Assembly: GCF_907164915.1 (NCBI RefSeq)
Contig: NC_061862.1
Span: 65,288,228-65,352,227 of the forward strand
Length of the DNA: 64,000 bases
Direction of reading: 5' to 3'
Source of the DNA: Impatiens glandulifera
Lineage: Eukaryota; Streptophyta; Magnoliopsida; Ericales; Balsaminaceae
Under the pieces are notes generated by a model that was given only the letters and a program-made list of their open reading frames with translations, did no database searches and was not told the DNA's origin. The position numbers and the translations under genes are program-made. Positions 1-64,000 of the stretch are shown here, piece after piece. Every line of letters starts with the position of its first letter. The first letter of the stretch is position 1.

Positions 1-94
1 AAACAAATGAAAGCCACAACGAACACATGAACGAGAACCAAATCGATCCCGATCCCACCGAGCCTGAAACAAAGGCCATTTTCCCACTAATTAG

Positions 95-412
95 GTTAAA
101 AAGTCTGGCGTCGACGTGGATGATAGCGAAAGCCAAAGCATCTCGAAAATCATGAGCTCCGAAATCAAAGAAAGTCGCAACGTTGTCAAAGAAACCACCT
201 TAAAGGAAATAACTCAAACACTCAACTTCAAACTCAAGCCCAAAAGGAAAAAAGTGACAAGAGAAGCTAGCGAAGACGAAGAAGCCGGAACTCTATTGGG
301 AAATATATCCCAAAAAGATCTAAGGGTGACAAGAAAGAAGAAAAGAAAGAACAGTGGCAAAGACAAGAGAGACGAGTTCGAGGAAATCAACCCTATCATC
401 TTATTTAGTTGA
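95..412 (+). pseudogene. Unrecognised lysine/glutamate-rich coding fragment
   Basis: An open frame of about 105 codons runs from a stop at 92-94 to a stop at 410-412 and has no convincing ATG. It encodes a highly charged Lys/Glu-rich segment with several KRKK-type clusters. A second frame (positions 3-155) is also open and of coding-like composition, so the two could be one frame broken near position 100. I do not recognise the family. It could be the 3' part of a gene or retroelement ORF that begins left of the window. There is no neighbouring gene to help. Low confidence. Confidence 0.2.
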
Positions 413-1438
413 TTGGTGGCTAGTTTCATTCCTTATTCACTTTTGTACTTTGATTTCATATATTTGTGCGTTTCTTAGGCCAACTGTGGATTCTTTATGC
501 CCATTGTGGGTTGACTTTGAGCAAATTGTTATAAGCTCAATTTCAGCTCTTATACTCCTTTTACCTTTTCGGATAATTTTAATTAATATTTCTCAAAAAA
601 ATAATTATTTATAATTAAATAATATCCTAATTTATTACTCCTTAAATAAATAACCCAACTCAATAATATAGAATCTATTCATTCATAATTAAAAAACTCG
701 TAACTCATTCATTCCTAATTAAACTGATCAATTACCTACCATTAAACTATATTTAATTTATTTTACTTAATTAAAAAATGTCCCTATCAATACTAGTTTA
801 GTTTGTATTTATTTGAAAGATATAAATTTTTTCTCTTTCTTCTTTATAATTTGTATGGTTAAATCAGAGAAAACCATGTTCTGGCTTTGATTGAAATTTA
901 TTTTTTCAACAGATTTATATAATTTCAATTTTATAGTTATTTGTGTATATGCGAATCGTAAGAGAAAAAATAATATTATATATATTTTATACCAATAATT
1001 GATAAACCTTAAAAAAAAAAAAATCATACCTACTTAGCTTTTATTATTGTAAGTCGATTAGAAATATTATAGACTTTTTTTTTTATGATCTTCATACACG
1101 TTTTTTTGTTTCTTTGACCTAAAATTTTTATTTTTTTTCTTTTCGGTATTTTTATTTTTCTGATGCCATGCTTTGTTTTGTTTTGCTTAAACGATTCATA
1201 TTTTTTAATATTTCATGGATTATTTAAAAAAACATTGTGTTATATTGAGTTTTATGAAAATATTTTAACCTTAATAAAATATTAAAACATAACATATATA
1301 TTTGTCCAAAATAGACAAAGATCACATATAAATATACACAATCCTCTTAACTATAGAGTTAATTTATGTATTTTAATATAAACTCTTATAACTTTAATTT
1401 AAGAAAACCCATTTATTTAGTATAATCTAAAATGAGTT
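413..1438. other. AT-rich intergenic, no gene seen
   Basis: AT-rich sequence with many homopolymer runs and stops in all frames. I see no gene or recognisable repeat in it. Confidence 0.6.
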
Positions 1439-1487
1439 ATTATGACCAGGGGCGGAGCCAGGATTAAAAATTACCTAGGGCTGACTC

Positions 1488-2159
1488 CAACTTAAATCTC
1501 AGATTTAACTTTTTATGCTCCGCTTTTTTTCCAATAAAATTACCACGATTATTAGAAGATGGAGACTCGTCATGCCCTCTCAATGCACATGCTTGCAAAG
1601 TGAGCCACCGAGTGCTTTCAATAGTTGCTATAAGCCGTAATCTGTTATTTTGTTTTTCATCTGAATACTATACATTCAGTACTTTGTCAATATGACAAGG
1701 ATATTCATTAGATTATCAAGATATTCAACTGCTCTATTATGTGGTGAAATATTACATCTTATATGCATAACAAAAGAGTATTTATCCTCATCATTAACTT
1801 GCTTTTAATATTTGAATCCATCTATTGTAAATGTAGGTTTTTGGGGTTGCTTATTCAAACAAGAAACATAGGAAACAAAAAACAGCATTTTTCAAAGGAG
1901 AGTATTCTAACCAAGTAAATTTCTTAAACCAATGACTTTGGAACCGTCGAGTTTGATTTCCAAATTTGGTCGGCGGGTACTCATCCTTAATAGGTTGATA
2001 TGACACCATCTTGATATAAGCTCGTCTAATTTCATCCCTTTGATTAAAAGGATATTTCCATATCGAAATACGTGATGCTGGATCAAGTTTAAGAAAACTT
2101 ACATCAACATCAATTCTAAGAGATTTGTTAGGTTATTGAGTAGGGATATCAAATTCTTT
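1488..2159 (-). pseudogene. Truncated hAT transposase (TTF zinc finger / ZMYM-like type)
   Basis: Minus-strand translation gives several blocks typical of plant TTF-domain hAT transposases. From high to low coordinates: an LDPASR..YPFNQRDEIRRAYI segment, a WFKKFTWLEYS block followed by AVFCFLCFLF (about 1855-2110), then after a gap NNRLR..STRWLTLQACALRGHDES and NRGNFI (about 1500-1640). These match the family's WLEYS..DAAFC.CYLF and RWL..QACAFRGHDES signatures. There are in-frame stops (after PTQ near 2137 and after FLFE near 1852), and the downstream DUF4371 and C-terminal dimerisation regions are missing. It cannot make an active enzyme. Confidence 0.8.
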
Positions 2160-2177
2160 ATTTAAATACTGAATCAA

Positions 2178-2603
2178 ACCAATGTAACTATTTTAACTTG
2201 TTTATTAATATTAATTTATATTTTCTTATAAATTTTTGAAATGTTTAAAATTAAGAAATATAAAACACTATTATTATTTTAATTTTTATGTTTTACCCTT
2301 ATAAATAATTTGTATTATTATTATATTGAAATAAATAAAAAATAATGTATAATTATTATATAAATATAATTTTAAAATAAATAATATTAAACCAATGTAA
2401 CTATTTTAACTTGTTTATTAATATTAATTTATATTTTCTTATAAAATTTTGAAATAGTTTAAAATTAAGAAATATAAAACATTATTATTATTTTAATTTT
2501 TATATTTTACTCTTATAAATAATTTGTATTATTAATTATATTGAAATAAAAAAAATGTATAATTATTATATAAATATAATTTTAAAATAGATAATATTAT
2601 TAT
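2178..2603. repeat. 213-bp tandem duplication inside the hAT element
   Basis: The block starting ACCAATGTAACTATTTTAAC at 2178 recurs at 2391, an offset of 213 bp. The two copies stay nearly identical for about 210 bp, with only a few substitutions and short indels. The duplication lies between the transposase remnant and the right-hand terminus, in AT-rich non-coding sequence. Confidence 0.85.
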
Positions 2604-2816
2604 ATGATTTACATTATTTATATATTAATTAAAAGTTATGTATTAGAAAATGTGAGGGTAGGGGTTGATCACTTGACTTCATTTTTATAGTTTAGTTACA
2701 TAGCCAACTAGATTAAGAGTCATATGTGAAATAGATATATAAAATATTTTATTTTAAGATTTTAATTTAGCTGGAGCCCACCCTAACCCATGTGTGGCTC
2801 CGCCCCTGATTATGAC

Positions 2817-3646
2817 AATATTGTTTTTTTGTTGTTGAAACTAGTGTAGTTATTTGATCAAAATACAACAATATTAATTTTCTTAAATAATTTAATATTT
2901 AATATAAAATATATTTTCAAACTTTGTAACTCTTTTTTCTATTTTAACAAATTTGATGTGAAAAGTCAGTTTTGGTCAACCTTGACTTCTTAAGCAAGGT
3001 AGGTATCTGGTTTTTGTAGTCTGATCGAATTTGGACTTCATGGATTATTGTAATCATTAATCAAACACTTTACATTTTTTATGGGTATATTACTCATATA
3101 TTTTGATTATGTTTGTGATTATATCTCGAATTCTTATTTGTCCCTCCTTGACAATAAAATAATATTCATAGTACTTTTCTTTTAGTCGATAGCAAGTTTT
3201 GAATATATAATTATTTTTCATTCATTTATCAAAGATAATGATATTCAAAAGAAAATAATATAAGAGCAGTTTTACATTCAAATTTTTGTAGAAGAAAAGA
3301 ATGGATATAATATGGAGTACTTGATTTTTATTTTTAAATTTATATGAACATGATGATTTTTTCTTTTAAATATAGTCTCATTTGTTTGACTTATTTTAAG
3401 TGTTTCTATTATTTTTTAGCTAAGTTGTAATTGTTTTACCTTTAAAATATATCTCAATTTTAAAAAATAAAAATATTATTACTAAGCACAGTAACAAAAT
3501 ATTTACGTTTTTGTGAAACAAACCTATTACATCTAGTCGTTTTCAAGAAAATAAAATCATCTCATAAAATTCTGATAAAAAATAAAATAATACATAAAAT
3601 TATTTAATAGGGTTCCAATGAATACATCCAAACATACAAAATATAG
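2817..3646. other. AT-rich intergenic, no gene seen
   Basis: Stops in all frames and no recognisable coding segment or repeat. Confidence 0.55.
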
Positions 3647-4101
3647 TAGAAACTGGATAAATTAATACTCGATTATTTAAAAAACTCTCTAAGATAATAT
3701 TTTTGGTCGGTCGCGACTCGGGGATAAGGTGCTAAATTAATAATTCGCTAAAATTATAAGATAATACATTTTTGATAATTTTTTAGACCCCATATAAAAT
3801 ATAAATTAATAATTCCTTATATATAGCATATTACATGAATGATTTAGGAAGGTTTCTTGAAAAATAACTCAATTGTCTTTTGTTTTTTTTTTAAAATCAA
3901 TTTCTCTTTGATTGTTATTTCTAATTTTCTTTAGCATGGTAAAAACTTCTGGTGTTGTTTTCTCATAACTCAACAAGAAATTGTTCAATGTGATTGTCAC
4001 TCTAATAGATTCGTTTTGCGAATAATTATTAATTTATCGATTAATTAATAACTCTTTTAATTAATAAATTTTTGTCGTCCCAAGTCTATTATTATATAGA
4101 G

Positions 4102-4107
<6 letters not shown>
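3647..4107. mobile_element. MITE-like element with short imperfect inverted ends
   Basis: The left end reads TAGAAACTGGATAAATTAATA. The right end read on the other strand begins TTAGAAACTCTATATAATAATA, and both continue into a G-rich GACTCGGG/GACTTGGG motif. This gives imperfect terminal inverted repeats of about 45 bp around a 461-bp non-coding body rich in ATTAATAATT words. A (TA)n tract abuts the right end, so a target duplication cannot be read. The superfamily is not assigned. Confidence 0.4.
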
Positions 4108-4132
<25 letters not shown>

Positions 4133-5905
4133 ATAATAATATTTTTTCTTTACTTTAATTGCATTACATATTTGCAAAACTTCTTAAATCTTAAGAATTG
4201 ATTTTTATATTTGAGTGATGTTACATTTAGAGATCTATTTAATTACCCACATTCATATTATTTTATTGAAACAATCAAACATAAATATAAGATTACAACA
4301 CATTTTCTCATTACCCTCTTAATCAACCAAACTCGATGTAGTAATTTTGTTTGTTGTATAAATTTGATTTTTTATTTTATTGAATTAAAAAAAAAAATCA
4401 ATACTATCTTTACAAATATAACCAATTTGAATTTAAGACATTCTTAATTATACAAATTATATAAATTTTGTATTGTCTTATTGTAATATAGAGAAAATTG
4501 TAGATAAAATATTAATAAATTGACCAACCAGATTTTATATCCCATTCAATGTGAATAAAATGTTTGATATTTAATAGTAATAATTTATAATCTTAAAAAC
4601 TTAACCTAACAATTAATGTTAATCAAATTGAAGACTGACTTCATTTATTGGCTCCAAAACTTATGCTAATTGTTGCTAAGATTAATTAGTTGAAAAGTTA
4701 AGTATTTTAGAAATTATTTTTATATTTTAAATGAAATTGATTATATATGTTAATAATATAAACATATAATTATTGTTTAAATTAAAATATTTATGATACA
4801 ATTTTAATTAAAACAAATAAATATTTAAAAGCAATAATATATATGGTGTGAGAGATTCACATAACTAATGACTGAATTTCTTTAGGTTTGATAACAGGTT
4901 TATAAATTTATTTGGTTATTTATTCAGTTGATCAATTAAATAATTTGTATTTTCTTAATAAAATGATGCAGTTTATTATTATTATTATTGTTATTATCGC
5001 AGTAGTAGTTCATTTATAATGAAAATAATGAGAGTTTATCACACAAACATAATATTAAAAAAACACATAAATCTTTTATTAATAAAAAGTTAAATATTTA
5101 TTTTTAAATCATAAGTGAGTTTTATTGGAATTTATTTGAATAAACGTTGTATTACTAAAAATAATTTGGATGGTTCTTAATTTTGAAAAATATTTTTTTT
5201 TAATAAAAGTATTTAAAGTTATTAATATATAATTATAAAATAACTTATATTTAAAAAGGTTATAAAAATATTTTATTAAATAAATGAAGTGATGTTATTA
5301 AAAATATAATAAATAAAATAATGTTTAATTATATATATTTAAAAAAATATGAAATATTAAAAAATATATATTTAAAAGACTTTTCAAAATATTGACCTTT
5401 GACAATGATGTCCAAAAGGCATGTGTTTGAGGGTTTGGTAACTTGGATCCGAGTTGCTGAATTTGATAATGGAATTGGAGTAAATTGATATAATTAATAT
5501 AAATACTATATATTATGATTTTTTTTTCATAATAACAATATTTTAGATAGATCACTTTATTTTTTCTAATATATTTTATAATTCATTAAATTATTACAAT
5601 ATATAGTTTAAGATTAGAGTATCTATTTAAAAGAGACATGTTATTTGTTCAATTTTATTAAAAATATTTTAAATTGAAGTTGTGAATTATATATTCATAT
5701 GGATAGATGTTTTAATTTTTTTAAACAATTTTTTATAATATATTAATAAATTATAAAAAAAAATTAAAAGAAAAAATATTATTATTATTATTATTATTAT
5801 TATTTTTTAAAGAATGAGTCTTTGTCATGAAAGGTAGATGTACAATGATCAGCTGTCTTCTTCCATTTGTTTATATATTCAAGTTTCAACTGATGGGAAT
5901 AATAA

Positions 5906-5907
<2 letters not shown>
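4108..5907. other. AT-rich intergenic with short microsatellites, no gene
   Basis: Contains a (TA)n run at about 4109-4131 and an (ATT)n run near 5781-5803. The open frames here are low-complexity by-products of AT-rich DNA. Confidence 0.55.

Positions 5908-5984
<77 letters not shown>
5908..5984. repeat. (TA)n microsatellite
   Basis: An uninterrupted TA dinucleotide run of about 76 bp. Confidence 0.95.
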
Positions 5985-5987
<3 letters not shown>

Positions 5988-7775
5988 GTTTGATAAGTCA
6001 ATCTAGAAAGGCTGGTGCTGGACTTAATTAATGAATATGTTATCAAGTAGTAGTTAAATATTTAAATTATTATTATTTCGATCTTTCCTATACCTAGAAC
6101 AGTGTAATGTAAGTGATCCAACATGACCCCAATTGCTTATAATTAATTAATTTAAAGGTGACTATTATCTTAATTAAATTAATAATTTTACAAGACTTTT
6201 TTTTTTAACAAAAACAAAAGAAGGTCTAAGGAGTAACATTTAATTGTTACTTCATATATTAAATAAAATAATATTTACTCATAATTAGTATATATGCAAT
6301 GTGAAGAGATGACACCACCATGATTCATAAAAAAAAAAACCAGCTAGCTAGTTTGACTTTGAACTAAAAAAAATCTATTATATTATCATTTTAATTATTA
6401 AATTATTTAATTTATTAATTAAAATATCAAAATACTCTTATTTTATTTTATTAAATTTAAATTTTAAATATAAATATTATTTTAGCAATGTATCTTAAAA
6501 GAACCCATTTTTTTTAAAAAAAAAAAAAAAACTTCATAAAAGTCTAAAAAAACAAGACGAAGCAAGCTGATCCTAAAGAACAAAATTTTGGTAGGGAAAA
6601 AACTCACATAATTAGACCAAAAATGTAAGAAAAAAAAGGAAAAAGTAATTGTATAAAAGAATAAAAAAATCCACTTTGAGAAATGTGGTAACAAGTTTTT
6701 ATAGAGATGACAACTATAATTAATGATATATAAATTAATAATGAAGAATAAAATTAGAAAACTATATACAACATACTCAATTAAAATATAAAAAAAAATG
6801 AAAATGACAGTTTAGGGCCTTCATCAATATTCACCTAACATTGAATATTTAACTTCAATTTTTTCAACCCCTTTGAAATTAAGGAGTTAATTTATTGTAA
6901 TTCAAACTGTATAAAAACTCTTTTAATATAGATTTATTTTTTTTATTAAGACATGTGAAAGGTTTAAACAAAAATAACACATTATATAAGTAATTACACG
7001 AGTTTACAATAGTTAATAACATGAAAAAAATAACAAACTAATTAATAAAAAGTAGATCATGCATGGCTCAATGTCAAAATTCTTTAAAGAACTTAATTAG
7101 TTTAACATAAAGATTCAGCTCAAACTTGAATTTGTCAAGTTCGATTTGCGTTTGTTTTACAAGGTTTATTATATCCTCTCTTAGTAAAAGAAACTATAAA
7201 ATACATAAACTTGTGCATAATAAATAAGTCAATACTTATGTCACACCAAAATAAAATAAAATCTATAAAACGAGTTTAAGTTACGAAAATTTTGTCTAAG
7301 AATTATATCAAAGCTATCGAATTCAATTTTCACTAAAAACTCATTAATTTAATTTAAAGTGAGAAATTAAAGTTCGTAGTACTTAAAAGATACATAAAAT
7401 TTGGGGACAGCCATCATAAAAAGTTAAATCTAGATAATAAATGAAACTTAGCATTCAAAGAACAAACAATATTGGTCAATGTTTACAAAATATTGATTTG
7501 ATTAAGATGTTATAAGCGTTCACCAAGTCCAGATAATTTTCTATATTTTTCTTTCCTGTTTGACATTTGCAAGTAATTGTTTATGTGAGCAAATTTCTCC
7601 ATCCTTTGTCTCCATGTGGGTGAATTCCTTTCAAGGTCAAACATGTACAAATGTACTGGACAAATTGTATTAGAGGAAATAAGTAATAATAAAGGAGGAT
7701 GTTATAGATATAATGTTGTCACTAGAAAAAAAATATGAAATATCAAGTTACCCAATCTTTACTAAAATATGTAGA
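5985..7775. other. AT-rich intergenic, no gene seen
   Basis: No conserved coding segment. Frames such as the one at 6482-6694 translate to Phe-rich low-complexity peptides. Confidence 0.55.
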
Positions 7776-8267
7776 TAGGGGCATGATAAAAATTTAGATA
7801 GGGTTACTCGAATCGAAATCGAAACTGTCCCGTATCTAAATGATCCGAAATTATCGATTTTGAATTTCGATCCAATTTTTTACAAAAATCCGTTTATTTT
7901 ACAAATTAGGTTTTTCTTTTTTAATTTGAACATAATTTTTACAATGAAATGTTTGTTTTATAAATTTCAAGATTTTGACTCTTAAACATTTTTTTTAATT
8001 TGTTAAATTTTTTAACTGATTAATATATATTAAATGATAATATTATTAAAAAGACTGTTTTTTTAAAATAAAATATTTAACCTTATATCTTAGAAAAAAA
8101 ATTAAAATGGTATGACTTTTACAAATAAAAAAAATGTCCTTTTTTCTCAAATACAGTATCGACGGGTCAATATTCGGGTATCCAACCCAATTTTAACATG
8201 AAAAGTTTGGTTCTTGATTTATCCGACCCAATAGGTATCCGCTATCCTCAAAGTTTAGAATGCCCTA
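7776..8267. mobile_element. Possible non-autonomous hAT-like repeat
   Basis: The ends read TAGGGGCATGATA (left) and, on the other strand, TAGGGCATTCTAAAC (right). Near both ends are GGGTA/CCGA words (for example CCGAAATTATCGATTTTGAA and CGGGTATCCAACCCAATT). This pattern is typical of small plant hAT-type repeats. No clear 8-bp duplication flanks it, so this is tentative. Confidence 0.3.
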
Positions 8268-8895
8268 TGCAAAATAACATTTGTGGCAGAAATTAAAACA
8301 ATTATATTAGTTATAAGCTTTTTTATATATATAATTTTAATAACTATTATAAAAATATAAATGAAATTAAGTATCCATAGAAAAAAAAGTTAGAAATTTT
8401 AAAGATGGATAAAAGATTACATTGAAACAAAAGATTAATAGTTTTAAATAGATATTAATATAGTTATATATATGTCATTTAAGTAACTAGAAAATTAGAA
8501 ATTTATAATATATAATTATATAAGGGACTAATATTATAATGTACTTGTTTGTAAGGGTTAATATTATAAAATAAATTGGGGTTAATATTATAATAATATA
8601 AATAGGGTTAATATAAATTGGAGGAGGGTTTCCTATGCAATAAAATATGAAGTATGACCCTACTGCCGGTCAGTGCCGGCTTGGCCTTTGGGCTGCCCCC
8701 ATCTCCAATATAGATTCTTTTTTTCATATGTTTTGCTAATTTGTCTTAGCTTAATTGTATATAAATAATAATTCTTTGTTAACAATTAAAAAAAAAATAC
8801 ATTAAACTTTAATTGAAAATGACTTTTTTTAAACTTTAATATCTCTAATGCATACAATTTGATAGAATTTGACGAAGATCATTACTCATGTAGAG
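8268..8895. other. AT-rich intergenic, no gene seen
   Basis: A short GC-rich patch, TGCCGGTCAGTGCCGGC, at about 8662-8678 resembles a hAT-type terminus, but I found no partner end. Otherwise AT-rich without coding potential. Confidence 0.45.
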
Positions 8896-8898
8896 TAA

Positions 8899-9178
8899 GA
8901 GCTCGTTTGATCTTTAGTTTTTTGGATTTTTACTGGGTTTTATCCTAAAAAACCTAGTTTGATGAAATTTTAAAAAAACTAGTTTTTTCTTATTTAAAGA
9001 CAAAAATGCCCTTAATTATTTCTCTCTCTATTTAGAAAATAATTAAATAATTTGGATAATTTTGGTATTTGATGGATAAAAAGAGAGATAAGATTGATGA
9101 AGTGATGGTTGAAATGATGGTTGGGATTTTGGATAAAATCTGGGTAAAACCCCAAAAACCACTAGATCAAACAAGGCC
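8899..9178. mobile_element. PIF/Harbinger-type MITE (280 bp)
   Basis: The terminal inverted repeat GAGCTCGTTTGATC at the left pairs with GATCAAACAAGGCC at the right. The similarity extends inward for about 45 bp through the GGATTTTTACTGGGTTTTATCC and GGATAAAATCTGGGTAAAAC segments. A 3-bp TAA flanks both ends (8896-8898 and 9179-9181), the TWA duplication expected for PIF/Harbinger. There is no internal transposase, so it is non-autonomous. Confidence 0.7.
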
Positions 9179-9268
9179 TAAGGGGCAAGTAGTATTTCTC
9201 AATCTTGTCCATCATTTGTTTGGCCTCATGCATGTCTACTCGAGTAAGAATGTCGTCATTATATTTCA

Positions 9269-9407
9269 GATCCTCTGCTCCCAATTATTACCTGCCCTGT
9301 TCCCTTTTCACATGGGAGAGACAGAATAGTAATTTTTTTAAGGACTGTTTTACCCCTTCTTTGTGAGAGTGAACATGAGACCAGATAAGAGTTGGAAGCA
9401 GAGGATC
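9269..9407. mobile_element. Short inverted-repeat MITE, family copy 1
   Basis: GATCCTCTGCTCCCAATTAT at the left pairs imperfectly with the complement of GTTGGAAGCAGAGGATC at the right, giving 35-45 bp arms around a small A/T core. A second copy with the same layout lies at 43269-43416, which supports a dispersed family. Confidence 0.62.
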
Positions 9408-10445
9408 CAAACTGCGTCATTATACATCAATTTAGAGATGAAGAATCATTAGAAACATAATGCAGATGTTCACGTCACTTAAATGAGCAATGTCGAAAGA
9501 AATGTGATACAGTGAATTGTTAATAAAAATAAGTATCTAAATGCATTAACTTTTATCAATCTTCTATATTCAAATACCAAATTTCAAGTATTGAAATGAT
9601 GTCGGTGTTATGAGGACCCACAACTTATTTTGAAGTTAGAATCATTAGAAAGGGCAATTTTGAAGGATTGGTAAGTAATCTCAAAGGAGATGGTCCATAA
9701 TGTTTAATAATAATGATTTATGATTAATAATAATAAGATACAACTAATTGACTTATTTATAATTAAGATTAATAGAAGACTATATTAATTAGGGATTAAG
9801 CTGACAGCCTGATGTATTAATTATTAAGGATTTCATTATATATAGTTGACCGACCGTACACAACAATTCCAAAAAAAAATGGACATGCCTGTTCATCATG
9901 TAGTAATAAAAGACCATAACAACTAATGACTATTGACGTGGTCTTGATTGAGAGAGTATAAATTTTAATTTTAATTTCAAACTATAATATTTGAAAACTG
10001 GTATTTTATTATAATGGGTTTGTTTGAAAATCCGATTTAGATAAAATAATGTTGTGAAATACACTTTAATATATATATGTTCGATCAACTTACGTATACA
10101 AACATTATTCAATTGAAAAACTCTTAAAGGTAGTATTGAAAGAATTTGTTTTTAATTTAATATAAGATTATTCCATTGAAAAAGAAAGTGCCTTCTGTAT
10201 GTCAAACTTCTGACCATTTGCCAAATCAAACGTAAGAACATAAACATCAATAAATATTTTTGATTACACAATCTTCCATGTAATATTCATTCCACAACAC
10301 ACACAATGGCCACAAACAGTAGCTGTTTCAATTTCAATTAATAATATGATAAAATTGCAACAAGTCACACAGACAAACTCGACTAGTAAGATTAAATCGA
10401 GAATAAATGGGGCCAAGAAGGGTGACTACCAAAGAGATGGTGTTT
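9408..10445. other. Intergenic, including VTI11 downstream region
   Basis: AT-rich with no coding segment. The last few hundred bases should contain the 3' UTR and polyadenylation site of the VTI11 gene, but I could not fix an end point. Confidence 0.5.
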
Positions 10446-13400
10446 CTACTTCTTAAGTTTGAAGTATAAGATCAAGATAATAGCAAGGACAAGGACAAGG
10501 ATGATCGAGCCAATAATCCACTTGTTCCTGCTCATTCTCCTTGACATGTTTGTCAAGATTTTCTTGCTCCTGCTTATGTTATCGTCTACTCCATGAAGCT
10601 GCAAACCATAATATACAAGTAGAATCAGTATTTGATCAAGAATCAACATCAAATGAAACTCGTGTATTTGGAAACAGTTTTTGGGTAAGTTATGAATTTA
10701 GATTAAAAAGAGTGAATACATTTTTGAATCTATGTGTAATTAAGTAGATACTTGACAAAAGAAAGTGTTTCCATGTCCAAATTATTGGGTTGTGGTGGAA
10801 ATATTTTATTGGTTATGCTTTCCAAAAATTAAGTGAATCTTGAAAGTAATTTTTTTTCATGTTGTAACAAATAGTCTAATAAGATCAATACAAATTCTAT
10901 ATATATATACCAAATGAAACAAAAATTAAATGGATCATTATATATCAAATGAAACAACAAAAATTACACTATAATTTGGATCATAATCCAAAATATACTA
11001 AATTTAAACTGGTCTTGAAGGCTCGAACCAACAACTTTGTGGTCACGAGCCTTGCTATCTACTACTGAACTAAACGGGCCTTCCCAAAGAAAAAAAACAA
11101 CTTCAATTTTAATTTTACAATTTTTCAGTGGGATTGTGATCAAACAAAATACAAGTTTTCAAACTCATTATGTTTGATAGTAGTGACATGATTTGAAAAT
11201 GGGCTTGTGTTTCAATTCGAATATGGGTTTGTGTCTGAATTCAGATACGAGTCTCAGCAAAAACTATTGATAACTTTTTAGATACAAAATCCAAGTTCAT
11301 ATGGTATAAAGGTGTGGTTGGTTGGGATACATCATAAATCTGACACCTTCAAGCGCACACCACGGTCGATCAAACTACATCCGGTTACCTTCAAATTTAT
11401 ACAATTTGTAGGTCTCATTTTTTAAGACCCTAACGTTTCCTCCGGACAGAAGAGCAATTCTACGGCCAATGCCTTTTTTCAGGCGTATCCCACTTTCCAA
11501 TCAGAATTTAGGCCAGAATATGCCCATTCTCCAAATGGGATCTCACCCCTGGTGAGAAACCAACCCAAATGGTGTTTGAATAAACCACCTAATATTTCTG
11601 AATAGGAAACTCTAGGGAGAATAGCACACACAGCAACTTAATTATTAAATTTTGTAGGAATTTATGACTAAACATGTGATGACTAATACTAATTTGTTTT
11701 TTTTTTCAATCATAGTTGATGGCTTGATGCGACTTTAGCATTGACTATAGTTTTTTATGGAAGTTTTATTTTCTCAAAAGAATAAAAGATTAATTTTGTA
11801 CCGTGTTATGGGCATGCAATAGAGATTGTCGCTGCTGATGCAGATCTTGAAGAATAGAGACACCAAGCTCCTCTGTCTCCAGCATGGTTCTTCTACTATC
11901 CCTGACCCTGTCACTGGACTTGTTTATCCTCTCCGTTGACATCAACAACCTTGTCCTTTGATCAGCTGATACCTATTACATTGAGAATATTTAGTAAACA
12001 CCTTAAACAATCAGATATGACATGAAAATTCAAAAAGAGAATTGCACCAAAAAGCTCATTTTGCTTTCTGAACTTTTAAAAATGACTTAATTTGAAGTAA
12101 AGGAAGCAAAACGAGCATTTGATGCAAATTCAGGAAGCAAAATGAACTATTATTCAAATAAATACATAACCCAATTCAGAATATTCAAAGCCCGCAGACT
12201 CAATGGCCCGGTTATCCTCAGAAAGGCCAGGCATTGTTTTAATGGTTTGGTAAGATTCTCAACATTCTCATAAAACCAAATTTATGACAAACGAATCATA
12301 TCTGTACATTTTATACATCTTTTAAGTGCAGTTTGTTAACTGAAATTTCCCAGCAAGTTCAATGAGAATCGAACTAGATACTACTACCCCGAACTTGAGT
12401 AATAAAAATAAATAACAACAAGCAAAACAAATAACAAAGTGACATACAGTCATAGCATCAGCCATCCCTGATTCAAGCAACTCATCCCTTGCAGCTTGGT
12501 TTAGGTTAGTTGATGTAATCCTTTTGACTTCACTCTTCAAATTGTTCAGATCAGATTTGTATTCCCTCAATTTTGAAAGCAATACAGCCTTTACATTAGG
12601 CTGCAAACTTCTTGCCTCAAGGTCCATTTTTCGGACCTGAAAGATAAAACGGTGCCTTAATGAAATTTTATAATAAAGCAATAAAAAACCACTAATAAAC
12701 AAATAACCATCATCAGCTTACCAGGGACTCCGCTTCATCCAATCCTGTTTGTATTTCAGAAACCTTTTGCTTCTTTTGCTCTACAGACAAGGAGATTTAA
12801 TACATTCATAGATAAATTTCTGAAGCACACAGTTGAATATAGAATATATCAACAAAAGAAAAAAGTTGAACAACATGGCATTGTTCAAATTTCAGAAGTA
12901 GAGGTAAAAGGAAAAATCATATTTAGAAAGTCTATAATCTTTCAAACAAATATCTCATAAGACACCTGAAAACTTGTATTAGAAATGTTAGATAACAGTT
13001 TATAGCTTAATTTCAGTTCATATTTAGCTAGAAAATCTGGTTTAGTTCGATAAGTTATAGATTACTACTTAACACGGTAATATACTAAGACTAAGAGCAC
13101 ATAAAAGACAACTTTAACCCCTCTAAATCAATCAAATTATGTTACTACAAGGGTAGAATATTCTTTAAGTACTTTCGACCCACATTAGTTCCACATTGTA
13201 TCAAATCAACTTAAGTACTCGTATATTTTCATTTGGTTTATTCAACATTTATTTTTCAGACAATAACTAATTTGTCATTTAGAACTCAGTATTCACCATT
13301 CAAGACTTAATATTTAGTTTATCAATCGCACCCTAAGGGTCATATTGGTTCATAACAGTCCACCGCACTCCACGATGCTAGCCCCGGGCTAACACTGCAA

Positions 13401-14120
13401 TTCCAACTTCACCACCCACGAGACACAATGGACTGCCTCTTATATTGTAACAACCATTAGGTGAACCACACCTCGAAAAGCTAATTGTTAAGATTGGACA
13501 GCCCAAAAGGTTATTAAGCCCCACACTAGAACTCCGTAACTTAGATCCAACTCTCATTCCTTAACCAATTGGGTCATAACAGAAGCACATACACGTGCAG
13601 AGAAAATCTGTCAATGATGGAATTGTATACAAGTATATCTACAGACATCATTTTTTCCTTGACTACTCACTAACAATGTTCGATAACACAAAACAAAGGA
13701 AAAAAGGAGAAAGCCGAGGCTTGCATAAATTTATCAATTAAAAAAAAAAGTGACAGAGATCATAAATTCTTGGAAAACTAATAGCCTGCTCTAGTCTCCT
13801 TACAAAATCTCGGTTATCAAGTTAGCCATACCCTTCACATACAAGAATAGGAGAACTTAAGATGAACTATAGGCTTACTAAGCAAAGCAAAAATGAATGA
13901 GCATGACCTTCAAAATGCTTATGGGTATACATTTTTTATTCTTATGCAAGTGCAGAGAATTGGGCATATAAATGGGTAAATTAAGACAATCAGATTAGAT
14001 GACGAGGGTTTTCTTCAGGTTCTCACCTCCATCAAGAAAACTAGCGGACGTACACTTTTTAGACAAATTTGCAGATATCTCGCAGTATTGGCGTTCATAT
14101 CCTTCAAACACCGCACTCAT
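10446..14120 (-). CDS. VTI11: Vesicle-transport v-SNARE (Qb-SNARE) VTI11-like
   Basis: Qb-SNARE that works in trans-Golgi to prevacuole/vacuole membrane fusion. Five coding exons (minus): 14027-14120, 12722-12780, 12448-12636, 11802-11972 and 10446-10598. All joins are in phase and give 221 aa, the length of Arabidopsis VTI11. The start is MSAVFEGYERQYCE, as expected for the VTI1 N-terminal three-helix domain (residues about 1-110, with KMDLEARSLQPN and KLREYKSDLN). The SNARE motif covers about 120-195 (LETEELGVSILQDLHQQRQS, carrying the zero-layer Gln). A C-terminal membrane anchor follows (about 198-217, NKWIIGSIILVLVLAIILIL) with a short KLKK tail. KRITS, AARDELLE and LYFKL favour VTI11 over VTI12. 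The gene looks intact; the symbol is by similarity. Confidence 0.93.
11011..11080 (-). repeat. tRNA-derived SINE-like head in VTI11 intron 4
   Basis: Read on the minus strand, this segment has an A-box-like TAGTTCAGTAGTAG (about 11060-11073) and a B-box GGTTCGAGCC (11020-11029), about 35 bp apart, as in RNA polymerase III promoters. The 5' end GGCCCGT has no complement after the B box, so it cannot fold as a full tRNA. A tRNA-derived SINE head is the better reading. It lies inside the 11.8-10.6 kb intron. Confidence 0.5.
13340..13580. repeat. Possible retroelement relic in VTI11 intron 1
   Basis: This patch is distinctly less AT-rich than the surrounding intron. It has words such as GCTAGCCCCGGGCTAACAC and a run about AAGCCCCACACTAGAACTCC that look like plant LTR sequence. 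There is no coding content and I found no second copy in the window, so identity is open. Confidence 0.22.
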
Positions 14121-14147
14121 GGCGTCCAAATGAATCCTCTACTAGAT

Positions 14148-14324
14148 CTGCCCAACAAACAAGATCAGCCTAATCAAACTGACAATCGATAAGAAAAGGG
14201 CATTTCACCCTAGGGCAACATGTTTTGCATAAAAAAAAAGAAGCAATAATTCGAAAAGGGGTTGAATCCGAATCGTTCATGGCGACTAATTGGATCAAAT
14301 TTGAATAGGGTTTGATTAGATTAC
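14148..14324 (-). other. 5' UTR intron of VTI11
   Basis: On the minus strand a donor CTTCAG|GTAATC at 14324/14323 and an acceptor TTGGGCAG|ATC ending at 14148 define a 177-bp intron upstream of the ATG at 14118-14120. This puts a leader exon at about 14325-14480. It is predicted from splice-site quality only; no transcript was available. Confidence 0.5.
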
Positions 14325-14489
14325 CTGAAGATGATTGATTGTAAATCGGGACGTCGAGGGCAATGAATAGGTAAGCGATCAATTGGCGGGTTCTTGTCTG
14401 TGGAAGATCTGATGATATAACGACGAAACGTGCAAAAAGATAATGGCCTACCGATCCTGCCTGCATCCAGGTCCCAAGCCAGCCAACCT

Positions 14490-16022
14490 ATGATGAACGT
14501 TAGAGACCGAATTTACAATTCCACCAAGTTATAGCCAAATGGAAATTACTTTCCACCCAATAAGGTCTTGTTTGTTTGTTTCATATATTTATTTAAATAA
14601 AATTAAGAATTTTATTTATTTACAAAAATGATTAGAGAATGAAATTTGGGAGAAAAAAATTAAATTTATAATTTATAATAAAAATTAGTTTACAAGAATT
14701 GTCTAGTCAATATATATCCTTAGGTTGGTGCTAACTTCTCACATAAGATAAGTATTTAGTAATATTCAAATAAATATATATATAATGAAGAACTATTTTA
14801 ATAAAAATAAATAAATGGATGTTAGTTTTTTCTTTTTTTTAATAATGAAATATATTCATATCAAAGATAACTAACTCTTCATTCAAACAACTTTATTAGT
14901 CAATATTCTAATAAATGGATCCACCGGTTATATACCCAACAAACATTCTCTTTCTCCCCTATTCATTAATTAATTCAAAACAATATTTTTTAAATCCATC
15001 GTTTTACTCATTCGTTCATGATTAATTGATTTATGAATACAATCTGTTTTAGGAAATAGATCATTTATTTACTAACATCCGGCTAAATGGGTGACCCGTC
15101 ATTGTATGTATAGACTGAAAAATGTTCTATTTGATAATTAAAAAATTGGAATTTTAGACTGATTACAAGCTGAGTAATTTATGTAGATTGAATTATTTAT
15201 TCATTATTGAAAGTGCAATATAAAGCAAAATAATAAACACAACCCAAAATGAGCTATTAATATACCAAGGATGGAACATTATTGATAACTCAAAATTAAT
15301 TGGCCAATTGATCTAAATAAAGATAAATGAACACATATAATGCTTAATTTCATTTTAAGTGTGAAAAATGTTTGTTACCCTGTAGGATTCTCTTTTTCTA
15401 AAAAAAAAAATCTATATAATTAATTACCTTCTCCCCATATTAGGGGTGATTAGAATCCAAAAAAACTGGTGTCGTGGTCTCGTGATACTATGATTTAAGT
15501 GGGAGGTCACGACGAGGGATCGAGCTAGCTAGCCTAGTCGGGTAATAAAAACATGGCTCAAGTATATGAACTAAAACACCAATCCATGAAGTTCAAAACA
15601 ACAAACAACAACCACATAGCTTTAAGCATGAAATGCCACTTGATTCATTCTCCTATATAAAAATCAATGAAAGTAACAAACACAGCATTATTTATGGGTA
15701 TGAAATATGAATGCTCACAAAGATGTACACACAAATAAGATGAGGAAATTAACTAGACATATCATCATACACCACCCTTTTATGTAAACACAAAACTGAT
15801 TATATCCCCTCCAGAGTAAGAATATGTTAATAATAATAAGAAGCAAATTACCCCCAAAAAATACCAACAACCCTTTTCAAAGGGCTTCATTTCTTTTTCC
15901 CCTCAATGCTTCCCCTATGTGAACCAAAAAAAAAACTGCTTCCATCTCTCTTTCTCTACAGTTTAGTTTAGTGAAGGGAAAAAAAAAAAAAGTACACAAA
16001 TTTATGGTAAATTAAACAAATA
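14490..16022. other. Intergenic between VTI11 and GNL1
   Basis: Contains the likely VTI11 promoter (left) and the GNL1 3' UTR (right; probably within about 15850-16022). A SINE-like patch lies at 15471-15540. No other gene is visible. Confidence 0.5.
15471..15540 (+). repeat. Possible SINE fragment
   Basis: GTCGTGGTCTCGTGATACTA followed by GTGGGAGGTCACGACGAGGG and ATCGAGC resembles the body of Au-like plant SINEs, with a degenerate B box. It is short and stands alone, so confidence is low. Confidence 0.27.
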
Positions 16023-19000
16023 TCAAGCTGTAGTAGTAGTAGTCTCACCTGAGGACACCAAAATATTACCTTCTTCAATAACCGGTTGCTTCGAATGCAA
16101 CTGCTCCAATTCTTTCGCCGGAAACACTTCCTCCTGCAATTTCGGAGCTATGTTCTTCACATGCAGCCATGTTAGCTCCCAGAAACTATCATCAATGGGA
16201 GCAAGCATCCCTCCCGCCTTCATCACTAACAGAATGTTCTTGAGAAGCTCGGGGACCAATTCGTGAATCTTTTCGCTCCTCTTCCCTCTAAACTTCATCT
16301 TCATGCATCTCTCCATATTATTAAGTACACCTACCCACACTTTCGCGAAAGAAGTCATTCTCCATAGATCCTGAAGAGACTGCAACAACACTTTCGACAT
16401 CAGTTTCACCGAGTTTGATATTGAACTCTCCATGTTCCTATAATCCTTCGGCGACTGTTCCTTAGCGATTTCTAATAAATCGTCGAGCAATTTGAATATG
16501 ACGAGATCGAAACACTGTAACCAGATCTCTCCCGAGAGACAAATACCTTCAGCTCCAGTCAGACTCAACTGCAGCATTAGAATCGCGTGATTCCTAACTT
16601 CTTCACGTTGATCTACGCAAACTTTCCTCAGCCCTTGCACCAGGCGCAACCACATTTCGGCTATGTCGTGATGCATTTTCGTAGCATCCGATCCCAAAGT
16701 TTTAGACCATTTCGCTAGAGAGAATACCGAACCCCCCATCAGATCTAGTGATTTAACCGACCGACTAGCGTTACCTACGTGAGACTCGGAAAACTGACGA
16801 GCTGCGTTAATGCAGAGAACGTAATTCGCCGGAGACAAGTGGGCCCCGTCCGACATAACAAACGATAGCGTTTCGAACCCGGGTTCGGAAGCTTCCGGAT
16901 GGCGGGCGGTTATGGAAATGAGGGAAGTTATCATTCTCCAACCGACGTGGGATCTGACTTGAATTGCGTTTGCTTTGACGAGACGCATAACTTCCATGGT
17001 TATCTGTTCGCAATACGCGTCGGCTACTCGTGCGTCGAGCTTTAAAACGAGCTGGAGCGACTTCAGAAGCTCGTCGGTAAGGTTTTCCTTGTAGGGAAGA
17101 AGCCGATGGCATATTTTGAGTAGACCGAAAACCGCCTTTTCGACTAGAAGACCCGGCATTGTAGACGACTGAACGATGTTAGCTATGTGTTCGTAAACAG
17201 ATTGCCAGAGAAGCATAATCCTGTCGCGGTTATTCAACGTTACGGTGATGAGTAATTCAAGGCAAAAGACTGAGACAGTCTCGTCTTCTTGAACGTTATT
17301 CCCCTTTCGACTGGAAATCAGAGACTGGGTGAGCTGCGAAAGTGATTCAGCTTGAAGGAATTTGCTTTCAGCAAATATGCTATCTATATGGCATTCTCGA
17401 ATCACCTCGATAATCGATCTGTGGGCTGCAAGTTCTTCTTCGGTTGGTTGTGGTGGTGGCTCTTCTGTGTCGAGATACAACAATTGGCTGAACCGTCCTA
17501 TAAAACTAGACGATTTACGATGAGGGACTGGCGGTGGTGGCACATGAGCCACGGTTTTCTTCGAACTTGTTGATGGCTGTTCCAAGCCAGTGTCTGAAGA
17601 CGAGTCCACGTTGTCAGCTGCATCACTAATTAGACGGGATGGAAGAAAACCCAGCTTGTGCAAGCTTAAGATACAATCTACTATATTCTTCCAAGCAGTT
17701 CGGAGATAGTCGCCGTACCTGTTTCAAAAAAGAAAAGAAACAAAAGGTTTATTTCCTACAGAAAGCTAATACTGGGAATCCAACTTAAAATCTAACCCCC
17801 ATACCTGTTTAAAAATAAACATGGCCTAAAAAGGAAAAGAAAAACAGTAGGCGTACCTGTTTGCTATGGTGAAAACTGCTACGGTTGCCATCCTAGCCTT
17901 GGTGTCTTCTGCAAAAGTAAGAGTAAACTCCTCGGGGGACAAAGAATGCAAGAGGTTTGTGAATTTACAAAGAGATACAACCAAATCATCCAAGACTTCC
18001 TCTAGATTGTAACAGGCTGCAATCTTTGCAACAGCTAAGAATCCTTCAACACAAGTTTGAAGAACGTCTTCACGTTCAACCTGGTCAAAGACAACGGAGA
18101 TAGCAGCGATTGTGGGACCAGAAAGGAGAGCAAACATATCGTAGTCAAGGTGAGCCAAGGAATCACAAGAAATAAATGGAGTAACTTGCTTGGATTTGTG
18201 CATCAGGCCAATCCAATTGGATGGTATCATCATAAGAGGAAGACTACCACCTTGCTCTGACGTCAACCTTATTTCATTCTGACAGATTGAGTGATAGAGC
18301 TCTGACAGGTAATCCCGTGGAAGGTCATTGCCTCCATTAATTCTCCTGTTGTTACGGATGAAATCTTCTTCAGTCATCTTCTTCTTCACCTGTGTATTAT
18401 GTTGATCTGTATTGAGAAGTATAATCGAATATGACAACACCAAAGCAGCATCCTTATTCGCTAGAATATTCGGTTCTTGTTCATAATATCTTTCAGAAAA
18501 TGCCTCAAGCACTCTCTGTATCTTCTGCGATTCACCGGGCAGTCTGAAATTTTCAAGAAAAACCCGCAAAGCATTATCCAAATTCATGCCCCTGAAATCG
18601 AAAGCTCTCGCAAATTCATTCAACACTTGAATAGAAAAATCATCGTGATTGCCTAGGTAGTCTCCGACAAAATTCTTGTCCAAACCCTTCGTGTATCTGA
18701 AAAAGCACGCAACACTTGTCGGGTCGAGTTTTTCAGGCAACAAATGCACACTTTGGAGAAACTCCAGACCTTTTTTCGGATCTTGATTGAAGTGATCCGC
18801 TCCAATTGTCAACTTTCTCTTGATATATTTCATATTACGAAGAAACGCAACCAAACTATCAATATCATTGTAGTTCTCACACGCCACTGTCCAGAATGAG
18901 GTATACGATTCAAGGTCAGATGGCATTTTCTCTGGAATTGGAGATTCATTCGTCATTCTTTCATTCATACCTTTAGTCATGGCAATCAGCCCATCCAATG

Positions 19001-21368
19001 CAAGAATATGTATAGCAGACATTGGGGCATTAACAGGAAAAGCACTCTTTGATAAAAGATTAACAATGTCTTCAAATAAGTTGCTGGATGATATGTTGCA
19101 ATCAAAGTTTCCATACATCTCAGCAATAAAATACGGTTGTCTACAAAGGTCAACAAGTGTTTCCATGGCAACCTCTTGTAGTTGGTACGATGCTCCATGC
19201 TTGCTTTGCATAATCCTCAAGAGGACGCTAGAGCAAAAGGCTTCGAGCTGTAGTTTAAGTTCTGAGCGAAGAAAATAATACAGATTGTGAACAATACTGC
19301 AGACTTTTGAAAGTATAAGAGGACTCATTGACAACCCAAACTGCATGAGGTTAAGAAAAAGTTCGTCCTGGATCAAGACCAATAATTTAGGGTGTCGGCT
19401 AAAGGATGCCCCGCCTAATTCTATAGCCGAATTGATTAAACCCAAAGCAAAGAGTGGGACATCTTCGTCGTATGCTATAGGATTTGATCTAGGACCAAAG
19501 TCTATGTTCTCCATGGCATTTAAAAGAGAACATAGAAAATGAAATATTTCAACCATGCATGGGATACCATATGGCTCCATTGTAACAGGGTCTGCAGTTT
19601 TAGCAGCCTCCTCAGTTTTGTTACCCAAGTCAGCATTAGAGCCATTTGAAGTAAATCCATCAGGTGGTGGTGATTCACCAACTCTTCCCAAAATGACATA
19701 ACCATTACCCAGTAGCTCACCCTCGGCATTATATGCATCTTGTTGATGGGCCTATTCCCCAAAAAAACTTCAATATATTACCAGAATATTACAAGAATTT
19801 ATACTACTACATACAGATAATGGAAAATACCTGAAAACGTAATGAATTTGGTTTAAAAAAACTTCATATGAATCACAAAAACTAAAACAAGATAACCATA
19901 TGGTCACAATCACCTACATGGATTTGTTCTTAAATAGTAATTCTAGACTAAGGTGCATTTGATAAAGCTGAAAATAAAGTGCGGAATGCTAAGCTCTCTT
20001 TAAAAAAAGTTTGAATGCTAAATACAGAATTTTAAGTATCGAATTAGTTAAGTGTCTAAAGAATAAATGTTAGTTAAACCAAATAAAAATATCTAAATTT
20101 TATGTATATGATATGTGAGTTGATTCGATAAAATGTGAAACTTCTGTCAGGAAAAGTACTTAAAGATACCGACATAATTTGATTAATTTTCAAGGGCTAA
20201 AGTTGTATTTTGTACGCTCTTACGATACCATCGTTCATAGCTTACCGAATCAAGCCAGAGAGAGGAAAGTAGGGTGAAAAACAGCTTAACTTGAACTGAA
20301 TCTAAATAATTAAGTGATTTTAAATAACAGTTATCAAATGAAATTAATTCAAATGAACACTTAATTATTTAGATTAAGTGATAAGTTATGTTATAAAACA
20401 TTGCCTCAGTCTTCAGGCCTTACCTTACTATTTCATTTATATTTTGACCGGCTACAATTTGTAAATATTTCCCAATTGTGGATAAATTAGTTATTCATGT
20501 TTGCAATTAAGGATAGGTGTTTGAATCTTAAGAGACACAATTTCAAAGATTAGAAGTAAAAACCACCATCTTGACAACACCAAGATGTATATCTAATGCC
20601 AACAGAAAAGCAAAATATGAAACTATTCCTTACCTCCTGACCATGTGCCCTGTCCCCATCAGACAACGCATCTTCTCCATTCTCAATAGAAGGTAAATAT
20701 GAAAAGATGCATCTAACCAATTCATGCATTGTATGGCGTGATGTTCTCTGTAGTAATTCGCCTTTAGAGCTAGCTTGATGAACTACATGGAAACAAGTGT
20801 TCACAATGTTGCACACATGCTGGTTGGTTAATTTCGACGAGGCATTGCATTTTATGCATGCCAAAAGAACCTGAAGTATTTTCATAAGCACTACCTCTTC
20901 AGATGCAGGATCAGTCACCTCAAATCTGCAGCTTGTCACAGCATCAACTATCTTACTCAAAGCTTCGTCTACTTTTAGAGTATTTATGTCAAGGAAATCA
21001 AATGATAAGATTTTGTAAACTGATGACAAAGCAACCCCGGTTATTGGTGCACCAGTTTCATCAGACTGGATCACATCCAAAAATGGTTGGAGGTAAAGAA
21101 CAGGACTGATGTTGTCCCACTGATGTTGCCACGAAAAGATCATTTTCCGCAACTCCTTGAGAGAAATAATAAGAGGATGCTCTAGATGATCATCATCTGC
21201 CATGTATCGGACTCCCCATCTTACATTTCTCCTCATCACAGCCAAAACTGCACCTATTTCTGAATTTATCATACATGCCAGACCACCTCCCCTCAAAGGC
21301 TGAGGAGAATTTCCATTTGGCATCCGGATTGATGGATAGACTTTAGACTGTTTATTAGCCCCCACCAT
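16023..21368 (-). CDS. GNL1: ARF guanine-nucleotide exchange factor, GNOM-LIKE 1 type
   Basis: Large ARF-GEF that loads GTP on ARF1-class GTPases to recruit COPI at the Golgi. Three coding exons (minus): 20634-21368, 17857-19751 and 16023-17718, giving 1441 aa against 1443 in Arabidopsis GNL1. Domain order: N-terminal DCB (MINSEIGAVLAVMRRNVRWG), HUS region (NFDCN near 458), Sec7 about 553-740 with glutamic finger Glu652 in FRLPGESQKI, then HDS regions. The N-terminus and the PRKSSSFIGRF stretch match GNL1 better than GNOM. Residue 690 in YSIILLNTDQHN is Leu, the brefeldin A-resistant form, where GNOM has Met. The start is the first ATG (21366-21368). Exons 1 and 2 join at a codon boundary; exon 2 ends after two bases of the Arg codon. 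Confidence 0.94.
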
Positions 21369-21404
21369 AGTTGTCTCAAATCTTAGGATGCAATCTTGGT
21401 TAAA

Positions 21405-22120
21405 CTGAAATCATACGGCCAGAAACATGGAAATGAAACCTGATCCATCAAATAAATTGAGTGAGGGAAAGAGAAAGCAACAAAACAAATTTAACCTAGA
21501 TTAAAATGCTATAGACTTTGTAAACACGAGAGAGATTCATGAAATGACACAATGCACATAATATAAAATGGAGAAATTCAAACCAATGAAGAATATAATG
21601 ATCCAACTGTAACTTGTAAAATGACCATCCTGCTTCCTCCAATTCCTCTCTTGAGAAAGAAGAACATTTCATTCAGCCCTCACAATCCCTTAAACTTACA
21701 GGGAATGTTTGGACAGCAGGGGGGTTCTTCTCTTTTTCTATAGCAAACAAAACAAAAAAAACAGACAATTCGAATCGAATGGTGATCTTAACTGTAAAAG
21801 AAATGAAATAAAGTGAAGTGACCAATCCTTGACTACTAGAGAGGAAAGAAGTAGAGAAGTAGCTCGATACATGCATAGATACATGTATAAGCAAAAGCAT
21901 GTCTTGAAATCTCAAACACCGGATCTAGCTTGACCGAAGTCAATCCAAGTATTAGCATCGAATTGCAATGTTAAGTTGCGGAAATAACAGAGATTACAGT
22001 CGGTTAACAGCTTTAGAGACCGGATCGCGGCAAGAAACAACGATTTGTGTGAAACATTTCCGATAGAGAAAATAAACGGATTGAGAGGAGAGAGATAGAA
22101 AGGGATCGGGAGGGTCATAC
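21405..22120 (-). other. 5' UTR intron of GNL1
   Basis: On the minus strand, donor CCAAAG|GTATGA (22120/22119) and acceptor GATTTCAG|TTTAAC (ending at 21405) define a 716-bp leader intron. A first non-coding exon would lie at about 22121-22230. GNOM-family genes are known to carry leader introns. Predicted from sites only. Confidence 0.5.
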
Positions 22121-22403
22121 CTTTGGACTATCCCAAAATTGAGCGGTCGCCGGCGACGGTGACGGGATGTCTTGGCTATGGCGATCGTCGGTTCCAGGCA
22201 GAGGGGACAATTTATTTTTTTACTTCTGGTCTCTGGATTCTGGCATTTAATTTCTCTAACTCTCTAGTTTTGTTTTTGTTAATTATGAGATTAATTATAT
22301 TTTAATTTAACCGATCCACCTAATGTGAACGGGTCAGGTCAACCCACAAACAACCAAACCCATTAGCCTTTATATATACTCCCAATTATTATATGCAAAT
22401 TGC

Positions 22404-23252
22404 TTTTCCACCCTTCTCATATTCTCACCTCCCGCTTCACTCTTTAATTAATTTAAAAATGACTTATTTATATATTTATATATTTTTATCTTATTTATTT
22501 TACTTATTTTATTTTATTTAATTATTAAGTTTTTTTATTAAATATAATTAATTAATTTTTAATATTTTTTTAACTTTATTTATTTAATTAAAAATACAAA
22601 ATATTATTATTTTTATATTATAATTATTTAAAATATATTAAATATTAAAATGTGTACTAATTTAATAAAATATAAATATTTAATATTTTATTATATTAAT
22701 TATATATATATATATTAAAATACTTATAAAAATTATTTATTAAATAATAATTAATAATTAGTCTAATCATAATATTTTAATTAATAATATTATATATTAA
22801 TAATTAGTCAAACATAATAATTTTAATTTTAATTAATAATATTACATATTAATAATTATTTTTAATTTTAATTAATAATATTATATATTAATAATTATTC
22901 AAACATAATATTAATAATTATTAATATTTTTATAAATAAAATTATCTATTAAATAATAATTAATAATTAATCTAATCATAATATTTTACTTAATAATATT
23001 ATATTTAATATATTTTAAATAAATATAATATAAAAATAATAATATTTTGTATTTTAAATTAAATAAATAAAGTTAAAAAAATATTAAAAATTAATTAATT
23101 ATATTTGATAAAAAAAACTTAATAATTAAATAAAATAAAATAAATAAAATAAGAAATATAATATATAAAGGTGGTAGGGATAAATATGTCATTTTGGAGT
23201 TAATTAAGGAGTGAGGGAAAGGGTGGGAATATGGGAGGGGGTGGGAAAAACA
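22404..23252. mobile_element. Long-TIR (foldback-like) element upstream of GNL1
   Basis: The two arms, about 22404-22640 and 22990-23252, are inverted repeats of roughly 240 bp that look more than 90% identical over their inner 160 bp (for example AATTAATTAATTTTTAATAT in both). The outer parts also pair: TTTTCCACCC..CATATTC..CACTCTTTAATTAATT against the complement of the right end. The core is AT-rich with no ORF. No target duplication could be read because a (TA)n tract begins just outside the right end. It lies about 170 bp upstream of the predicted GNL1 leader exon. Confidence 0.75.
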
Positions 23253-23256
23253 CTTC

Positions 23257-24402
<1,146 letters not shown>

Positions 24403-24797
24403 ATATATATATATATATATTATAATTTATGACTTTTAAAATAACTAGCGCAATGTTCTTGTGTTGCAATGATAAATAAAATTCACATTTACAAAGTTGA
24501 AATAGACAATACTCACCTCTTTTTCGTTGTCATCCTCGTTTTCATCGCCTTCATCATCTTTTTCGTCGACAATATCTATGGTCTGAACATGAAGGACTTT
24601 AATGGTTGGAACAACCTAGTGGTCGTCTTACTCCTCTCATTCAACGTTGTTCTGTTATTCATAAAAAAGAAAAGGAAATGATAACAAATTTGATAAGAAG
24701 ACATTCATTTAACTTTTTTTTCATTAGTTCACCGATTTTACCCTCATTTCTCGATAACCAAAAGTATCATTTATTACATAATAGACATCTCATATTA
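24403..24797. other. Spacer between MULE-like element and satellite
   Basis: A (TA)n run at about 24404-24421, then sequence with one open frame of low-complexity composition (24469-24681). No recognisable gene. Confidence 0.45.
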
Positions 24798-26010
24798 CTA
24801 ATCTCGTGACCTCACTTTTGCACCCAACTATCTCAACAGTACCAACATTTTTTAACTTCAATTTTGACAAATCAACAATCTCATCATATCACTAACCTTT
24901 TTGCCTTAACTTTTTCGGTAGACCAACAATTTCATTCATATATTTATCACTAATATTTTTTGTTTACTAATTAATCTCTCACATTATCCATTGAAAAACC
25001 AACCACAAATATCTTATAATTGGCAAGCCAATGTTACCCGTCTTTTATCTCTCGGCAAACCAAGCACAAATCTTAATCATACTTTTACAACTCTCTTATC
25101 CTTGGCAAAACCAATGTTATCGACCTCTTATCCCTTGAAAACCAATGACCAAATCTCAGTTGACCTCTTATCCATCGGTAAACCACATCTCAATCTCAAT
25201 GTTACAGCGACCTCTTATCCCTCGACAAATCAACCATCAATCGACCTCTCTAATCTCGTAACATCACTCACTTCTGTACTCAACTATATCAAACCAATAT
25301 CTTTTACCTTCACTTTTGAAAAATCAACAAATATCATCCATATATTTAACCAACAATATTTTTGTTTTTCCAATTAGTTTCTCATATCATTAATTGCTCA
25401 TCTTATCTATCGGCAAACTGACCACAAATATCTTATAATTGGCAAACCAATATTACCAGTCTCTTATTCCTCAGCAAACCGTCCACAATTCTTAATTACA
25501 CTTTCACAAGTCTCTTATCCTTGGCAAAACCAATGTTACCGGTCTCTTATCCCTCAGCAAACCAACCACAAATCTTAATCATACTTTCACAAGTCTCTTA
25601 TCCTTGGCAAAACCAATGTTATCGACCTCTTATCCATCGACAAACCACATCACAATCTCAATGTTACCACAACCTCTTATCCCTTGATAAATCAACCATC
25701 AATGAACCTCTCTAATCTCGTAACCTCACTTACTTCTGTACTCAAATATATCAATAGTACCAACATCTTTACCTTCACTTTTGACAAACCAACAAATCTC
25801 ATCCATATATTTGACCATCAATATTTTTGTTTTCCAATTAGTTTCTCATATCACTAATCTCTCATCTTATCTCTCGACAAACCAACAACAAATCATAATC
25901 ACACTTTCACACGCTTCTTATCTCTCGGCAAACCAACCATTTATCTACATCGTAACCTCATATTTTGGTCAATCAAATATATTATTCATATATTTTAACC
26001 ATCAATGTCT
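24798..26010. repeat. Tandem array with two levels of periodicity
   Basis: Higher-order units are marked by CTAATCTCGT(A/G)AC at 24798, 25250 and 25712, about 452 and 462 bp apart, with a decayed mark near 25935. Inside each unit is a short variable subrepeat of about 35-50 bp built on CTCTTATCC..(T/C)GGCAAACCAA and ACCACAAATCTTAATCA. The module ACCACAAATATCTTATAATT also recurs (25002 and 25421). The open frames here only reflect the repeat. There is no dispersed-element signature, so a local satellite is the simplest description. Confidence 0.82.
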
Positions 26011-26444
26011 CATTGTTACCGACCTTTTATACATATAATTTACTTAAATTTGCATTTGAAAAGATTCAAACTCTTGTCTCGTGTGTGAAAGATGATCACT
26101 TTAACCATCAAATCAATTGATGTATTTTATTTACAATTTTGTGTATGCATGTTCTTGTATATTTTGTAACTAATAAAATTTTAAAATTATGTTTTTTTTA
26201 TAAAATTATCAAATAACATTGGACCATTTTTTGTTAATAAGCTAAATCTATTTTTTCAATATAAAGAATATTATTTATCATTTGTGCTAAATATAAAATG
26301 TAGATAAATAATAAAAATAATTAATTTATTTTTATCTATTTTTTAATTATAAAAAATATTATTTACCCGTTAAATATAAACTGTAGAGAAATACTCAAAA
26401 ATAAGAATTTATTTTTATTTAGAAATATCACAAATTAAGTTTTA

Positions 26445-26478
<34 letters not shown>

Positions 26479-26545
26479 ATTTTGAAAAATGGTACATATA
26501 TATAATATCTATATAAATTATAAAAAATAATGAATACAAATAGAA

Positions 26546-26581
<36 letters not shown>

Positions 26582-26845
26582 TAAAATATTTTATAGAAGA
26601 CATATTAATATAATTAGACTAATTTTTATTTTTAAAATTATTTAATTCTTGAATTGTTAATGTTTTATTTAAATATAAAAAATATTATTTACCCGTCAAA
26701 TATAAATTGTAGGCAAATAATAAAAAATAAGGATTTATTTTTATTTAAATATATCGCAAATTAAGTTTTAAATAAATTGTTATATATATATATATATATA
26801 ATTTTAAAAAATGGTTCATTTATAATATAATATTTATATAAGTTA
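26011..26845. other. AT-rich intergenic with (TA)n tracts
   Basis: AT-rich, with repeated phrases about TAAATTATAAAAAATATTATTTACCCGT shared with 26670-26760 and 28100-28200. This suggests decayed copies of one repeat. No gene. Confidence 0.45.
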
Positions 26846-26970
26846 TCCTCTCCTCTAGCCTAGCGACAATAAGAGGTGAATACTAACCCTAAGTTTCTGG
26901 GTTCGAGCCCATCAAGCGACAAGTTTTACGCCTAATTAAGTGTGTTTGCGGATTACATACTTAATTTGTG
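26846..26970 (+). repeat. SINE-like copy 1 with pol III B box
   Basis: TAGCCTAGCGACAATAAGAGG resembles an A-box region. GGGTTCGAGCCC (26899-26910) is a strong B box. The tail AAGTGTGTTTGCGG..TACATACTTAATTTG recurs in two more copies at 27852-28045. This supports a tRNA-derived SINE family. Confidence 0.55.
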
Positions 26971-26979
26971 GTTGATACG

Positions 26980-27385
26980 ATATACCTTAATATTTTATCC
27001 ATACCTTACCGAAAATTTTGGTATGCAAAAAATGTATACATTTACATTACCTTGATTTTGATATACCTTAATTTCGGTATACAAAAAATTCATACATTAC
27101 CTTACCTTGATTTCGGTATACCTTAATTTCGGTATGGTATCGATATTATACTTTTAATACATAAAAATCATATTAACTTAAAAAATTCAAATTTATCGGT
27201 AAAGTAGAGATTACATATATATATATATATATATATACCAAAATTTTAAAAATCTCATACCTTTACCGTACCAATAATTTCGGTATCGATATCATACCTT
27301 ACTTTTTTTCAGTATACCTTAAAAATCGATATATTGCGGTACAATATTTTCGATATATCTTTAATATCGATACTTTTTTCCACCT
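26980..27385. repeat. GGTATAC-rich dispersed repeat
   Basis: Dense repetition of ATACCTTAATTTCGGTAT-type words in both orientations around a central (TA)n tract. The left side has CCTTAATTTCGGTATGGTAT; the right side has CATACCTTTACCGTACCA and TTTCGGTATCGATATCATAC. The pattern resembles non-autonomous hAT-type plant repeats, but the exact ends are not clear. Confidence 0.4.
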
Positions 27386-27599
27386 TAATAATGAATACAA
27401 ATAGAATTAATAATATATATATATTTATTAAAAACATTCTATAGAAAAACACTTATGTTAATATAATTAGACTAATTTTTTATTCTTAAAATTGATTTAT
27501 TCTTAAATTATTAATATTTTATTTATTAGTTAAAGAGAGAAATGAAAAAAGAATAATATATATATATATATATATATAATTTTAAAAAATAGTATAGAA

Positions 27600-27605
<6 letters not shown>

Positions 27606-27648
<43 letters not shown>
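27606..27648. repeat. (TA)n microsatellite
   Basis: Run of about 43 bp of TA dinucleotides. Confidence 0.9.
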
Positions 27649-27652
<4 letters not shown>

Positions 27653-27851
27653 TTTATTAAAACAAAATCTATTAAATAACATTTAATATTTTAATATAAT
27701 TAAGTTAAATTAAAATTTAAAATTTTGATTATTTTATATAAAATTAATAAATAACATTGGACATTTTTAATAATAAGTTAAAACTATTTTTTTAATATAA
27801 ACAACATTATTTTTCATTTGCGTTAAATATTAAATGTAGATAAATAATAAA

Positions 27852-28045
27852 ACTAAGTTCCTGTGTTTCGAGCCCGTCAGACGGCAAGTTCTACGCTTGG
27901 TTAAATGGTTAAGTGTGTTTGCGGGCTACATACTTAATTTGTTTCCCCATTTTTACAATAAGAGGTGGATAGTAACCATAAGTTCTTGGGTTCGAACCCA
28001 TCATATGGTGTGTGTTTGCGGGCTACATACTTAATCTGTTTTCAC
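27852..28045 (+). repeat. Two more SINE-like copies in tandem
   Basis: Copy 2 (about 27852-27945) has GTTTCGAGCCCGTCAG and the tail GTGTGTTTGCGGGCTACATA. Copy 3 (about 27957-28045) has AATAAGAGGTGGATAGTAAC, the B box GGGTTCGAACCC and the same tail. Both match the copy at 26846-26970. A T-rich stretch separates them. Confidence 0.55.
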
Positions 28046-28789
28046 ATTTTCTTTTCCAAAAAAAAAATATAAATAAATAATTAAAAAGATTAATTTATTT
28101 TTAACTATTTTTTCAATATAGAAAATATTATTTACCCGTAAAATGTAAATTATAGACAAATAATAAAAAATAAGAATTTATTTTTATTTAAATATATCGT
28201 AAATTAAATTTTAAATAGATATATATATATAAATAATATATATGATTTTAAAAAATGATTCATATATTATATAATTTTTTTTATAAAAATATATATATTT
28301 ATTTGTATTCATTATTTTTATAATTTATATATATATATATAAATATTTATTAAAACAAATTTTATTAAATAACACTAATTATTTTAATATAATTAAATTA
28401 AATTTTTAATCATAAATTTTATTAATTTTTGAATTGTTAATATAAATTATATATTTTGTTTATTAGTAATAGAGAAAAATGAAAGAAGAATATACAGTTT
28501 TAACTGTTTTCTTATTCAAACTGACCCATAGTTTGACTTATACGGTTCGTATTTATTTACTCTCACGCCAAGATCCAAATTAACTATGTGTCTCGATTCA
28601 ATAATCTAGATTTAATCATTATTATATATTTAAATAAAAAAATGTATTCTTAAAATTTATTAATTTTTGAATTGTTAATATAAATTATATATTTTATTTA
28701 TTAGTTATAAAAAAAATGAAAAAAGAAATATAAAGAGTCTGGTCTGATTTCTTATTCAAACGGAGGTGAATGAACGTACTAGATTTAAA

Positions 28790-28826
<37 letters not shown>

Positions 28827-29240
28827 AGATCGAAGGTGAATGAACTTTTTGATTTCCATTAAAACATCTTAAATATAAAAGATAATTATGGTTGTGGTCA
28901 GGTTAATTTTTTATATTTGAAAAAATAAAAATTATGACTTTTAAAATTTTATGCATATTGTAAACTAAAATTTTATGTATATTGTAAATCAATTAGAAAG
29001 TATATTATATTGGTTTGAATATAGATTAATGTAATAATATATAAAAGGATTAAATTGTCAAATTAACGTTTCTTAGGGCCAATTTGAATTTTGATTTTTT
29101 TTAACCTCATAATTTGGGATTTGTTTGATTAAAATTATATAATATGAAGTTTGTATTAATAGTTTTTAACCCCAATAACTTATTATTTACATGACATTAT
29201 TTGTAAAATATAAAAATAATACATCTCACATTATTTTAAC
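28046..29240. other. AT-rich intergenic, no gene
   Basis: Contains a (TTA)n run at 28790-28825 and duplicated AT-rich phrases ending GAAAAAAGAA.. near 28480 and 28715. No coding segment. Confidence 0.5.
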
Positions 29241-29243
29241 TAG

Positions 29244-29276
<33 letters not shown>

Positions 29277-29360
29277 ATATACATATATATATATATACAT
29301 ATATATATACATATACATATACATATATATATACATATACATATATATATACATATATAT
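29241..29360. repeat. (TA)n microsatellite with interspersed TACA
   Basis: About 120 bp of TA repeats broken by regular ACATATAC units. It gives artefactual Tyr-Ile/Tyr-Val frames on both strands. Confidence 0.93.
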
Positions 29361-30018
29361 AAAGAACTTGATAATATGAAACAGTTATTTGTGCGATTTC
29401 GATCTTCACCCTCTGTCTGCTCTTCTTTGTCTCCACCAACAATTCCGACATTCTTCGCTTTGCGATTCTCTCTCATTGTGTTCCTCATCCTCAGATAGTT
29501 CATCGAATTTAACTGGTCATTTTTCTTTTTTTCTCCTCCTCATCTAATAACACTATTGAATCCAACTACTACTCCATATCCAAGCAAAATCATTACAAAA
29601 TCAATATTAATGGCAATTGATGTTGCAAACTCAACATCTTCAAACATAATGAAAATTGATGTCACTCAATGCAAAAAAGAAAATGAATATTATTATGAAG
29701 AAATCAATATTTTTGTCTCTAAGAGAGCAGATATAGGTTAATAATAAAATGTGTTTCTTTTTTGTTTTTGGTCTATATTTTACCATAATGTTTGTTTATG
29801 GATCACATTTCTAACAATTGATTTATATTTTGATAAATTTATGAATAATGGTTCTTCTTTATGATTTATGTTTTTAATTTGTTTATGTATAATGGTTATT
29901 AAAAAATGTTATTTATAGATAATAGTTATTTAAAAATTTAAAATCTTAAATCTAATTTCTTATAAAATTTAAAGAACTCTAATTTCAATTTCAGAAAAAC
30001 ATAAAACCTTTATTTAAA
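29361..30018. other. Intergenic, no gene recognised
   Basis: A short less AT-rich stretch (29380-29560) has open frames on the minus strand rich in Arg/Glu, and 29556-29741 is open on the plus strand. Neither resembles a family I know. Confidence 0.4.
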
Positions 30019-30046
30019 CTAGTATTATAATTGTGCAGTTGCACAA
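30019..30046 (-). mobile_element. Helitron-like 3' terminus
   Basis: On the minus strand GTGCAACTGCAC forms a short hairpin. After about 10 nt comes CTAG, then T. This is the classic plant Helitron 3' end (hairpin then CTRR, inserted before T). The body would extend to higher coordinates, but I could not place a 5' TC end, and a long-inverted-repeat element begins nearby. Confidence 0.45.
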
Positions 30047-30159
30047 AAAAAAAAGAACACATTTATAATAAAAAAAAAATACATCATTTTATTATTTGAG
30101 ATGCTTCTTAATAAGTAATAATAATAATGTCTATAAAACTAGGATTTCAAAAACATAAA

Positions 30160-31300
30160 TTCTCAAACTAATATGTTCGACTTTCCAAACTAACCTACTT
30201 TGTTTATTTATTCCCAAACTAACATACTTTACCATTTAAACTCAATTTTTATATTTTAATTTTATTTAATTTTATTAAATTTAAACTTATTATTAAATAT
30301 ATATATTTAAATTAATCTTTTCTATTAAAATATTTTTATTTTTATAAATTAGATTATTTATATTTTAATGTATATATTTACATTATTATTTATATTTTAA
30401 TAAATTTTATAATTTTAATTTTAATATATACATTTACATTTCAACTATTATTTATATAATATAATAAATATTCATATTCTACTATCCTCATAAATAATTG
30501 ATAAATATTAATATATTTTAACCCTAACTATATATAATAATTTATAAAAATAATTATAATTATTCTTCTCTAAATTATTGATAGTTTTACTTGATACATA
30601 TTTGTCTACGTAATCTTTTTGGCAACACCTCCCAAAATTATGTTTTTTTTGAGTTAGCCATCTCAGGTCGAATACACTGACTTTGACTACGATAATTTTT
30701 CTCTTTCTCAAAACTTCATTAGAAATAAAATTATCATATTTCTTCCAATTGAGAACGTTCCATATTGATTTTTTTAAGCATATCTAAAATCATTAACACT
30801 ATATTTTACGTTAAGTTTATTCGTTGATAAACATTTTTAACTTATATTTTTATTATTGTTTCTTAAATATTTAATCTCGTTATTTTCCTATTTATTTGGC
30901 GACACTTTGAACAATCGTGTTTTTTATAATGTTTTTGTCATTATATTTAAACAATTCTTATTTATATAAAATAGGATTTAACTTTTTAAAATAAAAAAAA
31001 AAATTATATAAAATAATAATTAAAAGTAAATATATATTAAAATATAAATAATCAAATTTATAAAATTAATAATTTAAAATATTAATTTAAATATATATAT
31101 TAAAATATAAATAATCTAATTTATAAAAATAATAATTTAAATATTTTAATAAAATAAAAATTTATATATATGTATATAATAATAAGTTTAAATATAAATA
31201 AATTAAAAAAATAAAAATAAATAAGAAAATTGAGTTTGAATAATAAAATAAATTAATTTAAAAATGAATAAAGTTTGGAAAATTGAGAAATAAGGTTGGT
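30160..31300. mobile_element. Long-inverted-repeat element
   Basis: Arms about 30160-30400 and 31060-31300 are inverted copies. Both contain (reading inward) TTTCCAAAC, CAAACT..CAATTTT, TTTAAACTTATTATTA, then ATAAATTAGATTATTTATAT. Identity looks moderate outside and high at the inner end. The core (about 30500-30990) is less AT-rich with no recognisable protein. Exact ends and target duplication are not resolved. It may be MULE-like. Confidence 0.55.
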
Positions 31301-31593
31301 TAAACAAATTATGTGAAGGAAAGGTGAAGCTTTGTTTTACCCTTGTTTTCTTAAAAGAAACATAAAAGGACATCAAGTCTTTGTCATAAAAGTGATGACT
31401 TCAATGCTAGTTTTCATCAATTTTATACTTTATAAATCATAACTTCGTTAGTTTCTTAAGCATCAATTGTAGGAATAATTTAATATTTGAAAGTTCTCTT
31501 TGATTAAATTCATTTATATATACATGACATTCACATTTAATATTTAATTTTAAGAAAAAAATAAAATCACTTATATATATTTTTGTAAAACTA

Positions 31594-32470
31594 ACTCACT
31601 TAAGCTTAAATACTAACAAAAAGATCCTTTAAACCTACGCACAATTAAAAATATGTTCATTTAACAGTTAATAAATAAGAGTTAATTTTTATTTTTTATT
31701 TATATATTTATTAATTAAATATTAATATATTTTCTCTCACCTTCTTTCACATTAATTAAACTATTTAAATTTATCTCATTCCTAAATTTTTTATTATTTT
31801 TATATTAATTTCACTTTCTTTTATTTCATCTTTCTTATTTTTTTATTTTTTTATTTTTTTTAGTCCTTAAATTTTCATTTTTTAAGAAATTTTAGTAACT
31901 TATTTATGAATTTTGTTCTACTGTATATTTTTGTGACGAATTTCTTTCTTATTTAATTTAATATAAACAAAAATGAAATTAATAATTTTTTATTTAATAT
32001 TGTTTTGTCTAATATAATTTGATTATTACTCTTTTGTTGTTTGATAAATGAGTTGGTATTATTATTCATTTTTTTTTTATTAATTTTTTTATTTTTTGAA
32101 TGATTTTTATTATTGAAGGATAAGTCACAGTTATATTAAACCATTGTGACAAACAATTTTAAAATAATTAATAATTAATATTAGTATAAAAAAACATAAA
32201 AAAGAAGAAATATAAAATTAAAATAACGATGTAATAAGAAATTTATGAAAAAAATAAAAATATAGAATTTATTAATGAATGAAAAAAAGAAGAAAGAAAA
32301 TATATTAATATTTAATTAATAAATATATAAATTAAAAAATAAAAATTAACTCTAATTACTAACCGAAGGCTAAATGAGCATATTTTTGATAATACGTATG
32401 TTTAATTGATATTTTATTAGTACATACATCTAAGTGAGCTAGTTGTACAAGTACATACGTTTAAGTGAGC
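31594..32470. mobile_element. Long-inverted-repeat element
   Basis: Left arm ACTCACTTAAGCTTAAATAC..ATGTTCATTTAAC..GAGTTAATTTTTATTTTTTA pairs with the right arm read in reverse (AGCTCACTTA..ATATGCTCATTTAGC..GAGTTAATTTTTATTTTTTA). The arms are about 170-200 bp and include a long exact stretch around TATTAATTAAATATTAATAT. A second AGCTCACTTA copy near 32431 makes the right end ambiguous. The core is AT-rich and non-coding. Confidence 0.55.
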
Positions 32471-33694
32471 TTTTTTTTTCCTATTTTTAATTTTAAGTCA
32501 AAACTCTTTATTTAGAGTGAAACTCAAATAAAATCATGTACGTCTTTTTTTTGTTCGTATTTTTCTTAATTTAAAAACACATTCTAATATTCGGTCGTTA
32601 AGAGTGGTTCGTGTGATCCGAAATTGGTCGGCCCCATTCTTTACCTTCCACTTGAATCCCGAGTGGGATGAAGAACCAAAATGGTAAAGCTCGACCTGTG
32701 CATTTTTTAGAAAAAAATGTTTTTATTCGATTACTTTGCTAAATCTCATGGTTTATCTTCATCTCGAATCTCGTAAAACTAAACGAGAGATGGGCTCTCT
32801 CAAGAGTCATCTCGTCTTAAATTGAGACGAGGAACCGAAATAAAAATGATCAATAGTTAGACATATTTTTGACTCTTTTTAAGCGACATCACTTAGTTTG
32901 CTTCTCGAGAAACTAAGAAAGAAAATTTTTGAAATTCTGTTGGGCTCGGTGCTTGGTTACGTATGAAAAAAGACCTTTCGGGTTATGGTCCACATACCCG
33001 TCCGAAATGACAGTCTCTACTACGAAACAAATCTGGCCTTTTTGTTTTAATCATGACAAGTTACACAATTTTATTTAATTTAAATCAATAATCTAATATC
33101 GTTCCCTTTCCTACTTATTCCCTAGCCTAGGATTTAAAGGAGACATGTTATTTCCATTCCTAACATGCATCTAGACTAAGACATTCAGTAAATAAAATGT
33201 TCATTTAGGTTTAGCAAAAGTACATGTAGCGTAGTTGACAAATATGGACCGAAAACCAATAGACGATTCAAGTCAAAATGGCTTAAACTTGTAATGTATC
33301 CGAAAATTAATGTTAGTACATAAAAAAATCATAAATAATTTGAGAATCATCCATAAATTTTCCTCATATTTTTTGGACACTTGTAGCACAAGTTATGGAC
33401 ACTACAAGTTGGGATAAACAATATAAAATGATCAAATTGCCCTTAATCGGAATTTTCGAATTTCAAAAAATATAAATAATTATTCTGAGTCATTATCTAT
33501 TTTTTCAGATTTTTAAAAGTTTAAGGCCTTTTTAAATAAAAAGAAATGGCTTAAAATATCAATACTAGCAAGCAAACAAACCTTAAAGGAGTTGAACCGG
33601 TTTTAAGTGTGAACCACACTGAACCGGTTCAGTCAATGAAAGTCAACTGAACCAGCGTTAATCTTCTTCATTCATCTTTTATTTTCTTCAGATC
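32471..33694. other. Intergenic with probable LTR-retrotransposon relic
   Basis: 32570-33060 is less AT-rich, with phrases such as GTTGGGCTCGGTGCTTGG and GACCTTTCGGGTTATGGTCC that look like retrotransposon non-coding sequence. 33590-33650 contains repeated GAACCGGTT words. I see no coding frame. Confidence 0.35.
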
Positions 33695-34012
33695 TGTGTC
33701 GTGGTCACCCTGTCAATCACGATATTAGCTCCATAATAACAATTGTTAGAGGAGAAAAGAGAAGAACGTGATAATTAAACTCAGAAAGGAAGAGAACAAA
33801 AAAGTAGATTGAATAGAAATTGAGAAATTAGGGTTACTAGAAGCGTAGAGGCTTTAGTACTTAGAAAGAGAAAAATATAGAATTCAATCTACCAAAATAT
33901 AATACCCTCTCCTTGACAATTATATCCTTATTAGACTAACAAATTATAAATTAATCAACTAAAAGATATAACTGCATCCACCGCTTTCTATTACAACCAC
34001 TAGTCCAGCTCA
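33695..34012 (-). repeat. 3' LTR of gypsy-type element
   Basis: About 318 bp, clearly homologous along its length to 35918-36241 (shared CAATCACGATATTAG, GAAAGAGAAAAATATA, CAATCTACCAAAATA and CAATACCCTCTCCTT). The divergence, with substitutions and small indels, suggests an old insertion. Confidence 0.78.
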
Positions 34013-34099
34013 GCAATACCAGTAATATATTCATCATGGTTGTGATTATCAGTCACGACATCCCTTTCCCTTAAAACCTTCCTTGTCCTCCTCAAACGT

Positions 34100-34420
34100 G
34101 GTTTCTGAATCGGAAACTGCTTACAGAATCTTCTCGCCAGATACCCTAGCTTTCATAACTCTTTTCTCGAAATTAAGACTCATTGGTCCATATTTAGTCA
34201 TCCAATCAACCCCAAAACCATATTACAACCTCCCAACTTGATTATTTGAAAGTCTAAAAGAAAACCATGACTTTGCATTTTCAAGCCAAATTCGTGCATA
34301 AGAATCGACTAAATATTTTGTTTCCCCTATAATAATCACCCCATATGCATTGTTTCCTTTAAAACACAACCCAACTGAGATGTAATACATTATCAATAAA
34401 CAAATGTGTACTACCACTAT
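34100..34420 (-). pseudogene. Retroelement aspartic-protease remnant
   Basis: Minus-strand frames include a CNMVLGLIG segment close to the CDMVLGxDWL motif that ends plant Ty3/gypsy proteases, plus VDSYARIWLENAKSWFSFRL upstream. Stops and a frameshift interrupt it. This is what remains of the pol region; nothing like reverse transcriptase follows before the LTR. Confidence 0.5.
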
Positions 34421-34855
34421 CGATTATTGATTAATATAGTGATTTTTCTTTTTTCGAGTTATCCAATAATTTTGAGTGTAGCATTATTAGCACTCCCATT
34501 AAGAGTGTGCCTTAAGAAAATCGTTATTGTCATCATAGATATATTCGACTATGCATCCTCTTTACCCTTGAACCAGTCGTCTTTCTTGTCTTTCATTACT
34601 TCAATATTGAATAGATGATAACGATTGGGACAAACGTGATCTTTGGAATATTTTCCATCACTTGAAACAAGTACCTTTAGCACGTTTTTCTCTCATTTTT
34701 GTAAACATGAGATCTCTTATTGGTATTTCAATAGTATTTTTGTTAGCAACTGGTCTAAATGTACCTTGTTGGTTATTACTCCATTGAGGTTGTGGTTGTG
34801 TTACATTTGGAGTATGAGTGGAAATTTTCTTCTCTTTATCGAGAGGTTCGAGGAA

Positions 34856-35880
34856 CTAGTCATTCACCTCAACCAGTTTTATTTCTCGATCTAATGTCTC
34901 TGGTCCTGTCATCTTCAAAACCTTTTGTAGTTCAGGTCGTAAGTCTCCCATGAAACTCTTCACGTAATACTCATCGTTTTGTGGAAGACATTTAGCTGCA
35001 ACCAATTCTCTTAGCTCTCGCCACTGATAAATATAGTTTTTCAAGGTTCTTGTCTATCTCAACTAATTAAATTATATTCATCTTGGTGTCCCTGTTCTTG
35101 AAATGCCAATAACACCTTTTCGGAAAAATCTTCTCAATTTGGTAATAGATGATCTATCAGATAATCACGAACCATATTTCAGCCTCACTACAAAGAAAAT
35201 AAAAACATAATTTACCTTCTTTTCTTCAGGAAGAGTGGTCGAAAAATTTATTGACTCTTCTAATTCATCTTCTAGGGTTTGAACCATCAAAATTTTCAAA
35301 TCCATCAGCGGTTGTTTAATTGACACATCACGCAGTTCGTATCAAATTAGGACATGTAGTTTGCTACTAGTAACTGATAGGAGTTTTAGTTGTTCCAGAA
35401 TTTTGTTCGACGGTCTGCTTGTCTGGCTTTTTATAAATACCATCTCTTTCATAAGCGGGTGTTCTTTATCTAGATCTCGGTTATAGTGGAGGTGTATTCG
35501 AACTTCCTCCTTTGTCCTCGGCTGATTTATTATTTGTGTTCGAATTCTTGGATTCCATCATTTTTATTATAGATTCATACTTTTCAGCGCTATCTTTCTG
35601 CATAACCTACAAGTGACGAGTAGTTTCGCTTTAATATTTTGATTCGCCTTGAGATTTTCTCACTATAGTAAGATTCATACTTCTCAACCCTATCTTTTTA
35701 CATAACCTCCAAGTGAAGAGCGATTTTGATCTGCTTCGCTTCAATTTTCTAATTCACCTTGAGATTCTCTCACTGTAGTAACTGAAAATTATCATTAAAT
35801 TGTAATTTCATCGTCTCGATGCTCAGTCAGATTCTGCATCATCTCTTCATTACTCTTGTTAAATGCATTGACCATTTTCA
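34856..35880 (-). pseudogene. Broken gag of gypsy-type element
   Basis: The frame at 34856-35044 gives IYQWRELRELVAAKCLPQND and then FMGDLRPELQKVLKMTGPET, the retrotransposon gag pattern (Y..FREL..F..GL..ELQ). Upstream, from about 35880, MVNAFNKSNEEMMQNLTEHR starts a Glu-rich segment that soon meets stops. A 111-bp duplicated module at about 35570-35800 lies in this coiled-coil part. It is disrupted and not functional. Confidence 0.6.
35570..35800. repeat. Tandem duplication within gag remnant
   Basis: AGATTCATACTT..CCTTGAGATTTTCTCACTAT and AGATTCATACTT..CCTTGAGATTCTCTCACTGT are two adjacent diverged copies of about 111-115 bp. Confidence 0.65.
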
Positions 35881-35901
35881 ACGAAAATCCGAGGATCGTA
35901 A

Positions 35902-35915
35902 GCTCTCTGATACCA
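35902..35915 (-). other. Primer-binding site (initiator Met-tRNA)
   Basis: Minus-strand TGGTATCAGAGAGC is complementary to the 3' end of plant initiator Met-tRNA. It sits two bases inside the right LTR. This fixes the element's orientation as minus. Confidence 0.8.
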
Positions 35916-35917
35916 CT

Positions 35918-36241
35918 TGTTGTGATCACCTATCAATCACGATATTAGTTCCACAATAATAATTGCTAAATGAGAAAAGAAAAAGAAAGAGAAATTAGAT
36001 TTAGAAAGGAATAGAACATCAGAGTAGATTGAATAAAAATTGAGATATTAGGGTTATCAAGAGCATATAGACTCCGGTACTTAGAAAGAGAAAAATATAA
36101 AAATCAATCTACCAAAATACAATACCCTCTCCTTCTCCTTGATAGTTATATCATAATTTAAAAACTAACAAATTGTAAAATAACGGACTAAAAGATATAT
36201 TTGTTTCCACCGCTTTTTGTTACAGATATTAGTGCAGTTCA
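35918..36241 (-). repeat. 5' LTR of gypsy-type element
   Basis: About 324 bp, paired with 33695-34012. In minus orientation it starts TGAACTGCAC and ends ATCACAACA next to the primer-binding site. Confidence 0.78.
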
Positions 36242-37843
36242 ACCTACCTCAGCTACCCGTTACCTAATCAATATATCGGTAATCTGAAAGTTTCAGTCAA
36301 GTTTTAAATTTAGGAAAATCTAAGTTAAGATGAATAATCCAGTTCGATCTAATTCACCAAATAGTTCCTAGTTTATCCTAGGATCGATATTCATGTACAA
36401 ACAAACAATCAGATCGAGAAATCATCGTGAAGAATTGAATCAGTTATGAATTAAAATGTGTGAAAACGAATTTCAATATGTAATTTCGATTATACGTAGA
36501 ATTGTTGCTCCACACTCCCTTCTAAATGACTCTAGAAATTTCTTTATACCAATCCTAGACACTCTCTAATTCGATCTCACCGACTACTACCCGGGCTTGC
36601 AAATATTATCATAATTAATAAAATGATGCCCTGTAGGGAAAGCTGCGATTTGGTCGTTCATTGTCTTCAACTATGTTTTTTAGAAACTTTATGAAGAAGA
36701 TAAAAATCATCTTTTGACAGACTTCAGCGTTCCGTCAGTTTTCCAGTCACTCCGTCAAATTTCAGGTAAGTCCGTCAGTTAGTGGATGGCGTGGTCCTTT
36801 CCTGTCCCTTGAGTTAATCTTGATAGTTTGGCGACCATATCGTTTCCCTCATGCTACCGCCCACACTGGATCACTGGCAAATAAAAATCAAAGTCTTGTT
36901 TGTTTTCCTTGATTTTCTTGATCCTTTTAACTCTAATTTTTTTATTTTCTGAAAAAAAAATCAAACACAAGATTAATCTCAGAATAATATATATTTTTAT
37001 TTTATTTATTTATTTATTTATTTTATTTCTTTCCTTTAATATCCTAATCTCTTTTATTATCATTTATTTATTTATTTAATAATACTCTATTTTATTTTAG
37101 TTTTGACACATTTCTTTATTTATTTTTATTATTATTATGTCGGTTATTTATTTATTTACGATATTTATTTATTTTTTAGGTGTCAAAAATTATTGTCAAT
37201 GTCTTAGATTGAAGTGGTTGCATGACGCACAAATTTGTGTCGTTTTTCTTTTAATTTAGAAATCAGCACAAACTCATTTTAACTTAGAACTTTTTTAATA
37301 AAAATTAAAATATATAATTTTTAATCTTTAAAATATATACTTTTTTATCTTTAGACAAACTTTTAATTGATAATTTTTTATTTTAAATATTAATTTAACA
37401 TCATCATATACTTCAAAATTTGATGGTATTAGAGTTATAACTGATAAAAGGAGATAATTAAAGTAGTATATATAGTATATGTTATTATTATTTGGTTTAA
37501 AATATGTAAAATGATATAAATTTTATAATTTTATATTTGATATATGAATGGATAAAAATACAATTTTCTCATTTTTATTAATTAAAATAAAAATTAATAG
37601 TTTGAAATTATTAATTAATTATTATATTAATTTTTTGTACTAGCACATTTTTACAATTATATAAATTTAAATATAAATATGAATTATAATTAATATTATC
37701 AAAACAGATATTAAAATGATAAAAATTAATAAAATGAATATAATATAAATAAATTTTATGGTGAAATTTTGAAAATGAATAAAATGTGTTGGAAAAAAGA
37801 GTTTAAAATAAATAAAAATTTAAAAGAACTGTTATAAAAGAAA

Positions 37844-37928
<85 letters not shown>

Positions 37929-38815
37929 AAAAGAAGAGAAACAAAGATTATATAATTTATTAATTTTTATTGGAAATAGGTATATATTATTGTGAGTACA
38001 ATTATATCATCCCTACAGTATCAAACTTACCTTAACATTGTTGTTATAAGTTATACAATACTAACCGTTTTGTAAAGAGTATAACATTGTTGTACTTAAT
38101 TAGTATAACTATATCCAAGTAAAACTGATTAAATGTTTGATTAAATAAATTTTATAAATATAGTAATTTAAAAGATATAACTTATACTTTAAACAATGTA
38201 TAAAATTGTAACTCATTCATTCAGTTTGTTACAAGTCTTTATTAAAATATTATTCCATTATTAATCATTATCCTCGTAAATTATTATAATATTTATGTTA
38301 CTCATCAAATCCTAAATTATTCTGTCATTCTTTTCCATTCTCTTACCTAGCTTACATAATATTCAACGAATACATATTCTATATAATTTATTTTTATTTA
38401 TTTTATTTTCAACAACAAAAAATTAAATTGGAAATAATGATATGGAGTAACAAAAAAAAAATGGTTAGAAACTAATATACTTTGTTTGTCCAATATATTT
38501 ATAATATTAATTTTTGATAAATATTTATATAATTATATAAGTTAAAGTATAACAAATTATATATAAATTAATACAAATGAAATAATAGTATTATTTATTT
38601 TAAAAATCTATTTATATGATAATTATATATTAATTTTTATTAATTTCAATATAATTAATAATACAAATTATCTATAAGATAAATATTAAAATAATAATTA
38701 AAAATAATTTATATAAATATAAAAGCAAAACAATTTTTTAAACATTTTACTATTTTATTATTTTACAAAATAAAACACAAAATAAATAAAATTTATATAA
38801 TTTATATATATTTTA
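36242..38815. other. Intergenic, AT-rich, no gene recognised
   Basis: 36300-36900 is somewhat less AT-rich, with short CCGTCAGTT repeats near 36735-36780, and may be flanking retroelement sequence. The rest is AT-rich, including a (TA)n tract at 37850-37921. No coding segment. Confidence 0.45.
37850..37921. repeat. (TA)n microsatellite
   Basis: About 72 bp of TA dinucleotides. Confidence 0.95.
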
Positions 38816-38955
38816 GGGAAAATTACCTGGGCGGCCCTCGAACTATCTCGATCGCTCACTTTTGACCCTCAAACTAATTTTTGAAATAAATCGCCCCTTC
38901 AACTTTTATAAAGGTCACTAGTGGCCCTTCCGTCAAATTTTTAGTTAAACCTAAC
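38816..38955 (+). mobile_element. Isolated MULE-type terminal repeat
   Basis: GGGAAAATTACCTGGGCGGC..CTCGATCGCTCACTTTTGAC..AAGGTCACTAGTGGCCCTTC..CCGTCAAATTT follows the same order of motifs as the ends of the element at 23379-24402. I found no inverted partner downstream, so one end is missing or too diverged. Confidence 0.45.
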
Positions 38956-39499
38956 TATTTAAGTTTAAAATATTTTTTTTTATATATATTATCTTTAATC
39001 TTATATTTTATATTTATATATATAATTATTAAATCGCTTATATATAATATTATATATATATATATTATTATTAAATTTTATATAATTATTAAATCTTTTA
39101 TATAATAAATAAATAATATATATATTATTTATTTTTATCTATATATATATAATTTATATATATTATCTTTAACTAATTTATATATAATATATATTTTAAA
39201 AAATAATTTAAGTGTTAAAAGTATTTGAGTAGTTAGAAGGTTTCAATTTTGCGAGTGAATTTTTGCGAGTGTTAAAAATAATATCGCGAGTGAATTTTTT
39301 TAATATAAATTCTCAAAAAAATTTCATTTTGTTATTTTCTTTCTCTCTCTTCTCTCTCTTCTCGCGATGACAGCGGAACCCTAAACAAATATATTATACA
39401 GATCGAGACAAAAATCGTTCTAATATCAGGTGATTTAATCGATTTATGCTCTTATTTTCATTATTTTCATTTTCAAACTTTAAACCATGAGATTTTCTT

Positions 39500-39836
39500 A
39501 TGTTCATCTTGGTTGTTCATCTTGTCAATGATGAAGTTGATGATGCTCTGATTCGGTTCTGTTTCAGAGAAGATTCATTTGATTCGCACGACTTTACGTT
39601 TCGCGAAGGACTTCACGCGAAGGGCTTCGCGTTACGCGAAGCGACACGGTCAGCACGCGAAGGGCTTCACGTTTCGCGAAGGTCATCGCCTTACGCCGAC
39701 ACGGTCAGCCCGCGAAGTGGCACGGTCGGCACGCGAAGCGGCACGGTCGGCATGCGAAGCGGCACAATCGTCACGCGAAGGCACATCGCGTTACGCGAAG
39801 CGGCACAGAGTTGTACTTAGATTTGTGTAAAACATC
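39500..39836 (+). other. Repeat-encoded ORF in module 1
   Basis: From an in-frame ATG at 39500 the frame gives MFILVVHLVNDEVDDALIRF and then CFREDSFDSHDFTFREG. It then runs into the CGCGAAG tandem repeats, where two frames are open to 39820/39830 and one keeps (A)RSARE(A/V) heptads and ends RYAKRHRVVLRFV. The same C-terminal words occur in modules 3 and 4. Frames have slipped within the repeat. The function, if any, is unknown. Confidence 0.3.
39590..39815 (+). repeat. CGCGAAG-rich 21-bp tandem repeat, module 1
   Basis: GC- and CpG-rich array in very AT-rich surroundings. Its unit is about CGCGAAGCGGCACGGTCGGCA (21 bp, one base changed or more in most copies), about four recognisable units at 39710-39790. 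It is preceded by palindromic words such as TTCGCGTTACGCGAA and TTTCGCGAA. Confidence 0.85.
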
Positions 39837-40560
39837 AAATTCGATTACTACTGGTGTGAGTATACTTATTTCTTAGTATATCGCAGATGTATTTTCCTTT
39901 CTTGTACTATTATTTTCTCTAAGGTGTGAGTAATGAATGCAAGTTTGATTAAAAATGATATTTGTGTTTGTAAGCTAAAGTCTTAGTTGATTAGAAATCT
40001 GAGTGAAAAGTTGAGTTTAAAACACTTGATTTTTTTATTAAATGGTCATGCAATTGAAAAAAATAAGAAGATTTTCTTAATGAACCAGATTTTGGATACC
40101 ATTTATAGAGAAGATACTGATTTTACATAGACTTGTTTGTTATTGACCATTTTGAATGGAAGCTCTCTTTATCTTTAATCTCACGTCAATCAAGAAACCA
40201 TTTTTGTTAATCACTTTTAATGGAAGATCTCTTTATCTTACCTCTTTATCTGGTAAAAAAAATTGAATGAAGTTCTACAAGAAATTTTTCTACACCAAGG
40301 AAGCCCAAGGTTGTGATTCAGACAAAAATTCAGAGTAGTATTATTAAGAATTTTCTCTTACATATATTTGCAAAATTGATGAACAAAGGCCATATGAATT
40401 AGATTTACCACCAAAACATCGAAGATTATGGTTCTAAACATGTACAAGTTTATACACCATAGATATGTAACATTGTTGTTGCTTCTTGTGGGGCTCAACA
40501 ACATAAACAACTCTCTATTATATGTATGCCTTTTAGGGTTTAGAACCATATTGTTGAGAA

Positions 40561-40773
40561 TCACAAGGCGGTGACTGTTTTTGTAATTGTCCTCTTCTTC
40601 TTCTTATCCTCCTTCATTGAGAATCTTTCATCAAATTCACTCAAAAGCTTGTTAAGTGACATACCTTCGCGAAACGTGAAGTCGCGGGAATCAAATGAAT
40701 CTTCCCTGAAACAGAACCGAATCAGAGAATCATTAACTTCATCATTGACAAGATGAACAACCACGATAAACAA
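40561..40773 (-). other. ORF in module 2 with a different C-terminus
   Basis: The frame begins MFIVVVHLVNDEVNDSLIRF and continues through REDSFDSRDFTFREG as in modules 1 and 4. The repeat region is then replaced by MSLNKLLSEFDERFSMKEDK and KKKRTITKTVTAL. The switch point CGCGAAG|GTATGTC looks like a splice donor, so the Lys-rich tail may be intron read-through or a captured sequence. Unrecognised; 70 aa. Confidence 0.3.
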
Positions 40774-41179
40774 CCAAGATGAACATTAGAAAATCTCATG
40801 GTTTAGGGTTTGAATATGAAAATAATGAAAATAAGAACATAAATCGATCCAATCACCTGATATTAGAACGATTTTCGTCTCGATCTGTATAATATATTTG
40901 TTTAGGGTTTCGCCGCTGTGGTTCCGCCACCGCCGTCGCGAGAAGAGAGAAGAGGGGGAAGAGAAAGAAAGAAAATACCAAAATAAAAAATTTGAAAATT
41001 TATATAAAAAAATTCACCTCGCGAAACGCGAAGTCCCTTCGCGTTAGGCGAAGAGGTTAATTTCGTCCAAAAAAATATAAGTGACCACGAGAGCAAATAA
41101 AGTTATAAAGTGACCATCATGTCAAATAACCCTATCTTCAGGATCATTTCGTCAAATTTCCCCATGTGTGAGGTCAGTT

Positions 41180-41188
41180 GGACATAGG
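41180..41188. other. Target-site duplication, left
   Basis: GGACATAGG, identical to 43008-43016. Nine bases is the typical Mutator-superfamily duplication. One extra G on each side makes the edge ambiguous by one base. Confidence 0.8.
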
Positions 41189-41796
41189 GGGAAATTTGAC
41201 GAAATGACCCCAAAGATAGGGTTATTTGACCTGGTGGGAAATAATAATTTCATTTGCTCTCGTGGTCACTTTTATTTTTTTTTGGATGAAATTACCCTCT
41301 TTACTTCGCGTAACGCGAAGGGACTTTGCGTTTTGCGAAGTGAATTATGGTTTTATATAAATATCCAAATTTTTCATTTCATTCATTTACTTTCTCTCTC
41401 TTCTCTCTTTGCTCTTGTTCGACGGCGAAGGCTACGACAACGGCGGAAACATCAAAGATAAGAAAACTCTAACACCCTAACATTCAGATGTTCATTATAC
41501 TGTTCTTATTTTTATTATCTTCATTTCAAACGATTTATGTTATTCTTAATCAAACTCTAACCCTAAATCAATTTAATCTGTTCTTATTATTCATATTGGT
41601 TCATATTTGTTCATGAATCGATGTTCATCATACTGTTCTTATTTCTATTATTTTTATTTCAAACAATTTATGTTGTTCTTAATCAAACCCTAACCCTAAA
41701 TTAATTTAATTTGTTCTTATTGTTCATATTGGTTCATATTTTTGTTTATCTTATATTTGCAGATCATATGGGTTCCGTTTCAGGGAAGATTTACTT

Positions 41797-41862
41797 CGCG
41801 TTACGCGAAACGGCACGGACGGCACGCGAAGGCACATCGCGTTACGCGAAGCGGCACAGAGT
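41797..41862 (+). repeat. CGCGAAG repeat, module 3 (short version)
   Basis: CTTCGCGTTACGCGAAACGG..GGCACGCGAAGG..CATCGCGTTACGCGAAGCGG. It has one to two 21-bp units only, followed by the conserved GTTGTACTTAGAT. The matching frame ends SRYAKRHRVVLRF. Confidence 0.8.
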
Positions 41863-42387
41863 TGTACTTAGATTCTTTTCAATCATTTTCTTTCACTACA
41901 AATGTATTTATATAAGGTTGCTTTTGTTGCTTCTGTTGTGTAATGGAAAATTGGAATGAGTAGTAATTGTTGTTATCATCATTCTTTATAAAAGCAAGTT
42001 CTTCTTCCATGTTTCTTTTTTCTTCTTTGGCCAATACCCCCTTCTTCACTTACTCTAGCTTTTTTGCACCTTAACATCCAAGTCAACTCTTGCCCATTAC
42101 CCAAAACATACACACTCACATATTGTCTTATGGTCCCGAGAATATGAGATTTTATTTTTACGTAACTTATTTCAGATTTGTATATAAAATAATCGTTTAA
42201 ACAACATACCAAATGAGGATAAAGAACCACCCAATGAAATTACAAAACAACATGCAAAAACATTCACATTATACAAATCATACACACTTGCTATATAAAT
42301 GAGATTGTAATGTTCGATTTGAAAAGGAAATTAAGCAAAAATTGAATATTTGAAGAGTATGACATTAGAAATTAAGCAAAAAATGTT

Positions 42388-42711
42388 TTACACAAATCTA
42401 AGTACAACTATGTGCCGCTTCGCGTAACGCGATGTGTCTTCGTGTGCCGACCGTGCCGTTTCGCGTGCCGACCGTGCCGTTTCGCGTGCCGACCGTGCCG
42501 CTTCGCGTGCCGACCGTGTCGCTTCGCGAAACGTGAAGTCGCGAGAATCAAATGAATCTTCCCTGAAACGGAACCGAATCAGAGCAATATCAACTTTATC
42601 ATCGACAAAATGAACAACCACGATGAACAATAAGATGAATAAGAAGAAAACCTTATGGTTTAGGTTTGAAGATGAATATAATGACAGTAAAACATAAATC
42701 GATTCAATCAT
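42388..42711 (-). CDS. Hypothetical 107-aa protein with 7-residue RSARE(A/T)A repeats
   Basis: An ATG-started frame lies in the right arm of the long-TIR element. It has a hydrophobic N-terminal half (about residues 22-38, KVFFLFILLFIVVVHFV), then VDIALIRFRFREDSFDSRDF, then about four heptads of the type (A/T)ARSARE encoded by the 21-bp DNA repeat, and an end SRYAKRHIVVLRFV shared with modules 1 and 3. A TATA-like box (about 42863-42876) and a CT-rich leader precede it on the minus strand. No family is recognised. It may be only an accident of the repeat, although the flanking residues are shared between modules. Confidence 0.3.
   Translation of the reverse strand: MIESIYVLLSLYSSSNLNHKVFFLFILLFIVVVHFVDDKVDIALIRFRFREDSFDSRDFTFREATRSAREAARSARETARSARETARSAHEDTSRYAKRHIVVLRFV
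42417..42535 (-). repeat. CGCGAAG 21-bp tandem repeat, module 4
   Basis: In minus orientation about four units of CGCGAA(G/A)CGGCACGGTCGGCA in register, ending CATCGCGTTACGCGAAGCGG. This is the cleanest of the arrays. Confidence 0.88.
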
Positions 42712-43007
42712 CTGACATTAGAACGTGTTTTCGTCGTCGATCTGTATAATGTGTTCGTTTAGGTTTAGGGTTTCGTCGTGGTTCCGCTACTACCGTGCCG
42801 TCGCGAGAAGAGAGAGAAGAGAGGGAAGAGAGAGAAAGAAAATGACGAAATGAAAAAATTTAAGTATTTATATAAAAGAAAATTCTTCGCGACGCGAAGA
42901 GGGAAATTTCGTCCAAAAAAATAAAAATGACCACGAGAGCAAATAAAGTTATTATTTGCCACCAGGTCAAATAACCCTATCTTTGGGATCATTTAGTCAA
43001 ATTTCCC

Positions 43008-43016
43008 GGACATAGG
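43008..43016. other. Target-site duplication, right
   Basis: GGACATAGG, identical to 41180-41188. Confidence 0.8.
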
Positions 43017-43268
43017 GATGCCAATGGTCCGTCCCATTCTATGTAGTGTATTTTTTTTACAATCATATTAAAATATATTGAAAATTAATATTATTATAAA
43101 AAAATAAATTTAAAATTCTTATAAAATATAAAAAATAAATAAATGTACTGATATTTTTATATATTTAATTGTGTTTATACTATCTATACAGAATCGGAGT
43201 AAGATCAGGCGGAGTCGAGGTGATGATTCTTTGTGTCAACTGAGAAGAGTTATTTAGTCACGGAGCAG

Positions 43269-43416
43269 GATCATCTGTTCCCAACTTATTGTGTTTTTCC
43301 TGTTCCTTCTCACAAAGGGAGAGACAATATTATAAATAATTTTTTTTTTAATTACGATACTATTCCTACCCTTGTGAGAGGAACCGAGAAGCATAATAAG
43401 TTGGGAACAAAGGATC
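43269..43416. mobile_element. Short inverted-repeat MITE, family copy 2
   Basis: GATCATCTGTTCCCAACTTA at the left pairs with the complement of TAAGTTGGGAACAAAGGATC at the right. Inner CTCACAAAGGGAGAGACA and a T-rich core follow the same order as the copy at 9269-9407. Confidence 0.62.
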
Positions 43417-44073
43417 TCAATTGTCTAGTCAAACTCTACTTTGTGCACAACATTGCTTTATTTTAAGAAATGCAATGACTAGTTTTAAATTTTAGGTCAC
43501 ATCATATTTAACTAATTAGATTTTATTATTTTTATTAATCATAATACAAATAATTATATTTATTAAATATAACCTAAAAAAAGTTAAAGATAATAAAGTT
43601 TTAAAATATCCAATTTTCATGGCGTACTACTCACAACACTTCTATTAAGATATATACTTTTAAGAATAATTGAAATTGAATATTCATTTTGTTGTTTTTA
43701 ACAACCATAATAAAAAAAGGGTTGTTTTTATTATATTATTGTATTCACTCTAATTTTTAAAAATTAGAGTAGTTTAAACTTGTAAACAACCAAATAAATA
43801 TATATATATATATAAAAACAAAAATACCTACCAAAAAAATCTGAAAAGACAAAAATGCACTTATACCAAAATCTGACCAACTAATAATATTAAATATATT
43901 TAGATGAATAATCTTAAAATATTATATACACTAGTTTTTCATCTCAGCATGTTCCTTATAAGTTGGCCAGGTGAAAGCATTTCTAAAGTTTGTCTCCCAT
44001 TTGAACAAAATACTCTAATTAAGAAAACTAATATAACAACCCAACCCCATCTTCATCAATTCAACTTAACTTA
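43417..44073. other. AT-rich intergenic, no gene
   Basis: No coding segment or recognisable repeat other than a short (TA)n at about 43798-43813. Confidence 0.5.
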
Positions 44074-44271
44074 TCTATATATATAATGATGCTTAATTTT
44101 TAAAGTGTCCGGATTTCCGGGTCGAGAACTGTGATTAATTTAAATATACGTGAGAGTAAATGGATACTCGAGTCGGATTGTGAGTTGACCCGCCCATAAA
44201 AATTTTAACGTAATATTTTTTACCCGATTTTTTATATTATTACTCGTGCAAATGCACAAGATACATGCTAG
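44074..44271 (+). mobile_element. Short non-autonomous Helitron (198 bp)
   Basis: The 5' end TCTATATATATAATGATGCT begins with the canonical TC after an A. The 3' end has a GTGCAAATGCAC hairpin, about 12 nt, and then CTAG followed by T, the expected Helitron terminus with A/T insertion and no target duplication. The body has TGTCCGGATTTCCGGGTCGA and CCCGCCCA words common in small plant Helitrons. It has no Rep/helicase. Confidence 0.68.
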
Positions 44272-46370
44272 TTTTTAATAAGAATTGAAATTTTGTTCTT
44301 AGTTCATAATTTTTGTCACTTAAACAACCTAATAGGTTATACATAAAAACTAAAAAAATCTACTAATGACATGATATGGAGTGAAAAAAGATCAATATAA
44401 TATGTAACCTTTTTTTTTGTTTTAAATTTATGAAACTATTACTGTCTTTTAAATACCGACTAATACTTTAAATACGACTTTTATCACTTGAACTAATATA
44501 ATAGATTAATTATTGTAGATACCAACTTTTATCAATTAAGCTAATATAATAGATTAATTGTTTTCAGCAGATGGAGGCCTATGTATTATTTGTTTGTTTT
44601 GCTATTCATGTCTTTAATGTCAAGATTATAATTCTGAAAATATGAGAGGGATGATTATTAAATTATTGATTATTTAATTACAAATTATCGTTTTTGACAC
44701 ATAATGTAAAAATATTCCAAATGCATGTTAGACTTTATTCAGGTAAAACCAAATTTGTTTGAATAGCATGAACTCAACTCAATAAAAAACAATTTAATAA
44801 CTATTTGGGTACCCCAAACTAAACCTAACACACAAATTTGTGTTAGAAAGTAAAAAAATATATATATTTGAGATAAAATATCTTTGTTTAGATATATAAT
44901 GTGAACAACCCAAACTGAACACTTAATTCCAAATATTTTATCCAAAAATGATCCAATATTGGGATATGACTCCTCAATATAATACTCAAATAATTAGTTT
45001 TGTAATTAGTAAGTTAAGAGAAAAACTGTTTATTTCTAAGACCTTGTACTACTTGAATCATTAAACCATATGAACTTATTTTTTAAAGCAAAAATTATAA
45101 CCCAAAAAGCAAAAATCATTAAAATATCTCATTAGTTATGATTTGAAACAATAATTTGTAGAAAAATATATTCCACTTTGAATTTGAAAATAATAAATCC
45201 ACTAATGAAGATCAAAATAATAACGCATATAGATAATGCAACATTTGACCAAATAGGGTACCTCATGGGAGCAAGAAATTCCAGCAATTCATACCTCAAT
45301 GTATCTCATGTTCTATGGTTCAAAAACATACAACCCAAGTTACAGGTTAGAAAGCATCTAACATCTATTTTTATAAGAGTACACCATAAACCAAAATACC
45401 AATATCACATTAAATACATAAAACAATCTTGACAAATACAAACTACTTAGAAAATACATAAATCATAACCAACAATGTAGCATGAAAATCGTTGGAGAAC
45501 TCTTGTATAGTTGTTTTCTAACACTAAGATTTATTTGTAAAATGATAGCACAACATTTCACTTCCATGATCCCCAACTTTAATAAAAGGTAAGAATCGAA
45601 GAGATCTAAAGTCTCAAATTCCAAACTCTTTCTACTTTAGCTACCATGTGTGGGTGGGAAGCACTCTTGTATAATCTTACAACAAATATAGATTTTATTT
45701 GAAAACTTCAAACTCTTTATGAAATAATTCTTATCCATGTGTAGTCTGTAGATATATATAGAATCACATAAGGTGTATCATGTATGAATAAATTTAGTCT
45801 GACCTAGATTTACAAACTAATTGGTAGTTTCTTTAGCAAGTTCAAAATTCAGATCAGAAACAAAATGTTGTTAAATAAGGCCATTATTACAAAGCAGGTG
45901 AAAAATCAAAACTTCCAGGAATAACAATTCCAACAAATATATTGCATACAGATAGATAAATAAGAACTATGAACTTACACCACCAACAAACCTTTTTAAG
46001 CTGCAAACTCACATTTACTGACCTAAATTGGTCATTCTATCATCATTTTGTCTAACAAGCTAGAGAAAGCAACTGCATAAGCATATCATTTTATCTACCA
46101 AGTTCATCCTTTCAACTCCCTTGGGTAATTCTCATATGGCCAACTATGTCAGTTTAAAAAAAAAGATGAGGCATGCAATGGCCATCCCAAAAAAGAGCAA
46201 GTTATTTAGAAAGATGAACAATTACCCACCAAAGAGCAAGTTTGAAAGAGGGTGGGAGGGGGGATTGAGATATTCAAATGCACCATCTGGGGAGTTATTT
46301 ACAGAGATATAAAGTCCTCCTTCCCAATTCTGTCAACAAGCATACTCTCTCCTAACAGGTGCTTTTGGTT
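44272..46370. other. Intergenic, SnRK1 downstream region
   Basis: AT-rich, no coding segment recognised; frames such as 45178-45432 are not convincing. The SnRK1 3' UTR must end somewhere below 46370, but no end point could be set. Confidence 0.45.
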
Positions 46371-51917
<5,547 letters not shown>

Positions 51918-52747
51918 CTAAATGAATGGTAAAAGAATAATTGTCTTAATTATTGGGTTTAGATGCAATTGTATTGGAGATTGCAGACCTATTAAATAAA
52001 CTTCAATTAGATGGTGCAATCTGATATATTTTCCTTCTTTCAGTTTATCAAGAAGAAACGTGCACACAATAAATCAAGAGAAGTTCATGTCACCAGCTTA
52101 CACCAAACAAGGACGTGCTCAACACGGAATAAGCTTGTTCCAAGAAAAACCCACAATAATCATTAATCAACACTCTACTCTTGCGTATACGATTAATCAT
52201 ATACAAATGTTTCAAAACAATGTTTATTTACTAAATATATGCCATGTTTTACGACAAACAATGAGAACAACATTTTAATGTCTTATAAGGTGCAAATGTC
52301 AATTTCCTACACTAGTAACCTAAAAAACTCACAGACCAGACTGCAGGAGCGCTAGGAATAGGCTGAATTCAAGCAGGCTTTGTTTATAATCAATCCTTTA
52401 CTGCCAAGTACATATTTGATCACCTATCCATGCTTAAGAATAATCTTCAAATTAATGAATTCACTCAGAGAACTTAATCCAAATCTATGATAATTGACTA
52501 GAGGATATCAAAATGATCACTAAACCCTAATTCTGAAATCCCCACGAAGAAAGGTGCAAAGATATCTGTTTTCAGCTTAATACTCACAAAAAAAACCCTA
52601 GAAGCCACAGATCTGGCTTTAGAAAACACTAGTCAACATTATCAATCAACTCGATCACTTAGATATGTCGCTGAGCATAGATAAGAACAATAAGAAATCA
52701 TTTAGCGAGAAAGAAATGGAAATGGAGAGGTTGAGAGATGAACTTAC
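51918..52747 (-). other. 5' UTR intron of SnRK1
   Basis: Donor CTCTCA|GTAAGTT (52747/52746) and acceptor ACCATTCATTTAG|GACCTG (ending 51918) with a pyrimidine-rich run define an 830-bp leader intron. The first exon would be about 52748-52790. SnRK1 alpha genes are known to have leader introns. Predicted from sites only. Confidence 0.55.
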
Positions 52748-52799
52748 TGAGAGCTGGAAGAATGAAGGAATCAGTTATTCAGGTTTTGCCTTGAATAAA

Positions 52800-53066
52800 C
52801 CCCCGAGAATTGAAGATGATATGTGAAACAAATGACCTATTATACACATATAATAAGTATACCACCACCACGAAATCGAATATATATATAAAGATGATGT
52901 GAAGCTTATATTCTCTTTCTCTTTCTCTCTCTCTATATGTATATATATATATATTCACGCTATATGCAGAATCAAGATGTGTTATCAAAGATTCATTTTT
53001 AATAATATATATTTCCACAAATCTTTAAAATAATAATAATAATAATTAATTAAATGTGACAGTTAT
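52800..53066. other. SnRK1 upstream region with CT and TA microsatellites
   Basis: A CT-rich run (about 52911-52935) followed by a TA run (about 52936-52953) lies roughly 130-180 bp upstream of the predicted leader exon. On the gene's strand this is a GA tract, common in plant promoters. No TATA box could be assigned with confidence. Confidence 0.4.
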
Positions 53067-53240
53067 AGCTTGTTTGATCTATGATATTTTAGGTTTTTTT
53101 TAAAACAAAAAATTATTATATCATTGTTTTTTAATTATTAAATCACTTCACAAAATGCCCTTACTCAACTTTTATTAAATTTAAAAAAAAAAAAAACTCA
53201 TAAAAATCTTTAAAAACCTAATATCAAATTAACCCTTAAT
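53067..53240. mobile_element. Possible MITE
   Basis: AGCTTGTTTGATCTATGATA..TTTTAGGTTTTTT at the left and the reverse of AACCTAATATCAAATTAACC at the right form imperfect arms of about 40 bp. The ends are of the TTTGATC type seen elsewhere in the window. Confidence 0.33.
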
Positions 53241-54200
53241 AATAAGCTGTTACATGGAATTAATTTTTAAGTAATCAAATAATAATAAAATATAAATACT
53301 TTGTATTTCTTAAAAAAATTGTTTTATTATATATTTATAAATATTGCCATTGTTTTGAAATTTGAGATTGAAAATTATATGAACTAAATATTGTTTTAGC
53401 TTAATTGTGTTTTCTAAAAAGGTTCATTTTCTTTTTATCTAAATAACTTATTTTTTTAATAATTTATATGAGATAAAGTTATTTAGAAATAATTTTCATA
53501 AACAAACCAGGCCTAACTTTTGAGCTTAAAATTCCATGACCTCTCACTTTCCTGAGTCATCTTTTTGATTTCTTGCTTACATATGACTCATCTCTTTGTA
53601 ATCTCCAAATTAATTACAGATTTTATAATTAAACCGAATCAAACTTGATTCTTATCATCTGAGCTGTGGCCATTAGGCTCCATTTATATAAGAATTACAA
53701 ACAAAATCTAATACAAATATAGAAAATGGGATCTAATTCCAAGACTACATCTAAGAGTCTAAAATTATGGACTCTTCTTTTTCAAACTCACCCAACTTTA
53801 ATTCTTGAATTTGTTGCTGATTGAAATTTTTCGTGCCAAAAATACAATATAAAAACATTGTACTCAAACATCATTTCATCATCTTTTATTAATCAAAATA
53901 TTAAAATATTATTTATTATTTTAAAAATGATATATTATTATTATATATTAATAATTTTAAAAATCATCTCACATCAATATATTCTTAAATAAACTTAAAT
54001 TTATTTAAATAAATCCTTACCCAAAATGTTAAATGACTGATCAAAAATGTAATTTTAATTTGTATTTATGCATAATTATTTTTATCTATCAATTCCAGAA
54101 AAAAGGTTCGCATAAATAATCATCTTTTTAATATATTATAGTAATATTATGGGACAAATTAAATGTTATTGTCACATAATAAAAAAATAGGAGTAATAGA
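53241..54200. other. AT-rich intergenic, no gene
   Basis: No coding segment. A GGCCTAAC word near 53510 may be a decayed MITE end. Confidence 0.5.
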
Positions 54201-54370
54201 GAGAGGGAATTTGGTGAGAGAATTTGGTGAGGAAATGACTTGGTAGAACCTTCATTGGTTGGAAAATGTAAAATTGGGAGGAAGGAGAGAAAAAAGAGAA
54301 ATTATTTGATTTTTTCAGCAAATATGCCAAGTCATTCTCTCACCAAATCCTCTCACCAAATTCTCTCCCC
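54201..54370. mobile_element. MITE with 40-bp inverted ends
   Basis: GAATTTGGTGAGAGAATTTG..GAGGAAATGACTTGG at the left pairs with CCAAGTCATTCTCTCACCAA..TCCTCTCACCAAATTCTCTC at the right. The arms match at most positions and have an internal duplication of ATTTGGTGAG. The core is 90 bp and non-coding. The superfamily and target duplication are unclear. Confidence 0.65.
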
Positions 54371-56149
54371 TAATCATTTCTCATAAAAGAATTTACGAAT
54401 GGTGAAGTTGTGACCACCTCAACAACAAATCTTTGTATTTTTCTTATTTGTGAAATAATTTTACAGTAAGAGCATTTTTTTTCTAAATATTGTATAGGGT
54501 CATTTATATAATAATAATAATAATTAAATACTTAAATATTTTTTACTATTGTCATATTAATTAGGAAAAAATCAGTACTATTGTGTTTGTTCACTTGTAC
54601 AAACAAAGAAATTTGTTATATAAGAATTGACCAGGAAGAATTTTGAAATATTTAGATAATTATTTAAATTTTAGTGAAAATATATACAGGGTAAATTCAA
54701 AAGTTTTGCATAACTATAATAAATCAAATATTTATCAACATAATATAACTCTAATCTCACAAATATCTCTCGATTTGTGATTAAACGACATGTTACCATA
54801 TTATTTAAATAGTTATACAATTAAATTTATTATTAAACTAAAATAATATATAATTATTTATTTAATATTGACAACATACTTTATTTTAATAATATATAAG
54901 TAACTTACGAATAATTACAATCCAATCATTTAAAATTAGTCAAACAAATAATAAATTTCTAATAACAAAAACTTATAATAAGTCATATATTATATAATTT
55001 ACAATTTAGTTAAAATAATAAAATAAACTAATAATATTTTAAATAAAATAACAAAATAATTTAACATTATCACTATGAATATTATTTAACTGGTTATAAT
55101 TAAGAGATATTTTATTTAATGTTATATATTTTATGTTTAATTTATAGATATTATATTATATATATATAATAATAATATTGAGATAATATCTTATAAATAT
55201 ATTATTATTTATTTTAATATTATTTCTTAAATTTAATATATAAAATAATTAAATAAAAAATTAAAAGATTATATTGTGATGTATTATTTAAGTTAGTTTG
55301 TAATGAGATTGTAAAATTGATTGGTCAGAAAACTTTATACATAATTAGATATTATATATATATAAGCTAATTAAAAAAAAACAATAATTTAATTATGATA
55401 CAATCTAATTATAATTTATTTATTATTATTACCTATTAGAATGGAATACAATTAATCGATTAATTGACCTTCATAATTGATACTATAAAACTAGGTTGGA
55501 GTTTAACCAACTAACGACGAGTCATTCTTGTAACTTCTCAATTTAACTCTTAAAATTTTACAATTTAAACAAAAGTTAACTAATTTAATTTTAAGATAAA
55601 TTCTTACGCTTTTAAATTTATGATAATAAAATTTTACTATTTATTAATAATTTTGATTTTACGATTTTATATTATTTTACATAAAAGAATTATATTTATA
55701 AATTTTAAAAAATATTTATTATTTATTCAAATAAATAAATAAATTATATTATTATTATTTATAGTTTTATATATTATTATTTAATTAATTTTATATTTAA
55801 ATTTATAAAATTTTAAAATTGGCTGACGTAAAATATTTAATTATATATACAAATAATATATAATAATATATAACCAATACTTTTTAAAATTAAACTTTTA
55901 CAATTTTAAATAAACTATAAATTTTACAAGTTTAGGAGATTATTTTATAAGATATATTTAGAGTTAGAATATCTAATATAAACATTAAATTAAATTTATA
56001 AAAAAATTAATATAATATAATAATATAATATTAATATTATCATAATTTCTCAAACACTTCTACAAGTAAGTGAGGTCTTTCCAATCCAACAACATTAAAT
56101 AATTTTACACATTGAAGGCATGTTAAAAATAAATTATTTAAATAGATCA
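54371..56149. other. AT-rich intergenic, no gene
   Basis: Extremely AT-rich with no coding segment. Confidence 0.55.
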
Positions 56150-56800
56150 TCTCTAATCCAAAAATCTATTTTCAAACTCATTTTAATGTAAATGTCACAT
56201 CAAACCGTAATTCTCTTTCAACCGAAAAACTCATCCTCAAACCTAAAAGAATATTCTTATAATATTATTCTTTACATCAACTTTTATAACTTTTTAATAT
56301 CACACCGTATATTTTAAAATGTTATAAATTACACCAAATATTTTAATATCACCCAATTATTTTTATTTTTTATAATTATATATAACACAATTTTTATAAT
56401 TATATTTGTAATTTTTATATAATTATATATATATATTAAAGTAAAATATATATTTTTTTTAACATTATTATAATATTTGTTTGAATGTTTGTTATAATTT
56501 TTTAAAGATTATTATAAATTTGAACATTATTATAAATTTATGTTATATAAAAAATATTATATAAAAAAAATAATTTATATAAATAAATAAATTAAAATAA
56601 TAAATTATATAAATAAATTTAGTGTATAAAATATACATAAATTAAATTTAGGGGTTGAATTAAAAAAGAAAAGTTTTGAGAATATGGACATTGCATTTAC
56701 AAGAGAGAAAACGATGTTTGAGTTTGCAATTGCGCGTCGGTTGAAAGAAAAATGTGTTTTAGGTTAAAGTATGGGCTTGGTTGAAGTTGCCCTAAAATAA
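56150..56800. mobile_element. Possible inverted-end element
   Basis: Left CATCTCTAATCC..TTCAAACTCA..TTCTCTTTCAACCG and right, in reverse, GGCAACTTCAACC..TTTCTTTCAACCG..CAAACTCAAAC share motifs in inverted order around an AT-rich core. The match is loose, so this is tentative. Confidence 0.3.
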
Positions 56801-57689
56801 TTCAAACACCACTAATGTGGCTACTAATCTATTTATTTGGGAAGTTCTTCCTAAACTAAGAAATTCCCCAGTAAAGCAGCTAGTATCAGGTAAACTATTG
56901 ACCAAAGTAAAAAAGAAAAAAATGATAAAAAGAAATTTGGCATGGTGCTCACACCAACCCATTAAAAAAGGAATGAAGAAACTGTCCATGACTTAATGCC
57001 ACCTCCAACTCCTTGTATGTTCAGAATATGCTCTTAATGAGAAAAAAACACATTATTCAAATAAATATAAAATGCTACGTATACTGTATGATTCCACAAC
57101 TAAAAATTAATTATATACTTTTATTTTTATTTTAAACTTGTAATATTCAATAATTAATTTATTAAATTTTGTTAGATAATTTAATAATTAATATACTCTA
57201 TATTAAATTTTATTTTAAATTATTTAATATTAGAATCAATTAAATAATTTAATTTATAATTTATAATAAATTAATAATTGGTATCACTGTATTGAATATT
57301 AAAGTAAGAAAAATGAATTATTATATATATATAATATTATTTTAATTATATATTTAAATCTATTAGATTTATAATTATAAATATCATATATATAAAATAT
57401 CTTTCCTAATATGTAATTATATATTATACATTTTTATATTAATAAATATAAAACAAAACTTTTCTAAAATATAAATTTATTTAAATAATAATTATATATT
57501 TTAAATATGACTTTGAATTATTTGAATTAAATAATTAGATTTTATTAGATAATTAATAATGTGTAATTATATAGAATTAGTCTATAATTTTTTGTGTTAA
57601 TAATAAAAAAATTATTTAAATTTGGACTACATTTTTCTCTCATATTTCTTTGAAATTCATTTATCATTTATTATTTTGTTTTTTTACAT
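56801..57689. other. AT-rich intergenic, no gene
   Basis: No coding segment or clear repeat. Confidence 0.5.
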
Positions 57690-58747
57690 TGAAGTTTGTA
57701 ACCCTCGGCAATTCCGCACACGTAGCTTAGCACATATTCAGATGACACGTGACAATACGAGGGTGGGTTCCGGAATGACTCGATGTTCGATGCGTTTCAA
57801 TCTTAGTTTGCATGTCAAACATTTTTAAAAGAAAACATTATTTAAAAGATTTTCGAAAATACCTGAAAGCTTTAAAAATTAATCCTATGAAAATAATTAA
57901 TTTTATTCAAATTATCTAGGGATCAAAATAATAATTTAATTAAAATCCGATTTAAATTAGTCAAACATAACTAATTTAAATGATTATTTATTTAAAAATA
58001 GAGTCGTCAAATAATTTTAGAAAAATCAGTAAAATGTATGGGTATAAATGTACTTTATATTAGAGTTTCTATAAGGGGTTCGGTTTTTAGTTACGCTCGA
58101 GAAAGAGTTTTAGCGCTATGTACTCCACGCCCGTCAAATGACTTTTTATTTTAAATAAAAGTCTGGTTATTACAAGATTTATTTATAAGATTTATTTTCT
58201 TTAATTAGTAGTCCAGGGTTCCTAAACAAGGATAAGTTTATATTACATAAATAATTGTATAAAATTATTTAGAAGAGCGTACCTACGATTACGTTGATAT
58301 AAGATTACGTATAACACCTGAAACATATCAGAAAAGTGTTAGAATTTAAAAATAAATTCCAAACGGGGCCAAGCCAAAATATTTGTTTAGGAAATATCTC
58401 GAAAATATTTAAATATCATTTTTTGACCTTTCGGGATTATTTGAAAATGGGTTGGGGTTCCAAAATTATAAAAATAATTTTGGATTTTGAAAAGTGAAAC
58501 CAAACAGGCCTTAGGACCGGAGCCCTAGGGCTTGGGTCCATTTTTGCCAATTTGGACTCGGACGGGCTCGGTCTAGACCAAGTGGTATGGATAAGGGCTC
58601 GGGAGCATGGGTCCTTAGATTCGGAGGGCTCGATCCTAAGTTCGGGAGGCTCGTTCTCAAACTCAGACTACTCGGTCCTAAGTCTAAGAGGTTTGGTCAT
58701 AGGCTAAGTTTACCGGTCTGGTTCTTCAGTCCTAGGTTAATGGGGGC
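57690..58747. mobile_element. Relic of a large LTR retrotransposon (non-coding)
   Basis: Less AT-rich blocks such as GTAACCCTCGGCAATTCCGC, GACGGGCTCGG, GGGGTTCGGTTTTTAGTTAC and CTCCACGCCCGTCAAATG resemble the non-coding parts of plant Tat/Ogre-type gypsy elements. No coding domain survives. It runs directly into a minisatellite, as is common in such elements. Confidence 0.33.
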
Positions 58748-58990
58748 CCCGGTCCTAGGTTAGAAAATTCGGTCGAATTTCTCGGTCCTAAGCTAAGAAC
58801 ATTGATCATCGGGTTCGGTTCTAACTCAAAAACATTGGTCATCAGTCTCGGTCCTAACTCAAGAACATCAGTCCTTGTTCTCGGTCCTATGTTAGTTTTC
58901 TTAGTCGGTGTTATCGGTCCCGACTAAGATCTTTGGTCCTCGTTCTCGGTCCCAAGCTAAGAACCTTAGTCATTTTCCTTGGTCCAAGAG
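58748..58990. repeat. 33-bp minisatellite
   Basis: The GGTCC landmark recurs at 58751, 58784, 58817, 58850, 58883, 58916, 58948 and 58981, that is every 33 bp with one step of 32. The consensus is close to TCTCGGTCCTAAGCTAAGAA plus CATTGGTCATCGT. Degenerate units extend back to about 58600. Confidence 0.9.
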
Positions 58991-59434
58991 AACCGAGTGT
59001 TTTTGAATTGGTCAAGAATTGTAGGTCTTATATCTTTTGATAGAGATCATGAAAGCATGATCTGTAAGTTGCAACTAGCTCATATGATTGTGGGGATTAA
59101 AAGCCCTAGCCCTAATCACGATCAATTGATCTCTACAAAAATCAATTTCTCCAAACCGTTTTTAGGTTAATATTTGAGATATTTTGAATTAAGTCATCTC
59201 ATGGCCTAATTCTTGTTTCAAAAATTTTGAAATGATTAACATAGTCGAACACAACCAAAATAAGAACATCATAACAGTTATGTAACAACTTTTGAAATCG
59301 AAATTCAAATATTTTTCTCAAAATTTCAGTTGGATCAAACATGATCGGGATGTTGATATTATGATTTTGAAATCATCCTAACATGTTTACAAACATGTTA
59401 GGCAGCTAATTGAACCAAAATTCTAGCTTAAGTG
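58991..59434. other. Intergenic, no gene recognised
   Basis: One short frame (58979-59170) continues out of the minisatellite. Nothing recognisable. Confidence 0.45.
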
Positions 59435-59736
59435 TGTTGAGAAAAGATCTAATCTAAACACACAATAAAAGAATATGTAAAGATAAAGTGGTAAAGAATA
59501 ATAAAGAATACAAGACATAACGAGGTTCGGTCAACAATGCCTACATCCTCGGGGAGTCGTCCATACTATTGATTTTTCATGGAATAATGGTCCAAATAAC
59601 TCTAAGTTACAATGTCTATATTTATAGGAGTACATTAAAAGCCAAAAAGATTAAACTAATACTCATAATCCCAATAAAAGCTTAAAGCCCATTATAATAT
59701 ATAAACTTTAATAAAATATGAGCCTAAAACCCAACA
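59435..59736 (-). repeat. Copia-type LTR, minus orientation
   Basis: On the minus strand the sequence starts TGTTGGGTTTTAGG and ends CTTTTCTCAACA, a TGTTG..CAACA LTR of 302 bp with a TATAAATATA-like promoter word near 59620. Just upstream on that strand is CAAGGTGGAGATTG, the usual copia polypurine tract context. No second LTR was found in the window, so the element is partial or its partner is diverged. Confidence 0.6.
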
Positions 59737-62300
59737 ATCTCCACCTTGGGTGAATACCACAATTATTGAGATGTGATTAATAAATTACAAATTCAACAAT
59801 CTCCACATTGACTAATTTCTTGTCCGTTAGGAAATACACGAGCCGTACCCATCAATCTCTACCTTGACAAAAGTCAAGCCATCAAGAAATAAGTGGGTTC
59901 AACACTTCAATCTTCACATTTACTCGAGCCATTTATGAGATAACTTTTCGTACCTCCACTTACACTCAATAACCCTTAGAAGAATAACAATCTCCATCAT
60001 CATGTATATTGCGCTATCAAAAAGTTATGAGCCACACATCAATCTTCACTAATCGAGTCATTCACGAGATAAATCATTATACCTCCACTTCTGCTCAAAA
60101 AGCCCTTAGAAGATAAAATCATAGAATTTATAACACCAAATAAATTTGGGTAACCATGTTATTTCAACGACGAGAGACATTCAATAACTTTTCCCAATCT
60201 TTGTTCATACCCGTTGACATATGCAGAAACTAGAATTAATAATTCTTTATTATGTCAAAATAATCTTTATCCTTGTTTGCCACAAACTGAGTGTCTTATT
60301 TTTCAAGTCCAATAATCGACTGAAACCAAAATATCGATTAGACTCAAGACAAACTTTCATCGTCTACTTTTACAAAATCATATATCTATCGGAAACTATG
60401 GACACCCAAAACGAACTTTCATCGTCTACTTTCTCAAAATAAGATATCGATTGAAAGCAAGAAGATACTAGACGAACTTTAATCATCTACTTCATAACAA
60501 ATAAATTAGGTTATCACAACATCTTTTTTCTTAAGCTCAAGATCTAACAAAGTATTTGTCACCCATTTGCCTTGATTGTTGCACACTCAACCAACTTGAA
60601 CTTCATACATCTTTTTTGAACAAATTAACTTGCAATCTACTAGTTTTTTTAATTCAAAAACGACTAACAATTAAAGAAAATTATTTCAAAATTACTATCT
60701 CTCTTCAATTGCCTTCACCAATGCTTCAAATGATCATATATAGTTTCTATAAAAGAAATCAAATATCCTTCCATTTGAATTGATCGAACCTTTCATGTAG
60801 CCTCTTTTTCATGACTATGAATCCCATTCAAGGTCTCAATCATCTCCTCAATAAGATGACAAAACAATAATCTCATTTATCTAAACTATGATTCACAATG
60901 CATAGAAAATTAAGATAGTAACAAATCATTACCTTTGAATTTACTGAATCTCCCATCTAGCCCCTTTTTTATGATTAAAAATCTCACTCAAGATCTTATT
61001 TATCTTCTCACATTAGAAGATAATGCAATGAATTATTCTTGGTTTGTTTAAGAGTTGCTCTCAAGATGTCTCCACCTCAACTTATAAGTGTCTTTAACTA
61101 GTCTTCCACTTCATGTTCTTTCATTCATATTATGTCTTAACTGAAATTGTGTCAATCCTTAATTACCCACCAACTCAATGCAATCTTGCAATTTGTCCTA
61201 AAGGATTACCTTATCAACATGTCGAAAATGTTGTCATCGGTAAACACCATTTTGATAACAACTTTTCATACTCAATCATGTTTTCGTCAAGTGTAAACTG
61301 TAAAGCACATAATCTCACCATCATCTTCATCTTGATTAGCTCTTCCAATAAGATAAAAGGTCATAACCAAAAAGATACAAAATTTTTGGTCACAAACAAC
61401 TCCAATAAAACTCAAATTAGGTAGAAACTTTAATCCCCATAAAATCAAACTTCGAGACGAACCTTGATCCGACTGTTAAAAATATAGAGGAACGAGTTAC
61501 CAATCTCTCGACAAAATCTCGGCTCAATCGGACTCAGTTTGAATCTTCAGTCGTCAGTTTAATAAACCCTACGCGATTATAGGAGAAAATTTGCTGCTAG
61601 ATTTTCTCTCTCTGCTTCTCTTTTAATTTTGATTTCTTCAATAATCATTTTCCAAAGAAAAATCTCTCCAAACTCATTTTAGTCGAGAATTTCTTAAAGT
61701 CAAGGCCCTCGACATAGTGAAATAATGTCACTCATGTATTCCAAGACAACAATCAGTTATAATAAAACCTCCAAATAATTTTCAACACGCATGAAGATGT
61801 ATCGTTTGTTCTCCATATTCTTCTAGACAAATCATGCATAGAAAGAATCTAACAAACATTGTATATGATTAGTGCACAATCAACTCATACCTTAGAAATT
61901 ATCTTTTTGTTAGAACTTTTAAGGCATCAACACCCACTTGACAACTTTGCATTAGCACTTACTAGAGATTGCCAAATAAACTAACTCACGAGGCTTGCTG
62001 CAAATCCAAATCCAGTCCTTATGCACACATATCAAAACCACACTCTTGCAAACAAACATTAAAGCCACCTACTTTAATCAGAAAACCCGTTACATGTTGC
62101 ATAAACTATATTCCACAATCTGCAACATCGAATAACCACTCCACCTTCTTTTTCAACTCTAATTTTCAATCTTCATATTGACGAATATCAAATCTCTTAG
62201 AAGATAAATCACAAATCTCCATCTTTGAGAAATTCAAGTCCAATAAGTCTCAATATAAATCCAAGATCAAAGAAAACAAATATTTAAGAACTTGATTAAA
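59737..62300 (-). mobile_element. Repetitive non-coding interior behind the copia-type LTR
   Basis: No transposon protein is visible. Instead there are diverged modules: CAATCTTCAC..CGAG(C/T)CATT..GAGATAA..CCTCCACTT recurs about 120 bp apart (near 59908 and 60030). A phrase like CGAACTTTCATCGTCTACTT recurs at about 60350, 60411 and 60473. 61440-61720 resembles leader or LTR sequence of another element (TGTTAAAAATATAGAGGAAC). Probably a non-autonomous element or nested relics. Confidence 0.38.
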
Positions 62301-62459
62301 ATCAAACAAGACTTTACTTATGAAAATTGGAATCAAATTGATCTTAAACCTGTTTTGTGAAATCAAACGAGACTTAAAAAAAAGTCTTAGTTGAAAAAGT
62401 CTTAGTTGTTGACCGCTTCAAAGATTCTTGGCTTATTCTCTCTATATATTATATTATAT

Positions 62460-62700
62460 CATTATATAATATCTATATATATGGGGGAGAATGTCAATTT
62501 TGTTTACAAAGTTGGAGCGATGTGTCAATTTTATTTACAAAGTCGCAAAATTCTATTTTATATATAGAGTTGTCAAAATGTGTCAAAATAAATAAAATAA
62601 CGGAAGCCATTTAACGAGGTTAAATTTGTATCCATATGGCATCCACGTATTTATTTTTTATATTTTTTTTAGTTTTTTTTTATTTCAAATGAACCTAAGT
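62460..62700. repeat. Short direct repeat near a possible element end
   Basis: ATGTCAATTTTGTTTACAAA and GTGTCAATTTTATTTACAAA follow each other at a spacing of about 31 bp after GGGGGAGA. This could be the end of a MULE-type element, but no partner was found. Confidence 0.3.
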
Positions 62701-62912
62701 CAGTAAATAAATAAATAAAATTCAATCTTTTTTTATAGACCTAACTTACTCAATTCATCTCCATTCCTCAGTAGTCACCTCTCCCATTCCTCATCAGCCG
62801 ACGTCGCCGACCTCTTCACCAACAGTCCCTGTCGCCGCCCTCTTCACCAGCATTCCCCGTTGCCACCCTCTTCATAACAACCGTCGTAAAAATTCTCTAC
62901 CGCAACCCTAAC

Positions 62913-63026
62913 ATGGACGAATTAAAGACTAAAGTGGAGGAACTTAAGATGGAGATTCATATATTGAAAACTGTGAATCACTTCTTAAAGATGAATTATC
63001 ATTTTATTTTGTATTGTAAGAATTGA
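62913..63026 (+). other. Small coiled-coil ORF (37 aa)
   Basis: An ATG follows a CT- and CCG-rich stretch (62760-62900, resembling a plant leader or N-terminal coding sequence). It encodes MDELKTKVEELKMEIHILKT and continues for 17 residues. The Leu/Ile spacing fits a short coiled coil. It could be a first exon of a gene running right, a captured fragment, or chance. Unrecognised. Confidence 0.2.
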
Positions 63027-63813
63027 TTATCTATTATGAAAGACCTATGTTGAAGTATTATGTAAGCATTGTCTCTTTATCCTCATTTCAGAACAACTAA
63101 TTGAAATGCAGAAGATTTATGTATGTTTGAATCCCTATAGAGACCAAAACTCTAGTGCAGGCAGATTTATGTGTTCCTATTATGTGACTTGATCTCTCGA
63201 ATTATGAAGTTTTCTAATAGCACTTGGATTTGTGGTCAAGATTAGTTAGAGAATGGTAATTGAGTTGGTGGACAATTTTTCTGGCAATAATTATTTTCAC
63301 CATACACATCTGCTGAAAATGTACTGTCTTTAAGCATTTCAAAAAACACCAATTCCAAGTCCTAAAAACTTTGCAAAAATAAAATTGAGTCTAATATATA
63401 GTTTTCTCCTTTTAAGTTGGTTGTTGGCTTTTTAGTCAGTGATGCCAAGTCCTAACTTTGCTCTACCTTCTGCATATATTTTCGGTTCTATGGATTTTCC
63501 TTAAATGAATCATTTTATCAAGAAATCTAATATCTAGTTTTATTTTTTATGATCCCTTTTCATTTTTCTAGCCTCAATAACCTCATGCTGGAGTTGCAAT
63601 AAGAGCATAAGTTCTAGTTGAGGATATCTTTAATATTGTCATTCTAATATATTAAAGATATTAGGTGATATGTGGGAACCTTTCTTGTGTTGCTTTTTGT
63701 AACCTAGAATTTCCTTAACTTAAAGTTCATTTATGCAGCTTAGTTTCCAGCCTAATATTTAAACCTGAAATGAAATATGTTATTCAAAAATAGAAAATTT
63801 TGAACCTGAAATT
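63027..63813. other. No gene recognised at right edge
   Basis: Moderately AT-rich, intron-like sequence with stops in all frames. If 62913-63026 is an exon this would be its intron, but no further exon is evident. Confidence 0.35.
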
Positions 63814-63814
63814 A

Positions 63815-63950
63815 AACTACCAAAATAGTATAACTAAAAATACCAAATTCAAACAAAACTATCAATATAGTATAACCAAGAAATACTAAATTCAAACAAA
63901 ACTATCAAAATTGTATAACCAAAAAATACTAAATTCAAACAAAACCACCA
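63815..63950. repeat. 43-bp tandem repeat
   Basis: Three full units and a partial one, starting at 63815, 63857, 63900 and 63943. The consensus contains AACTATCAAAATAGTATAAC and AAAAAATACTAAATTCAAAC. The last two full units differ at only a few bases. Confidence 0.88.
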
Positions 63951-64000
63951 AATAGGCTTCTCCGAAAGTTGAGTTCACAATAAGAATTTTTTTAACCAAG

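Follow-up and report, generated by a model that had tools for sequence, protein, structure and literature searches.

Internally repetitive terminal arms are known from Foldback/Galileo-type elements, and the second gene of the maize element MuDR is mudrB. The VANC proteins, which contain the domain DUF1985, are described in excerpts of two reports as binding tandem motifs in the non-coding DNA of their own elements; VANC is an anti-silencing protein of Arabidopsis, and related VANCs differ in their motif (PMC5735166, PMC10398659). DUF287 is the other domain marked in VANC in these excerpts, and KIU is the name used for VANC genes with a ULP1 domain in an excerpt of a further paper (PMC13317346). 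The target-site duplications of MULEs range from 8 to 11 bp according to one partial source (PMC6446971) and from 9 to 11 bp according to another (PMC3310237). The former also mentions, in the portion available, members of the VANDAL group with terminal inverted repeats (TIRs) of 46-174 bp.

The element described here, E1, is a gene-free mobile element of about 1.8 kb in the 654 Mb genome of Impatiens glandulifera. It lies within the window, the whole analysed stretch of 64,000 nucleotides (C1:65288228-65352227). The family resembles the VANDAL/KIU (KAONASHI) elements of Arabidopsis in combining a MuDR-type transposase with a DUF1985 gene that has a ULP1 domain, and in having short tandem non-coding motifs that differ between related elements (here in the large stretches). 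The Impatiens TIRs, however, extend over about 150 bp or more, whereas VANDALs are characterized in the excerpt as having none or short degenerate ones, with some exceptions (PMC6446971). The Impatiens unit is a 19-bp palindrome, whereas the VANDAL motif given in the excerpts is YAGTATTAY. Unlike VANC, the single Impatiens protein scanned for DUF287 (from the large element L045, at E 0.01) lacked a match, as did shorter pieces. A further difference is that gene-free Impatiens copies have 5' gene-like regions at both ends, and an anti-silencing function would here be a putative one.

The internally repetitive arms are shared with Foldback/Galileo-type elements, but the transposase in Impatiens is of the MuDR type. 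The family has small copies with unrelated interiors, as does maize Mutator/MuDR, but the Impatiens duplications are mostly 8 bp long, the arms contain palindrome blocks and the second gene is DUF1985-ULP1, not mudrB. In both, moreover, the TIRs are long and promoter-bearing and the autonomous element has a pair of convergent genes, as far as the excerpt on maize describes them (PMC3310237). The barley Hvu_Abermu elements are similar in their GGG...CCC ends, TIRs of 138-145 bp and high copy number, but differ in their duplications, 267 of 278 being 9 bp, 10 being 8 bp and one 10 bp in the part of the report available (PMC9168764). In the portions of the open literature covering DUF1985, Kaonashi/ULP1, VANC and Impatiens transposable elements, the family is undescribed, and DUF1985 together with MULE gave no match in the open literature. 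The 12-base terminus is absent from the full text of 5.39 million open-access papers, subscription papers, Repbase and Dfam being outside the scope of the search; within that scope, nothing contradicts an earlier note on this DNA, whose author knew of no described family with this repeat.

Structure of E1

E1 occupies positions 41189..43007 of the window (plus strand, 1819 bp) and is bounded by GGGAAATTTGAC and its inverse. The outer TIRs, situated at 41189..41281 (plus strand) and 42915..43007 (minus strand), are 93 nt long and 94% complementary to each other. Exact copies of a 9-bp target-site duplication, GGACATAGG, flank the element at 41180..41188 and 43008..43016. Both the inverted termini and the duplication had been proposed in the earlier note, and they agree with it to the base. 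Upon scanning the window for 20-base inverted ends accompanied by duplications of 8-11 bp, eight rows were obtained: two were E1 in two registers, four were self-matches of CGCGAAG and two were AT-rich. Each of 20 shuffled controls gave none or one. A 22-base pattern for the terminus, degenerate at two positions, has 332 exact occurrences in the genome (153 forward, 179 reverse), whereas its reversed control has none. The exact duplication, the termini and the shuffles together rule out E1 as a chance pattern. The long TIRs expected of a MULE are present (93 nt at 94% in E1, up to about 700 bp in subfamily S3, defined below). The non-autonomous Mutator-like status assigned to E1 in the earlier note was further confirmed by its relatives, which encode a MuDR-type transposase. 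A hAT identity is ruled out by the Mutator-type transposase domains of the relatives and by the long TIRs.

The left arm (41189..41889, plus strand) is of a type designated B. Arms of this type align with the DUF1985-gene end of the large element L041 over 566 bases (arm positions 1-566, at 73%, for E1). Along the left arm lie a palindrome-like 17-bp sequence, CTTCGCGTAACGCGAAG (41304..41320), a TATA box (41352-41362, plus strand), a CT-rich leader (from 41391, plus strand), an acceptor-like GGTTCCGTTTCAG/GGAAGATT at 41771 and a CGCGAAG block (41793..41858, plus strand); the arm also includes a 133-bp tandem duplication. The right arm (42380..43007, minus strand), of type A, has a TATA box, a CT leader, ACAGATCGA, a donor-like site with two mismatches to TATCAG/GTGATT and, again, the acceptor-like GGTTCCGTTTCAG/GGAAGATT. 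Its CGCGAAG array (42438..42528, minus strand) consists of 4.3 copies of a 21-bp unit with 94% matches. All of the arm features listed in the earlier note, namely a TATA-like box, a pyrimidine-rich leader and a 21-bp tandem array, were thus found. The open reading frame in which that note placed the array lacks protein support: a homologue search with the 109-aa frame was negative at E 0.001 for all 46 candidates, and a Pfam scan gave nothing above cut-off, ruling out a small protein encoded in the array. All three frames of the array strand are open, so a location inside an open frame is hardly informative.

Across 33 arms, the 11-base windows of the TATA box are the best conserved of 235, and the arms can therefore be regarded as transcription-unit-like, as the note had it. 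Of 34 arms, 30 have an exact copy of TTTATATAAAT, the sequence whose windows rank first, and 33 have it with two or fewer mismatches. The acceptor-like GGTTCCGTTTCAG/GGAAGATT is recognized with at most four mismatches in 31 of 34; the similarity of these sites and the donor-like site to splice signals suggests that the arms may be spliced there.

The view of E1 as two convergent copies of one unit is true in a loose sense, but the arms are of two types. Their alignment, suggested in the same note, gave 63.5% identity over ungapped columns, because the left arm departs from the right one over about 41440-41790. In 11 of the 12 S1 and S2 elements, a single arm is of type A, as defined by two markers jointly; L031 has no such arm. 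The type B marker is on the opposite arm in nine of these 11, the pattern search having found none in L025 and L028. The two A markers do not occur together in any of the 10 S3 arms.

Copies, subfamilies and gene-bearing relatives

A genome search with the left arm gave at least 96 matches (40 scored of 1553 candidates). Among the window and 20 other loci, 17 elements with two recognizable ends of the GGGAAATTTGAC type were found, having lengths of 1695-2397 bp; an end was recognized at five or fewer differences in 21 bases, and four of the 20 loci, with a single recognized end, were excluded. The elements were grouped by their interiors. S1 contains E1, L026, L027, L028, L030, L032, L033 and, in part, L024; S2 contains L022, L023, L025, L031 and E2; and S3 contains L034, L035, L036, L038 and L040. 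The interior of E1 (41890..42379) is common to seven other elements, one of them partly: its middle 400 bp are 89.1-94.5% identical to six of them, and L024 matches over 162 bp. The K2P distance of E1 to other S1 members is 0.079-0.149. L024 also contains a 2.2-kb repeat (547-2761), 85% identical to a stretch to the right of the L031 element, with 482 CG sites versus 7 CHG sites, counted in both directions. A MITE-sized copy is suggested at C2:12638845-12639320, where two exact termini point towards each other over a distance of 476 bp. Matches of a 17-mer in bacterial (11) and viral (1) contigs were taken as chance.

The window holds a second family element, E2 (39284..41162; subfamily S2), which is absent from the earlier note. 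It lies 26 bp upstream of E1 and is truncated at its left end, lacking the outer 115-150 bp of the left arm; its interior is 93% identical to that of L023. Adjoining E2 at 38817-38960 is a sequence that starts with GGGAAAATTACCTGGGCGGCCCTCGAACTATC and appears by eye to be the end of another repeat family. Elsewhere in the window, a GNOM-type ARF-GEF gene occupies 16023-21410 on the minus strand, with Sec7 (2.2e-74), HUS and GBF1-like TPR domains. Protein-kinase exons, by eye SnRK1-like, lie at 49882-51440 on the minus strand. The region 24922-25939 has an 83-bp tandem repeat (25423-25662) amid long plus-strand frames, of which a single one was scanned, giving no Pfam match. The organisms named among the 120 matches listed for the window are land plants and one green alga.

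Target-site duplications were tabulated for 21 elements (17 small and four large). Five have exact and two imperfect duplications of 9 bp, six have exact duplications of 8 bp, five match at 7 of 8 positions, one has an exact 7 bp duplication, and two are unreadable. The 9-bp duplication, put forward in the earlier note, is hence correct for E1 but not a rule for the family, in which 8 bp is commoner. Eleven of the 21 are exact at 8 or 9 bp and seven are imperfect, in agreement with membership of the MULEs; under the stricter definition of 9-11 bp, 12 of the 21 would fall outside.

Large elements with the same or nearly identical ends have a MuDR-type transposase gene convergent with a DUF1985 gene. 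L041 is 7136 bp long, with an 8-bp duplication, and both of its ends equal the left end of E1 over 21 bases. Its minus-strand frames contain DBD_Tnp_Mut (6.3e-9) and SWIM (4.6e-4) and its plus-strand frames DUF1985 (1.8e-9). L045 is 7630 bp long, with a 9-bp duplication and ends two substitutions from those of E1. It has an 880-codon frame with MULE (3.4e-23), DBD_Tnp_Mut and SWIM domains on the minus strand, and a 488-codon DUF1985 frame (1.5e-21) and a separate 184-codon Ulp1 frame (1.3e-22) on the plus strand. In P0132 and P0147, DUF1985 and ULP1 lie within one gene model. In L044 a MULE match is accompanied by a shorter DUF1985 frame, and the ends have one substitution on the left and none on the right. 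L042 has a MULE match and a damaged left end. The predicted structure of a DUF1985 protein was too poor for use (mean pLDDT 47.6).

The match of type A arms to the DUF1985-side ends is less clear than that of type B arms and is divided into several parts. For the transposase-side ends, the match to the arms covers the outer 125-150 bp plus short pieces of leader and array; in the outer part of the arms, the transposase side of L042 is as close as any other end. A genome search with DUF1985 scored 150 matches out of 1669 candidates, and many of these matches have open frames of about 480-500 codons. That dozens of these have nearly equal scores suggests a recent burst of large elements.

Palindromic arrays and methylation traces

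The 17 small elements contain 44 occurrences of the degenerate palindrome CTTNNCGNNNCGNNAAG, L040 having none, and the four large ones contain 48, compared to Markov expectations with means of at most 0.03. The palindrome is absent from the remaining 60,276 bp of the window and from 120,271 bp of flanks at 16 loci. The form found in E1, CTTCGCGTWACGCGAAG, has 53 exact places in 654 Mb, and its reversed control has none. E1 has two full palindromes only, one of them outside the array, and an array period of 21 bp; the main array spacings in the small copies are 21 and 20 bp. In L041, L044 and L045, 38 of 41 palindromes are situated outside the frames examined, and the remaining three fall within the extreme N-terminal part of a stop-to-stop frame.

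Arrays of period 19 with a CG-containing unit and a palindromic core, the class to which this comparison was confined (other periods and units without CG being left out), number 37 and are present in all eight large stretches. Both ends are recognized in four of these stretches (L041, L044, L045 and L042, the last being damaged at the left). In L046 only the left end is recognized, and the 7.6 kb analysed for L047, L048 and L049 contain neither end, apart from partial matches of a chance-like kind; L046-L049 were picked by hand, and so non-randomly, from the 150 DUF1985 matches. Some of the arrays directly precede the DUF1985 frame, and others follow it or lie between the genes. The units of the 37 arrays have an identity of 0.823 within and 0.765 between stretches, a difference that none of 2000 label permutations equalled, kinship of the stretches and shared positions being ignored. 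The clearest example is L045, where one form, unseen in the other seven stretches, is common to four of the five arrays. In the 17 small elements, the corresponding values are 0.570 within arms, 0.590 within elements and 0.575 between elements. Identity within is thus not above identity between, and no concerted evolution of E1-type units is seen.

The observed/expected ratio of CpG is 1.60 in the 17 small elements and 0.77-0.95 in the large elements; the rest of the window, excluding E1 and E2, has 0.75. The CpG counts behind the transition rates omit L024 and L022. For CG and CHH sites, respectively, these rates are 0.073 and 0.074 in S1, 0.061 and 0.052 in S2, 0.083 and 0.080 in S3, and 0.121 and 0.070 in the large elements. 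The CG/CHH ratio is 0.98 in S1, 1.16 in S2, 1.04 in S3 and 1.73 in the large elements, compared to 1.38 and 1.87 in two controls; the pairs behind these comparisons are non-independent, and selection or alignment could yield the same differences. Raised CHG rates in S2 (0.156) and S3 (0.147) suggest some methylation. In the large elements, CG sites are changed in 37 of 501 cells inside motifs versus 369 of 2866 outside. S2 has 25 of 271 inside versus 33 of 683 outside, the reverse of simple protection. The mutation contexts are mixed, and a CpG signature of lost methylation was not adopted.

Proposed role of the arms and arrays

We consider that E1 is probably a gene-free passenger that keeps a promoter, ends recognized by a transposase and candidate target sites for anti-silencing. 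The MuDR-type transposase of the larger relatives would mobilize it in trans. Each of its arms represents a diverged version of a segment made up of a promoter, a leader and a first-intron-like part, the last presuming that the splice-like sites are used, and the two stand head to head around an unrelated interior. They correspond, clearly for type B and less clearly for type A, to the DUF1985-gene end of the relatives. The CGCGAAG blocks carry a version of the palindrome that recurs every 19 bp in the large elements. Their most likely role would be to bind a protein encoded by the elements; the DUF1985 protein, in the manner of VANC, is the foremost candidate, and its binding would keep the gene-free copy accessible to the transposase and to transcription. 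This assignment is favoured because the gene content and the motif layout match those of VANC elements. It is weakened by several results: DUF287 had no match in the L045 protein scanned, the array units of the small elements are not homogenized, E1 has a 21-bp period and two full palindromes only, the mutation contexts are mixed, with S2 opposed to simple protection, and the raised CpG ratio of the small elements is not shared by the large ones.

The main rival is that the arrays are subterminal binding sites of the transposase, with no part in anti-silencing. Such sites reside in Mutator TIRs, according to the excerpt of PMC3310237. CGCGAAG blocks are present in both arms of E1, and L041, L042, L044 and L045 each have one array at the transposase-gene end. 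This explanation is nevertheless unlikely: arrays are also situated far from the ends, near the DUF1985 frame, as the excerpts report for VANC targets, and the outer 12 bp of the arms, with a mean conservation of 0.967 (alignment without L038_R), are a better candidate for transposase binding. The arrays might instead be functionless, satellite-like repeats that grow passively by slippage. Tandem repeats of other periods and sequences are indeed present in these elements, and the E1-type units are not homogenized. However, the motif is palindromic, and the arrays recur in every one of the eight large stretches, for the most part outside long frames, with higher identity within than between those stretches; passive repeats are therefore rather improbable.

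Other explanations concern the interior and the arms. As a Pack-MULE, the element would hold a captured piece of a host gene under the control of the TIR promoter. One kind of arm is combined with at least three interiors (S1 to S3), which have no match to L041, L042, L044 or L045; the possibility that the S1 interior is a remnant of these large elements was rejected, neither blastn nor tblastn having given a match. Four S1 interior frames, however, lack a Pfam match above cut-off (best PsbP, E 0.024), and the longest stop-to-stop frame entirely within the E1 interior has 86 aa; gene capture is a possible but less likely account. The earlier note had suggested that convergent transcripts of the inverted arms form long double-stranded RNA, and hairpin or complementary RNA of this kind could feed silencing of the family. 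The TATA boxes of both arms point inward, and in four of the five S3 elements (L034, L035, L036 and L040) the arms run almost without interruption over about 700 bp at 73-86%. For E1 such RNA is possible yet unsupported, the complementarity being split into separate blocks of 93, 65 and 87 nt between arms of two types. Moreover, any long inverted repeat could form hairpin RNA, and the palindromic motif and its spread would therefore be left unexplained. We regard this account as very doubtful.

Returning to the arrays as targets of an element-encoded protein, we tentatively propose a wider, less secure reading, by analogy with VANC. A TIR-bearing Mutator family outside the Brassicaceae may have a VANC-like anti-silencing system, whose gene-free passengers, by keeping palindromic targets and, at either end, a promoter region resembling that of the anti-silencing gene, would share the protection without the cost of the protein, while the motif of each subfamily would drift with its DUF1985 protein. 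Should the DUF1985 protein target the arrays, sequence-specific anti-silencing by proteins of the elements would extend beyond the VANDALs of Arabidopsis. If that is true, the escape of gene-free elements from silencing would become testable in Impatiens glandulifera.
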